From the NCBI GenBank assembly GCA_039680175.1, contig JBDKTO010000085.1, positions 1 through 54,409 on the forward strand: a DNA stretch of 54,409 nucleotides. The letters run 5' to 3'. Of the stretch, positions 1 to 54,409 are shown one piece after another. Both the position numbers and the translations under genes were made by a program. The notes under the pieces were generated by a model that was not told the DNA's origin, made no database searches, and saw nothing but the letters and a program-made list of their open reading frames with translations. Source of the stretch: Veillonellales bacterium (GTDB lineage Bacteria > Bacillota > Negativicutes > JAAYSF01). Numbering within the stretch: position 1 is the stretch's first letter; each line of letters begins with the position of its first letter.

Positions 1-432
1 GCCTGCTTCCAAAAAAAGTTCTCCTTCTGTAACAATCAAATACTCTTGGGTATTTTCACCATGAGAACTACAGGGATAATCTTTGCCGGGTTTAATTTCA
101 ATGTCATATATTTCAAAAGGGCGTTCCTTCTCATAAGGGAAATACACGTAGTTTTTATATGCATCTTCAACATATTTAGCAGGTGTGAGGGTTACGCGCC
201 GAACCACATAGCTTTCCTCCTGCGGCGCTCCAACCAAGTCCATAAAGTTCACTCTAAGCCCACTGATAATTTTCCCCAGTGTACCGATTGTCGGATTGGC
301 TTCCCCCCGTTCAATCTGTCCCAACATACTTTTACTCAACCCGGTCTCCAATGCTACATTTTCCAAACTCATTTGTTTGCTTTGCCGAATCCGGCGCAAA
401 TTGACAGCAATATTTGCATTTAAGTAATCCAT
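1..432 (-). CDS. XRE-family regulator with C-terminal cupin domain (partial)
   Basis: The frame begins at ATG 432 and is still open at the window edge, so the C-terminal part lies outside. Residues 1-65 form an XRE/Cro helix-turn-helix (SLENVALETGLSKSMLGQIE, then RGEANPTIGTLGKI). Residues about 75-144 begin a cupin barrel (HGENTQEYLIVTEGEL). The ATG has a good ribosome site (AGGAGAG) 7 bases upstream. Proteins of this architecture are usually small-molecule-responsive repressors of a neighbouring uptake or catabolic gene. No intact divergent target remains here because the adjacent DNA is filled with a decayed intron and an IS. Two palindromes just upstream are likely its own operators. Confidence 0.9.
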   Translation of the reverse strand, partial: MDYLNANIAVNLRRIRQSKQMSLENVALETGLSKSMLGQIERGEANPTIGTLGKIISGLRVNFMDLVGAPQEESYVVRRVTLTPAKYVEDAYKNYVYFPYEKERPFEIYDIEIKPGKDYPCSSHGENTQEYLIVTEGELFLEAG

Positions 433-447
433 TTTTAGCTCTCCTTT

Positions 448-497
448 CATGCAATATATTGTACTATATTTTCCTGTTTAGGACAATATATTGCATG
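448..497. promoter_or_regulatory. Paired palindromes upstream of the XRE-cupin gene (candidate operators)
   Basis: A 15-base arm (448-462) is repeated as a perfect inverted copy at 483-497. Each arm contains the self-complementary decamer CAATATATTG (452-461 and 484-493). The two decamers are centred 32 bases apart, three helical turns, just upstream of the regulator ribosome site. This is the layout expected for autoregulation by a dimeric XRE protein; the binding itself is inferred. Confidence 0.5.
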
Positions 498-607
498 AAA
501 AAGTGCAATTTGGAGGAATTATTTCTCACCTCCATCGACAATTTAGTCTATTGGTTTTTTATGCTATTTTGTCATTCCGGCTGGCAAATAATTATCATTT
601 TAGATCT

Positions 608-909
608 TCAAGAAATGTCCTTTCTCAATTTCTCAAACCGGGCTGAGATTCTCTTCCATTGCATCCACAAGTACATCCGCAATCTGCGCCGTATCCACTG
701 ATTCATTTCTTGCATCTTATTTCGCATATCTGCTATAGAATAGTAGCCCAGCCATCCGGTTGTATATCTTCGCAGTTCCTGCAATATTGCTTCGATTGAC
801 CGACCGCGGTTGCGGCCAGTTATTTCTCTTACTTTCTGCTTGAACCGTTTCAGCACTTTTCCGTGTGGTCGGATTCCCATCTTTCTTGGCGTCTTATGCA
901 AGGAGAAAC
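608..909 (-). pseudogene. ltrA: Group II intron reverse transcriptase/maturase remnant (domain X)
   Basis: The minus-strand frame reads GFSLHKTPRKMGIRPHGK, then the diagnostic maturase segment GWLGYYSIADMRNKMQEMN and WIRRRLRMYLWMQWKR. These are the C-terminal X/GIIM domain of group II intron-encoded proteins, which assists RNA splicing. The reverse transcriptase domain (YADD and upstream) is absent. The frame also stops soon after RFEKLRK, where intact proteins continue for about 40-60 residues. The 5' side ends at an IS insertion (target CTAG 910-913). No complete intron was found, so this is a dead fragment. Confidence 0.85.
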
Positions 910-913
910 CTAG

Positions 914-2146
914 GGAAGCACTGAATAATAGCTGTTTTTACTATTTAAAAGGCAAAACACATTCGTTTTATTGCAAAATGATCTTTAACAGATGCTAGAA
1001 AACACCCTTTATCGCTCTGAAACCGGATCATCCGATTTCATGGCAGACTTTCCCCTCGGGTTCAACTTCCCACCGAGGCAGGTCTGCTCTTACGTCCTGC
1101 TATCAGTAGGTTGACAGAGGCGAATAGCATAAACAGGCGTGCTTCGTTTTTTTCAAGTCCCCTATACCGAGTCTTGCTGTAACCAAACAAGTTCTTGATC
1201 AGATGGAACGGGTGTTCCACAAGCGAACGGCGGATTTGGCATATTCCTCTGCCAACAACGCTTCTTTTTTCAAACTCTCTGCCATCTTACGCAGAGCTCT
1301 ACGCCGTTTGGCAATCAACCATGTGATGTTTTTCTCTTGTTTTTTTACTTCGTCTCGTTTTTCAATACCAGTATAGCCCGCATCCGCATAGACCAACTCT
1401 TCTTCTCCGTTCAACAGTTCTGTAGTCTTGACAATGTCCGCAACTTGGGCCGAGGTAGTCACCAGGGTATGAATTATACCACTGGCGGCATCTACCCCGA
1501 TATGAGCTTTCATCCCGAAGTGCCATTCATTGCTTTTTTTGTTTGGTGCATTTGCGGATCCCGTTTCTGGCGTTCGTTTTTTGTCGAGGTCGGCGCCTCA
1601 ATAATCGTGGCGTCAACAATGGTTCCTTCTTTCATGAAGATTCCTTGTTCTCCCAGACGTTGCTGCAGTTCTTCAAACATTTGTTTCGGCAGATGGTGTT
1701 TTTCCAACAGATGGCGGAATTTCAGCAGTGTTGTGGCATCCGGTACGGATTCATGCGATAGGTCAATTCGACTAAATTGACGCAGGGATTGGCTGTCATA
1801 AACAGCGTCTTCCATTGCTTCATCCGATAAATTGTACCAGGACTGGAGTAGATATAAACGTAACATTCGTTCACAGCCAATCGGCGGACGTCCCCGCTTT
1901 CCTTTAGGATAATGGGGCTCAATGAGTGCCACCCATTCTTTCCAAGGAACCAGGGTTTCCATTTTTTCCAGGAATACATCTCGCCGAGTTTGCTTTTTCT
2001 TGTGGCTGTATTCCCACTCGCTAAACGATGTCTGCTTTTCCATTGATGATCCTCCCATGTCAATCCTTCGCTCTTTTTGCTATTACATGTATTCGACATG
2101 GATCATCAGTTTTCCTATAATTGGAAATGATTAAATCAGTGTTTCC
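914..2146. mobile_element. IS5-family insertion sequence with CTAG flanks
   Basis: Terminal inverted repeats match at 12 of 15 positions: GGAAGCACTGAATAA at 914 and, read on the other strand from 2146, GGAAACACTGATTTA. Both ends are flanked by CTAG (910-913 and 2147-2150), consistent with a 4-base target duplication, although the palindrome leaves the exact boundary uncertain by one base. The element is about 1.23 kb, carries one transposase reading frame on the minus strand, and interrupts or abuts the group II intron maturase remnant. Confidence 0.8.
1062..2043 (-). pseudogene. IS5-family DDE transposase, two frameshifts
   Basis: Start ATG 2043 has a GGAGG site 7 bases upstream (MEKQTSFSEWEYSHKKKQ). 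The N-terminal part carries RQFSRIDLSHESVPDATTLL and the first catalytic Asp (IVDATIIEAP). The frame shifts by -1 at an A7 run (complement of 1534-1540), after which KAHIGVDAASG and the second Asp (YADAGYTGIEKR) follow. Near 1219-1225 a second shift separates SAVR from LVEHPFHLIKNLFGY, which holds the catalytic Glu region and runs to a TGA at 1064-1062. The first shift could be programmed on the slippery run. The second has no such signal, so the copy is probably inactive. Confidence 0.88.
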
Positions 2147-2253
2147 CTAGCTTTCCGGAAACGGCATGAACGGAAAATTGTGTTGTGGTAAAAGGGGATG
2201 GTTCTTTTTTGTATCATATTAAAGCCTTACTCCCTTTAATCCGGTGTTAGCTG

Positions 2254-2718
2254 GTGGAGGTCATAGCCCCCAACCGTCCCACACAAGCAACAATAGCCCG
2301 CGAAATTCGCGGGCTCTCAGTCGTTCCGGATTTATATGGTGGAGGTAAGGTAGTACAATTATCCGGTGAAGGAAAAATTGAAAAAGTGTCATTTGAGCAA
2401 TTTACCGATAGTTTCTATACCGTCCATCGCGAAATCTGGGTTCCATTTAATGATACTTCCAACCGCTACGATGCTTACGAGCCAATTGGCAGTCTAGATG
2501 TTGCAGAACGGGCTTTAAAGATGCTTAATCATGAAATGGATTATGATATTTTGTTCAATAACTGTCATCATTTTTCATGTGGTTGCTTAAGCGGTAATTT
2601 TGGCAATTATTATAACACGTTATCTAATATCAAAGAACAAATTGAAAAATACGAAAATGGGAGCAATCCTGTAATATGGTACCGCTGGAATTGGGTAGAC
2701 GGAATATTAATGAAATAA
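2254..2718 (+). pseudogene. LRAT/NC-domain-like protein, probably 5'-truncated
   Basis: The frame opens at GTG 2254 with no recognisable ribosome site and an in-frame stop two codons before it. From about residue 28 it resembles the NC (LRAT-like) fold: GGGKVVQLSGEG, then NNCHHF with the family Cys near residue 103. The expected N-terminal histidine segment before GGGKVV is missing and is replaced by unrelated sequence containing a short palindrome (2295-2315). I read this as a fragment whose 5' end was lost through the mobile-element activity next door. A shortened but expressed protein is possible. Confidence 0.5.
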
Positions 2719-2870
2719 CAAAATGCCCTCACTCCTTGATACCTTTTATTTCTATTTTTTCATGAATGTGATTGTTTGTTGGCCTATTGTCCAAGCAAAA
2801 TTGTTTTTTTAAATTAGACCATTTTTGTGTTTAAAAATAGCACCGGTTTCCATAAAACTTTAAACGCCAA

Positions 2871-2908
2871 AAACGGCTATTTGTCCATTATAAGACAAAT
2901 AGCCGTTT
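2871..2908. terminator. Bidirectional terminator between the LRAT-like fragment and tmRNA
   Basis: A perfect 15-bp stem (AAACGGCTATTTGTC with its complement, loop 8) is followed by T5 in both directions. It lies 30 bases beyond the mature tmRNA 3' end and so is well placed to end the ssrA transcript. Confidence 0.8.
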
Positions 2909-2937
2909 CCTATTTTTGTAAAAAGTCGGGATTTAGA

Positions 2938-3285
2938 TGGTGGAGGTGAGGAGAGTCGAACTCCTGTCCAAAAGTATTGCTACACAGGCTTCTCCGAGCG
3001 CATTCCGCATTTTAGATTTCGCACCGTTGACGCTTGCGGACAGGCTTCGCTGGTGCTATCTCGATAAGTTTCCCAGTCGGTCCGCCGAGAATAGAACCTC
3101 AGGTATCCCGCTGTTTGTCGCCCTATCCCTCCCCGCAGGAAAAAGGAGAGTAGGACGTTAGCATTAAGCTGCTAAAGCGTAATCGTCGTTTGCTTTTACT
3201 TTAAGATCCACCGTGTTGACGGGCTGATGGAACCCCGGCTCGCTACCTATGCCACAACTACCCCTGTCGAAACCAGTACACCCCC
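2938..3285 (-). ncRNA. ssrA: tmRNA (transfer-messenger RNA)
   Basis: The 5' end GGGGGTGTACTGGTTTCGAC (from 3285 downward) is the classic tmRNA start. The 3' end carries a tRNA-like T arm (GGAGTTCGACTCTCC) and the acceptor strand CACCTCC followed by encoded CCA (2940-2938), which pairs with the 5' GGGGGTG. The resume codon GCA at 3193 opens the tag ANDDYALAA, stopping at TAA 3164. The RNA is about 348 nt. It rescues stalled ribosomes together with SmpB, whose gene lies about 1.1 kb away, and RNase R, encoded just beyond smpB. Confidence 0.97.
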
Positions 3286-3313
3286 ATATTTAGAGCAAAC
3301 TATGTGTTAGACT

Positions 3314-3342
3314 ATTATAGCACAAACTATGCGAATGGACAA
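3314..3342 (-). promoter_or_regulatory. Sigma-A promoter of ssrA
   Basis: On the minus strand TTGTCC (3342-3337) is followed after exactly 17 bases by TATAAT (3319-3314), about 29 bases before the mature tmRNA 5' end. That spacing leaves a short leader for RNase P removal. Confidence 0.75.
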
Positions 3343-3439
3343 TGGCGTTATTCAGCCAAAATTTTCTGTCAATGCCAGACAGACCGACAGGAACTTTTCC
3401 TGCGCAAACTGAATATTATAAAGGAAGGAGTTGATTCCA

Positions 3440-4348
3440 ATGGACAAGAAAACCACCGGTATACTGATGGTCCTATTTTCAGCAGCCGGTTTTGCAACCC
3501 TCGCTATTTTTATTAAAATTGCTTATGCAGCCGGAGTAAACACGGTTACCATGCTTGCCTTGCGGTTTTTGCTGGCAGCAGCCGTCTTATGGCTGATACT
3601 ATATTTGCGAGGTACTCTGCCTCATATTTCTAAAAAGTTATCGGTTCAGCTCTTTCTTATGGGTACGTTAGGCTATGGAACCATGTCATTTTTTTTTGCG
3701 CTGGCGCTGAAATACTTGTCGGCTTCTCTCGCCGCAATGATTCTTTATACCTATCCGGCCTTGGTTAGCTTGCTCGCTTTCGCCCTTGGCGACGAACGGG
3801 TTACTTTGCCGAAATGCTCCGCTTTAGCTGTCTGCTTTGCCGGTTTGTTCCTGGTGCTGGGAGTCTCGTTTAACGGGCTCAATCCGCTGGGAATATGTTT
3901 GGGCTTAGGCGCAGCGGTAGTGTATTCCGCCTATATTGTCATTGGGAATCGGGTTCTCCGGCAAGTTGATTCAGTAGCCGCTGCCACTATCGTGTGTACT
4001 GCCGCCGGTATGAATCTGCTGCTGGGCGGAGCACTTGCCGGAGAACTGCAATTTGCTATTGCTTTACCAGGAATACTGGCGATATTGGGTATTGCCTTCT
4101 TCGGTACTGTTATCGGCATTCTCTTCTTTTTTGCGGGGATGAGCCGCATTGGCGCCGCTAATGCGGCCATCATTAGCACTACGGAACCGATTATCACCGT
4201 ACTGCTGTCTTGTCTACTGCTCAATGAAAGAATTACGCTGCTCCAAGCGGGCGGCGGATTATTGATTTTAGCTGGTGTAGTCATTCTTCAGGTGTGGACC
4301 GGCAACAGCTCTGCTGTAGCATCACCGGCGGTGCATTCTGAGGAATAA
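3440..4348 (+). CDS. EamA/DMT family permease
   Basis: This is a 302-aa, ten-helix drug/metabolite transporter made of two EamA repeats, with hydrophobic segments throughout and short loops. The repeat start motifs are visible (LFSAAGFATLAIFIK near the N-terminus, and GAANAAIISTTEPIITVLLS in the second half). Such inner-membrane proteins usually export amino acids or other metabolites; the substrate cannot be read from sequence. ATG 3440 is chosen over the TTG at 3431 because GGAAGGAG lies 9 bases before it. It is the only full plus-strand gene here, and its stop lies 2 bases from the stop of the convergent smpB. Confidence 0.9.
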   Translation: MDKKTTGILMVLFSAAGFATLAIFIKIAYAAGVNTVTMLALRFLLAAAVLWLILYLRGTLPHISKKLSVQLFLMGTLGYGTMSFFFALALKYLSASLAAMILYTYPALVSLLAFALGDERVTLPKCSALAVCFAGLFLVLGVSFNGLNPLGICLGLGAAVVYSAYIVIGNRVLRQVDSVAAATIVCTAAGMNLLLGGALAGELQFAIALPGILAILGIAFFGTVIGILFFFAGMSRIGAANAAIISTTEPIITVLLSCLLLNERITLLQAGGGLLILAGVVILQVWTGNSSAVASPAVHSEE

Positions 4349-4350
4349 GG

Positions 4351-4824
4351 CTACTCTTTCTGCCGTTCGCGAAACGCCCGGTCCATTTCCCGTTTGGCGT
4401 CCTTGGCGGCAAGATCCTGCCGTTTGTCATACGTATGTTTCCCGGTGGCCAGTCCCAATTCGACTTTGACTTTTCCCCGGGTAAAATACAGCTTCAGCGG
4501 CACCAAGGTATAGCCTTTTTCCTTCGTTTTGCCGATCAGCTTGTTGATTTCCTCCCGGTGCATCAACAGCTTACGGGTTCGCAGCGGTTCGTGATTGAAG
4601 CGATTGCCCTGGTCAAAGGGACTGATGTGCATATTGTACAGCATAATTTCGCCGTTTTCAATCCGGGCGTAACAGTCTTTTAAGTTGGCTTTCCCCGCCC
4701 GCAATGATTTGACTTCCGTTCCGGTCAGCACAATGCCGGCTTCAAAGGCTTCATGTATAAAATAATCGTGGCGGGCTTTGCGGTTTTCCGCCACCGGTTT
4801 GTTATTGGGGTCCTTTTTTCCCAT
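4351..4824 (-). CDS. smpB: SsrA-binding protein SmpB
   Basis: At 157 aa it has the usual family length. It shows the N-terminal [20 protein letters not shown], the core [19 protein letters not shown], the typical central ISPFDQGN, and the basic C-terminal tail ([20 protein letters not shown]) that enters the decoding centre. SmpB binds tmRNA and delivers it to stalled ribosomes. It lies directly downstream of rnr, with ssrA a little further on, the standard trans-translation neighbourhood. A GGAGAGG site precedes the ATG. Confidence 0.98.
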
Positions 4825-4896
4825 AGTATTCCTCTCCTGTATATGCGATAACGTTACTTTATTATAGCATATGACGTAGGATTTTTAGAATTGATT

Positions 4897-7212
4897 TTAC
4901 GGCTTTGGCGCCGCAGCACGCTTCGCTTTTCTGGGTCTGGGGCGGCGGGGTTTGGCGCCTGTGGTTTTGCGTTTTTTTGATTTTTTCTCGGCAATGGAAG
5001 TGGGTTTTTTGGCCGGAGTGGCCTTCCCCTTTGTCCGTCCTTGATTACTCTTGTCCGGTTGGGGACGCAGAGCGTGAGCGGAGGAGGAAGCCAGTACAAA
5101 ATCAATGGTCCGTTCTTCCGGGTTGGTCCGCACCAGGACTACCCGGGCCGGGTCGCCCAGGCGGTAAACTTTCCGGGTGCGTTCGCCGATAAGGGCGTAC
5201 TGGTCTTCTTCATAGCGGTAGTAGTCGTCGTCCATGCTGGAAACCCGCACTAAACCCTCCACGCCGTTTTCCAGTTCGACAAAAATACCAAAAGCGGTAA
5301 CACCGTTGATGACTCCGTCAAATTTCTCACCGACAAACTGGCCCATATATTCAACCTTTTTTAAATCGACGGTTTCCCGTTCCGCTTCGGCGGCAGCCCG
5401 CTCCCGCTGGGAGGAATGAAGGGCGATCTCCGGCAGCATGGCCGCCAGTTTTCCCCGGCGCTTGGCCGAAACATCGCCGGTATTGAAGGTTTCCCGCAGG
5501 ATGCGATGGACGATTAAGTCGGGATAGCGGCGGATTGGTGAGGTAAAATGCGTATAATAGGTGGCGGCCAGACCAAAATGTCCTAAATTCTCCGCTTCGT
5601 AACGGGCCTGTTTCAGGGAGCGCAGCATCACAGTGCTGATGATCCGCTCTTCCGGGCGGCCGGCAATGCTGCTGAGAACTTTCTGCAGAGCCATCGGCTG
5701 CACTTCCTCCACCTTGGCCAGACTTTGACCAAAGTTATGCAGCAGATTATTCAGTTTCGTCATTTTTTCCGGTTCCGGTTCTTCATGTACCCGGAACATA
5801 AAGGGAACATCCAGGTCATGCATATGTTCGGCCACGGTTTCATTGGCCACCAGCATAAATTCTTCCACAATGGACTCCGCTAAATTTCGCACCCGCTTGA
5901 CTAATTCAATGGGTTTGCCTTTTTCGTCCAGCTTGACCTTTATTTCCGGGAAATCAAAGTCAACTGCCCCCCGGCGCATCCGACGGTCCCGCAGAATGTG
6001 GCACAACCGTTCCATATCTTCCAGTGATTCCAGCAGTTCCCGGTATTCTGCCTTCACGGCCTCATCGTGCTCCACCAAAATTTTGCTCACGATGTTGTAG
6101 GACAACCGTCTTGCCACCCGAATCACACTGGGAAAAATATCATAGCTGAGTACCTGGCCCATGTGGTTAATTTCCATCTGAATCGACATTGCCAGTCTGT
6201 CCTCACCGGCGTTCAGGCTGCAGATACCGTTGGACAGCCGCTGAGGCAGCATCGGAATGACCCGATCCACCAGGTAGACGCTGGTTCCCCGCTCCCTGGC
6301 TTCCTGGTCAAGGGGGCTGTTCTCCCGGACATAATAGCTGACATCGGCGATATGCACACCTAAACGGTAGCGGCCGTTGGGGAGCCGTTCCAAATTCACT
6401 CCGTCATCCAGATCCTTGGCATCTTCCGAGTCGATTGTCACGATCGGCAGCTGACGAAGATCCCGGCGCCCGGCAAGTTCAGCCGGATTAATGGCATCAG
6501 GTGCCGCAGCCGCAGCCCGTTCTACTTCCAGGGGAAATTCGGTTGGCAAATTGTTTTTTTTAATAATTGACAATATTTCAATGCCCGGATCGCCTTTTTG
6601 CCCCAGTACTTCGCTAATTTTACCTTCGGCACTGCGCTTTTTTTCCGGCCATTTCGTAATTTCAACAACGACTTTGGCACCGACTTTGGCACCGTTAAAT
6701 TCGTCCTTGGGGATAAAAATATCATTGCCGATCCTCACGTCATCGGGAACAACAAAGCCAAAGTGGCGGCTGGCTTCAAAAGTTCCCACTACTTTTGGAT
6801 TGGCCCGGTGAATGATGCGGATAATCTCGCCTTCTCTGGCCTTGCCGTGGCCGGGCTGGTGAAAATGGACCCTGGCCACGACCCGGTCATTATGCATAGC
6901 GGTCATCATGGCATCCGGCGGGATAAACACATCCGGTTCATTGGGCTCCTTCGGGGTTTCCGGAATGACAAAACCGTATCCTTTATTGCTGGCCTGCAGT
7001 CGTCCGACGACCAGATTCATTTTATCCGGCACGCCGTATTTATCGTAGCGGGTTTTGATCACATCGGCGTTGTCTTCCATTTGCTGCAATACCTGCCAAA
7101 AGTCCAGCAGTTCCCGTGCCTTCAGATTCATTTGCTCGGCCAGTTCTTCGGCCGTAAGGGGTTTATAGACTTCGGTATGCATAAATTCCAGTATTTTTTC
7201 CTTTAGCGTCAT
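4897..7212 (-). CDS. rnr: Ribonuclease R
   Basis: The 771-aa 3'-5' exoribonuclease has an N-terminal winged helix (1-70), two cold-shock domains (about 75-225), the RNB catalytic domain with its Asp cluster (TIDSEDAKDLDDGV near 264), and an S1 domain at about 625-705 (FDGVINGVTAFGIFVELENG). A highly basic Lys/Arg/Pro/Ala tail of about 60 residues follows. RNase R degrades structured RNA and the mRNAs released by trans-translation, which fits its position upstream of smpB. Its ATG overlaps the stop of the thioesterase gene (ATGA), implying translational coupling. Confidence 0.98.
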   Translation of the reverse strand: MTLKEKILEFMHTEVYKPLTAEELAEQMNLKARELLDFWQVLQQMEDNADVIKTRYDKYGVPDKMNLVVGRLQASNKGYGFVIPETPKEPNEPDVFIPPDAMMTAMHNDRVVARVHFHQPGHGKAREGEIIRIIHRANPKVVGTFEASRHFGFVVPDDVRIGNDIFIPKDEFNGAKVGAKVVVEITKWPEKKRSAEGKISEVLGQKGDPGIEILSIIKKNNLPTEFPLEVERAAAAAPDAINPAELAGRRDLRQLPIVTIDSEDAKDLDDGVNLERLPNGRYRLGVHIADVSYYVRENSPLDQEARERGTSVYLVDRVIPMLPQRLSNGICSLNAGEDRLAMSIQMEINHMGQVLSYDIFPSVIRVARRLSYNIVSKILVEHDEAVKAEYRELLESLEDMERLCHILRDRRMRRGAVDFDFPEIKVKLDEKGKPIELVKRVRNLAESIVEEFMLVANETVAEHMHDLDVPFMFRVHEEPEPEKMTKLNNLLHNFGQSLAKVEEVQPMALQKVLSSIAGRPEERIISTVMLRSLKQARYEAENLGHFGLAATYYTHFTSPIRRYPDLIVHRILRETFNTGDVSAKRRGKLAAMLPEIALHSSQRERAAAEAERETVDLKKVEYMGQFVGEKFDGVINGVTAFGIFVELENGVEGLVRVSSMDDDYYRYEEDQYALIGERTRKVYRLGDPARVVLVRTNPEERTIDFVLASSSAHALRPQPDKSNQGRTKGKATPAKKPTSIAEKKSKKRKTTGAKPRRPRPRKAKRAAAPKP

Positions 7213-7625
7213 GATTTTTCCTCTCCAATTACTGCCACTATCGCTTTCGCCTGAGCAGTCACCGTGCCGTCCGGCAGTCGAATTTCCCCGGCCATCTCAT
7301 ACATATGGCCCTTATGTCCCTTGAGTCGCCCGATAATTGTAAGTTCTTTCCCAATAGGAGTCGGATGACGATAGCGAATTTCCAGACGGGCCGTAACTGC
7401 ATTCCAGCCTCTGGCATACAAATAGCGAGTAGTAATTTCATCCAGCAATGTACTAATGATTCCTCCGTGAACAATGCCGTCATAACTTTGATGTTCCGGT
7501 CCGGCGGTAAAATGGCTGATGTAGGTATCATTTTCCTCCCGGAAAGACAGCTTCAGCCCGATCGGATTGTTCCGTCCACAAGCAAAACACCACTGATTTG
7601 CTTCCTCATTGCTAACTTGTCCCAC
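7209..7625 (-). CDS. PaaI-family hotdog-fold thioesterase
   Basis: This is a single hotdog domain of about 138 aa. It shows CFACGRNNPIGLKL near the N-terminus and the family signature HGGIISTLLDE, where the Gly-Gly and acidic residue form the thioester site. Proteins of this family hydrolyse acyl-CoA thioesters; the substrate is unknown. GTG 7625 is chosen because translation then begins just before the domain and 5 bases after the upstream esterase stop; a longer N-terminal extension would overlap that gene. It overlaps rnr by 4 bases. Confidence 0.85.
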   Translation of the reverse strand: MGQVSNEEANQWCFACGRNNPIGLKLSFREENDTYISHFTAGPEHQSYDGIVHGGIISTLLDEITTRYLYARGWNAVTARLEIRYRHPTPIGKELTIIGRLKGHKGHMYEMAGEIRLPDGTVTAQAKAIVAVIGEEKS

Positions 7626-7630
7626 TGTGA

Positions 7631-8386
7631 CTACCGTCCTCTCTCTTTCAATTCGCCCTGTAAAAATTCTGCAACTGCTTGAAAGACCTTGTCTCGCTGC
7701 CGGTCCAGGGTAACGATGTGGCCGGATCGCTCCAGCCAAATCAGCTGCTTATCGCTGCTGCCCAGCCGCTCATAAATATGGCGGGCGCTCTTGGGACGCA
7801 CCGTATGATCGTTATAGGACTGGATGATTAAGGCCGGTACTTGCATCACCGGCAGCAGCCGATCCACCTGCTTAACCAGCTCCAGCATGCTTCCCAAACT
7901 GCGAAGGGGTGTACGATCGTACCCTACCGAATATCGCGGATCGATATCCGGATATCGCCGGCGGCGCTTGGGCGCAAAGCTGCGAAACAAGCGGTAAACC
8001 GGCAGCATCGGCAGCCGGCGGTCTGTGATATAAATCGGTGCGCTTAAGGAGACTACCCGGCTTACCGGATAGTCAACAGTCAGCTTCAACGCCAGCAGAG
8101 CCCCCATGGACAAGCCAATGACAGCAATCTCCTGGCAAAGATGTTTTAATATATGATACCCATCCTCGACAGCCCCATACCACAACGGCCAGGTTGTTTT
8201 TGCCATCTCTTCCGCCCGGGTTCCGTGGCCGGGTAAGCGGGGGGCAAAAACAGTATAGCCCTGAGTCTGAAGAAAATCGCCCAGAAGCCGCATTTCCGAT
8301 GGGGATCCCGTAAAGCCATGCACCAGCAGCGCGCCGTGATCGCCGCCGGGCAGCAAAAAAGGTTCGGCCCCTTTCATAATCGTCAA
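7631..8386 (-). CDS. Alpha/beta hydrolase, carboxylesterase Est30-like
   Basis: This is a 251-aa serine hydrolase. LLVHGFTGSPSEM provides the oxyanion region, GLSMGALLAL the nucleophile Ser, SYNDHTVRP the Asp, and RSGHIVTLD the His. The pattern matches the small carboxylesterase/monoacylglycerol lipase group often encoded near secG and rnr in Bacillota. TTG 8386 is preferred because GGAGG lies 9 bases before it; ATG 8377 is the alternative. It appears to be the first gene of an esterase-thioesterase-rnr-smpB unit. Confidence 0.9.
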   Translation of the reverse strand: MTIMKGAEPFLLPGGDHGALLVHGFTGSPSEMRLLGDFLQTQGYTVFAPRLPGHGTRAEEMAKTTWPLWYGAVEDGYHILKHLCQEIAVIGLSMGALLALKLTVDYPVSRVVSLSAPIYITDRRLPMLPVYRLFRSFAPKRRRRYPDIDPRYSVGYDRTPLRSLGSMLELVKQVDRLLPVMQVPALIIQSYNDHTVRPKSARHIYERLGSSDKQLIWLERSGHIVTLDRQRDKVFQAVAEFLQGELKERGR

Positions 8387-8471
8387 CAGGCAATCCCTCC
8401 ATCAAATTGATCTACCCCTATCATTATACCATTATAGGAAAATGATTATAATTTATTGATAGAAAAATTTA

Positions 8472-9218
8472 CTATTTTATACTACTCCTTCGGTTTGACT
8501 GTGCCGCTTTTTTTACAAAACGCCGGAAAAGTTCTCTCATCTCAGGCCGGACCTGGAGCAGCATCTCCGGATGCCACTGTACGCCCAGCACAAACTCCTG
8601 TCCCGGTTGTTCGATTGCTTCAACCACACCGTCCCGAGTGCGGCCACTGACAATAAATCCCGGTGCCGGGTCTTTTACCGCCTGATGGTGAAAACTGTTG
8701 ACCCGGAAACTTTCAGTCGCCACGATATCAAACAGGCAGGTAGTTTTCTCCACGATTACGGTGTGGAAAGGAGTATCTCTCCTTGCCTGCTGCGTATGCT
8801 GTTGACAGCTGCCGGGTATCCGGGAAATATCCTGGTATAGGGTCCCCCCAAAAGCCACATTAAGCACCTGTATTCCCCGACAGATGCCAAAGATAGGTTT
8901 GTGCCGACCGGCGGCCGCCTGAATCAGTGCAAGTTCATACTCATCCCGGCGAAGATCACAAAAACCTAGTCTTGTATCGGGCTCTTCCCCATAAAACAAG
9001 GGATGGATATCCCCGCCGCCGGAAAGCAGCAGCCCGTCCAGCAAACCGACTTGTGCCTCAATCGTTGCTTTTACGCTAACGGTTGGTAAAATCACCGGAA
9101 CGCCGCCAGTCTGACAAATCGCCTTAATATACGCCTCGTTCACACTCAGCTTTTCGCTGCCGGCTCCTTCTTCAGTGATAATGCTGCCGGCTGAAATACC
9201 GATAATCGGCCCTGTCAT
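8472..9218 (-). CDS. Gamma-glutamyl-gamma-aminobutyrate hydrolase family protein (class I GATase-like, peptidase C26)
   Basis: At 248 aa it carries the class I amidotransferase triad: nucleophile Cys in FGICRGIQVLN and the His/Glu pair in VQWHPEM. It also has LLLSGGGDIHP, where PuuD-type enzymes recognise the gamma-glutamyl substrate. Such enzymes hydrolyse gamma-glutamyl amides, for instance in putrescine breakdown or glutamine-conjugate removal. No putrescine pathway genes are nearby, so the physiological substrate is open. It stands between the esterase operon and the pyrophosphatase gene. Confidence 0.9.
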   Translation of the reverse strand: MTGPIIGISAGSIITEEGAGSEKLSVNEAYIKAICQTGGVPVILPTVSVKATIEAQVGLLDGLLLSGGGDIHPLFYGEEPDTRLGFCDLRRDEYELALIQAAAGRHKPIFGICRGIQVLNVAFGGTLYQDISRIPGSCQQHTQQARRDTPFHTVIVEKTTCLFDIVATESFRVNSFHHQAVKDPAPGFIVSGRTRDGVVEAIEQPGQEFVLGVQWHPEMLLQVRPEMRELFRRFVKKAAQSNRRSSIK

Positions 9219-9290
9219 TATCTCACCTCCGCAATAAGCTGCATCTTATTGTTATGCCGCTGCCGACAAAAAGGATACTAAAAATTGATA

Positions 9291-9323
9291 CAAAAAGCAC
9301 CAGGCAAAGCCTGATGCTTTTTG
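9291..9323 (-). terminator. Terminator of the pyrophosphatase gene
   Basis: A stem of 14 bp (AAAAAGCATCAGGC with its near-complement, loop TTT) ending in T5 lies 15 bases after the hppA stop on the minus strand. Confidence 0.8.
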
Positions 9324-9337
9324 AACACAAATTGATT

Positions 9338-11338
9338 TTAGAAGAACAGCAACGGAGCAATAATCAGAGAAATAGTACCTGCGACTTTGATTAATGGGTT
9401 CATGGCAGGACCGGAAGTATCTTTAAAGGGGTCGCCTACTGTATCGCCGATAACGGCAGCAGCATGAGTCGGAGTGCCTTTGCCGCCGTATTTACCGGAT
9501 TCAATATACTTCTTGGCGTTATCCCAGGCACCGCCGGCATTGGCCATGAAAATAGCCATCAGAACTCCTGCAGCCGTGGCACCGGCCAGGAATCCGGCCA
9601 GCGATTTCGCCCCCATAAGAAAACCAACTAAGAGGGGAGTTCCTACTGCAAATAAACCAGGCAGCAGCATTTCACGGAGTGCCGCTTTGGTGCTGATATC
9701 AACGCATTTGGCATAATCAGGACGACCGGTGCCTTCCATGATGCCGGGAATTTCTCTAAATTGGCGGCGTACTTCCGCAATCATCTCGAAAGCCGCCTTG
9801 CCAACAGCTTCCATTGTGAATGCGCACACCAGGAAAGGCAGGGTAGCGCCAAGGAAGATGCCGATGATTACACCGGGCTCGGTCAGGTTAATGACCAGAT
9901 GACCGTTGGATACGAGGCCGGCCAATTTCGGATTTTTAACAATTTCTTCACCAAAAGCAGTAAACAGAGCCAAGGCAGTGAGAGCGGCGGAACCGATAGC
10001 AAAACCTTTGGCAATCGCCGCTGTAGTATTTCCTACGGAATCCAGTTTGTCGGTAGTCTCGCGGACTTTGGGATCCAGTTCGGCCATTTCGGCAATGCCG
10101 CCGGCATTATCGGCAACAGGACCGAAGGAATCAACGGCAACCACCATACCGGCGGTACAAAGCATACCCATAGCCGCCATGGAAATACCATAAATACCGG
10201 CTTGGTTAAAAGCAACCCAGATTGCAATGGCAAATACGATCATCGGTAAAGCGGTACTTCGCAGCCCGGTTGCAATACCGGCAATTATGTTGGTAGCCGC
10301 ACCGGTTTGCGATGCATCGGCAATATGCTGTGTCGGCGGCTTGGTATTGGCAGTGTAATATTCGGTAATTGCACCAACAAGAATATTAACCGCTAAACCG
10401 GCCACAATGGCAACAAAAATACCGAAACCTTTTGCGCCGAAAATATGAGTAGCCAAAACATAAGCCATAATGGCAGTCAGCAAGTTTGTTGACCAGAGGC
10501 CACGATTTAAGGCAGCCTGGGGATCGCCATTTTCACCGGTGCGTACCAGGAAGGTGCTGAGAATAGCCGCCACAATTCCGGCAGCGCCGATCAAGAGGGG
10601 AAATAACACACCATTAATACCGAACAGAGTGTTGCCAATCAGCATGGCAGCAATGGCAGTAGCGCCATAAGACTCGAATATATCGGCACCCATACCGGCC
10701 GTATCACCCACATTATCGCCCACATTGTCGGCAATAACAGCAGGGTTGCGGGGGTCGTCTTCCGGAATACCGGCTTCCACCTTACCCACAAGGTCGGCAC
10801 CCACATCAGCGGCTTTCGTATAAATACCGCCGCCAATACGGGCGAAGAACGCAATGGCGCTGGCACCAAAAGCGAAGCTGTTGATCGCTACCGGATCGCG
10901 GAAGATTATGTACAGAACGGAAACGCCTAACAGTCCAAGGCCGGAAACCGCCATACCCATAACAGCACCGGCGCGGAAAGATACGCCAAGAGCTTTATTC
11001 AAACTGCTGCGGGCAGCTTCGGTAGTACGGGCGTTGGCTTTTGTCGTCGAACTCATGCCTATATAGCCGGCGACAGCCGAACAAACGGCACCTACCAGAA
11101 AGGATACGGCCAATTTGTAGCCGCTGGCAATAAACAGTACAACAAAAATGACAACAGTAAACGGAATTAAAGTTTTATACTGACGGTTTAAAAAGGCCAT
11201 CGCTCCTTCAAAAATCGCCTGGGAAAGTTCCCGCATCCTTGTATTACCCGGGCTTTCGCTGAGCACGCTGCTCATCAGATAAGCAGCAAATAAAAGTGCC
11301 AGCACACCGGCTCCAGGTGCAATGTACAACAAATCCAT
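9338..11338 (-). CDS. hppA: Membrane-bound ion-pumping pyrophosphatase (K+-dependent type)
   Basis: The 666-aa polytopic protein, about 16 helices, couples pyrophosphate hydrolysis to Na+ or H+ export. It has the substrate-binding signatures [13 protein letters not shown] and [19 protein letters not shown] and the C-terminal [12 protein letters not shown] and [15 protein letters not shown]. Near residue 436 it reads GNTTAA; Ala rather than Lys at this site is known to mark the potassium-dependent class. Pumped-ion specificity cannot be decided by eye, though the sodium-pumping decarboxylase at the other end of the window makes Na+ plausible. AAGGAGG precedes the ATG by about 10 bases. Confidence 0.97.
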
Positions 11339-11385
11339 CTAATAGTTTCCTCCTTAAATTTGGGACATCCTGTCCCCCTAAAAAT

Positions 11386-11417
11386 ACTGAAAAATACCCC
11401 AATGAAATTCATTGAGG
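11386..11417 (-). terminator. Terminator downstream of secG
   Basis: On the minus strand CCTCAATGA pairs with TCATTGGGG (11417-11397), followed by TATTTTTC. It begins 12 bases after the secG stop and separates it from hppA. Confidence 0.7.
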
Positions 11418-11429
11418 TGCAATAAAACC

Positions 11430-11648
11430 CTATTGCATCAATTTCACTAAAACCATTGTTACCACACCAAATAGTACGCCCAGCACCATGGTTGCTTTCG
11501 ACAGGGTTTCATCAATGCCTTTTTTCTTACCGCCAAAAATGGTCTCGGCTCCACCGGCAATAGACCCGGACAGCCCGGCACTTTTTCCTGACTGCAGCAC
11601 TACAACGGCAATCAAAGCAATGGATATAATGGCTTCCAGAATCATCAT
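11430..11648 (-). CDS. secG: Preprotein translocase subunit SecG
   Basis: This is a small protein (about 72 aa) with two hydrophobic helices joined by the signature loop VVVLQSGKSAGLSGSIAGGAETIFG, here given in outline only; the second helix is VLGVLFGVVTMVLVKLM. SecG assists SecYE in protein export through the cytoplasmic membrane. Start choice is uncertain: ATG 11648 and ATG 11645 lie close to an AGGA, while TTG 11660 has a G-rich site upstream. All give a normal family length. The secG-eno adjacency is common in Bacillota. Confidence 0.93.
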   Translation of the reverse strand: MMILEAIISIALIAVVVLQSGKSAGLSGSIAGGAETIFGGKKKGIDETLSKATMVLGVLFGVVTMVLVKLMQ

Positions 11649-11801
11649 TCCTGTAATCAAAGCTTTTACCCCCCCCAGAGTTTTACTTATATATTTTAGC
11701 ACAATTAAATTGAGGTTGGCAATGTATTACCTATTATTATTTCCGATGTTATTCCCATTCTCACCAAAAAGCAAGAAATATATTCCCATGATTTTACTAA
11801 T

Positions 11802-11841
11802 ACAGGTAACAGCCGCAACTATTCTCCCGGCTGTTACCTGT
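11802..11841. terminator. Stem-loop after enolase
   Basis: A perfect 13-bp stem (ACAGGTAACAGCC and complement, 14-base loop) lies 9 bases after the eno stop. There is no clean T run on the minus strand, so it may be a weak terminator or an mRNA-end stabiliser. Confidence 0.55.
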
Positions 11842-11850
11842 TGGCTGCTT

Positions 11851-13217
<1,367 letters not shown>

Positions 13218-14762
13218 CTATTCCTTCGCCAACAAGCTCCTTCCTGTCATTTCCGGCGGAATTTCGATGCCGACCAATTCCAGGATGGTAGGTGAAATAT
13301 CAGCCAGGCTTCCCGCTCGCAGCTTCGCCCCTTTGTACTTTTCCGCTACCAGAATAAAGGGTACTCGGTTGGTGGTATGAGCGGTAAAAGGCTCGCCGGT
13401 TGCCGGATCAGCCATGCACTCCGCATTGCCGTGATCGGCGGTGATGCAGGTGATTCCCCCCCGGTCCCGCATAGCGTCAACCACCCGTCCCAGACAGGAA
13501 TCAACCGTGGCCACGGCCTGAACAGCCGCCGCCAGCTTGCCGGTATGACCAACCATATCCCCATTGGCGTAATTCAAGATAATCAAATCATACCTGCCGG
13601 TTTTGATTTCCGCTACGACTTTATCAGTTACTGCCAAAGCGCTCATTTCCGGTTTCAGATCATACGTGGCAACCTTCGGCGAAGGAATGAGCACCCGTTC
13701 TTCCCCTGTAAAAGGTTTTTCTTCCCCGCCGTTAAAGAAAAAGGTTACATGCGCGTATTTTTCCGTTTCGGCAATCCTCAGCTGAGTGAGCCCCTGCCGG
13801 CTGAATACTTCGCCCAGAGTATTTTTTAAATATTGCGGCGCATACGCTACCGGTACAGCCAATGTTTCATCATATTGAGTCATGGTCGCAAAATGAAGGG
13901 AAAGCAAGCCTTGCGGACGGATAAAGCCAGCAAAATCCGCGTCCACAAAGGCTCTGGTCAGCTGACGGCCCCGATCCGGCCGGAAATTAAAATAAATTAC
14001 GCCGTCGCCGGCCTGAATCCCACCGTCGCTGCAATTGTCCACCACGGTTGGGATTACAAACTCATCGGTTTGTCCCTGAGCATACGACTGCTCAACAGCA
14101 GCCTGAGCAGTCGCTGCATGCTGGCCCTGCCGCTGCACTAAAGCATTATACGCTTTCTCAACCCGTTCCCACCGCTTATCACGATCCATGGCGTAGTAGC
14201 GGCCGGCGATGCTGGCAATTCTGCCGATCCCCAGTTCAGCCATTTTATTTTCCAAGTCTTTCACGTATTCTATCCCGCTGCTGGGAGGAACATCCCTCCC
14301 GTCGAGAAAGCAATGGACATAAACCTGGGAAATTCCCTGCCGCTTTGCCATTTCCAGCAAAGCGTACAAATGACGGATATGGCTGTGGACACCGCCGTCG
14401 GAGAGCAGCCCCATAAGATGAAGCACACCCCGGCCTGCCTTGGCCTGTTCCATAACCCGGCGCAGTACCCGATTGTCGAAAAATTCTCCGGTGGCAATGG
14501 CCTTTGTAATCCGGGTCAGTTCCTGATAGACAACCCGCCCGGCGCCAATGTTTAAGTGTCCTACCTCAGAGTTGCCCATTTGTCCTTCCGGCAGTCCTAC
14601 CGCCTCGCCGGAACAGGCTAAGCTGGTAGCCGGATACAATTCCGGCAGCAAGTTCATATGAGGCGTAGCAGAATTAGCAATAGCGTTGCTGGGATCATCA
14701 GGGCGGCCTATGCCCCATCCATCCAGGATCAGCAAGGCGATTGGCATTCGCAATTTTTCCAA
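13218..14762 (-). CDS. gpmI: 2,3-bisphosphoglycerate-independent phosphoglycerate mutase
   Basis: The 514-aa Mn2+-dependent enzyme interconverts 3- and 2-phosphoglycerate. The alkaline-phosphatase-type metal site is seen in LILDGWGIG and in [14 protein letters not shown] (catalytic Ser), with [30 protein letters not shown] and the C-terminal ITADHGNAE and HTTNRVPF. Length is normal. GGAGG precedes the start. It lies 39 bases after tpiA and before eno in the glycolytic run. Confidence 0.99.
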
Positions 14763-14801
14763 GCCATCCCCTCCTTATTCTAAAATACGCTGTTTTTTCT
14801 C

Positions 14802-15551
14802 TTAAAATTTAACGATTTTGCTAAAGCCAGCAGCATCCAAAGCAGCACCGCCTACCAAAGCGCCGTCGATATCGCTTTTGGCCATTAATTCGGCGATATT
14901 GGCCGGTTTTACGCTGCCGCCATACTGAATGCGGACTTCATCTGCCGTACTGCCTTTGAACATAGTTCCGACTGTCTGGCGAATAAAAGCGCATACGCTA
15001 TTGGCGTCGTCGGCAGATGCCGTCCGACCGGTGCCAATAGCCCAAATCGGTTCATAGGCAATCACCATCCGGGAAATCTGCTCATCGGATAATCCCGCCA
15101 AATCAATGCCGACTTGACGTTCCACTATCGCTTCGGTAGTTCCTGCTTCCCGCTGTTCCAATGTTTCACCCACACACAGAATCGGGATCAGATCATTGGC
15201 AAAAGCAGCCTTTAATTTTTCGTTGACCGTGCTGTCGGTTTCAGCAAAATACTGGCGGCGTTCCGAGTGGCCGATGATCACATAATCGCAGCCCGCATCT
15301 TTCAGCATAGATGGTGAAATCTCACCGGTAAAAGCTCCCTGCTGCTCCCAGTGCATGTTCTGGGCACCCAGCTTGACGGCACTTCCGGCCAGTGCCTGCT
15401 TTACCCCCGCTAAAGCAATAAAGGTCGGACAAATGACAATATCTACTTTCTTGGCGTCAGCCGTCAGCTTGACCAGTTCTTTTGTCAGCTGCTGAGCCTC
15501 GCCAATAGTTTTATGCATCTTCCAGTTGCCGGCAATAATCGGTTTACGCAT
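14802..15551 (-). CDS. tpiA: Triosephosphate isomerase
   Basis: The 249-aa TIM barrel interconverts dihydroxyacetone phosphate and glyceraldehyde 3-phosphate. It has GNWKMHKT with the catalytic Lys, IGHSERRQYF with the catalytic His, VIAYEPIWAIGTGR with the catalytic Glu and the mobile lid, and QYGGSVKP with LVGGAALDA for phosphate binding. It is spaced 32 bases after pgk in the operon order gap-pgk-tpiA-gpmI-eno. Confidence 0.99.
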   Translation of the reverse strand: MRKPIIAGNWKMHKTIGEAQQLTKELVKLTADAKKVDIVICPTFIALAGVKQALAGSAVKLGAQNMHWEQQGAFTGEISPSMLKDAGCDYVIIGHSERRQYFAETDSTVNEKLKAAFANDLIPILCVGETLEQREAGTTEAIVERQVGIDLAGLSDEQISRMVIAYEPIWAIGTGRTASADDANSVCAFIRQTVGTMFKGSTADEVRIQYGGSVKPANIAELMAKSDIDGALVGGAALDAAGFSKIVKF

Positions 15552-15583
15552 ACTTGCAATCCCTCCCAGGCTATTAATCTATC

Positions 15584-16768
15584 TCATTTATCGGCTAAAG
15601 CGGCAATGCCCGGCAATACTTTACCTTCCAAAAATTCTAATGATGCGCCGCCGCCGGTGGAAATATGGGTAATCTCTTTAGCCAGACCGGTCTTTTCCAG
15701 GGCCGCTATGGAATCACCGCCGCCGACAATGCTGGTGGCCTGAGAAGAAGCAACCGCCTTGGCAACCTTTTCCGTTCCTTTGGCAAAAGCATCCATCTCA
15801 AACACCCCCATCGGTCCATTCCACACTACCGTCCTGGCATCCTGCAAAGCCGCGGCGTAAGCAATGCCCGTCTCCGGTCCGATATCAAGCGCCATCCAGC
15901 CGTCTTCAATCTCGCCAATCCCGACTACCTTGGTTTTCGCATCGGCCGCAAATTGATCGGCAATCACCACATCAGTCGGCAATAACAAATTCACTTTTTG
16001 CTCACGAGCTTTTTCCATCAATTGGCGAGCCAGTTCCAGTTTATCCGCTTCCACCAGGGATTTACCGGTAGAATAGCCTTGAGCCGCAATAAAGGTGTTA
16101 GCCATCCCGCCGCCAATGATTAACGTGTCCACTTTGCCCAGCAAATTGTCAATGACGCCGATTTTATCCGATACTTTTGCTCCGCCGATAATAGCAGCAA
16201 AGGGACGGACAGGCTGTGTCAGTGCCCTCCCCAGGAAAACAATTTCTTTTTCCATTAAGAAGCCCGCTATCATAGGGATAAATTTAGTGATCCCTTCCAC
16301 CGATGCATGAGCCCTGTGGGACACACCGAATGCATCATTCACGGCCACATCGGCCAGGCCGGCCAGTTGACGGGCAAAATCCGGATCGTTTTTCTCTTCC
16401 GCTTTATGAAAACGCAAATTTTCCAACAGCAAAATTTGCCCCGGCTGCAGCTCTTTGACCTTCCGCTCGGCTTCCGGCCCGATGCAGTCGGACGCGAATT
16501 GTACTTCCCGTCCGATGAGCTGCGACAGCTTTTTGCCCACAGGCGCCAGGGAAAACTCCGGCATCACTGTTCCTTTGGGACGTCCCAGATGGCTGGCCAA
16601 AATCACGGCTGCATTTTGCGCCAGCAAATATTCCAACGTATTCAGTGTTGCCCGGATGCGGGCATCATTGGTAATATGGCCGCTTTTATCCATCGGAACA
16701 TTGTAATCGACCCGTACCAATACTTTTTTGCCGCTCAGCTGGACATCACGCAGACATTTTTTCTCCAT
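15584..16768 (-). CDS. pgk: Phosphoglycerate kinase
   Basis: The 394-aa two-domain kinase makes ATP from 1,3-bisphosphoglycerate. The N-domain has [21 protein letters not shown] and LLLENLRFH; the C-domain has the nucleotide loop [15 protein letters not shown] and the GGGDSIAAL phosphate loop. ATG 16768 is used because GGAGG lies 8 bases before it, rather than an in-frame extension of five codons upstream. A strong stem-loop sits 16 bases before the start codon. Confidence 0.99.
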
Positions 16769-16784
16769 ACTCTTTACCTCCAAT

Positions 16785-16808
16785 GAGGGTCACACTGCTG
16801 TGACCCTC
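16785..16808 (-). promoter_or_regulatory. Stem-loop between gap and pgk
   Basis: A perfect 10-bp stem with a 4-base loop (GAGGGTCACA, complement at 16799-16808) lies between gap and the pgk ribosome site. It has no T run, so it looks more like an RNA processing or stability element than a terminator. Confidence 0.55.
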
Positions 16809-16840
16809 TGCTGCATTTTTCTATTTAATTATTATAGATT

Positions 16841-17869
<1,029 letters not shown>

Positions 17870-17926
17870 TTATTGTATACCTAAACGGAAAATACGCCGA
17901 AACCGGCACCTTCCCGTGGCATTACC

Positions 17927-18946
17927 TCAAACAAGATTCGCTATTTCCCTGGCGGCAGCTTCGTCAATAACGAGTATATCCTGACCGCCGGCGCTGATAA
18001 CAGCGACAATGGCCGCCGCCTTTTTCCGGCCGCCGGCCACCGCAATAACCAGACCGATTTGAGCCAAATCAGCCAAGCGCAGGCCCACACTGCTGGTTAC
18101 ATAGACACACTCTCCCTGAAGAGTGCAATAATGTCCCAAAGCTTCCCCCACCGCCCCCTTGCTGACGATGTCTTCCGCCAGCGATGCATCGCAGCTGCGG
18201 CGCACCGCCATGTCATGGGCCCTGCCAATGCTATGGATCAGAATATCCGCATGCTTGACCATGTCGATCACACTGGTAATCGTAGCATCACCGGCCATAA
18301 TGGCTCCCAGAGCCTTCTCACTCACTCCATCCGGGATGTGCAGCAGACGATAATGTCCGCCAATTTTAGCAGCCATGACCGCAGCGATAATATTCGCCTG
18401 ATATTCAACCTGTTCACCCAGCCCGCCTCTGGCCGGCACTACCGTAGTCGTCGGCGCCGACAGGCAGATGCTTTCGGCCATACCGGCCATTGTCGACCCG
18501 CCGCTGACGGCCACCGTCATATTTTCAGTCAAGTGTTGGGCCAGAACATTGGCCGCCGTGCGGCCCAATTCCCGCTTTACGGCACTGTCGAGATCGCTGT
18601 CCCCGGGAACAACAATGACTTGTTTTAATCCCAGACGTTCTGCCAGCTCCGTCTCCAATAAGGTAAGGCCCCGCAATAACCGGATATATTCAGCCAAATC
18701 GGCAAGAATAGTCTGCCCGTCTTGGGTAACTGTCATGCCTAAAGGTGAAAAATCAACTAACCCGGCAGTTTTCAGAAAATCAACCTGTGCCCGGACGACC
18801 CGTTCGCCGATACCTAATGATTGGGACAATGCCCGCCGGCCGATGGGTCCGTCATGCTGCACATGGCGAAGAATATCGTAGCGTTCTTCCACCACAGCAA
18901 TCAATTCCGGTGCAATTTTGCGATGCAGTTGAACAATTCTTTCCAA
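17927..18946 (-). CDS. cggR: Central glycolytic genes regulator CggR (SorC/DeoR family)
   Basis: The 339-aa repressor has an N-terminal winged HTH (RALSQSLGIGERVVRAQVDF, about 38-58) and a SorC sugar-phosphate-binding domain with VAVSGGSTMAGMAE and PARGGLGEQVEYQ. In Bacillus CggR represses the gapA operon and is released by fructose-1,6-bisphosphate. The same gene order here supports that role. Start TTG 18946 follows GGAGGG by 7 bases. A candidate tandem operator lies immediately upstream, implying autoregulation of the whole operon. Confidence 0.93.
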   Translation of the reverse strand: MERIVQLHRKIAPELIAVVEERYDILRHVQHDGPIGRRALSQSLGIGERVVRAQVDFLKTAGLVDFSPLGMTVTQDGQTILADLAEYIRLLRGLTLLETELAERLGLKQVIVVPGDSDLDSAVKRELGRTAANVLAQHLTENMTVAVSGGSTMAGMAESICLSAPTTTVVPARGGLGEQVEYQANIIAAVMAAKIGGHYRLLHIPDGVSEKALGAIMAGDATITSVIDMVKHADILIHSIGRAHDMAVRRSCDASLAEDIVSKGAVGEALGHYCTLQGECVYVTSSVGLRLADLAQIGLVIAVAGGRKKAAAIVAVISAGGQDILVIDEAAAREIANLV

Positions 18947-18960
18947 GCCTTTTCCCTCCC

Positions 18961-18996
18961 GGACGTGTTATGTCCCCTAGGAGCATAATGTGTCCC
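18961..18996 (-). promoter_or_regulatory. Candidate tandem CggR operator
   Basis: On the minus strand GGGACACATTATGCTCC is followed 20 bases on by GGGACATAACACGTCC. Two GGGAC-N6-like half-repeats spaced two helical turns apart resemble the tandem operator described for Bacillus CggR. It lies 15 bases before the cggR start codon. Confidence 0.6.
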
Positions 18997-19250
18997 ATCA
19001 TTGCAAAAAAATTTTTTATTATATATTTTAATTTTCGCTGCTTGCTGGTCAAGTCCTGCCAAGTTATTGAAAAAATCCACATTTTTTTAAGAAAAGACTT
19101 CCATTTGCAATTGCGGGCAGCAAAGAAACCTTCTCTGCTGCCCGCTCTTCCATCCATTCCTTGAACCCGCCGCGGCGCGGCTAACGCCTCGCGCTGACAC
19201 CTGATTTGTTTTGAACAACGCCCAGCCGCGGACAACACCTTTCCCAACTT
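18997..19250. other. Intergenic region between cggR and the ABC transporter
   Basis: The segment holds an AT-rich stretch (19000-19035) that should contain the cggR promoter (TTGACC at 19052-19047 is a possible -35, but the -10 is not clean). It also holds a 10-bp GCGGGCAGCA stem-loop (19113-19145), possibly the end of the ABC transporter transcript, and a GC-rich repeat fragment (GCGCGGCTAACGCCTCGCGC, 19174-19193) resembling one at 45293-45316. No credible gene was seen. Confidence 0.5.
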
Positions 19251-20297
19251 TTAATTCTGGGGAAAAACCATCACTTTATCGAACCGCAAAAACAACTCTT
19301 TTCCGTCCGGATAGTCCGCAAACGCTCCCGCCTTGGCAATAACCCGGAGGATGGTATCTTTGACCTTAATCCGGCAGTCGGTAGAATCTCCCATGTAAAA
19401 CTTATGGGATAAGATTCCCCGCAAATCGCCATTTTCCTGGCTCATAACAATATGCTCCGGCCGGACTGCCACCAACGCCTTGCCGGAAAAGGAGCTCGGC
19501 TGATGCAGCGTGTATTGCAGACTGGGCATAACAATTTTATCTGCCGTAACCTCTGCCGGTATAAAATTAACCAGCCCGATAAAATCAGCCACAATCTTGT
19601 TCACCGGATTTTCATAAATCTTAATTGGTTTGTCAATCTGCTGAATCACTCCTTGATTCATGACAACGATTCGGTCACTCATAGCCATTGCTTCGGCCTG
19701 ATCGTGGGTAACATAAATAACGGTAATACCCAGATTGCGCTGCAGTTCCTTAATTTCAAACCGCATACTTTCCCGCAGTTTGGCGTCCAGATTGCTCAGG
19801 GGTTCATCCAGCAACAGCAGTCGCGGTTCGCCTACCAGCGCCCGGGCCAAAGCCACCCGCTGCTGCTGCCCGCCTGACAATTGATGGGGATATCGTTTTG
19901 CATACCCATCCAGATGAACCAATTCGAGAACCCGATTGGTTTTTGCTTCAATTTCACTTTTGGATACTTTTTTAATTTTTAATGGATAAGCGACATTATT
20001 AAAAACAGTCATATGGGGCCAGACGGCATAGGACTGAAAGACCATGCCGATATTGCGCTTTTCCGGCGGCACAAAGGTAACATTTTTACTGGAGCTTACC
20101 AGCTTATCCCCAATAGAGATTTCGCCTTCCGTGGCTCGCTCAAACCCTGCCACCATTCGCAGCATCGTTGTCTTGCCACAGCCCGATGGTCCCAGGATGG
20201 AAACAAATTCCCCATCCGCAACCGTCAAATTAAAATTATCAACTGCCTTCACTTCCCCAAATTGCTTGGTTATTCCGTCGATTTTGACCTGAGCCAT
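19251..20297 (-). CDS. fbpC: ABC transporter ATP-binding protein, FbpC/PotA type
   Basis: At 348 aa the nucleotide-binding domain has Walker A GPSGCGKTTML (about 36-44), the signature LSGGQQQRVALARAL (about 138), Walker B LLLLDEPLSNLD and the H-loop VTHDQAEAMA. A TOBE-like C-terminal domain follows (VRPEHIVMSQEN). It energises import by the permease encoded 14 bases upstream. The family includes Fe3+, putrescine/spermidine and 2-aminoethylphosphonate importers. The double-length permease and the AfuA-like binding protein favour iron, but the substrate is not proven. Confidence 0.92.
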   Translation of the reverse strand: MAQVKIDGITKQFGEVKAVDNFNLTVADGEFVSILGPSGCGKTTMLRMVAGFERATEGEISIGDKLVSSSKNVTFVPPEKRNIGMVFQSYAVWPHMTVFNNVAYPLKIKKVSKSEIEAKTNRVLELVHLDGYAKRYPHQLSGGQQQRVALARALVGEPRLLLLDEPLSNLDAKLRESMRFEIKELQRNLGITVIYVTHDQAEAMAMSDRIVVMNQGVIQQIDKPIKIYENPVNKIVADFIGLVNFIPAEVTADKIVMPSLQYTLHQPSSFSGKALVAVRPEHIVMSQENGDLRGILSHKFYMGDSTDCRIKVKDTILRVIAKAGAFADYPDGKELFLRFDKVMVFPQN

Positions 20298-20311
20298 ATG
20301 TTTTCCTCTCC

Positions 20312-21997
20312 TTAAATACCAACGTTGCCTTTTGTTATCTTCCGAATAATCAAATTGCCGACAAGCACAATCAGCAAAACCAATACCGAAAGCACGGATG
20401 CATTTTGTGGATCGGCATAAGTTTGCAGTTCATACAGCAGCACACCAATTGTTTTTGTCTTCGCCCCATACAAAATGATGGACATGGTAAGCTCATAAAA
20501 CGAAGGCATAAACACCAGAAACCAGCCGGCGACAATTGATGGTGCGATTAGGGGAAGTAAGATATCTTTACAGGTTCGAATCCAGCTTGCACCGGAATTC
20601 AGCGCCGCTTCTTCCAAAGATGAATGCACCTGGCTCAGAGAAGCCGAAATCGTGCGAACTCCCATGGTCAGATATTTGACCATATAGCCAACAATCAGGA
20701 TGGCAAGAGTAGAATATAGATTTAAGCCGATTTTGCCGGAAAAGGTGATAATCAAAGCCAGAGCAATAACCACACTGGGAGTAGCTCCGCCCAAAGTCGA
20801 TAAGACATCCGGTATCGTTCGCCCTTTGGCCTTGGTTTTCACCAATAAATAGCTGACTAAGATAGCAATAAAGGTGGAAATCGTCGCCGCAATTGTTGCC
20901 GTAATAAAACTGTTTTTAATCGGGACTAAATACTGCTGACTTTGCATAACCGGCAGCCAGTTGGCAAAAGTCAGATTACTGAAGGTAATGGGCTGGGACA
21001 AAGATTTGATCATGGAAGTCACCAGAATAGCCGCCAGCGGCAGGAACACTGAAACCAATCCGTAGCCTATCACTATCGCAACAGCCAGCCATTTCCATTT
21101 GCCCAGATCTACAATATTCGGTCTGGTGCTTTTGCCGCCAATGGTGACATAATCCTTTTTCCCTACCATATAAGTCATAAAGAACAAAAGGGAATTGGCG
21201 ATCAGCATTAACGAAACCGCCAAAGCTGTTGCATCCCGGATGCCTTTGCTGTCTCCCATATAGACATAAGTAACAATCCGGGTGGTAAGCACCTCAATCT
21301 GAGCCGGCATACCGATAATCGACGGAATGCCGAAACAGGATCCGGCGGCAATAAAGACCAGCAGCCCCCCCGCCAGAATACTGGGAAACATTAGCGGCAG
21401 GGTAACATCCACCAGAGCCCGCAGGGGCGAGGCGCCTGAAATCCTGGCAGCTTCCTCCAGTGTAGGATCCATTTTTTCCAAAGCCCGTGAAATCGTGATA
21501 AAAGCAAAAGGTGAATAAAACAGGGTCAATACCCAAACAAGACCGCTCATACTGTAAATGTTAAAGGGCGAAGCTGTTAAGTGAAACCAGCTTACCAGTA
21601 GTGTATTCACATAACCGACACTGGGATTCAGCAGCTGGGCCCAGGCAATGGCACCCACATAAGGCGGAATCATATACGTTGCAACAAAAGACGTACGGAA
21701 AAATCCCTTGGCCGGAAGATTCGTTCTGCCGACAAGCCAGGCCAGGGGAAAAGAAATCACCAAACTAAGCCCCATCACCAGCAATGACAACTTAAAGGTA
21801 TTCATTAAAGCCGTCCAGTTCACGACTTTACTATATACGGTTTGGTAATTGCTGAAATTAATGCTGCCGCCGGCCATAAAGCTGTTATATACCAAATATA
21901 CCATCGGCACAACAACAAAAAACACCAATACGGCGACTGCCAATAATATAACGAGCCACTTAGCATCTAAACGAGAAAAAATCCCCCGGATACTCAC
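20312..21997 (-). CDS. fbpB: ABC transporter permease, fused FbpB type
   Basis: This is a 561-aa protein with about 12 transmembrane helices and two binding-protein-dependent transport modules in tandem. Each ends with an EAA coupling loop: EEAARISGASPLRALVDVTL in the first half and EEAALNSGASWIRTCKDILL in the second. The fused two-domain permease is typical of Fe3+ FbpB/SfuB and phosphonate-type systems. It sits between the binding-protein and ATPase genes, 53 bases after the former with a stable stem-loop between. Confidence 0.92.
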   Translation of the reverse strand: MSIRGIFSRLDAKWLVILLAVAVLVFFVVVPMVYLVYNSFMAGGSINFSNYQTVYSKVVNWTALMNTFKLSLLVMGLSLVISFPLAWLVGRTNLPAKGFFRTSFVATYMIPPYVGAIAWAQLLNPSVGYVNTLLVSWFHLTASPFNIYSMSGLVWVLTLFYSPFAFITISRALEKMDPTLEEAARISGASPLRALVDVTLPLMFPSILAGGLLVFIAAGSCFGIPSIIGMPAQIEVLTTRIVTYVYMGDSKGIRDATALAVSLMLIANSLLFFMTYMVGKKDYVTIGGKSTRPNIVDLGKWKWLAVAIVIGYGLVSVFLPLAAILVTSMIKSLSQPITFSNLTFANWLPVMQSQQYLVPIKNSFITATIAATISTFIAILVSYLLVKTKAKGRTIPDVLSTLGGATPSVVIALALIITFSGKIGLNLYSTLAILIVGYMVKYLTMGVRTISASLSQVHSSLEEAALNSGASWIRTCKDILLPLIAPSIVAGWFLVFMPSFYELTMSIILYGAKTKTIGVLLYELQTYADPQNASVLSVLVLLIVLVGNLIIRKITKGNVGI

Positions 21998-22015
21998 AAA
22001 GCCGTCCTCCTATAA

Positions 22016-22043
22016 GCGGGGTGAAGATTGCTCTTCACCCCGC
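22016..22043 (-). promoter_or_regulatory. Intercistronic stem-loop after the binding-protein gene
   Basis: A perfect 12-bp GC-rich stem (GCGGGGTGAAGA and complement, loop 4) without a T run lies 7 bases after the binding-protein stop. Such stems commonly stabilise the upstream mRNA so that the binding protein is made in excess. Confidence 0.6.
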
Positions 22044-22050
22044 CGGTAGC

Positions 22051-23088
22051 TTATTTATCTAATACTGTTGCTCTAAAGGTGTCCTTAATTTTTTCCGCAT
22101 CTTGGGAAAGCTTATCCCAATCTAATTTGAAGGATTTGTCAATAAATGTCTTTAACGCCGGTGCGCCTTTAGGCGGTTCCACATCATCCCGCACCGAATG
22201 CATCCAGCCTTTAACTACCGCTTCCTGCCCTTCCTTCGACAGCCACCAGTTCAGTACGGCCTGTGCTGCCTCCGGATTTTTGCTGTCCTTCATAATTGCA
22301 ATCGGGCTGGGAATAACAACCGTTCCGTCTTCCGGATATACGACTTTTACCGGTTCTCCCTTAGCGGCCATTTTAAGAATATTTTCTTCCAGAATAACAA
22401 CCGCCAGATATTCACCGGTTATCAGTTTATTTTGAATAGCGGCGTTTCCTTCTTCAACCTTCAAACCATTGTTTTTTAAAGCCGTAAAATAGTCCCAACC
22501 GAACTTGTCGGACAAAGCTCCCGCCGTTACATAAGCGGTGCCGGACAACAGTGGACTGGGCATTGCAATCCGCCCGTTCCATTTGGGATCAAGCAGATCC
22601 TGCCAGGATTTCGGCGCATCGGCCGGGTTGACCTTGCTGGTGTTATAGGCGATTACCATATTGGATATCCGCACACCGGTCCAGTAACCGTCTGCGTCTT
22701 TATTGATTTTGACATCCTTACGGTTCGGAGCGTCATATTTGAGCAGCAATCCTTGATTTTTTAGCGTTATGTAGTAGGATGGATCCGCTACCATCAGCAA
22801 ATCGGCTTGAACTTTATTCGCCTCAATTTCACCGGAAACCTTGGTCATAACTTTTTCCGTTCCTCCCTGGAACCATTGGATCTCCAAATCAGGAAAAGCC
22901 TTTGCCAGAGCCGGTTTTACCGATTCAATGATGTCAGGATAAATTGAGGTGTAAATCATTACCGTCCCCTTAGGCCCTCCCCCCGCCTTTGGCTTATCGG
23001 CGGTAGAACTGCCACAGCCGGCAAACACCATAGCCAGGAAAGTAACCGCCGCAATCAAAGCCACACAAACAAGCATTCGTTTCTTCAC
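22051..23088 (-). CDS. fbpA: Extracellular solute-binding lipoprotein, FbpA/AfuA type
   Basis: The 345-aa protein has a lipoprotein signal peptide (basic MKKR, hydrophobic core, lipobox FAGC with Cys 25), then a type II periplasmic-binding fold (VMIYTSIYPDIIESVKPALA, WFQGGTEKVMTK, SWQDLLDPKWNGRIAMPSPL, GEYLAVVILEEN). It captures substrate outside the membrane for the permease and ATPase encoded downstream. Similarity is to the iron(III)-binding group, with 2-aminoethylphosphonate binders as an alternative. No tyrosine pair diagnostic for iron could be assigned with confidence. Confidence 0.88.
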   Translation of the reverse strand: MKKRMLVCVALIAAVTFLAMVFAGCGSSTADKPKAGGGPKGTVMIYTSIYPDIIESVKPALAKAFPDLEIQWFQGGTEKVMTKVSGEIEANKVQADLLMVADPSYYITLKNQGLLLKYDAPNRKDVKINKDADGYWTGVRISNMVIAYNTSKVNPADAPKSWQDLLDPKWNGRIAMPSPLLSGTAYVTAGALSDKFGWDYFTALKNNGLKVEEGNAAIQNKLITGEYLAVVILEENILKMAAKGEPVKVVYPEDGTVVIPSPIAIMKDSKNPEAAQAVLNWWLSKEGQEAVVKGWMHSVRDDVEPPKGAPALKTFIDKSFKLDWDKLSQDAEKIKDTFRATVLDK

Positions 23089-23134
23089 TACAAAATCTCC
23101 CCTTTCTTAAATTATAAATACCAAGAATGTTCGT

Positions 23135-23163
23135 ACTATAAGTCATTCTCATTTAAACAGCAA
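23135..23163 (-). promoter_or_regulatory. Promoter of the ABC transporter operon with possible Fur-like half-site
   Basis: TTGCTG (23163-23158), a 17-base spacer and TATAGT (23140-23135) form a sigma-A-type promoter. The spacer contains AATGAGAATGACTTATA, which matches one half of a Fur box (TGATAAT-like) well and the other poorly. Iron control is therefore only suggested. Confidence 0.55.
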
Positions 23164-23257
23164 CATTCCTGCCGGATTGAACAAATTATTTAAGTTAAAC
23201 TCCCTCTGCGTTCTTTGCGATTAACGTCCCCCCATTGCGCCGGGCCTCTAATTATGC

Positions 23258-23302
23258 AAAAAAGTCCAATTACACCAGAACACAGCCTAGTGTAATTGGA
23301 CT
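23258..23302 (-). terminator. Terminator of mgtC
   Basis: A 13-bp stem (AGTCCAATTACAC with its exact complement, 23263-23302) followed by T5-6 on the minus strand lies about 52 bases beyond the mgtC stop. On the plus strand CTTTTCTCTT follows. Confidence 0.85.
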
Positions 23303-23354
23303 TTTCTCTTCTCCGGTCCAATGCAAACTATTATCTTCTTTATTATATTTTCCA

Positions 23355-24050
23355 CTAAATTTTGAATATTCCTTCCTGCAAAGAAAATTTTTCATTCCAC
23401 TTCACCGAATAAATTCCGTCAATCATCATCAGGCTGGATGTCATTCCATTTGTATTCGCTTCTTCAGGCAGCCGCAAGGCTATCGATAAAAGCAAATGCT
23501 GATTGCTCTCCTCCTCAATCCGGATGTCCTGAATGCTGATTCCCGAACTGCCAAAATAGCCGCAAATCTTGCCAATCTGTCCCGGTTGGTCAATCGCATC
23601 AATGCTGACCATCATCACGCCGTCAATATGAACGGCCTTCTCAAACCGCTGCAGCATAGTCAGGGTTAAAAATACCAGCACAGTAGCAAATAAGGCGCTG
23701 AAATAATAACCGCTGCCTACAGCCAGCCCCACTCCGGAAACGACCCATAAGCTGGCTGCGGTAGTCAACCCCTTTATCGTCGCCCCTTCCTTCATAATGG
23801 TCCCGGCACCAAGAAAGCCAATACCGCTGACCACCTGCGCCGCCAAACGGGTTGGATCCGCATTTGTCAAGCCCTGTACCGTATGGTAAATATTAATGGA
23901 CAAAACCATGATCAGGCAGGAACCGATGCAGACAAGCACATGCGTTCTCAGCCCGGCAGACTTGTTACAAGCCTGCCGTTCATAGCCGATCAAGCCGCCT
24001 AACAATAATGCAACCACCAGCCGGATAAAAACATCAATGTCCGCAATCAA
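23355..24050 (-). CDS. mgtC: MgtC/SapB family membrane protein, paralogue 1
   Basis: It is about 231 aa. Four to five N-terminal helices carry the MgtC core (GGLIGYERQACNKSAGLRTH, GIGFLGAGTIMKEG, IKGLTTAASLWVVSGVGLA), followed by a C-terminal ACT-like domain (about 145-225). MgtC proteins inhibit F-type ATP synthase or support survival at low Mg2+; the role here is unknown. TTG 24050 is preferred since GGGGGGAG precedes it and the resulting MIADID matches the start of the second paralogue (MIADWE). A 31-aa membrane peptide gene lies just upstream. Confidence 0.92.
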   Translation of the reverse strand: MIADIDVFIRLVVALLLGGLIGYERQACNKSAGLRTHVLVCIGSCLIMVLSINIYHTVQGLTNADPTRLAAQVVSGIGFLGAGTIMKEGATIKGLTTAASLWVVSGVGLAVGSGYYFSALFATVLVFLTLTMLQRFEKAVHIDGVMMVSIDAIDQPGQIGKICGYFGSSGISIQDIRIEEESNQHLLLSIALRLPEEANTNGMTSSLMMIDGIYSVKWNEKFSLQEGIFKI

Positions 24051-24109
24051 GTTTCTCCCCCCATCCTCTTGCATCAACAGGCCGTCGCCATCGCCGCTTA
24101 TTCCGCGCC

Positions 24110-24205
24110 TTAGCTAAACCAAAATCCACAAATACCTGCCAGGAATGCGACGACCAAAGCCTGAAACAATAATGATAAAACGTCCCGCCCATCTACCTTA
24201 GCCAT
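24110..24205 (-). CDS. 31-aa single-span membrane peptide upstream of mgtC
   Basis: ATG 24205 is preceded by GGAGAGGAGCGAGGAAT, a strong ribosome site, and TAA 24112-24110 closes a 31-codon frame. The product has a charged N-terminus (MAKVDGRDV) and one 20-residue hydrophobic helix ending in GFWFS. It lies 59 bases before mgtC and directly after a terminator-like hairpin, so it is probably the first cistron of the mgtC unit. Salmonella MgtR, a 30-aa membrane peptide in the mgtCBR operon, promotes MgtC degradation. Size and topology are similar but no sequence homology is claimed. Confidence 0.6.
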   Translation of the reverse strand: MAKVDGRDVLSLLFQALVVAFLAGICGFWFS

Positions 24206-24225
24206 ATTCCTCGCTCCTCTCCTTA

Positions 24226-24279
24226 ATAAAAAGATTCCTGACAAAACTACACAAAAAGTGTAACTTTAGTCAGGAATCT
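24226..24279 (-). terminator. Hairpin with T run between glpP and the small peptide gene
   Basis: On the minus strand AGATTCCTGAC pairs with its complement (24279-24269 with 24242-24232). An inner TACAC/GTGTA pairing sits in the loop, and TTTTTATT follows. It is a good terminator for glpP, or an attenuator of read-through into the mgtC unit. Confidence 0.75.
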
Positions 24280-24390
24280 CTCTATTCTCCATTCCCAATT
24301 GTTCATTTTTTGAATTTTCTTATAATCTTATCTTGCTTTTATTGTAACCGTCCGAAAAAAATTTGTCAAGCTATATAATGCTCCGAAAAG

Positions 24391-24984
24391 CTATTTTTGC
24401 AATGTATACACAGTATTCCACAACTCCCGTTTGCTGGCGCTTACGGCATAAATTCCGTTTTGCAACGACTGCTGAACGTCCTCGGGAGTGTGCATCAGTC
24501 CTCCGGCCAAAATAGGCAGCTGAGTTTCCTCTGCCAGCAGACGGACTACGCTGGCGGGAATGGATGCCGGCAATACTTCCAGGGCGTCCGGCTGAAACTT
24601 GCGCAGAAGATGAAGACCGGTTTTCAAGGCATCCGAATCCAGTAAAAATAACCGCTGGATTACCAGCATCCCCTCTTCCCGGCCAATTTTGCATAAGTGG
24701 GATTTCGTCGTAATCAGTCCCGTAACTCCTAAGCGGGCTAAAAACCGGATACCTGCCTCATCCTTGCCGATTCCTTCCAGTAAATCCAGATGTACCAAGA
24801 GCCGCTTCCGGTAAGCCTGCGCCTGAGCCAAAAGATCCGGCAGCATAATAATATCGCCGAACAGCAAAATAATACTCGCCGAATCCGTTTTAGTAATCGC
24901 GTATTTAAAGTCTTCCGGCGTACGCGGCGCCGGTATCACCTGGCCGGCAGAACACAATAAATTCAAAAAGTTAGAGGTTGACAA
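24391..24984 (-). CDS. glpP: GlpP-family glycerol-3-phosphate-responsive antiterminator
   Basis: The 197-aa alpha/beta-barrel protein matches GlpP: SIILLFGDIIMLPDLL, RLLVHLDLLEGIGKD, GVTGLITTKSHL, RLFLLDSDALKTG, DALEVLPASIP and ILAGGLMHTPEDV. In Bacillus it binds glycerol 3-phosphate and glp leader mRNA to prevent termination. No glp genes are in this window, so its target lies elsewhere. It is placed between two mgtC genes, an unusual setting. Confidence 0.9.
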   Translation of the reverse strand: MSTSNFLNLLCSAGQVIPAPRTPEDFKYAITKTDSASIILLFGDIIMLPDLLAQAQAYRKRLLVHLDLLEGIGKDEAGIRFLARLGVTGLITTKSHLCKIGREEGMLVIQRLFLLDSDALKTGLHLLRKFQPDALEVLPASIPASVVRLLAEETQLPILAGGLMHTPEDVQQSLQNGIYAVSASKRELWNTVYTLQK

Positions 24985-25049
24985 AGGCTTCGCCTCATCT
25001 CAATTTTCTATTTTACTGATATTCTATGCTTTCACCGCTGAAAAAGTCC

Positions 25050-25718
25050 CTAATCAATTAAACAGTCTTTTTTTACACTCATGACTCCATTCAGCTGAGA
25101 TAAATCGGCAATTAGTTTTTCCTGATTTACTTCCCGCCGGAACCGCAATGCAAAAGTAACAACCAGCAAATGCTCCTGTTCCTCAATTTTGATGTCCCGA
25201 ATACTGCCGCCGGCTTCTCCCAAAGCAACACTGATCAAACCCAGCTGACCGGGAGTATCAATCGTTATCACCGTTAAACTAAAAGCCCGGTCACTGCACA
25301 TTCTATGTTCCATCTTCGCTAAAATTGTCAGGGTAACAAACACCAATAAGGTTGTGGCCAGAGCGCTGGTATAATAGCCGCTGCCTACAGCAAGGCCAAC
25401 CCCGGATACTACCCACAAACTGGCGGCGGTGGTCAGTCCTTTGATTGTCGGTCCTTCCTTTAATATACTGCCGGCGCCTAAAAATCCAATGCCGCTGACT
25501 ACCTGGGCAGCCAGACGGGTAGGATCGGCGTTGGTTTGCCCCTGCACCGACTGATAAATGTTTATCGAGAGTACCATAATCAGGCAGGAACCTACGGCAA
25601 CCAGAATGTGAGTCCGCAATCCGGCCGACTTATGATGGGACTGACGCTCGTAACCGATTACTCCGGCCAATACAGCGGCAGCCACCAGCCGCAAGGCAAT
25701 CTCCCAGTCCGCTATCAT
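25050..25718 (-). CDS. mgtC: MgtC/SapB family membrane protein, paralogue 2
   Basis: The 222-aa protein shows the same architecture as the paralogue at 23355: membrane core with GVIGYERQSHHKSAGLRTH, GIGFLGAGSILKEGPTIKG and ASLWVVSGVGLAVGSGYY, then an ACT-like C-terminal domain. The two are nearly identical through the membrane core and diverge after about residue 125, suggesting a local duplication with different regulatory domains. It lies 67 bases after rpoN and 65 bases before glpP, so rpoN-mgtC-glpP could be one transcript. Confidence 0.93.
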   Translation of the reverse strand: MIADWEIALRLVAAAVLAGVIGYERQSHHKSAGLRTHILVAVGSCLIMVLSINIYQSVQGQTNADPTRLAAQVVSGIGFLGAGSILKEGPTIKGLTTAASLWVVSGVGLAVGSGYYTSALATTLLVFVTLTILAKMEHRMCSDRAFSLTVITIDTPGQLGLISVALGEAGGSIRDIKIEEQEHLLVVTFALRFRREVNQEKLIADLSQLNGVMSVKKDCLID

Positions 25719-25785
25719 ATCCCATCCCCCTTTTCCGCTCCCATCGCCATATTGCTATTATAATATCACAAATAAACTATCTCCG

Positions 25786-27156
25786 TCAGTATCTTTTTCG
25801 TCTGCTTGACGCGGCAATTCCCAATTCTTCCCTGTACTTTGTCACCGTGCGGCGGCAAATCCCAATCCCCCGCTCCTGCAGTATATTGCTGATATGCTGG
25901 TCACTAAGCGGCGCAGTCGCGTCTTCGCCGGTAATCAACTGCTTAATTTCCTGTTTCACATTGGATGCGGCAATATCTTCACCGGCCGTTCCCGACACAC
26001 CGGCAGAAAAAAAGGAACGCAAGCTAACCAAGCCATAGGGAGTGGCCGCATATTTATTGGCCGTCGCCCGGCTCACCGTTGACTCGTGAATTCCCAGACG
26101 ATCCGCCACTGTTTTCATAACCAGGGGCCGTAAATATTTCGGTCCGTAATCGAAAAAGCTGCGCTGTAAATCAACAATGGCCTGCGTAACATTATAAAGC
26201 GTGCGCCGCCGCTGTTCAATGCTTTTGACTACCCAAAGAGCGGCTTGCAGCCGTCCTTCCACATACTTCCGGGCCTCCGGATTTCCTTCCCGGGCCAGAT
26301 TGCGGTAGCTGGAACTGATGGTAAGCCGCGGCACCATTTGATCATTCACGCTGATGACATAATCATCTTCCCGCCGCTCAATACTCACATCAGGCAATAT
26401 ATAATCAAGCCGTCCCCGACCGAAAGCCTGACCCGGCTTCGGATTCAGTCTTTTGATAATGTCCACTGCCTGCTGCACTTCCCTCAGGGAGCACTGCAAT
26501 GCTGCTGCGATTCCTTTTAGGCTGCCTTTCGCCAAGTCCGGCAAATGATCCGACACAATACTCTGAACCAGCTTGCTGTCAATTTCCCGCTGCTGCAGCT
26601 GAATTGTCAGACACTCTTTTAGATTCCGGGCGCCAACACCCTCCGGATCAAATTTTTGAATCATGGCTAAGGCGTTTTCAACTACTGTCGAAGAAGCTCC
26701 TGTTATTTTTTTAATCTCATCCACCGTTCCGCAAAGATAGCCATTATCATCAATACAGCCTATCAGGTAGCGGCCGACAGCCTTTATTTTCCCATCCGCC
26801 GTTGCTAAATCAAGCTGAAGTTCCAAATGTTCATGCAGAGTAATCGTGCTGGCGGCAAAGGTTTCAAATGTGGCTTTGTCCTCGTTTCTCCGTATGGAAT
26901 AGTCCGTCCCCCCGCCTGCCAGATAATCGGTAAATTCCCCATAATCATTGGCATCATTACTGCTATCTTCTGTTGGCTGCTCTTCCGATAGCTCCGGCTG
27001 CCGTTCTTCGATATCCAGTAATGGATTCTCCCGCATTTCCTCTTCGACCATAGCCGCCAGTTCCAGTGAAGAAAGTTGCAAAATGGCAATGGCTTGACGT
27101 AATTGAGGTGTCATAACCAATTTTTGCTGCATTTCTAATTTCAGACCACAGTCCAT
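25786..27156 (-). CDS. rpoN: RNA polymerase sigma-54 factor
   Basis: At 456 aa it has a glutamine-rich activator-interacting region I (KLEMQQKLVMTPQLRQAIAI, 6-25; MRENPLLDIEE). The core-binding domain follows (about 110-290: CTVDEIKKITG, FDPEGVGARNLKECL, LNPKPG). The helix-turn-helix is MKTVADRLGIHESTVSRA, and the C-terminal RpoN box is RRTVTKYREELG (about 434-445). It directs transcription from -24/-12 promoters with enhancer-binding activators. None of those activators is encoded here. Confidence 0.97.
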   Translation of the reverse strand: MDCGLKLEMQQKLVMTPQLRQAIAILQLSSLELAAMVEEEMRENPLLDIEERQPELSEEQPTEDSSNDANDYGEFTDYLAGGGTDYSIRRNEDKATFETFAASTITLHEHLELQLDLATADGKIKAVGRYLIGCIDDNGYLCGTVDEIKKITGASSTVVENALAMIQKFDPEGVGARNLKECLTIQLQQREIDSKLVQSIVSDHLPDLAKGSLKGIAAALQCSLREVQQAVDIIKRLNPKPGQAFGRGRLDYILPDVSIERREDDYVISVNDQMVPRLTISSSYRNLAREGNPEARKYVEGRLQAALWVVKSIEQRRRTLYNVTQAIVDLQRSFFDYGPKYLRPLVMKTVADRLGIHESTVSRATANKYAATPYGLVSLRSFFSAGVSGTAGEDIAASNVKQEIKQLITGEDATAPLSDQHISNILQERGIGICRRTVTKYREELGIAASSRRKRY

Positions 27157-27230
27157 ATGCTCACCTTCCCTCTTGCCTTCACTTTACTTAATATATATGA
27201 ACCCTTACGAATAATTAGAAGGATAACCAC

Positions 27231-28241
27231 TTAACAAATTCGCGGCAACTGAGCCCCCGTCAGCATATCCAGCAGGCGGACTCCGCCAATGGCTGTAGAA
27301 AGCCCAACCTGTCCCGGCCGCTGCCCAATTACCGAGCCGATGACGCAAGCCTGCCGCCCATAAGGATGTCCGTGCATAATCTCCAATATCTGAGACGAAT
27401 ACTCCGGTTCAACAAATAGCAGCATTTTCCCTTCATTGGCCAGATAAAGCGGATCAAAGCCAAGAATATCACAAGTTGCTCTTACGGCAGCCTGTACCGG
27501 AATGCTTGTCTCCTCCAGCATAATGCCTACCTGGGACTGCTCCGCGATTTCGTTAAGAGCCGTCGCCAAGCCGCCCCGGGTCGGATCCCGCAACACCGCT
27601 GTCTGAGGCACACGGGACAAGATTTGCTCAACCAGCCCGTTTAAAGGAGCACAATCACTGACTATGGTTTCCGGCAAAACCAATCCATGCCGTTCACTCA
27701 TGACTGCAATAGAATGTTCCCCCAGTGTCCCACTTAAAATTATATCCTGTCCCGGCCTGGCCTGACAACCGGAAACATTTACGTTTTCCCTGATTTGCCC
27801 CACCCCGGCGGTATTAATGTAAATTCCGTCTACCGCTCCTTTTTCTACTACCTTGGTATCACCGGTCACGATCTGTACCCCGGCCCGGCTGGCAGTTTCC
27901 GCCATGGAATCAACAATCCGTTTCAAATCAACCAGGGGAAACCCTTCCTCCAATACGAAGGCGGCGCTCAGATAGAGAGGCACGGCGCCGGTCATGGCCA
28001 AATCATTGACTGTGCCGCAAACCGCTAGTTTGCCAATATTCCCGCCAGGAAAAAACAAGGGCTTCACCACATAAGAATCGGTGGTAAAGGCGAGTCCGGC
28101 CCCGTTAATGGAAAACCGGGCTCCGTCATGCATCTCCCCTAAAATTGGGTTGGCGAAAGCCGGCCACATTACCTGATTGACCAAATCATGGCTGAGCTTG
28201 CCGCCGCTGCCATGGGCTAACTGAATCCGTTCCATCGTCAT
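27231..28241 (-). CDS. hypE: Hydrogenase maturation protein HypE (carbamoyl dehydratase)
   Basis: The 336-aa PurM-like ATPase dehydrates the carbamoyl group on its C-terminal Cys to make the cyanide ligands of [NiFe] hydrogenase. It has the N-terminal MERIQLAHGSGGKLSHDLV, the ATP site region VVKPLFFPGGNIGKLAVCGTVNDLA (given in part), RDPTRGGLATALNEIA, and the essential terminal PRIC. ATG 28241 is chosen because it overlaps the hypD stop as ATGA; ATG 28250 is the alternative. Confidence 0.98.
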   Translation of the reverse strand: MTMERIQLAHGSGGKLSHDLVNQVMWPAFANPILGEMHDGARFSINGAGLAFTTDSYVVKPLFFPGGNIGKLAVCGTVNDLAMTGAVPLYLSAAFVLEEGFPLVDLKRIVDSMAETASRAGVQIVTGDTKVVEKGAVDGIYINTAGVGQIRENVNVSGCQARPGQDIILSGTLGEHSIAVMSERHGLVLPETIVSDCAPLNGLVEQILSRVPQTAVLRDPTRGGLATALNEIAEQSQVGIMLEETSIPVQAAVRATCDILGFDPLYLANEGKMLLFVEPEYSSQILEIMHGHPYGRQACVIGSVIGQRPGQVGLSTAIGGVRLLDMLTGAQLPRIC

Positions 28242-29335
28242 AACTGCCATCTCCCTGCTCCATATTTGTGCCAGGCGGCACACGTTCCTTCCACCGACAC
28301 CATACAGGAGCCGACCGGATGATCCGGTGTACAGGATCTGCCAAACAGCGGACAGGCTGTCGGTTTGATGCTGCCCTGGAGAATTTCACCGCAGCGGCAG
28401 CCCTTTGGCTCGCTGGCAGGTTCCACAACCACCGGCAGCTTGCTCCGGGAATCAAAAGCGGAATATCCAGGCCGCAATACAAGACCGGATGATGGAATCA
28501 TTCCCAATCCCCGCCAGACAGTATCAGCCGGCTGATAAACTTGTTCCAGTAATTTGCAGGCCGCCGGATTACCGGCAGCAGGCACAATTCGGCTGTACTG
28601 GTTTTCCAATTTCGCTGCGCCATCTTCCAGCTGCCGGACCAGCATATAAACCGACTGGAGAATATCCAGGGGATCAAAACCGGCAATCACCGCCGGAATG
28701 CCAAAATTCCGCTGCAAAAAACGGTAGGGCTCCACTCCGATGACAGCACTGACATGGCCGGGCAGCAAAAAACCATCCACCCTGACTCCCGGCCGGTCGA
28801 GGAGCGCCTGCAATGCCGGCGGCACCAGTTTATGGGAAGATAATACCGAAAAATTTTTTAAATCGGCCCGGGCTGCGGTAAGAACAGTGGCGGCGGCAGT
28901 AGGCGCCGTAGTCTCAAAACCAACTGCCAGGAAAATAACTTGCTTGTCGGGATAATCTCGGGCAATATCCAAACTTTCCAAAGGTGAATATACAATACGA
29001 ATATCCGCTCCGGCCGCCTTTTCCACCAGTAAGCTTGAGGACGATCCCGGCACCCGCAGCATATCGCCAAAAGTAGTGAGTATCACATTCGGCTGGCGGC
29101 TGTAAGCAATCGCCGTATCCAAATATTCATTCGGTGTTACGCAAACCGGACAACCGGGGCCGCTGACCAGCTCCACCCCCGCTGGCAGCAGTTGGCGAAT
29201 ACCGGCTTTAAATATGGCAACCGTATGCGTACCGCACACTTCCATTAACCGCAGCGGCCGTTTGACCCGATGACTGATTTCAGTCGTGAAAAAACCGGCA
29301 GTCCGCCGCTGCTCCTCAGGCGTCAAGCTCTGCAT
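28238..29335 (-). CDS. hypD: Hydrogenase maturation protein HypD
   Basis: The 365-aa protein is the scaffold on which the Fe(CN)2CO unit is assembled with HypC. It shows the conserved MEVCGTHTVAIFK (about 31-43), GPGCPVCVTP (about 59-68) and GFETTAPTAAA. The C-terminal cysteine cluster (RCGEILQG, CPLFGRSCTPDHPVGSC, about 310-350) holds the [4Fe-4S] centre. ATG 29335 has GGAG 10 bases upstream and overlaps the hypC end by 20 bases. It is translationally coupled to hypE by a 4-base overlap. Confidence 0.98.
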   Translation of the reverse strand: MQSLTPEEQRRTAGFFTTEISHRVKRPLRLMEVCGTHTVAIFKAGIRQLLPAGVELVSGPGCPVCVTPNEYLDTAIAYSRQPNVILTTFGDMLRVPGSSSSLLVEKAAGADIRIVYSPLESLDIARDYPDKQVIFLAVGFETTAPTAAATVLTAARADLKNFSVLSSHKLVPPALQALLDRPGVRVDGFLLPGHVSAVIGVEPYRFLQRNFGIPAVIAGFDPLDILQSVYMLVRQLEDGAAKLENQYSRIVPAAGNPAACKLLEQVYQPADTVWRGLGMIPSSGLVLRPGYSAFDSRSKLPVVVEPASEPKGCRCGEILQGSIKPTACPLFGRSCTPDHPVGSCMVSVEGTCAAWHKYGAGRWQL

Positions 29336-29546
29336 ATTTTTCCAGCTCCTTAAACAACTCCAGCGTTTTTTTGGCTTCTGCCTCATCCAACCGCTGGATG
29401 GCAAAGCCGGCATGGATTAAGACGAAATCCCCTGCTTGGGCCTCCGGCAGCAGCATCAGACTCACCTTTCGAGTCACGCCGCTTATATCCACCGTTGCCA
29501 GCATATCCTGCTTGTCGACGATCTTTCCCGGTACGGCTAAACACAT
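29316..29546 (-). CDS. hypC: Hydrogenase maturation chaperone HypC
   Basis: At 76 aa it begins with the invariant MCLAVPGKI, whose Cys 2 binds iron and the hydrogenase large subunit, and has the OB-fold GVTRKVSLMLLPEAQAGDFVLIHAGFAIQ, quoted only in outline. It carries Fe(CN)2CO from the HypDE complex to the hydrogenase precursor. GGAGAGTC precedes the ATG. The gene lies 2 bases after hypF. Confidence 0.98.
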   Translation of the reverse strand: MCLAVPGKIVDKQDMLATVDISGVTRKVSLMLLPEAQAGDFVLIHAGFAIQRLDEAEAKKTLELFKELEKYAELDA

Positions 29547-29548
29547 AT

Positions 29549-31819
29549 CTATCGACTCTCCTTTATCTTCTCGCCGGCGATTATCGCCTGCCCTAACGCC
29601 AGACCTCCGTCATTTGACGGCACCTGTCGGTGAATGTAAACCATTAATTTATTCTGTTGCAACATTCTGATTACTTGGTTCAGTAATGTCATATTCTGCC
29701 ATACACCGCCGCTTAAAGCAACCCGGCGGATTCCCGTATCCCGGCTGATTCTACCAACCATATCCACTACCGCCGCTGCCAGCGTAGTATGAAAAGCAGC
29801 AGCCAGCTCGCCGCTGCTTTTTCCCTGCCGCAATTTTTCAACCATTGCGGCAAAAACCGGACGAAAGTCCAGTATCTTCGGCTGTCCTTCCTGTATGTCG
29901 TAAGGCAGAACCGTTCCTGCCTGCCTTTCCGCTGCCTGTTCCAGTTCCACCGCTGCCTGTCCCTCATAATGAATAACGCTTCGCAGGCCAAGAAGAGCCG
30001 CCGCCGCGTCAAACAACCGTCCGACACCGGAGGATAAAGGCGCGTTGATTCCCTGTGCTGTCGCGCTGACCAGCAGTTCCCAGCCAGTCGGCAGTCTGCC
30101 GGCCAAAGGAAGCTGCCAGCGGACAAACTCCTTGCCGTACAATTCGTACAGCAGCCATACCGCCAGCCGCCATGGTTCCCGGATAGCCTTTTCTCCCCCC
30201 GGTAAATGCAGATAGCGGCAATGTCCCAGCCGGACAAATTGGCGGCAGTCCGCCAGCAAGAATTCCCCGCCCCACAAATTGCCATCCGTTCCGTACCCGG
30301 TACCGTCCAGAGCAACCCCAATCACAGGCTCGTTAATGCCGTATTCCGCCAATACGGAAACAATATGCGCGTGATGATGCTGAACACCGATTCCCGGTAG
30401 TTCCAGACTGAGGGCATATTTCGTAGCCAGATAATCGGGATGAAGATCATAGGCCACCATCTCCGGCCGTATGTCAAACAGCTTCTGATAATGAGCAATA
30501 GACTGACAGTAAGACTGATAGGTTGCCAAATTTTCCAAATCACCGATATGGGCACTTAAAAATGCCTGTCGTCCACGGGTTAAGCAAAACGTATTTTTCA
30601 GCTCACCGCCAACAGCCAAAACGCACGGATACTCGCCGGCCAGTGCCACCGGCGCCGGAGCAAAGCCCCGGCTGCGGCGCAGCATATACGGTTTGTCTTT
30701 TACCACACGCAGCACCGAATCATCCACCCGGCGGTAAATCATCCGATTATGCACCAGAAAATAATCGGCAATACCGAACAGTCTTTCCTTTGCATCCGCA
30801 TCCTCATATGCAATCGGTTCATCACTGCGATTACCGCTGGTCATCACCCATACGTCATCCGGCTGCAATAGCAGCCAATGAACCGGAGCATAGGGAAGCA
30901 TAACCCCAATACAGGAGCTGCCTGGTGCAATACCTGACGCCAGGCAATAACCGGTTCCTTTGATCAATAGGACAATCGGCCGCACCGTACCGGTCAACCA
31001 CTCCGACTCCGTCTGATTTACAAGGCACATCTGCCGCACCGCTGCCATACTGCCGCCCATAACGGCAAAAGGCTTGTCTTCCCGCACCTTACGCCGGCGC
31101 AGATTGTCCACCGCGAAGCCATTAAAAGCATCACAGGCCAGATGATAGCCGCCAATCCCCTTAATCGCCACGATAGCACCGGCTTGAATCAACTGCCGGA
31201 CCTGACCAAACAAATCCGCCTGCTCCTCCATCGGTTCTCCTGTTTTATCCAGCAGCCGGTAAGACGGACCGCACACCGGACAGGCATTGGGCTGGGCATG
31301 AAACCGCCGGTCTGCCGGATTGTTATACTCAGTCTGACAGTCCAGGCACATGGGGAATTCCGCCATCGTGGTTGATGCCCTGTCATACGGTACATCCTTA
31401 ATAATACTATAGCGAGGCCCGCAGTGAGTACAGTTAATAAAGGGATACCTAAAATGCCTGTCCCGGCTGTCCAGCAGTTCCCGCCGGCAATCCGGACAAG
31501 TGGCCACATCCGGTGATATAAGCACCGTACGCATTTCACCACTGCTGCTGGGACGGATAACAAATTTTCTTTCCCCCTGCAGCGGGCGTTCAGAAAATTC
31601 AACAGAGTCCAGTCTGGCCAAAGGCGGAAATTCCCCCTGCAGTCGGCGGTAAAACGAATTAACTTGCTCAGTCTGCCCTTCAACCTCAATTTCAACACCG
31701 GCCGAAGTATTCCATACCCAGCCGCCCAGAGCTAGGCTTCTGGCCAGATTAAAAACAAAGGGGCGGAAACCCACCCCCTGCACAATACCCGTGACCCTTA
31801 TATTAAAACGTTTCAACAT
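29549..31819 (-). CDS. hypF: Carbamoyltransferase HypF
   Basis: The 756-aa multidomain enzyme activates carbamoyl phosphate and transfers the carbamoyl group to HypE. In order it has an acylphosphatase domain (GIVQGVGFRPFVFNLA), two zinc-finger motifs (CPDC and CTHC at about 108-134; CLDC and CPVC at about 158-183), and a YrdC-like domain (about 200-380). A Kae1/TobZ-like domain with HHHAH near 481 and GVALDGTGYGTDGNLWGGEF follows. All key residues look intact. It opens hypFCDE. hypA and hypB and any hydrogenase subunit genes are absent from the window. Confidence 0.98.
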   Translation of the reverse strand: MLKRFNIRVTGIVQGVGFRPFVFNLARSLALGGWVWNTSAGVEIEVEGQTEQVNSFYRRLQGEFPPLARLDSVEFSERPLQGERKFVIRPSSSGEMRTVLISPDVATCPDCRRELLDSRDRHFRYPFINCTHCGPRYSIIKDVPYDRASTTMAEFPMCLDCQTEYNNPADRRFHAQPNACPVCGPSYRLLDKTGEPMEEQADLFGQVRQLIQAGAIVAIKGIGGYHLACDAFNGFAVDNLRRRKVREDKPFAVMGGSMAAVRQMCLVNQTESEWLTGTVRPIVLLIKGTGYCLASGIAPGSSCIGVMLPYAPVHWLLLQPDDVWVMTSGNRSDEPIAYEDADAKERLFGIADYFLVHNRMIYRRVDDSVLRVVKDKPYMLRRSRGFAPAPVALAGEYPCVLAVGGELKNTFCLTRGRQAFLSAHIGDLENLATYQSYCQSIAHYQKLFDIRPEMVAYDLHPDYLATKYALSLELPGIGVQHHHAHIVSVLAEYGINEPVIGVALDGTGYGTDGNLWGGEFLLADCRQFVRLGHCRYLHLPGGEKAIREPWRLAVWLLYELYGKEFVRWQLPLAGRLPTGWELLVSATAQGINAPLSSGVGRLFDAAAALLGLRSVIHYEGQAAVELEQAAERQAGTVLPYDIQEGQPKILDFRPVFAAMVEKLRQGKSSGELAAAFHTTLAAAVVDMVGRISRDTGIRRVALSGGVWQNMTLLNQVIRMLQQNKLMVYIHRQVPSNDGGLALGQAIIAGEKIKESR

Positions 31820-31846
31820 CGCAATTCCTACTTTCGGGGATGCTTA

Positions 31847-33223
31847 TTACTTCCGCGCTTGTTCATGATTCTCCTGCCTAATCAACGCTAATTTCGCCTG
31901 AACCATCAAAGCGCATTCCAAGCGTTTCTTCTGCAGTTCACAACCGATTTTGTAGGGCTTGTAAATATCATTATTAAACAGCTGGGCATTGGCATGACAG
32001 CCGCCGCTGCAATAAAAGCGGGCCCAGCATTCCCGGCAGTCCGGTTTATTCAGCACATGAGCCTGACGAAATTTTTCCGGCATCTCCGGCCGCTGCACCC
32101 CGTCAAATACATTGCCCAAAAGATATTCTTCCCGACCGACAAACTGGTGGCAGGGATACAAATCTCCCGTCGGCGTTACTGCGAAATACTCGTGACCGGC
32201 ACCGCAGCCGCTTAACCGTTTGGCGACACAGGGACCGTTATTAATATCCACATTGAAATGAAAAAAATCAAAACCCCGTCCGGCCAGCTTGCGATCCAAA
32301 TACTCTTGCGCCAATTTTTCATATTCCGCAAACAATACCGGGAGATGTTCCTCTTGCAAAGCATAATCACAATCTTTCGCCACCACCGGCTCTACGGAAA
32401 GCTGAGAAAATCCCTGATCAGCCATATCCAGAACATCGGCGGCAAAATCCAGATTATAAGCCGTATAAGTTCCCCGCAGATAATAATTCTGATCATGCCG
32501 GGACTCGATTGTCCGTCTAATATTTTTCAGCACCCGGTCATAGGATCCCTGACCGCCGGCAAAAGGCCGCATTCTGTCATGGACTTCCCGCCGGCCATCG
32601 AGGCTGAGAACCAGACTGATATTGTTTTCGTTCAGATACGCCGTAACTTTCTCGCTGAGCAGTACTCCGTTCGTTGTCAGCGTCAGCTTGAAAATCTTGC
32701 CGGTTTCCTGTTCCCGTTTACGGACATACTGTACCACATGCTTAACAGTTTCCATATTCATCAGCGGTTCGCCGCCAAAGAAGTCGATCTCGCAATGCTG
32801 CCGGTGACCGCTATTTTCAATAATAAAATCAACTGCCCGCTGACCTACTTCTTTCGGCATCAGACCCCGGTCATGACCAAAATCGCCGGTTCCGGCAAAA
32901 CAATAACCGCAGCGCAGATTACAGTCATGAGCAATATGCAGACACAGGGACTTCACCAGCGGTTTGGCGCTGAAAGTAGGCGGTACAGTTAACACCGGAG
33001 CAAACAGTTCCTCTCTCTCGATCAGGCTGCCCAGCTCCGCCAAGGCTTCCCGCAAATCAGCCGGATTGTACCGGCCAGACAGCTTCCACAGCACTTCTTC
33101 CCCGTTGCTGCCGTCAAAGCTGTCCATGATATCGTATACCATTTTATCAATCACATGTACCGCACCGCTGTTCACATCCAGCAGAATATACATATTATTG
33201 ACATGAAATTTATGGATGTTCAT
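31847..33223 (-). CDS. SCIFF peptide radical SAM/SPASM maturase
   Basis: It is about 458 aa. An N-terminal leader-binding segment precedes the radical SAM motif CNLRCGYC (about 99-106, CX3CX2C, with the family Tyr-Cys). FFGGEPLMNMETVKH and the SPASM region follow: CGAGHEYFAVTPTGDLYPCH near 345 and CRECWARFYCSGGCHANAQ near 395, cysteines for two auxiliary clusters. It should install Cys-to-alpha-carbon thioether bonds in the peptide encoded just upstream. ATG 33223 follows AGGTG. It is 27 bases before hypF, so the two units may be co-transcribed. Confidence 0.95.
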   Translation of the reverse strand: MNIHKFHVNNMYILLDVNSGAVHVIDKMVYDIMDSFDGSNGEEVLWKLSGRYNPADLREALAELGSLIEREELFAPVLTVPPTFSAKPLVKSLCLHIAHDCNLRCGYCFAGTGDFGHDRGLMPKEVGQRAVDFIIENSGHRQHCEIDFFGGEPLMNMETVKHVVQYVRKREQETGKIFKLTLTTNGVLLSEKVTAYLNENNISLVLSLDGRREVHDRMRPFAGGQGSYDRVLKNIRRTIESRHDQNYYLRGTYTAYNLDFAADVLDMADQGFSQLSVEPVVAKDCDYALQEEHLPVLFAEYEKLAQEYLDRKLAGRGFDFFHFNVDINNGPCVAKRLSGCGAGHEYFAVTPTGDLYPCHQFVGREEYLLGNVFDGVQRPEMPEKFRQAHVLNKPDCRECWARFYCSGGCHANAQLFNNDIYKPYKIGCELQKKRLECALMVQAKLALIRQENHEQARK

Positions 33224-33257
33224 CTTTTTTTCACCTTTCCAACCCAGATAAAAATTA

Positions 33258-33289
33258 AGCCCCCTGCCGGAAACTTTCGGCAAGGGGCT
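33258..33289 (-). terminator. Attenuator-type hairpin between the SCIFF peptide and maturase genes
   Basis: On the minus strand AGCCCCTTGCCG pairs with CGGCAGGGGGCT, followed by TAATTTTTATC. Its position after the peptide stop suggests partial termination, so that precursor exceeds enzyme. Confidence 0.7.
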
Positions 33290-33300
33290 GTCCCCGCGGA

Positions 33301-33444
33301 CTACTGCTTTTGGCAGACCTGATTGCCAACGGTACACGAAGTTTTGCATGCCGACTGACAAGAAGCCTGACATTCGCCGCAGCCGCCCGTATGTACAGTT
33401 TTTTGCAAAGACGCTGTATTTACAGTAGTAATATGTTTCGCCAC
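33301..33444 (-). CDS. SCIFF ranthipeptide precursor (six cysteines in forty-five)
   Basis: GTG 33444 follows GGAGGGG by 5 bases and opens a 47-codon frame ending at TAG 33301. The product starts MAKHITTVNTASLQ, the recognisable SCIFF leader, and has six cysteines in GGCGECQASC, SACKTSC and GNQVC. These are spaced as in the nearly universal clostridial SCIFF family, whose cysteines are linked to downstream residues by the radical SAM maturase. The maturase gene follows 77 bases later after a leaky terminator. Mature function in the family is unsettled; roles in signalling have been proposed. Confidence 0.95.
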   Translation of the reverse strand: MAKHITTVNTASLQKTVHTGGCGECQASCQSACKTSCTVGNQVCQKQ

Positions 33445-33485
33445 AATAACCCCTCCTTGACAGCATATGTACTATTACTCTTTTT

Positions 33486-33514
33486 ATTTTAGCCGTTTTC
33501 CCCTCAGGAATCAA
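33486..33514 (-). promoter_or_regulatory. Promoter of the SCIFF unit
   Basis: TTGATT (33514-33509), 17 bases, TAAAAT (33491-33486) on the minus strand, about 42 bases before the peptide start codon. Confidence 0.65.
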
Positions 33515-33553
33515 CATCTATTCCGCGAAGGATGAGCATTTTTAGCCGAAAAT

Positions 33554-33586
33554 GCAAAAAAGAGTGTCCAGCACACTCTTTTTTGC
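33554..33586. terminator. Bidirectional hairpin upstream of the SCIFF promoter
   Basis: A 14-bp perfect stem (GCAAAAAAGAGTGT, loop CCAGC) has A6/T6 built into the arms, so it can terminate on either strand. It insulates the SCIFF unit from upstream transcription. Confidence 0.8.
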
Positions 33587-34104
33587 TCTTAGTAACCCAT
33601 AGAATGAATCTATTAAATTGGGAGGTCACTATCAGCTTTAAGCGCGTTTATACCCGATTGGGTTTATAAACGTCCCACAGGAACATCATTCGTCCCTGTA
33701 TATAGTATGTTTCGCCACGAATAAAAATATTCCTTTTAGCTTTGTTAAAAAAATCACTTTTATTTGTGAAAAAAATATCGAGTGCATAAGTAAAGCCGCT
33801 GACGCGTCTTTTCGCGCATGGTTTATGGCTCATAGCTCATGGCACCGGAGACTGGAACCGGGTAATGGGCACCGGGAAATGAAGAAAGGACGAAATTTTT
33901 TAAACCCGCAAGTAAAAAAATCGTTCAACGTTGGCTGAACGATTTTTTACTTGCGGCTACTTGCTAAAAAAAGTTCACTTTATCATTATCAAGAAAGATA
34001 AGGCGGCGCTGCTAAGATTGCTGCGCCGACCTCAACCGTAAAATAGTTCTTTACCCCCAGTTCCAAGTGCTAAGTGCCAAGTGCTTTACGCCATGAGCCA
34101 AAAA
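33587..34104. other. Repeat-rich 518-base spacer without a credible gene
   Basis: The AT-rich left half (33587-33800) contains an imperfect CGTTTATACCC/GGGTTTATAAACG dyad. The right half is bounded by two inverted copies of the genome repeat: ATGGCTCATAGCTCATGGCA at 33823-33842, and its mirror image with CCAAGTGCCAAGTGC-like heptamers at 34062-34112. Between them is the long hairpin at 33906-33955. A 61-codon minus-strand frame (33648-33833) starts inside the repeat with no ribosome site. Confidence 0.5.
33906..33955. terminator. Long hairpin, probable terminator
   Basis: A 21-bp stem (CCGCAAGTAAAAAA-TCGTTCA with one bulged A, loop 7) lies downstream of the secreted-protein gene. It has no clean T tail outside the stem, but T-rich arms. 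Confidence 0.55.
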
Positions 34105-35208
34105 CTATGAGCCATGAATTGCCGCAGCAAAATCAGGGGCAATTACCAGCTTCACCGGCAAATTGGAAGCTCCCGGCGGGCTGAAGGTCAGCCACAGGGA
34201 TTGTCCGCCGTCAAAAGCGCCGATAAAAGCGGCATCAGTTGACCCATGAACACCGAAGGACAACCGGTCGGAAGGTGTCGCCAGCACCGGCTGCTCCTGG
34301 TAACGGTATTTCACGCCCAGTCCACCGGCATATTCACCGCCCCGGGGATTGAGATAGCAAGATAATTTGTTGTCCAGGGCTGATGATGGAATAAACAGTT
34401 TGTACACTACGCCGTAATTGCCGTAGTTCAGCACCTGAGACCCATCGGTAGCATCCACGCCTCTCGCATACCGGTCAATTTTGTTATCGGCCAGGGTTAC
34501 TGCCACCATACCATCGTCTTTGGCATTATAAACATTAACCGGTACCAGCAGCCGGTCTTTATTGTCAAAAGTTCCCCGCAGCTTATATTGATCGGCCGGA
34601 AGCACCTTAGCCTGAGCCGCAAATTTTTCGATATCCTCATTCACCGGCAGCATGATGGTTTTAACCTTCACCGGCTGATCCGCCGAAAAATCATAAATTC
34701 CATTGACCAGCGCGTTGGGCTCCACAATGATACTGCTGAGACCGACTGCCAGTTCCGCCGTACCTTGAGGCGAGACTTCCACCAGATACAGATCGCCGCC
34801 CTTCAGATAAGCCATTTGGGCCGCTTTTCCCACTGCCAGGTAATCAAGCCCCGGACCGCCCAGACCATGCTGGGACACAGTGATATGAACCGGCTCGGTG
34901 CCGGTATTCTCCAATAAAACAACAATTTTCTTCGGCTTATCCGTACCATTCACATGATGAAAAAACAACCGGGCATCGCCCTTCACCGTATCCTGATACA
35001 TGATCCCGTCAGCCGTCACTGTTTCCGGACTGTCTGATAGCAGCAATTTACCGCCGTAACCGGAAGTTGTAACTGACCATTCCGGTAGTTTTAAAAAATC
35101 GTTTTTAGCAAATTGCTGACTGACAGCCCCGGCTTCGGCGTCCGGTGTTATGCCGGTCATAGTAACCACCAGTGCCACCAACGGCACTATGTAGCGTAAC
35201 CACTTCAT
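34105..35208 (-). CDS. Secreted protein of unknown function
   Basis: It is 367 aa with a clear signal peptide: basic MKWLR, hydrophobic stretch to about residue 20, probable cleavage after AEA (26). The mature part is beta-rich and Gly/Val-rich (HHVNGTDKPKKIVVLLENTG, VHITVSQHGLGGPGLDYL, LNYGNYGVVYKLFIP, LNPRGGEYAGGLGVKY), with no transmembrane segment and few cysteines. I recognise no family or catalytic motif. It lies alone between a deacetylase gene and a repeat-rich spacer, with 54 bases to the upstream gene, so it could be transcribed with the cell-wall deacetylase. An envelope role is a guess. Confidence 0.8.
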   Translation of the reverse strand: MKWLRYIVPLVALVVTMTGITPDAEAGAVSQQFAKNDFLKLPEWSVTTSGYGGKLLLSDSPETVTADGIMYQDTVKGDARLFFHHVNGTDKPKKIVVLLENTGTEPVHITVSQHGLGGPGLDYLAVGKAAQMAYLKGGDLYLVEVSPQGTAELAVGLSSIIVEPNALVNGIYDFSADQPVKVKTIMLPVNEDIEKFAAQAKVLPADQYKLRGTFDNKDRLLVPVNVYNAKDDGMVAVTLADNKIDRYARGVDATDGSQVLNYGNYGVVYKLFIPSSALDNKLSCYLNPRGGEYAGGLGVKYRYQEQPVLATPSDRLSFGVHGSTDAAFIGAFDGGQSLWLTFSPPGASNLPVKLVIAPDFAAAIHGS

Positions 35209-35262
35209 AAACTCCCCCCTCGCTAGTTACATTATAGCAATAGACTTCCGTTATGTAAACTA

Positions 35263-36021
35263 TCAAATTTCTAATTTACTGTAAAGCAAGGCACGAAACA
35301 GTCGTACCCGAAACTCCAGCAGCCCCAGTTTAGGCCGGGGGACATTGATGCGTTTTAACGTATAGGTGTTATCGCCGCTAAAATTCAAACCGACAACCCC
35401 GGTCAGAGCACCCCGATACCCGGCCCGCCGCAAAGTCTCCGCTGCAGCGGCGTTAAAACTGCCATAAGGATAGGTCAGAAATTCCACCTTTTTGCCTAAC
35501 TGCGCCTCAATCACCTGTTTTGATTCCGCCACTTCCTGTTGACATTCAGCGGAATCGACCTGTCCCAAAGGCACATGGTTAACGGTATGGGAACCAACTT
35601 CAATCTGATGCTGCGCTAATTCCCGGATTTGATCCCAGGTAAGATAATCCGGCTCTCCCACCAAACCGCTGATAACAAAAACGCTGGCCCGCATACCGTA
35701 TCTTTCCATGATCGGCAGCGCTGTAAAATAATTATCATCATAGCCATCATCAAAAGTAATAATAACCGGCTTTGCCGGCAGTTTATATTTCCCCTCTTTC
35801 ACATCACAAAACTCTTTCAAGGAAATAGCCGTATAGCCATGGCGTGCCAAATATTCCATTTGGCTGGCAAAATCCGCCGGACTGATACTGTACATTTCCT
35901 GATCATCCACCACCTGATGATACTCGAGGATCGGCACTCCCGCTCCGGGGCTAGACAGCCAGACACCGGCAGCAAGCATAAAAAAGGCGCCCAGCGCCAA
36001 CAGTTTACTGATTCGTTTCAT
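35263..36021 (-). CDS. Secreted/membrane-anchored polysaccharide deacetylase (NodB domain)
   Basis: It is about 252 aa. The N-terminal signal or anchor (MKRISKLLALGAFFMLAAGVW) is followed by a carbohydrate esterase family 4 domain: ITFDDGYDDNY (about 88-98, catalytic Asp and metal Asp), HTVNHVPLG (metal His pair, about 144) and TYPYGSFN. It should remove acetyl groups from extracellular glycans or peptidoglycan. ATG 36021 follows GGGAGG; the gene overlaps the whiA end by 17 bases. Confidence 0.93.
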   Translation of the reverse strand: MKRISKLLALGAFFMLAAGVWLSSPGAGVPILEYHQVVDDQEMYSISPADFASQMEYLARHGYTAISLKEFCDVKEGKYKLPAKPVIITFDDGYDDNYFTALPIMERYGMRASVFVISGLVGEPDYLTWDQIRELAQHQIEVGSHTVNHVPLGQVDSAECQQEVAESKQVIEAQLGKKVEFLTYPYGSFNAAAAETLRRAGYRGALTGVVGLNFSGDNTYTLKRINVPRPKLGLLEFRVRLFRALLYSKLEI

Positions 36022-36964
36022 ATGTTCCTCCCTCTCTGAGCTCAAGGGCTATCTGTTCCAGTTTCCGCAGACGGTGATTCATTCCGGATTTGCCGACCCG
36101 TCCGTCCATTACATCCACCAGTTCCTGCAAAGTAGCTTCCGGGTGACTGAGCCTCAGTTCCGCCGTTTCCCGCAATGCAGGCGGCAAATTCGCCAGTCCC
36201 AGCTTCCGGTCAATCCGCCGAATAGACTCTATCTGTCGTACCGCGGCATTGACTGTCTTCTGCAAATTGGCGGTCTCACAGTTGACTAACCGGTTAACCT
36301 GATTGCGCATATCCTTGACCACCCGGACATTTTCAAAAGCAAGCAACGCATTGCAGGCACCGATAATTTGCAGAAAAGTGGTAATCCCGTCGCCATCTTT
36401 CAAATAGACAATATAATCATTCTTGCGGCTTGTCATTCCCACCGGCAAATGAAAATTTTTCATCAGGCGAACCAGGGTTTTGGCAAAATCAATATTACTG
36501 GTAACCAGCTCCAGATGATACTCCCCTTCCGGTTTATTCACCGATCCGCCGCCGAGAAAAGCCCCCCGCAAATAAGAGCGCCGGCAGCAGGTTTTCCGTA
36601 AAATACCCGTATCCTTGCCGGTATTAATATTGTCGCCGCGCATGATGCCCAGCACTGAAAGCAGCTCCGTTACCACCGGTGACGGAACCACTTTTATCTG
36701 ATAAGAATTATTTTTTTTCAGGCGGCGTCCCCGAGTAACCACCACTTCAGTTTTCAGATTAAATCCCCGTTTCATCAAACTTAATGCTTTCCGGGCAACA
36801 GCTGCATTTTCGGTGGTAAAATTAATTCCCAAATTGCCGTTGCGGCCAATGAGCATCGTACCGCCCATCCGCATGAGCGACGCCAATTCGGCCACCTGAC
36901 AGCAGGAAGATTCTCCGATCAGCCGTGCCAGTTCGTTTTTTACCTCAGTAGAATAAGACGACAC
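36005..36964 (-). CDS. whiA: DNA-binding protein WhiA
   Basis: The 319-aa protein begins SSYSTEVKNELARL. It has two LAGLIDADG-like lobes (YLRGAFLGGGSVNKPEGEYH, then the segment around FLQIIGACNALLAFENVRVV) and a C-terminal helix-turn-helix (ELRLSHPEATLQELVDVMDG, GKSGMNHRLRKLEQIA). In Gram-positive bacteria it acts in cell division, chromosome segregation and, in Streptomyces, sporulation. It follows yvcK by 18 bases in the conserved rapZ-yvcK-whiA order. Confidence 0.97.
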   Translation of the reverse strand: MSSYSTEVKNELARLIGESSCCQVAELASLMRMGGTMLIGRNGNLGINFTTENAAVARKALSLMKRGFNLKTEVVVTRGRRLKKNNSYQIKVVPSPVVTELLSVLGIMRGDNINTGKDTGILRKTCCRRSYLRGAFLGGGSVNKPEGEYHLELVTSNIDFAKTLVRLMKNFHLPVGMTSRKNDYIVYLKDGDGITTFLQIIGACNALLAFENVRVVKDMRNQVNRLVNCETANLQKTVNAAVRQIESIRRIDRKLGLANLPPALRETAELRLSHPEATLQELVDVMDGRVGKSGMNHRLRKLEQIALELREGGTYETNQ

Positions 36965-36982
36965 TTTCCCTCACTTCGCTTT

Positions 36983-38347
36983 TCAGTCCTCTAAATCCTT
37001 GAGCTTTTTAATATTATCGGCAATTAAATAATAATCCAGCAGCCGCATCCGTTCCGAGCTTGCCTTTAAGTTATAAACCATGGATATAATGGTCCGGGAT
37101 AACTTCACCGGATCATGGCGCACCAAATTGGTTTCGCTGATAATATTGGCAGCCTCCACCTTGACGCCCAATGCCTCAATCGCCTCAATATCCGCCACGA
37201 CCGGATAGGCGCCCTGACTGGCATAAAGCGTCCGCAGATTATCCGCTACATCCTGGGAATTAACCACTACATAGTCAATAGCCCCGGGACCCACATGATC
37301 CAAAATTGCCCGTACATGATCGGCAGCCGTATATCCATCCGTCTCTCCCGGCTGGGTCATCACGTTGCATATATAAATTTTCACTGCCGAAGTCTGGCGC
37401 AAAGCTTCCGCCACTTCTTTTACCAGCAGGTTCGGCAGCACGCTGGTATATAAGCTGCCCGGCCCTAAAATAACCGCATCCGCTTCCCGGATCGCTTCCA
37501 AAGCGCTTTTTACCGGAGTAACGTCCCGAGGCCGCAAAAATACCCGCCGGATTCGTTTATGCGCCAAGGGAATCTGCGATTCTCCCTCAACAATGCTGCC
37601 GTCTTCCATCTCCGCCGCCAAACGCACCGTTTCCGTCGAAGCAGGCAGCACCTGTCCCCTTACGGCTAACACTTTGCTGGACTCTTTCAGTGCCTTTTCC
37701 ACATCTCCCAGCACTTCCGTCATGGCAGCAATAAACAGATTGCCAAAATTATGCCCGGACAAATCGCCGGCACCGCCAAAACGATGCTGAAACAACTTTT
37801 CCATCAAGGGCTCCGTATCAGCCAGCGCCACCAGACAGTTGCGCAAATCTCCGGGCGGAATCATTCCCAGATCCTGCCGGATCCGGCCGGAAGAACCACC
37901 GTCATCGGCTACCGTAACAATCGCCGTAATATTGCTGGTTACACTTTTTATCCCCCGGAGCAGCACCGACAAACCGGTGCCGCCGCCAATCACCGTCACC
38001 GCCGGTCCCCGGTTCAGTTTGCGCTTTTCGAAAATGATTTCAATCAGGCGATCGGCACCTTCCGGAATCAGCACACTGATCACGGAACGGATAATTTGGC
38101 GGGTAGCCAGCGTCATAATCGCCAATCCGCACAGAATCACCGTAATTCCCACCAAAGTAGTAACCGTATAATGATAGTTGCCTGTCATCAAATAAGCCAT
38201 CCTAAAGATCGTTTCTTCGATGACCCCGACATATTTATAGTTAAAGACGATGGCTAACCCGATACTGGCTGCAATAACCCCCAGGGAAAACAGTAACAAC
38301 CAGCGTTTCAGCTTTATACCAGGATACATCCACTTTAAAAAGTGCAC
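36983..38347 (-). CDS. yvcK: YvcK/CofD-family gluconeogenesis factor with N-terminal membrane helices
   Basis: At 454 aa it is longer than the roughly 320-aa Bacillus protein. The extra N-terminus has two hydrophobic segments (about 14-35 and 60-82). The CofD-like domain follows: VTVIGGGTGLSVLLRGIK (about 116), VTVADDGGSSGRIR, IPPGDLRNCLVALAD, LSGHNFGNL and AVILGPGSLYTSVLPNLL. YvcK is needed for growth on gluconeogenic carbon and for cell-shape control, and binds UDP-sugars. Start GTG 38347. Membrane anchoring is inferred from hydrophobicity. Confidence 0.95.
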   Translation of the reverse strand: MHFLKWMYPGIKLKRWLLLFSLGVIAASIGLAIVFNYKYVGVIEETIFRMAYLMTGNYHYTVTTLVGITVILCGLAIMTLATRQIIRSVISVLIPEGADRLIEIIFEKRKLNRGPAVTVIGGGTGLSVLLRGIKSVTSNITAIVTVADDGGSSGRIRQDLGMIPPGDLRNCLVALADTEPLMEKLFQHRFGGAGDLSGHNFGNLFIAAMTEVLGDVEKALKESSKVLAVRGQVLPASTETVRLAAEMEDGSIVEGESQIPLAHKRIRRVFLRPRDVTPVKSALEAIREADAVILGPGSLYTSVLPNLLVKEVAEALRQTSAVKIYICNVMTQPGETDGYTAADHVRAILDHVGPGAIDYVVVNSQDVADNLRTLYASQGAYPVVADIEAIEALGVKVEAANIISETNLVRHDPVKLSRTIISMVYNLKASSERMRLLDYYLIADNIKKLKDLED

Positions 38348-38419
38348 GAGCTACACCTTCCCTGATCGTCGAGATCAATAACAAACCCACACAACAAAAT
38401 CATCATCCCTGACTGTCCA

Positions 38420-39322
38420 CTATAAAGAACCGCTGCACTCAGGACGAGCATCCACTATATTATGCTTAATATCCCGATGCTCAATATTGACTTTATACCC
38501 TTTGCTGCGCAAACCCTCGTAGATTTTATGAGCCACAAATACGGAGCGATGCAGTCCGCCGGTACAGCCAATAGCAATAATTAACTGGCTTTTTCCTTCC
38601 CTGATATAATTTGGCACCAAAAAGTCCACTAATCCCGCCAATTTTTCCATAAACTGCTGGGTAATCGGCCATTTCCAAATATAATCTCCCACTTCGGGTT
38701 CGATACCGCTTTTGCGCCGCAATGATTCCACATAAAAAGGGTTGGGCAAGAACCGCACATCGAAAACCATATCCGCATCCAGCGGCACACCGTATTTAAA
38801 ACCAAAGGATACCACTGTAATGGTCATCCGCTCCGTCTCTTTTTCACCGCCAAACAGCGCAATGATCTTCTCTTTCAGGTTGGCAGTAGATAAGTCCGAG
38901 GTGTCAATGATATGGGTAGCACGCCCCCGGACATGCTCCACCCGCTCCCGTTCCCGGGCAATACCCTCGCTGATCCGTCCATGAGGCGCCATCGGATGAC
39001 GCCGGCGGGTTTCCTTATAACGGCGAATCAGCGTCTCATCCGATGCCTCCAGGAACAGCATTTCATACATGTATCCCTGTTTTTCCATGTCTTCCAATAC
39101 CTGTACCAAGGTATCAAAAAACTCGCGTCCCCGGATGTCCACCACCAGTGCAATTTTACTGACCTGCCCGGCGGATTGGGAACATAACTCGGCAAATTTT
39201 GGAATCAGCGCCGGTGGCAGGTTATCCACGCAAAAGTACCCTAAATCCTCCATGGCCCGTACCACCTGGGTTTTACCCGCGCCCGACATTCCTGTAACAA
39301 TAACCAAACGAAAATTATCCAT
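38420..39322 (-). CDS. rapZ: RNase adapter/nucleotide-binding protein RapZ (YvcJ)
   Basis: It is 300 aa with Walker A TGMSGAGKTQVVRAMEDLGY near the N-terminus, followed by FCVDNLPPALIP and LFLEASDETLIRRYKETRR. The C-terminal domain has FGFKYGVPLDADMVFDVRFL and IAIGCTGGLHRSVFVAHKI. In E. coli RapZ guides RNase E to GlmZ; in Bacillus YvcJ is a nucleotide-binding protein linked to competence. It is first in the rapZ-yvcK-whiA unit, with a promoter 83 bases upstream. Confidence 0.97.
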   Translation of the reverse strand: MDNFRLVIVTGMSGAGKTQVVRAMEDLGYFCVDNLPPALIPKFAELCSQSAGQVSKIALVVDIRGREFFDTLVQVLEDMEKQGYMYEMLFLEASDETLIRRYKETRRRHPMAPHGRISEGIARERERVEHVRGRATHIIDTSDLSTANLKEKIIALFGGEKETERMTITVVSFGFKYGVPLDADMVFDVRFLPNPFYVESLRRKSGIEPEVGDYIWKWPITQQFMEKLAGLVDFLVPNYIREGKSQLIIAIGCTGGLHRSVFVAHKIYEGLRSKGYKVNIEHRDIKHNIVDARPECSGSL

Positions 39323-39404
39323 GTTCTCACTCCCCCGGGGTCAATTCATTCTGCCGCATTCTCCGAAAAACTCCATCGCCACAGCCCTCTTTTCGGTACC
39401 ATTA

Positions 39405-39433
39405 ATTATAGGGCAAATCGGCCAAAAAAGCAA
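39405..39433 (-). promoter_or_regulatory. Promoter of the rapZ operon
   Basis: TTGCTT (39433-39428), a 17-base spacer and TATAAT (39410-39405) on the minus strand, about 83 bases before the rapZ start and just after the upstream gene. Confidence 0.65.
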
Positions 39434-39451
39434 AAAGGCCCCGGTTTTTCC

Positions 39452-40033
39452 TTACTTCATAATAGGAAACTGCAGTCCTCCCGCCATCGTCTTTTTATCA
39501 CCATATACCCACCAGGAGACATTCTTATACAATGGCCCGTTGACTTGCACCGCCGCCCCTTCCCTGGACCATCCCACGCCTAAATTAAAGGCAGGCTTAG
39601 GGGCTGTGAGCTTGACCTGCATTTCCGACTGCTCCATTACCACCAGCTTGCCATTTTCAAACTTAGTGCTCTCCTTAACATTGGCCGGAATCTCAAAGTC
39701 CTTACCATTTACTTTGACGTAGATTTTTTCCTGCTGCCGTTCAAACTGGACATCGGTTTTCTCCGCCTGTCCGGTTTGAGAGTCCACCTCCCGGGGAACA
39801 TAGACAATTTCTTTCGTATTGGTATTCTGCCCTTGTACATAGACGACTTGCGGTTCACCTGATTTAGACTTTTCCCCGGCGGTATTAATGGTAACAGCCG
39901 GCTGCGCTGCCGCCTGGGCCGCCTGATGCTCCTCTTTGTATTGCCTGTACTCATAATAAATCACGCCCAATGCCACGATAACAAGCAGCAGAACGATAAA
40001 AAATTTCCACTCCTGCCGCATAAACCGCATCAT
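39452..40033 (-). CDS. Membrane-anchored protein of unknown function
   Basis: It is 193 aa. One N-terminal transmembrane segment (FFIVLLLVIVALGVIYYEY, about 9-27) is followed by a hydrophilic, Gln/Glu/Ala-rich linker (about 28-110) and a C-terminal beta-rich portion (KIYVKVNGKDFEIPANV, FNLGVGWSREGAAVQVNGPL, SWWVYGDK). The topology suggests an anchored extracytoplasmic domain. No family was recognised. ATG 40033 is used because GGAGG lies 8-9 bases before it; an upstream extension lacks a ribosome site. It may be a single-gene unit. Confidence 0.8.
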   Translation of the reverse strand: MMRFMRQEWKFFIVLLLVIVALGVIYYEYRQYKEEHQAAQAAAQPAVTINTAGEKSKSGEPQVVYVQGQNTNTKEIVYVPREVDSQTGQAEKTDVQFERQQEKIYVKVNGKDFEIPANVKESTKFENGKLVVMEQSEMQVKLTAPKPAFNLGVGWSREGAAVQVNGPLYKNVSWWVYGDKKTMAGGLQFPIMK

Positions 40034-40069
40034 AACCCCTTCCTCCTTTGCCCCGAATTTATCCCTCAT

Positions 40070-40310
40070 CTACATATATTCCTGACATGGGGATCAGTAA
40101 ACTGCTTTTTGACAAAAATGTATATAAAATCGTAGGGGAAAAAGCGGGGAACAGTATGGAGAACTGCCGGGGCTGGGGAGTGGCTATTGGCGATGAGCTG
40201 TTGGCTTTTGGCTGTTGGCTGTTGGCTTTTGGCTTTTGGCACGCAGCTCATATTGCGAGGGACGAGGAACGAAAAAATAGCACTTGGTACTAAATTCTGT
40301 CATTATTTAA
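40070..40310. repeat. Intergenic region with TTGGCTTTTGGCTG-type repeats
   Basis: Between 40187 and 40245 the plus strand carries five to six irregular copies of (G)TTGGCTTTTGGCTG/TTGGCAC, starting with GATGAGCTG and ending with GCAGCTCAT. A piece resembling the TCATTGCGAGG repeat follows at 40249-40262. No credible gene was seen; the tract resembles those at 13150 and 34060. Confidence 0.55.
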
Positions 40311-40314
40311 GAAA

Positions 40315-40365
40315 GATAACAAAAGAACGATTGCCGGAAGAAATGGCAATCGTTCTTTTGTTATC
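40315..40365 (-). terminator. Terminator of the glycerate kinase gene
   Basis: A perfect 21-bp stem (GATAACAAAAGAACGATTGCC, loop 9 given separately as GGAAGAAAT on the plus strand) lies 13 bases after the gene. It is one of the longest perfect stems in the window. Confidence 0.8.
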
Positions 40366-40377
40366 TGCTTCGATTTC

Positions 40378-41523
40378 TTATTTACGAACCTGCATGCCAA
40401 CCTGAACCAGGCGGCATAAGCGAGCGGTAGCCGTTTCAATCAGCGCCGCGCCGTTTTCCATACACTCTTCCAGCGTCATAGGCTGGGGAATTATGCTCAT
40501 TAAGCCGTCAATCCCCTGCTGCAGCACATCGTCGGCTCCCTGCCCCAAGCCGCCCGCAAGGCAGACCACCGGTACCTTCCATTGTTTTGCTACTTTTGCC
40601 ACACCCACCGGCGCCTTGCCAAAAGCCGTCTGAAAATCCGTCCGGCCTTCACCGGTAATAACCAAATCGGCGGCTTCCACCATGGCGGCAAATCCGGCGG
40701 CTTCCAAAACAATCTCAACCCCCGGACGCAGTTTAGCATTCGTAAAGAACAACAATCCGGCACCTAATCCGCCGGCTGCCCCGGCGCCGGAACATTCGGC
40801 AATGTCCTTGCCGGTCGCCTTGGCAGCTAACTGAGCATAAATTTTCAAAGCCTTATCCAATTCGGCAATCATCGCCGACGTCGCACCCTTTTGCGGCCCG
40901 AATACCGCCGAAGCCCCCCGCGGCCCGCACAGTGGATTATCCACATCACAGGCAACCATAAGATCCGCCGCTGCCAACCGTTTATCCAAACCGGAAAGAT
41001 CAATTTGAGCCAGTTTAGCCAGTGAAGCGCCGCCCTGGGGCAGCGGAGTGCCGGAAGCATCCAGGAATTTTGCCCCCAAGGCCTGTACCATGCCGGCTCC
41101 GCCATCATTCGTAGCACTGCCGCCAATCCCGATAATGATCTTATTCAGTCCTTTTTGCAAAGCGGCTTGAATCAGCTGCCCGGTACCATAAGTAGTAGTA
41201 ATCCGGGGATCTCTTTTATCTTTTGGCACAAGGGGCAGGCCGGAAGCAGCGGCCATCTCAATAATCGCCGTTTCCCCGTCGCCCAGTATTCCCCAATAAG
41301 ACTTTATCGGCGTACCAAGCGGGCCAACCACTTCTTCCTGAATCATTTGCCCGCCGGTAGATGCTACCAGTGCTTCCACCGTTCCTTCACCGCCGTCCGC
41401 AATCGGCAGCTTCTGCACTGTTGCTTCAGGGAATACCGCCAGCACGCCTTGTTCCATAGCATTGGCCACACCCATTGCCGAAACACTGCCTTTATAAGAA
41501 TCCGGAGCTACTACAATATTCAT
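40378..41523 (-). CDS. glxK: Glycerate kinase (GarK/GlxK type)
   Basis: At 381 aa it has the type 1 glycerate kinase pattern: N-terminal VVAPDSYKGSVSAMGVANAM, the substrate region ADGGEGTVEALV, KIIIGIGGSATNDGGAGM, CDVDNPLCGPRGASAVFGPQ, and the C-terminal VITGEGRTDFQTAFGKAP with GVAKVAKQ. It phosphorylates glycerate to 2-phosphoglycerate, feeding the glycolytic segment encoded elsewhere in the window. ATG 41523 has GGAGAG 10-12 bases upstream. It stands alone with its own terminator. Confidence 0.95.
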   Translation of the reverse strand: MNIVVAPDSYKGSVSAMGVANAMEQGVLAVFPEATVQKLPIADGGEGTVEALVASTGGQMIQEEVVGPLGTPIKSYWGILGDGETAIIEMAAASGLPLVPKDKRDPRITTTYGTGQLIQAALQKGLNKIIIGIGGSATNDGGAGMVQALGAKFLDASGTPLPQGGASLAKLAQIDLSGLDKRLAAADLMVACDVDNPLCGPRGASAVFGPQKGATSAMIAELDKALKIYAQLAAKATGKDIAECSGAGAAGGLGAGLLFFTNAKLRPGVEIVLEAAGFAAMVEAADLVITGEGRTDFQTAFGKAPVGVAKVAKQWKVPVVCLAGGLGQGADDVLQQGIDGLMSIIPQPMTLEECMENGAALIETATARLCRLVQVGMQVRK

Positions 41524-41626
41524 TGTCCAGTCACTCTCCATTCAGCCAGTCATTGGCTAAAATTAATATGTATATTTAGAATATTAGAGTAAATATTGTT
41601 ATATTCCTGCTGCTTCGCTATTTTTG

Positions 41627-42424
41627 TTAACGTAAAACATATTTTTCAATGGCTGCCGCCACACCGTCTTCATCATTACGCAAAGTAACCGCCTGAGCGG
41701 CCTCCTTCACGGCATCCGCCCCGTTCCCCATAGCCACTCCCCAGCCGGCGTATTCGATCATATCTAAATCGTTAATAGAATCTCCCACCGCCATTACTTC
41801 CTGGCGGTTAATATGGAGCTGATCGGTTAAAAATGCCAAAGCCCGGCCTTTATTCACTGTAGAATGAGCGATTTCCAAATAAATTGATTTAGAATTAGCG
41901 ACATAAAGCCGTTCTCCAAACATTGATTTTACCGTTTCTCTAATTTCGTCCAATCTCTCCGGTTCCGCAATGACCAGCATTTTGGTCGGCGCCACCGGTG
42001 GCCGATAAAGCTTGTCGCCTATTTCCCGGGCCGTAACACCCGCCGCTTTCTCATACCGTCTGGTCCTGTCATTTTTTTCCCTGACATACAGCACATCATT
42101 CACGTAAGATTGAATATACCAGCCCCGCTCCCGAAATAGTTCTAAAACCTGACACGCCACAGCATAATCCAATGGCCGGTAATATAATCTTTTTTCCGAT
42201 AAGCAAGCCGTGATCATCGCTCCATTATAAGTGATAATCGGTACATCCAGCTTCAGCTGCCTGGCATAGGGCAGCGCCGACGGATACATCCGCCCCGTAG
42301 CGACTGTCACCGTTACTCCCTGCTCGATGGCCGTCTGAATTGCCTGCCGCGTCCGGAGGGAAACAGCCGTATTGTTATCTAATAACGTATCATCCAAATC
42401 CACAGCTACCAATCGTATCGACAT
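41627..42424 (-). CDS. Cof-type HAD-superfamily phosphatase
   Basis: The 265-aa member of HAD class IIB has motif I VAVDLDDTLLDNN (Asp nucleophile and acid/base), motif II VTVATGRMY, a Lys of motif III (TVNKGRALAFL) and motif IV AVGDSINDLDMIEYAG. The inserted cap (about 85-190) selects substrate, typically a sugar phosphate or a flavin/PLP phosphate, and cannot be read from sequence. It is followed by a terminator-backed spacer, so it probably ends its own unit. Confidence 0.93.
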   Translation of the reverse strand: MSIRLVAVDLDDTLLDNNTAVSLRTRQAIQTAIEQGVTVTVATGRMYPSALPYARQLKLDVPIITYNGAMITACLSEKRLYYRPLDYAVACQVLELFRERGWYIQSYVNDVLYVREKNDRTRRYEKAAGVTAREIGDKLYRPPVAPTKMLVIAEPERLDEIRETVKSMFGERLYVANSKSIYLEIAHSTVNKGRALAFLTDQLHINRQEVMAVGDSINDLDMIEYAGWGVAMGNGADAVKEAAQAVTLRNDEDGVAAAIEKYVLR

Positions 42425-42444
42425 ACTTACCTCCTAACTAAGGG

Positions 42445-42479
42445 AAAAAATGAGAACTCTGCTTTAGGCAAAATTCTCA
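42445..42479 (-). terminator. Terminator after the YvlD-like gene
   Basis: TGAGAATTTTGCC-like arm pairs with GCAGAGTTCTCA (42479-42451, imperfect) and T6 follows on the minus strand, starting immediately at the stop codon. Confidence 0.7.
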
Positions 42480-42824
42480 TCAACGATCATGAATTACCTT
42501 CGACAAAGTAGAGCTGCACAGTGTCATTACAATAACACTGGCCATGGGTGCCAAAAAGCTGGAAACCTGAAATCCCGGCAGCATTTTAACAACCATCAGC
42601 GGTGCCAGTATATTGGTGAAAAAAGTAAACCCACCCAGTGTAACCCAATTAAACGGCATCGCCGCCAGTGTCAAAATGGGCCGCACTGCCGCATTCGCCA
42701 GCCCGATAATCGCAGCTCCCAATAAGGTTCCACCCAAGGTATCCACAAAAACCCCCGGTATTTCGGCCATTAAAAAAAATAAAATCACTGAATTAATGAT
42801 AATGCGCAGTAAAAAGCCACACAC
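42480..42824 (-). CDS. YvlD/phage-holin-4 family membrane protein
   Basis: It is about 114 aa with four hydrophobic segments and the family signature GLANAAVRPILTLAAMPFNW with LGGFTFFTNILAPLMVVKML. GTG 42824 is chosen because GGAGGG lies 9 bases before it, giving MCGFLLRIIINSV and the standard family length. Bacillus YvlD belongs to an envelope-stress operon (yvlABCD), so an envelope role is plausible but unproven. Confidence 0.85.
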   Translation of the reverse strand: MCGFLLRIIINSVILFFLMAEIPGVFVDTLGGTLLGAAIIGLANAAVRPILTLAAMPFNWVTLGGFTFFTNILAPLMVVKMLPGFQVSSFLAPMASVIVMTLCSSTLSKVIHDR

Positions 42825-42911
42825 CGCGCTGTTCCCTCCTTTAAGCAGGGTATTTCCCAAAAAAGATCCATGGTTTATTTCCGACAAATCTATTATATCC
42901 CGCTGGACCAA

Positions 42912-43038
42912 TCGCTGGCAATATTTTTTTCTAACAACATAAAACCGTAACCCCTCTGCCTTCTCTGCGGTTCAAACTCCCCCACTACACCCCCTTCGCG
43001 GTTCAAAATCCCCATAACCTTCTCTGGGTTCTCCCCCG
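42912..43038. repeat. Spacer with degenerate CTCTGCGGTTCAA-type repeats
   Basis: Three related copies follow one another: CCTTCTCTGCGGTTCAAACT (42958-42977), CCCCTTCGCGGTTCAAAATC (42990-43009) and CCTTCTCTGGGTTCTC (43018-43033). No gene is seen. Confidence 0.5.
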
Positions 43039-44052
43039 CTAGCAAAGAATATCTTGCGAAACCGCAGCAGCATCGGCGGTTCCTGTCAGCACCATAGCAG
43101 CCCGCAATTCACCGGCCAGTTTCTGCACCGTTAGCATTACGCCTTCCTTACCGCCGCCCACAGCGCCAATGGCCAGCGGCCGGCCGACCAGAACGGCATC
43201 GGCTCCCAACGCCAGCATCTTCAATACGTCAGCGCCGCTTCGTATGCCACCGTCAGCAAGAATCGTTAGCTTTCCTTTAACCGCTTTGGCAATGTGGGGC
43301 AGCACCTCAGCCGTTCCCGGTGTATAATCAAGCGACCGCCCGCCGTGATTCGATACTACAATCGCATCGACACCGGCCAGCCGGCACATTTCCGCTTCGT
43401 CCCGGGTCATAATGCCCTTTACGATAAACGGTATCGTAGTATGCTGCTTGATATACGCCAAATCGGCCTGGGTCTTCGGTCCCACCTGCTGACCGGCATT
43501 TGTCATATTAATCAGTGCCGCGGCATCAATATCAATACCAAAGGCCGGCGCTCCGGCAGCAGCCGCCAGCTTTGCCTTTTCAATAATCTTATCGGTTTCG
43601 CGCGGTTTAAAAATAGGAATTCCCCAGCCATCTTCCGCCTGAATTGCCTCCATCCCGGCGTTAAACACCAGCGGCTTGGGGCCGTCGCCGGTCATGCTGA
43701 TAATCCCGGCCTGACGACAGCCGGATACGACGGCGGCAGTGTACTCACCTTCAGTGAGCGCTTCATTCATATTGAAGCCTATCCCGCCAATAGCCGCCCC
43801 AATCACCGGCAGAGACAGATTCATCCCGAGAATGCGGCAAGCCATTTTAGGCTGCTCCACATTATGAACGGTGCGCAAATTCAGCCGACAGCCTGCTAAT
43901 GCCTGTATATTATTTTTAAACCCTGCTCCTGTTCCCAACCCGCCCATGCCGGGTACTTCCCCGGCGCAAGCCACACCATTGCATACTGGACAGACCCGGC
44001 AGCTGCCCTTGAATTTATCCCGGGCGATTTTACGAACCGTTTGCAAGTCCAT
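43039..44052 (-). CDS. FMN-dependent alpha-hydroxy-acid dehydrogenase/oxidase family protein
   Basis: The 337-aa FMN-binding TIM barrel has FIVKGIMTRDEAEMCRLAGV (Lys at the flavin), IVVSNHGGRSLDYTP (catalytic His and Arg), ILADGGIRSGADVLKMLALG and DAVLVGRPLA (FMN phosphate). Family members oxidise lactate, glycolate or mandelate. The N-terminus carries an unusual Cys cluster (CRVCPVCNGVACAGEVPGMG) that I know from clostridial relatives and that may bind metal. It lies 70 bases downstream of mdh with a terminator between, so a functional link to malate or lactate oxidation is only suggested. Confidence 0.92.
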   Translation of the reverse strand: MDLQTVRKIARDKFKGSCRVCPVCNGVACAGEVPGMGGLGTGAGFKNNIQALAGCRLNLRTVHNVEQPKMACRILGMNLSLPVIGAAIGGIGFNMNEALTEGEYTAAVVSGCRQAGIISMTGDGPKPLVFNAGMEAIQAEDGWGIPIFKPRETDKIIEKAKLAAAAGAPAFGIDIDAAALINMTNAGQQVGPKTQADLAYIKQHTTIPFIVKGIMTRDEAEMCRLAGVDAIVVSNHGGRSLDYTPGTAEVLPHIAKAVKGKLTILADGGIRSGADVLKMLALGADAVLVGRPLAIGAVGGGKEGVMLTVQKLAGELRAAMVLTGTADAAAVSQDILC

Positions 44053-44070
44053 ATGTTCTCCCCCCAGTTA

Positions 44071-44102
44071 TTAAAAGAAGGCAGCTCTCCCGAGCTGCCT
44101 TC
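44071..44102 (-). terminator. Terminator of mdh
   Basis: An 11-bp stem (GAAGGCAGCTC and complement, loop 4) followed by TTTTAA on the minus strand lies 20 bases after the mdh stop. Confidence 0.85.
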
Positions 44103-44122
44103 TTTAATTAACGGAAAATTAA

Positions 44123-45061
44123 TCAGATTAATTTCATATCGTGGAGCACGCTGTTCGTCTTGCGAACCGCAGCAGCACTCTCGGCAAATTTGGCTTTCTC
44201 TGCGTCGTTGAGTTTGTATTCCACAATTTTCTCCACGCCGTTTTTGCCAACTACAACAGGAACGCCAATACAGATATCTTTCTGACCGTATTCGCCGTCC
44301 AACGCTACGCAGCAAGCCATAAGCTTCTTTTCGTCGCGAACGATGGCTTCTACCAGAGTAGCTCCGGCAGCGCCGGGAGCATACCAAGCGGAGGTTCCCA
44401 GTAATTTAGTCAAAGTAGCCCCGCCAACCATAGTGTCGGCAACAACTTTCTGCAAAGCTTCAGCATCCAGCAGATCGGCAGCCGGAATGCCCATATAGGT
44501 AGCGAAACGAGCCAACGGAATCATGGTCTTGTCGCCATGACCGCCGATAACGATGCCCTGAATGTCGGTAGCAGGACGGCCAAGCGCCTGACCCAGATTA
44601 TATTTGAAACGGTTGCTGTCCAGAAGACCGCCCATACCGATAATGCGATTCTTCGGTATGCCGCTGGTTTTAAGAGTAAGGTAAGTCATAGTATCCATTG
44701 GGTTGCTGATTACAACGATAACTGCGTCCGGTGAATATTTCAAAACATTTGAAACTACGCCGTTAACAATGCCGGCGTTCGTTCCAATCAAATCCTCCCG
44801 GCTCATACCCGGTTTACGGGGAATACCGGAAGTAATGACTACAACACTGGAACCGGCGGTTTTACTGTAATCATTGGTACTGCCAATCAATCTGCTGTCA
44901 AAATTAAGCAGAGCAGCAGTCTGCATCATGTCCATTGCTTTCCCTTCGGAAAGGCCCTCTTTAATATCCAACAAAACAACTTCACTGGCAATTTCCTTTT
45001 GGGCAAGCACATACGCGCAGGTTGCGCCTACATTACCAGCACCTACAACGGTAACTTTCAT
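44123..45061 (-). CDS. mdh: Malate dehydrogenase (type III, LDH-like)
   Basis: The 312-aa NAD-dependent enzyme has a Rossmann start VTVVGAGNVGATCAYVLA, LLDIKEGLSEGKAMD, the specificity loop GIPRKPGMSREDL, VVISNPMDTMTYL and the catalytic GGHGDKTMIPLAR. Arg rather than Gln in the specificity loop indicates malate/oxaloacetate rather than lactate. It could supply oxaloacetate to the decarboxylase encoded at the right end. ATG 45061 has GAGGGGG 9 bases upstream; a TTG two codons earlier is possible. Confidence 0.96.
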   Translation of the reverse strand: MKVTVVGAGNVGATCAYVLAQKEIASEVVLLDIKEGLSEGKAMDMMQTAALLNFDSRLIGSTNDYSKTAGSSVVVITSGIPRKPGMSREDLIGTNAGIVNGVVSNVLKYSPDAVIVVISNPMDTMTYLTLKTSGIPKNRIIGMGGLLDSNRFKYNLGQALGRPATDIQGIVIGGHGDKTMIPLARFATYMGIPAADLLDAEALQKVVADTMVGGATLTKLLGTSAWYAPGAAGATLVEAIVRDEKKLMACCVALDGEYGQKDICIGVPVVVGKNGVEKIVEYKLNDAEKAKFAESAAAVRKTNSVLHDMKLI

Positions 45062-45128
45062 AAACAAATGCCCCCTCTTATTTGAATTATGCGTTTTATG
45101 TACGGACTATCCCATAAGCCCAACTCTA

Positions 45129-45157
45129 ATTATAGCAAATGCTGGGAAAAAAATCAA
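45129..45157 (-). promoter_or_regulatory. Promoter of mdh
   Basis: TTGATT (45157-45152), exactly 17 bases, TATAAT (45134-45129) on the minus strand, about 68 bases before the mdh start. Confidence 0.75.
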
Positions 45158-45209
45158 GGCTGTCCCACTTTATATTGAACCACTTTAATAATAATTCTGT
45201 ATTTTCTGG

Positions 45210-45330
45210 TTGGAGCTTGGTACTTGGCGCTGTCATTGCGAGCGGCAGCGAAGCAATCTCTCTGCTGCAAATTGCACCCATCCGCCGTAAGATCGCCGCG
45301 GCTAACGCCTTGCGATGATAGCTATAATAG
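45210..45330. repeat. Interspersed TCATTGCGAG-type repeat
   Basis: After GGAGCTTGGTACTTGGCGC comes TCATTGCGAGCGGCAGCGAA and GCAATCTC, then GATCGCCGCGGCTAACGCC, TTGCGATGATAG and ATAGTAGCCATCGC. The outer parts are roughly self-complementary (TCATTGCGAG with TTGCGATGA). Short pieces recur at 19165-19193 and 40249-40262. This type of palindromic interspersed repeat is common in anaerobic Bacillota. No gene is present. Confidence 0.65.
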
Positions 45331-45353
45331 TAGCCATCGCCCATTCTACAACA

Positions 45354-45379
45354 AAAATAAGAGCCTGACGGCTCTTATT
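45354..45379 (-). terminator. Terminator overlapping the end of the 68-aa gene
   Basis: AAATAAGAGCC pairs with GGCTCTTATTT (loop GTCA region, 45357-45379), followed by TTGTTG on the minus strand after T5. The stem includes the stop codon of the small gene. Confidence 0.75.
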
Positions 45380-45581
45380 TACTGTAGCATAACAAGAATT
45401 CATTGCCAAGTTTTTCATAATTTTCCAAGGCATTAATGACTTGAATACGCTGCACAGGACTTGTATCTTCTAATTGAATATTACCAATTACATCCTGGAT
45501 AATATTTTTTACCTGGAAGGGATAGTAGCCTAAAGCAACCAGCCTTTTCCCAACGGCATAGATACGCTGTTCAATATTCAT
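45375..45581 (-). CDS. Small soluble protein of unknown function (68 aa)
   Basis: ATG 45581 is preceded by GGGAGGAACAAAA, a strong ribosome site. The 68-residue product (MNIEQRIYAVGKRLVALGYY, FQVKNIIQDVIGNIQ, SPVQRIQVINALENYEKLGN) looks like three amphipathic helices without membrane segment or cysteine motif. I do not recognise the family. It is expressed from a near-consensus promoter through a 170-base structured leader and has its own terminator, so it is a real, probably abundantly transcribed gene. It lies between cydC and mdh. Confidence 0.8.
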   Translation of the reverse strand: MNIEQRIYAVGKRLVALGYYPFQVKNIIQDVIGNIQLEDTSPVQRIQVINALENYEKLGNEFLLCYSK

Positions 45582-45751
45582 TTTTGTTCCTCCCTACTAT
45601 GGATTGGTAATTACAACAGACTTACGCCTGTTATCAGCCGCAATTACCTCTTATCTTTACCAATACGCGATAGAACAGAGAGAACTTGGGTAATTCTAAC
45701 TCTTTCTTTCAGATTACCGTCACAGGACGGTTTATATTTGGTATTTGACAA
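45582..45751 (-). ncRNA. Structured 5' leader of the 68-aa gene (possible cis-regulatory RNA)
   Basis: The predicted transcript starts near 45751 and has about 170 untranslated bases. It can form a perfect ACCGTC/GACGGT hairpin (45731-45716), a GGTAAT/ATTACC stem (45718-45688, overlapping the first), and a two-part hairpin at 45648-45606: outer GGTAATT/AATTACC, inner AACAGGC/GTCTGTT with GTAA loop. The overlap of the first two stems would allow alternative folds. No known riboswitch class was recognised. Confidence 0.45.
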
Positions 45752-45757
45752 TAATGT

Positions 45758-45786
45758 AGTATACCACGGAATAATCTCTTTGTCAA
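45758..45786 (-). promoter_or_regulatory. Near-consensus sigma-A promoter of the 68-aa gene
   Basis: TTGACA (45786-45781), 17 bases, TATACT (45763-45758) on the minus strand. The -35 begins only 3 bases after the cydC stop codon. Confidence 0.8.
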
Positions 45787-45789
45787 ATT

Positions 45790-47511
45790 TTAAAACACTG
45801 CTTCCTGCTGAAGCTTCCATAGAGTGTAAAACAACCCCTTCACCGCCATAAGCTGCTGGTGTGTCCCACGCTCCACCACTCTTCCCTGCTTCATAACCAG
45901 GATCTCATCCATCGTCTCCAATCCCAGCAGACGGTGAGTAATAAGGAGCGTAGTTCTTCCGGACATAGCTGTTTCCACAACCGCCATAATGCCCCGTTCC
46001 GCTCCGGCATCCAACCCGGCTGTGGGTTCGTCCAGCAGCAGCACCGGTGCTTCTTTAAGCAGAGCTCTGGCAATAGCCAGGCGCTGACGCTGGCCGCCGG
46101 AAAGCCGGTGCCCGTTTTCCCCTACCAGAGTATCATAGCCCTGAGGCAGCAGTCTGACAAAACCATCCACGCCGGAATTGACCGCGGCGGAGACAAACTC
46201 CCGTTCATCTGCCTCCGGCTTCGCCAGTAAAATATTGTCCCGAATACTGCCGTGGAAAATATGAGTCTGCTGGGGTACGACTCCAAACCGGCAGCGCAAA
46301 TCTTCCGGCTTAAACTCCCGTATGTCTATCCCATTAAAACAAATCGCCCCCTGCCGCACCGGCCGAAACCCTAACAGCAAGGAAAAAAGCGTGCTTTTAC
46401 CGGCGCCGTTATCTCCCACAATGGCCAATTTTTTCCCGACAGGCAGAGAAAAAGACACCCGATCAAGCACCGGCGTTGTTCCGTCGTAACTAAACCCCAG
46501 ATTTTTCACTTCAATAGAAAAATGCTGCGGCACAATCCCATTGCCGAAAGCTGCTGCCGGTCGTTTATCCGTTAACAAGAAAAGCCGCTTTGCCGCCTGC
46601 AGACTTGCCTGAAAATAATGAGGCACCACTGTCAGCGGCAGCACCGCTTCAAAACAGCTCTGTACTGCCAAAACCAGCACCGCCAGCTGAATTCCGCTGA
46701 CAGACCCCTGTCCCACTAATGGTATGGTAATGACCAGCAGTACCCATACGGTTAAATTCATTCCCAATCCACCGCAAGAATCCGCCAAAGCAAAATAATG
46801 GGATCTCCTTCTTCCCAGCACTGTCAGCCGGTCATTGGCAGCAGCCAGCCGTTCCCGATACAACCCGGTCCGGTCAAAGGCCGACAATTCGCTCATCCCG
46901 CCGACACAATCAATTAACAGCGTATGCAGCTGTTCTTTGGAACCGGAGATTCGCTGCTCCATTGTTTTACTGCCCGCCTGAAGCACTGCCGGCAGCAGCA
47001 GACCGGTAACGGCAAAACCGGCTGCCAGCAGCCAGGCGGCTTCCATACTGAAACCGCTGAGCCAGTACGCCATGGCAAGCAGTATCAATAAAGCGACCAT
47101 AAAGGGAGACAACACCCGCAGATAAAAAAACTGCAGCTGATCCACATCCAAGACCATCCGTTTTAACAGCTGTCCACTGTGATATTCTTCCAATCCTGCC
47201 GGTGCCAGGGGTTCCAATTGAGTATACAGCCATACCCGCAGACGGCTCAGCAGCCGAAAAGTGGCATTATGGGACAAATATCGCTCCAAGTAGCGCAAAA
47301 CAGCCCGTGACAAGCCAAACAGCCGCACTCCGGCAATAGCCGCCGACAACTCCCCGATAGACGGATGCAGCGCGGCACTGGCAAGCAAAAAAGCGGCAAC
47401 GCCCATCAGGCCAACGCCGCTGCCGACTGTCAGCACTCCAAGAGCCGCCGCCAGCAGCATTGGCGGCCAAAGCGGCAGCAGAATCGAAAACAATTGTTTC
47501 ATCGCTTTCAT
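45790..47511 (-). CDS. cydC: Thiol reductant ABC exporter subunit CydC
   Basis: The 573-aa half-transporter has about six N-terminal helices (MKQLFSILLPLWPPMLLAAA, FGLSRAVLRYLERYLSHN typical of CydC) and an ATPase domain with Walker A GDNGAGKSTLF, signature LSGGQRQRLAIARAL, Walker B VLLLDEPTAGLD and H-loop ITHRLLG. With CydD it exports cysteine/glutathione-type thiols and is required for heme insertion into cytochrome bd. Its start overlaps the cydD stop by 4 bases (ATGA). Confidence 0.96.
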   Translation of the reverse strand: MKAMKQLFSILLPLWPPMLLAAALGVLTVGSGVGLMGVAAFLLASAALHPSIGELSAAIAGVRLFGLSRAVLRYLERYLSHNATFRLLSRLRVWLYTQLEPLAPAGLEEYHSGQLLKRMVLDVDQLQFFYLRVLSPFMVALLILLAMAYWLSGFSMEAAWLLAAGFAVTGLLLPAVLQAGSKTMEQRISGSKEQLHTLLIDCVGGMSELSAFDRTGLYRERLAAANDRLTVLGRRRSHYFALADSCGGLGMNLTVWVLLVITIPLVGQGSVSGIQLAVLVLAVQSCFEAVLPLTVVPHYFQASLQAAKRLFLLTDKRPAAAFGNGIVPQHFSIEVKNLGFSYDGTTPVLDRVSFSLPVGKKLAIVGDNGAGKSTLFSLLLGFRPVRQGAICFNGIDIREFKPEDLRCRFGVVPQQTHIFHGSIRDNILLAKPEADEREFVSAAVNSGVDGFVRLLPQGYDTLVGENGHRLSGGQRQRLAIARALLKEAPVLLLDEPTAGLDAGAERGIMAVVETAMSGRTTLLITHRLLGLETMDEILVMKQGRVVERGTHQQLMAVKGLFYTLWKLQQEAVF

Positions 47512-49232
47512 ATACTAATCCCTCCCGCCGATACCATTGCGGCATAACGGCCTCCGGCTGAAACCAACTCAGCATGACTGCCCGATTCCGTCAGACAGCC
47601 GTTTTCCAAAACACAAATCCGGTCGGCGCTCCGTATAGTAACCAGCCGGTGGGCAATCATCAATACCGTCCTGCCGGCCATTAATTGTTCCAGGCTCCGG
47701 CGAATATCCATTTCCCCTTGAGGATCCAAAGCTGTTGTGGCTTCATCCAATACCAGCAGCGGCGCATCCCGCAAAAAGGCTCTGGCAAACGCCAGCCGCT
47801 GAATTTCTCCGCCGCTTAGGGGCAAACCGCCGTCGCCGATGATCGTATCAAAACCCTGAGGCAGCTGATCAATAAACTCAGCCGCCCGCGCCGCCCGCGC
47901 CGCTGTCAATACCTCATCGCTCCCCGCCGTCCGCAGGCCCAGCCTAATATTGTCCGCCACCGTACCCCGGAATACATAAGGAAACTGAGGAACAAAAGCC
48001 ACCTGCCGCAGCCAGTCTTCGGGGCGGATCTCCAGCAGCGGTATTCCGTTAACCAAGATTCTGCCGGCCGTAGGCTGAATAAACCCCAGCAGCAAGTGGG
48101 CAGCCGTCGTTTTTCCCGCCCCATTAGGGCCCACCAGCGCGACCTTCGCCCCCGGCTCCAAGCGAAAAGAAAGCTCCCGCAGAACAGGCAGCTCCTGTTG
48201 CGAATAAGAAAAGCAAACCTGCTGAAAAACAACGCTGATCTGCTGCTGACGGGACAAAGCTTTCATCCCGCCAGCCGGTCTGTCAGCCTTTTGTTCCAGC
48301 AGCCGGAAAATATCCTCAGCCGCTGCCTTTCCCGCCATACCGGCATGAAAGTGGTTTCCCAGCAGCCGGATGGGCAAATAAAATTCCGGCGCCAGCAGCA
48401 GCAGAAAAAAAGCCTGAACAAATTCCAACCTGCCATACAGCAGCTTCAAGCCCACAGTCACCGCCACCAGAGCAATACTCATTGTCGATAACAGTTCCAG
48501 CACCATACCGGAAAGGAAAGCAATGCGCAGCACTCCCAAAGTCGTATCCCGGAACCGGTCGCTAACCCGGGCAATCACCTGAATCTGTTCCAAGCTGCGG
48601 CCAAACAGCTTCAGTGTCGTCAGCCCTTGCACTACATCGAGAAAATGAGCGTTCAGCCGGGACAGCGTCTGCCACTGCCGCTGATTCTTCCCAGCGGCGG
48701 CTTTGCCGATCAAAATCATAAACAGCGGAATCAGCGGCGCCGACAGCAGCAGCAGCAGCCCGCTGGAAAGGTCCACCGGAAACGCTGCCGTCAAAATAAT
48801 AACCGGAACCACTACCGCTGTTGCCAGCTGGGGAAAATAACGGGCAAAATAGGGTTCTAAATTATCCACCCCCTGGGTCAGCAAATTCACCAGCTTCCCC
48901 GTTTCCACCGCTGCCAGCCGTACCGGTCCCAACGCAAACATCTGCTGCACCAGCCGCTGCCGGATATCATCCTGTACCGCCGCGGCAAGGGAATGGGACA
49001 GAACCCCGGCCGCCCACGCCACTGCCCCCCGCAGCAGAATGACGCCCAGCAATCCCTGCAGCCAGGGCCAGACCGCATCCAAGGCCATTCCCGCCAAAAA
49101 GACCCCATTTATAATCTTTGCCAGAAAATCAGCCTGCAAAACAGCCAGCACTCCGCCGGCTGCACCAAGGCCCAGCACCGTCGGTAAATTTTTCTTGTCT
49201 CTGAGCAGGCCCAGCAGTCTTTTATCAATCAT
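47508..49232 (-). CDS. cydD: Thiol reductant ABC exporter subunit CydD
   Basis: The 574-aa partner of CydC has a membrane domain with LAAVETGKLVNLLTQGVDNL and YFARYFPQLATAVVVPVIIL, and an ATPase domain with Walker A GPNGAGKTTAAHLL, signature LSGGEIQRLAFARA, Walker B LLVLDEATTALD and IAHRLVTIR. It follows cydB after a 72-base gap containing a GC-rich hairpin, in the order cydA-cydB-cydD-cydC usual for Bacillota. Confidence 0.96.
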   Translation of the reverse strand: MIDKRLLGLLRDKKNLPTVLGLGAAGGVLAVLQADFLAKIINGVFLAGMALDAVWPWLQGLLGVILLRGAVAWAAGVLSHSLAAAVQDDIRQRLVQQMFALGPVRLAAVETGKLVNLLTQGVDNLEPYFARYFPQLATAVVVPVIILTAAFPVDLSSGLLLLLSAPLIPLFMILIGKAAAGKNQRQWQTLSRLNAHFLDVVQGLTTLKLFGRSLEQIQVIARVSDRFRDTTLGVLRIAFLSGMVLELLSTMSIALVAVTVGLKLLYGRLEFVQAFFLLLLAPEFYLPIRLLGNHFHAGMAGKAAAEDIFRLLEQKADRPAGGMKALSRQQQISVVFQQVCFSYSQQELPVLRELSFRLEPGAKVALVGPNGAGKTTAAHLLLGFIQPTAGRILVNGIPLLEIRPEDWLRQVAFVPQFPYVFRGTVADNIRLGLRTAGSDEVLTAARAARAAEFIDQLPQGFDTIIGDGGLPLSGGEIQRLAFARAFLRDAPLLVLDEATTALDPQGEMDIRRSLEQLMAGRTVLMIAHRLVTIRSADRICVLENGCLTESGSHAELVSAGGRYAAMVSAGGISI

Positions 49233-49253
49233 AAACTCCTCCCTGAACTGGGA

Positions 49254-49278
49254 ACGGGGTGAGCAAAGCCCACCCCGT
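49254..49278 (-). promoter_or_regulatory. Stem-loop between cydB and cydD
   Basis: ACGGGGTGGGC pairs with GCTCACCCCGT (one G-U, loop TTT) without a T run. It may protect the cydAB part of the message or attenuate cydDC. Confidence 0.5.
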
Positions 49279-49304
49279 AACCGGTTGAAACGTGAATCCG
49301 GCTG

Positions 49305-50312
49305 CTAGTATTCCAAATCTTTGGCAGTAACCCGTTTACGGAACACCCAATAAGTCCAGCCCTGATAAAGAAGAATGACCGGAACCAGAATCAGTGCGGC
49401 TATCGTCATGATTTTTAAAGTATACGGAGTAGAAGCAGCATTGTAAATAGTCAGGCTCCACTCCGGATTCAAACTGGATACCATCAGCCGGGGAAACAAG
49501 CCCCAGAAAAAGGCAGCCGTTGTCAAAGCCACCGATAAACTGTTTAAGACGAACGCCAGACCAAACCGGCGCCCATACACGAAACAATAAGCAAAGACAA
49601 AAGCCAGAACAGCCGCCAATAAACTGACTGCAGCGCCGCTGTTTCTAAACAAGCCGGTATTCGTATATGTCAGTCCCACCAGTCCCAAAAATACGACAGC
49701 GGCAGCCACGCCAACCGCCAGCGCTATTTTGCGGGCCCGTTCCATCAAATTCCCCTTCTCCACCTTCAAGGTCAGAAATAGGGAGCCATGGAACGTAAAC
49801 ACCAGTAAAAACGCCAGACCACCCACAACGGTATATAAACTGAGCAAGTCAAAGAAAGTTCCCACATACTGCATTTTATCATTAATAGGGACCCCTTGGA
49901 TTAAATTAGTCACTGCAACACCCCAAAGGAGAGCCGGCAGAAAGCTGCCGATAAAAATCATCCCATCCCAGGTTGATCGCCAGCCCGGGCTTTCATCCCT
50001 GCTGCGAAATTCGAAAGCCGCCCCCCGTACAATCAAGCCCAGCAGCAGCAAAAACAAAGCAAGATAAAAACCGCTGAATAACGTGGCATATGCCGAGGGA
50101 AAAGCGGCAAACAACGCACCGCCGGCCGTAATCATCCAGACTTCATTGCCGTCCCAGACCGGCCCGATGGTTTGAATCAGCATTCGCCGTTCCGTATCAT
50201 TTTTTCCTAAAAAGGGCAGCAGAATTCCTACGCCATAGTCAAACCCCTCCAGAAAGAAAAACCCGACAAACAGAACCGTTATCAGAATAAACCATAGGAC
50301 ATTCAGCTCCAT
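49305..50312 (-). CDS. cydB: Cytochrome bd ubiquinol oxidase subunit II
   Basis: The 335-aa protein has eight to nine transmembrane helices, with the conserved EGFDYGVGILLPFLGKN, IGPVWDGNEVWMITAGGALF and YRGAAFEF-like segment RGAAFEFRSRDESPGWR. It supports heme binding and assembly of the quinol oxidase encoded with cydA. The ATG overlaps the cydA end by 10 bases, indicating translational coupling. In an anaerobe the complex most likely removes oxygen at low tension. Confidence 0.97.
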   Translation of the reverse strand: MELNVLWFILITVLFVGFFFLEGFDYGVGILLPFLGKNDTERRMLIQTIGPVWDGNEVWMITAGGALFAAFPSAYATLFSGFYLALFLLLLGLIVRGAAFEFRSRDESPGWRSTWDGMIFIGSFLPALLWGVAVTNLIQGVPINDKMQYVGTFFDLLSLYTVVGGLAFLLVFTFHGSLFLTLKVEKGNLMERARKIALAVGVAAAVVFLGLVGLTYTNTGLFRNSGAAVSLLAAVLAFVFAYCFVYGRRFGLAFVLNSLSVALTTAAFFWGLFPRLMVSSLNPEWSLTIYNAASTPYTLKIMTIAALILVPVILLYQGWTYWVFRKRVTAKDLEY

Positions 50313-51694
50313 AATGCCGCCTCCTTCGTCGCCTTAGATTGCTGCTGCTCCCGGCCATGACCGATGTCAGGTCCCTGCAGAATAATCTTCCGCCCCAAAT
50401 ACACCGCCGACAACGCCAGCACACCATAAACCAAGGTAAAGCCAATCAGCGAGATCCAAATACTGGGCGCCGGCACACCGGGAGAAACCGCCTGCTCCAC
50501 CCGCTGCAGTCCGTAAACGATCCAGGGCTGCCGCCCTATTTCCGTCACAAACCAGCCCGTAGAATTGGCAATATAGGGAACCGGCAGCGTCCACAAGGCT
50601 GCCCATAAAAACCAGCGCTGAGATTCAAGGCGCCCGGTAAGCAGCAATAAAACACCGAGCGCGGCAAGCAGCACCAGCCAGCCGCCGGTTAAAAACATGA
50701 TATGAAAACTCCAAAACAACGGCGTCACCTGAGGAATATAATTGCCCGGCCCAAATTCAGCCGTGTATTCTGCCTGCAGATTATTAATACCCTTCACCTC
50801 GCCGGTAAAAGAATTATGTACCATGAAGCTGAGCGCTCCCGGAATACTGATTTCGCTGCTGTTCAGCCGTTTTTCTTCATCAATGGAAGCATATAGAGCC
50901 AGCGGCGCCGATGAATCCGTTTCCCACAGCGCCTCCACGGCAGCCAGTTTCATCGGCTGAACCTTAGCAATATTTTGCGCCTGTAAATGTCCTGTCCCTC
51001 CAGCCAGCACCGCCCCGAGCAGCATACAAACAACTCCCAACCGAAACGACGGCAGGAAATATTCCCGATAGCTTTCCTTTAACAAGTAATACGCACTGAT
51101 CGCCGTAACAAAAACGCCGGCTGTTGTCAGCGCGGAAAAAAAAGTGTGAGAATACTGAAACGCCACATAAGGATTGGTAACAAGTGCGGTAAAATCAATC
51201 ATTTCCGCCCGGCCGTTCCGCAAAACATACCCTACCGGCGACTGCATGAACGAATTGGCGACCAGAATCCAGAAAGCCGATAAATTGCTGGCCAGCGCCA
51301 CGATCCAGATAGTTGCGGCGTGCAGCCGTTTCGGCAGACGCTCCCAGCCGAAGATCCACAACCCTAAAAAAGTCGACTCCAGAAAAAATGCCGTTAATGC
51401 TTCCATTGCCAAAGGAGCGCCAAAAATATCCCCCATAAAGCGGGAATATTCCGACCAGTTCATCCCGAAATGGAACTCCTGGACAATACCGGTTACCACG
51501 CCTAAGGCAAAATTAATTAAAAACAGCTTCCCCCAAAATTGAGTCATCTTTTTGTACCGTTGATTACCGGTCCGGACATAGATTGTCTCCATAATAGCCA
51601 GCAGGATGGACAAACCCAGAGTCAACGGTACAAATAAGAAATGATAGGTGGTAGTAATGCCAAATTGCCAGCGTGCCAATAACAATTCTGTCAT
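50303..51694 (-). CDS. cydA: Cytochrome bd ubiquinol oxidase subunit I
   Basis: The 463-aa subunit carries the hemes b558, b595 and d. His 18 in TTTYHFLFVPLTLG is the proximal ligand of the b595 site, and QYSHTFFSALTTAG (His near 182) supplies the b558 ligand. The signature GRQPW is near residue 388. The quinol-binding Q-loop region is short compared with the 522-aa E. coli protein, as is usual in Bacillota. It is first of cydABDC, behind a near-consensus promoter and a palindrome. Confidence 0.97.
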   Translation of the reverse strand: MTELLLARWQFGITTTYHFLFVPLTLGLSILLAIMETIYVRTGNQRYKKMTQFWGKLFLINFALGVVTGIVQEFHFGMNWSEYSRFMGDIFGAPLAMEALTAFFLESTFLGLWIFGWERLPKRLHAATIWIVALASNLSAFWILVANSFMQSPVGYVLRNGRAEMIDFTALVTNPYVAFQYSHTFFSALTTAGVFVTAISAYYLLKESYREYFLPSFRLGVVCMLLGAVLAGGTGHLQAQNIAKVQPMKLAAVEALWETDSSAPLALYASIDEEKRLNSSEISIPGALSFMVHNSFTGEVKGINNLQAEYTAEFGPGNYIPQVTPLFWSFHIMFLTGGWLVLLAALGVLLLLTGRLESQRWFLWAALWTLPVPYIANSTGWFVTEIGRQPWIVYGLQRVEQAVSPGVPAPSIWISLIGFTLVYGVLALSAVYLGRKIILQGPDIGHGREQQQSKATKEAALWS

Positions 51695-51729
51695 CCGCTT
51701 ACTCTCCCTTCGCGTTAATTAGTATTTTT

Positions 51730-51758
51730 TAGCTATGGATATTTCTTATCCATAGCTA
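51730..51758. promoter_or_regulatory. Palindrome at the cyd transcription start (candidate operator)
   Basis: A perfect 12-bp inverted repeat (TAGCTATGGATA, loop TTTCT, exact complement) overlaps the predicted +1 of the cyd operon. It lacks a T run in either direction, so a repressor site is more likely than a terminator. It does not look like the usual Rex (TTGTGA-TCACAA) motif. Confidence 0.6.
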
Positions 51759-51759
51759 A

Positions 51760-51789
51760 ATTGTACTATCTACTATCTTGTTTTGTCAA
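51760..51789 (-). promoter_or_regulatory. Promoter of cydABDC
   Basis: TTGACA (51789-51784), 18 bases, TACAAT (51765-51760) on the minus strand, about 60 bases before the cydA start. Confidence 0.8.
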
Positions 51790-51860
51790 TTCATTTTTGG
51801 CCTGCTGTTCTTTTATCCGCATAAAAAGAAGCTTGCTGAATTTGCTGTTGACCCACAATA

Positions 51861-51894
51861 AAAACATCCCGCGTGACCTTTTTATCCGCAGGAT
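51861..51894 (-). terminator. Terminator of the two small membrane-protein genes
   Basis: GCATCCTGCG pairs with CGCGGGATG (one mismatch) and TTTTTATTG follows on the minus strand, about 40 bases after the stop at 51934. Confidence 0.7.
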
Positions 51895-51933
51895 GCTTTT
51901 CCTTAACTTGATATAAACGTTAAACCGTTGTCA

Positions 51934-52215
51934 TTATAACGAATTAGAACCTAGCACAAACAGCAGCAAATAACTGATTATACCGATACTGCCAAGCATA
52001 AGAAAAGCCACCGCTAACCCCTGCCATTTGCAGGGAACCCCAAAGCAGCAGGCTTCACCCAAAATTCCCCGTCTGGTAAAAAATGAATTTCGCTGCCGTT
52101 TTTTAAACCACTGAGTCTTCCGCTCTTCGCCAATGATTTTAGAAGTGATAAAAGTAATGAGTAAAACAATGAAAAACAATAAAATAATTCTTGCTGCCTG
52201 TTCCGCTTCACTCAT
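51934..52215 (-). CDS. Small membrane protein of unknown function (93 aa)
   Basis: Two hydrophobic helices (ARIILLFFIVLLITFITSKI, about 8-27; GLAVAFLMLGSIGIISYLLL, about 66-85) flank a basic loop with a CCFGVPC cysteine cluster (about 56-62). ATG 52215 has GAGGTG 7 bases upstream, and the gene lies 11 bases after its neighbour, so the two form an operon. No family was recognised. The loop cysteines might bind metal or be redox-active, but that is speculation. Confidence 0.75.
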   Translation of the reverse strand: MSEAEQAARIILLFFIVLLITFITSKIIGEERKTQWFKKRQRNSFFTRRGILGEACCFGVPCKWQGLAVAFLMLGSIGIISYLLLFVLGSNSL

Positions 52216-52226
52216 CAGCCATCACC

Positions 52227-52724
52227 TCACTGATTTGCTGTCTCCCTGTATTTACCCGGAAGCAGCCTGCTGAGTTCATCCATAAAACAATCCTGCACCT
52301 TAATCAGCACGGCCTGCCGCTCTCCCTTGCAATGAAAAACAATAATCCTGATGAGATTGCCGTCGCCGGAAGAATAGCGGTACACATAACGTTTTATCCC
52401 GTTACGGTTAAATAACTTTTTTACATATTGATCGGAGTAACTCTCCACCGAATTCAAGTCTACTGTAAAAGTGCGGGAAAGCCAGAGAAAATGACTGCGA
52501 ATCACCAGCTGCTGTTTTGTCAGGCTGTAGGTGTAACGGATCGCATAGCGCCAGAGCAGCAGGCCGATAAAACAAACAATATACCCAATTCCCAAAAGAC
52601 TTGGCCTGCCTGTCCAAACGGAGTGCAGTTCTTCGCCCAGCCACACTGCCAGCACGGCGGCAGCCAGCCAAAGCCAGATCAGTTTGCTGCTGTTATAGTG
52701 TGATCGTTCACGATATATTTCCAT
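52227..52724 (-). CDS. Membrane protein with bacterial-PH-like domain (165 aa), function unknown
   Basis: Two N-terminal helices (LIWLWLAAAVLAVWLGEEL, about 15-33; LGIGYIVCFIGLLLWRYA, about 44-61) are followed by a soluble part. Its pattern TYSLTKQQLVIRSHFLWL, TFTVDLNSVESYSDQYV and LIRIIVFHCKGERQAVLIKV resembles bacterial PH (YdbS/YcxB-like) domains. That assignment is moderate. ATG 52724 follows GGAGG. It is first of a two-gene unit, separated from the DASS transporter by a hairpin-bearing spacer. Confidence 0.75.
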   Translation of the reverse strand: MEIYRERSHYNSSKLIWLWLAAAVLAVWLGEELHSVWTGRPSLLGIGYIVCFIGLLLWRYAIRYTYSLTKQQLVIRSHFLWLSRTFTVDLNSVESYSDQYVKKLFNRNGIKRYVYRYSSGDGNLIRIIVFHCKGERQAVLIKVQDCFMDELSRLLPGKYRETANQ

Positions 52725-52762
52725 CTGTCCTCCACTTTTGGCTGTGGAATGCGCTAAACCAA

Positions 52763-52787
52763 GGGGGCAGCATGATCATCTGCCCCC
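52763..52787. terminator. GC-rich hairpin downstream of the DASS transporter
   Basis: GGGGGCAG pairs with CTGCCCCC (loop 9). It sits about 86 bases after the transporter stop, with only TTGGTTTAG following on the minus strand, so it would be a weak terminator. Confidence 0.45.
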
Positions 52788-52872
52788 GGAATAGCCCTGC
52801 AGCCGTATCCCATCAGTGATTTCAGCATGGCCGGCATGATACTCTGATACTGGCCGCTACTAATTTTATTTG

Positions 52873-54168
52873 CTATTTGGGGAAAAACGGCCATACAATC
52901 GGAATAATAACCAGGGACAACACAAAGCAAACTACTGTCAGTCCGCTTCCCGCTTTGACATAATCCATAAACTTATATCGTCCGGGTCCCAGTACCAGCG
53001 TATTGGGCGGAGTTCCCACCGGCGTTATAAAAGCACAGGAAGCAGCGACGGCAATGGCCATCAGCACGGCATAAGGACTGGCGCCAAGACTTTGGGCAAT
53101 AGATATGCCAATGGGCGCCAGCAATGCGGCAGAGGCTGTATTGGACATAAACTGGGTCAAACCGCCTGACAGTAAGAAGAGCACCGCGGTCACCATCAGC
53201 GGATGGGGATGGCCGCCCAGCAAACTTACAACCTGATCGGCTATCAGTTTGCCCGCCCCGCTTTGATCCAACGCCGTTGCTATCGGCATCATGCCGGCGA
53301 ACAGAAAAATAGTTACCCAGTCTATGCCGGAATAAGCCTGGTCTGCAGTCAGGCATTTCGTCAGGATCAAAATAATCGCACCAATTACAGCCGCCACTTC
53401 CAATGGCAGCTGCGGTAAATCAAGCGCCATGACAATAACGACTCCAATCAGCGTTGCCCCGGTGATCCACATTTTCTTTGAATCACTGCCGGCAGCTGCC
53501 GCTGTCTGGCTGGCTGCGATAGGCGCGGCATCTGCCGCTGAATCCTGCGGCGTCAGCTGCTCTTTCGGCAGAAAATATTTTCCGGCAAACATCATATAAG
53601 CAATCCCCGCTATTGTAAGGGGAATGCCGATCCAGGCAAATTCAAAAAAGCCGAACGGCTGAAAACCTGCAGCCTTTAAAGTCCCTGCGGCGATAATGTT
53701 AGGCGGCGTCCCCACAAGGGTAATCATACCGCCCAGACCGGCTCCATACGCCAGCGGCATCAACTGGCGGGAAGCCGGCATCCTCGCAACTGAACAAATA
53801 CCGATAATGACAGGCATTAAAGCCGCCGTGGCGCCTGTGTTGGATGATACCGATGAAATCAAGGCGGCAATCAGCATCGTACCGAACATCAAACTGTTTT
53901 CCCCGGTTCCGGCTAAGCGGACAATCGCCGCGCCCAGTTTTTGCGCCAGTCCGGTATGAAACATGGCCGCACCGATGACAAACATGCCGGCAAACAGAAC
54001 GACTGTGGAATTGGATAAGCCGGAAAATACAACCTTCATCGGAATAATGCCCAGAATGCCGAGAGCTATGGCGCCGCCCATTGCCGTAATTTCCAGCGGA
54101 ATAATTTCCGTAACAAACAATAACGCGACTACTCCCAATACCAAAAGTGTAATCAGAGCTGGAGACAC
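52873..54168 (-). CDS. DASS-family (SLC13) divalent anion:Na+ symporter
   Basis: The 431-aa protein has about 11 helices and two inverted repeats, each with an SNT substrate/sodium motif: SVSSNTGATAALMPVI in the first half and FMSNTASAALLAPIG in the second. VGTPPN loops recur (LVGTPPNIIAAG and VGTPPNTLVLG). Members import succinate, malate or related dicarboxylates with Na+, or exchange them; sulfate is less likely. GTG 54168 follows AAGGAGG. It lies 41 bases after the decarboxylase beta-subunit gene, suggesting one C4-dicarboxylate utilisation operon. Confidence 0.93.
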   Translation of the reverse strand: MSPALITLLVLGVVALLFVTEIIPLEITAMGGAIALGILGIIPMKVVFSGLSNSTVVLFAGMFVIGAAMFHTGLAQKLGAAIVRLAGTGENSLMFGTMLIAALISSVSSNTGATAALMPVIIGICSVARMPASRQLMPLAYGAGLGGMITLVGTPPNIIAAGTLKAAGFQPFGFFEFAWIGIPLTIAGIAYMMFAGKYFLPKEQLTPQDSAADAAPIAASQTAAAAGSDSKKMWITGATLIGVVIVMALDLPQLPLEVAAVIGAIILILTKCLTADQAYSGIDWVTIFLFAGMMPIATALDQSGAGKLIADQVVSLLGGHPHPLMVTAVLFLLSGGLTQFMSNTASAALLAPIGISIAQSLGASPYAVLMAIAVAASCAFITPVGTPPNTLVLGPGRYKFMDYVKAGSGLTVVCFVLSLVIIPIVWPFFPK

Positions 54169-54209
54169 GTTTCTTCCTCCTTTTATCGGTTAATTTCCAC
54201 CGGCAGTTA

Positions 54210-54409
54210 TTATTTCAGCATTGCCAGCATGGTGCCGGCGGCTACAGCAGTACCGATAACACCGGCCACGTTCGGTCCCATAGCATGCATCAGCAGGAAA
54301 TTGCCGGGATTGGCTTTCTGCCCGACGATCTGACTGACCCTGGCGGCCATCGGCACTGCCGACACGCCTGCCGAGCCGATCAGCGGATTCACCTTCCCGC
54401 CGCTGAAAT
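54210..54409 (-). CDS. Sodium-pumping decarboxylase beta subunit, C-terminal end (partial)
   Basis: Only the last 66 residues lie in the window; the start is beyond position 54409. The segment [20 protein letters not shown], with [20 protein letters not shown] and [18 protein letters not shown], is the highly conserved C-terminus of the OadB/GcdB/MmdB family, the membrane subunit that exports Na+ during decarboxylation. Which substrate (oxaloacetate, glutaconyl-CoA or methylmalonyl-CoA) cannot be told from this part. The adjacent dicarboxylate transporter and nearby mdh favour oxaloacetate or methylmalonyl-CoA. Confidence 0.93.

Follow-up and report, generated by a model that had tools for sequence, protein, structure and literature searches.

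A canonical SCIFF operon upstream of, and probably co-transcribed with, hypFCDE in a Veillonellales bacterium

INTRODUCTION

SCIFF is one of the most widespread modified peptides in anaerobic Bacillota. Its function is still debated, and a proposal of quorum sensing in solventogenic clostridia is cited in two papers (PMC8326336 and PMC8102284). The DNA considered here, 54,409 nucleotides of a Veillonellales contig (JBDKTO010000085.1, positions 1 to 54,409; 'the window'), raises the question in another setting, as its SCIFF genes lie immediately ahead of the hydrogenase maturation genes hypFCDE. Does this proximity tie the peptide to redox or hydrogen metabolism, as the first-pass annotation of the sequence suggested, or is it a matter of gene order? 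Our preferred answer, to which we give a probability of about 0.7, is that this is a canonical SCIFF operon upstream of, and probably co-transcribed with, hypFCDE, expressed through a partial terminator and sharing no function with its neighbours.

ORGANIZATION OF THE LOCUS

The gene order on the minus strand is rapZ, yvcK, whiA, a polysaccharide deacetylase gene, a gene for an uncharacterised protein, scfA, a hairpin, scfB, hypF, hypC, hypD, hypE and rpoN. The first three names (rapZ at 38420-39322) come from reading of the sequences and serve as landmarks only. Every part of the arrangement first proposed for this strand, a precursor gene, a hairpin with a T-run and a maturase gene ahead of hypFCDE, could be identified. 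The hyp genes all pass their curated cut-offs in a profile search: hypF, the carbamoyltransferase gene (29549-31819; TIGR00143, 798 bits), hypC, encoding a chaperone (29316-29546; TIGR00074), hypD (28238-29413; TIGR00075), whose mechanically assigned start overlaps hypC and may really lie later, and hypE (27231-28283; TIGR02124). The sigma-54 gene rpoN follows (25786-27156). The gap between scfB and the hypF start at 31819 is 27 bases (31820-31846), as originally noted; it contains no terminator and a promoter would not fit. A terminator-like match inside hypF (31758-31779) was dismissed as a coding coincidence, for it lies within codons of the acylphosphatase motif VGFRPFVFN.

Upstream of scfA, positions 34105-35208 (minus strand) encode a secreted-looking protein of 367 aa without a Pfam or NCBIfam match. 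This uncharacterised gene lies directly upstream of scfA in most of the non-Veillonella Negativicutes loci examined, with about 41-65% identity, and its position there is roughly as stable as that of hypF. The long gap before scfA holds imperfect inverted repeats (33817-33843 and 34090-34118) built on ATGGCTCATAGCTCATGGC / GCCATGAGCCAAAAACTATGAGCCATG, with two further hairpins beside them (33554-33586 and 33906-33956). Heptanucleotide tandem repeats, (AAGTGCC)n, occur at 34059-34086 and on contigs C13, C18, C55, C117 and others, reaching some 16 units, or more, on C55; a reversed control pattern had no match. Elsewhere in the window, two MgtC/SapB-like paralogs (23355-24077 and 25050-25718), whose N-terminal halves closely resemble each other, flank a glpP-type antiterminator gene, and transposase pieces, apparently split over two frames, lie near one end (1199-2099, minus strand).

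THE PRECURSOR AND ITS MATURASE

The scfA gene (33301-33444, minus strand) begins with GTG and encodes a peptide of 47 aa with six cysteines, where SCIFF precursors have six in about 45 residues. It scores 82.8 bits against TIGR03973 of NCBIfam (cut-off 50) and 83.7 bits against PF13165 of Pfam (cut-off 27), and no second SCIFF precursor was found in the source genome. In a set of 71 unique peptides drawn from both Negativicutes and Clostridia, the core GGCGECQxSCQSACKTSCTVGNQVC is near-invariant whether or not hyp genes are nearby, and the acceptor threonine positions for a Cys-Thr thioether are conserved. CteA of Clostridium thermocellum (PDB 5wgg/5why; reviewed in PMC8326336) belongs to the same precursor family, and its fourth cysteine and the threonines at +2 and +5 are spaced as they are here. 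The CteA/CteB locus differs from the present one in that hypFCDE follow scfAB here.

The maturase gene scfB (31847-33223, minus strand; ATG at 33223) starts 77 nt downstream of scfA and encodes a radical SAM/SPASM protein of 458 aa that scores 623.7 bits against TIGR03974 (cut-off 425). Residues 3-444 align with CteB (PDB 5wgg; 442 residues, 544 bits), including the CNLRCGYC motif and the C-terminal SPASM cysteines, for which there is also a Pfam SPASM match. The protein thus has the N-terminal leader-binding (RRE) region, the radical SAM CxxxCxxC motif and the SPASM cysteines of a SCIFF maturase. The gene is near-universal in the class, being present in 145 of 150 Negativicutes genomes.

A second TIGR03974-like maturase gene (581 bits) lies on contig C45 (C45:122317-123504, L002; L019:10318-11532), in an AT-rich setting with sufC/sufB-like genes on one side and a cation-efflux gene on the other. 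Its frame opens only at about model position 53-61, so that most of the leader-binding N-terminus is missing, and it is probably a decaying orphan. No precursor was found near the second maturase-like genes of the source genome and of some relatives; two relatives (L127 and L128) carry full-length orphan maturases, likewise with no precursor found. Second genes of this kind, lacking a nearby cysteine-rich peptide, resemble the ScfB-related orphan maturases of NF040492, but assignment to that family was rejected, as their scores of 492-527 bits are far under its 855-bit cut-off.

THE HAIRPIN BETWEEN scfA AND scfB

The hairpin (33258-33289, minus strand) begins 11 nt past the scfA stop codon, has 12 pairs and is followed at once by the T-run TTAATTTTTAT. 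It is a conserved, covarying terminator-like structure beyond chance expectation, and this is the strongest new observation of the analysis. Nearly all relatives have it after scfA. A terminator detector was positive at this place for 76 of the 108 loci and for 2% of shuffles. Under a stricter rule 55 of 86 loci in Negativicutes and 36 of 45 in other Bacillota were positive (3% and 2% of the respective shuffles), and in most of the loci that failed the stem is clear and the T-run weaker. Across 111 relatives the median folding z was -3.95 for the hairpin region, with no comparable signal after scfB (-0.14) or before scfA (-0.27). In an alignment of 35 Negativicutes sequences, built from sequence alone and hence not fitted to the structure, 10 of the 12 stem pairs have changed on both sides and 90.5% of cells pair, falling to 50-62% when the partner is slid by one column. 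Cells changed on both sides numbered 48 against 15.6 in shuffles, although the aligned sequences are related and such counts are not probabilities. In R. flavefaciens and Veillonella a stem of unrelated sequence stands at the same place, which points to selection on structure. It matches no catalogued RNA: an Rfam scan of the window returned tmRNA only.

How the hairpin would act is a matter of weighing three readings. A terminator-like hairpin between the precursor and enzyme genes is the arrangement expected of a RiPP operon with a leaky terminator. In nisA/nisB, a partial terminator lies between the precursor and modification genes; there, as in scfA/scfB, an inverted repeat comes just after a small precursor gene whose product is needed in excess over the enzyme. 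The peptides and enzymes of the two systems are unrelated. For scfA/scfB what the sequence itself shows is a terminator-like hairpin, its leakiness being an inference of the first-pass annotation; termination after scfA is probably partial.

The structure might instead end all scfA transcripts, with scfB-hypFCDE served by another promoter, which might lie within scfA or scfB. Its terminator-like form would suit this, as would the 180-490 nt separating scfA from scfB in Veillonella and some others, where a promoter would fit. In the window, however, only about 35 nt lie between the T-run and the scfB start, too few for a promoter, and any promoter inside scfA would leave transcripts that must still cross the hairpin; we consider complete termination quite improbable. 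The other alternative, that the hairpin marks a site of RNA processing or shields the scfA mRNA at its 3' end and so gives the scfA and scfB parts unequal stability, draws on the conservation and covariation of the stem even where the T-run is weak. In L025-L029, for instance, the stem is kept and the T-run is degenerate (GGCAAGAGGCCCTATGACTG), so in some lineages protection or processing of mRNA may be a further role of the hairpin. As the main role of the structure this is unlikely, for a T-run is present in most loci and the stem-T geometry is typical of intrinsic terminators.

A MODEL FOR EXPRESSION

The region before scfA (33445-33517, minus strand) contains a promoter-like TTGATT-17-TAAAAT (33514-33486) and a ribosome-binding site, AAGGAGGGG. 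The promoter-like element matches at 9 of 12 positions. Because such single scores are weak, the case for a promoter rests on recurrence: many relatives have TTGATT/TTGCTT-17-TAAAAT some 40-57 nt upstream of scfA, and AAGGAGGGG likewise recurs at a similar distance. With about 35 nt between hairpin and scfB and 27 nt between scfB and hypF, expression of scfB-hypFCDE would most simply require read-through from scfA, barring a promoter inside coding sequence.

From the compared sequences we infer the following course of events, from promoter use through partial termination and co-transcription to the thioether, as well as the absence of shared function. The promoter just before scfA would drive an abundant scfA message, and most transcripts would end at the hairpin directly after it. 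The fraction that reads through would yield less product, namely the maturase and, for Negativicutes, HypFCDE as well. ScfB would bind the ScfA leader by its N-terminal RRE and form a Cys-to-Thr thioether in ScfA, as CteB does with CteA. The hyp genes would be on the scfAB transcript by virtue of a gene order that was inherited and of housekeeping expression at a low level, rather than of any role of the peptide in hydrogenase maturation.

CONSERVATION OF THE NEIGHBOURHOOD

The adjacency of scfB and hypF has counterparts in relatives. Among 150 Negativicutes genomes, 107 have hypF; scfB and hypF are adjacent in 55, apart in 50, scfB is alone in 39, hypF alone in 2 and neither is present in 4, a tally from which a few weaker split scfB matches are left out of the scfB count. 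Some of the genomes are fragmented, so that the adjacency counts (hypF comes next after scfB, on its strand, in 55 of 105 genomes with both genes, and in one of these 1.7 kb lies between them) are lower bounds. A 56th case, the family member G002, was tallied as apart solely through a contig break, the scfB tail standing immediately ahead of hypF where contig C1 ends, and the number apart is accordingly 49-50. A short gap free of a terminator, as in the window, is usual: in 46 relatives with the adjacency the distance after scfB is 9-602 nt, mostly 16-60, and 43 of them lack a terminator (present in 3).

The 55 genomes are spread over 11 of 33 families. In the maturase tree, a quick tree with SH-aLRT support only, the adjacency appears in both branches of the deepest split observed, that between Veillonella and Sporomusa-type sequences, with at least eight changes of state. 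Ancestral adjacency in Negativicutes followed by repeated losses fits this distribution better than repeated gains would.

The order in Negativicutes is rapZ-yvcK-whiA-(deacetylase)-uncharacterised gene-scfA-scfB-(hypFCDE)-rpoN. At sites missing hypFCDE, the next gene after scfB is rpoN, as in several relatives, or cggR. Lucifera (L120) retains hypCDE alone downstream of scfB. In L121/L043 a degraded hypE fragment (...DILEIDPLYLANEGKTVVLVEPNYTDK) separates scfB from rpoN, which indicates that this site has lost its hyp genes and kept scfAB; in G068, a genome with such a remnant site, hypF is on another contig.

Outside the class the flanks, where visible, are different. Among 116 genomes of the phylum from outside the Negativicutes, none showed scfB next to hypF when positions were compared from printed coordinates. 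The setting beside secDF or queA-tgt that the first-pass annotation gave for clostridia was borne out, with queA-tgt-yajC-scfA-scfB-secD-secF whole in Alkalibacter (L109) and partial in L140, L141 and L149. These clostridial loci have scfA, hairpin and scfB in the same order as here, the hairpin included, but lie between queA-tgt-yajC and secD-secF instead of rapZ-yvcK-whiA and hypFCDE-rpoN.

IS THERE A LINK TO HYDROGEN METABOLISM?

The proposed tie of the peptide to redox or hydrogen metabolism fared less well. It would have the thioether peptide act in [NiFe]-hydrogenase maturation, or in hydrogen or redox sensing, with selection keeping the linkage. Its attractions are an ancient adjacency retained in 11 families, the short scfB-hypF gap with no terminator, the several genes for [NiFe]-hydrogenase large subunits in the source genome, and one independent hypCD neighbour outside the Negativicutes: in L166 (8728-9984 and 10866-12501) a HypC-HypD fusion follows a CO-dehydrogenase/CooC-like pair about 0.9 kb before scfAB. 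An accessory of hydrogenase maturation would, however, depend on the hyp genes for its presence, whereas scfB is found in 39 of the 43 genomes without hypF as well as in 105 of the 107 with it, some of the absences being incomplete assemblies. The genomes that keep the two genes apart, the equal conservation of the peptide core with and without hyp, the confinement of the adjacency to Negativicutes among the genomes sampled, and the intact scfAB beside the hypE scar, where the pair has survived hyp deletion, all argue in the same direction. A shared function of the SCIFF pair and hydrogenase maturation is unlikely, and the specific proposal of selection for such a role is most improbable.

Some selection on co-expression of scfB and hyp may nevertheless operate. 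If rearrangement is frequent, an adjacency that spans families and persists in no fewer than half of the genomes with both genes exceeds what drift alone would leave. It is a far bolder idea, and a highly doubtful one, that the peptide or its attenuator serves hydrogenase biogenesis in Negativicutes, the scfA hairpin setting HypFCDE levels by peptide demand or redox state; if true, it would give SCIFF its first concrete cellular pathway. A literature search for a link between SCIFF and hydrogenase, or between hypF and SPASM proteins, yielded only a reference-list match and a table listing neighbours of [NiFe]-hydrogenases, in which a generic entry for radical SAM/SPASM is not equated with SCIFF.

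IMPLICATIONS

The survey favours a housekeeping role for SCIFF that is independent of hydrogenase maturation. The conserved, covarying hairpin between precursor and maturase is a candidate for control of their stoichiometry. Our reading of the locus as a SCIFF operon that runs on into hypFCDE predicts that in many Negativicutes these genes are expressed behind a SCIFF attenuator. If so, polar effects of scfAB mutants could mimic a hydrogenase phenotype.
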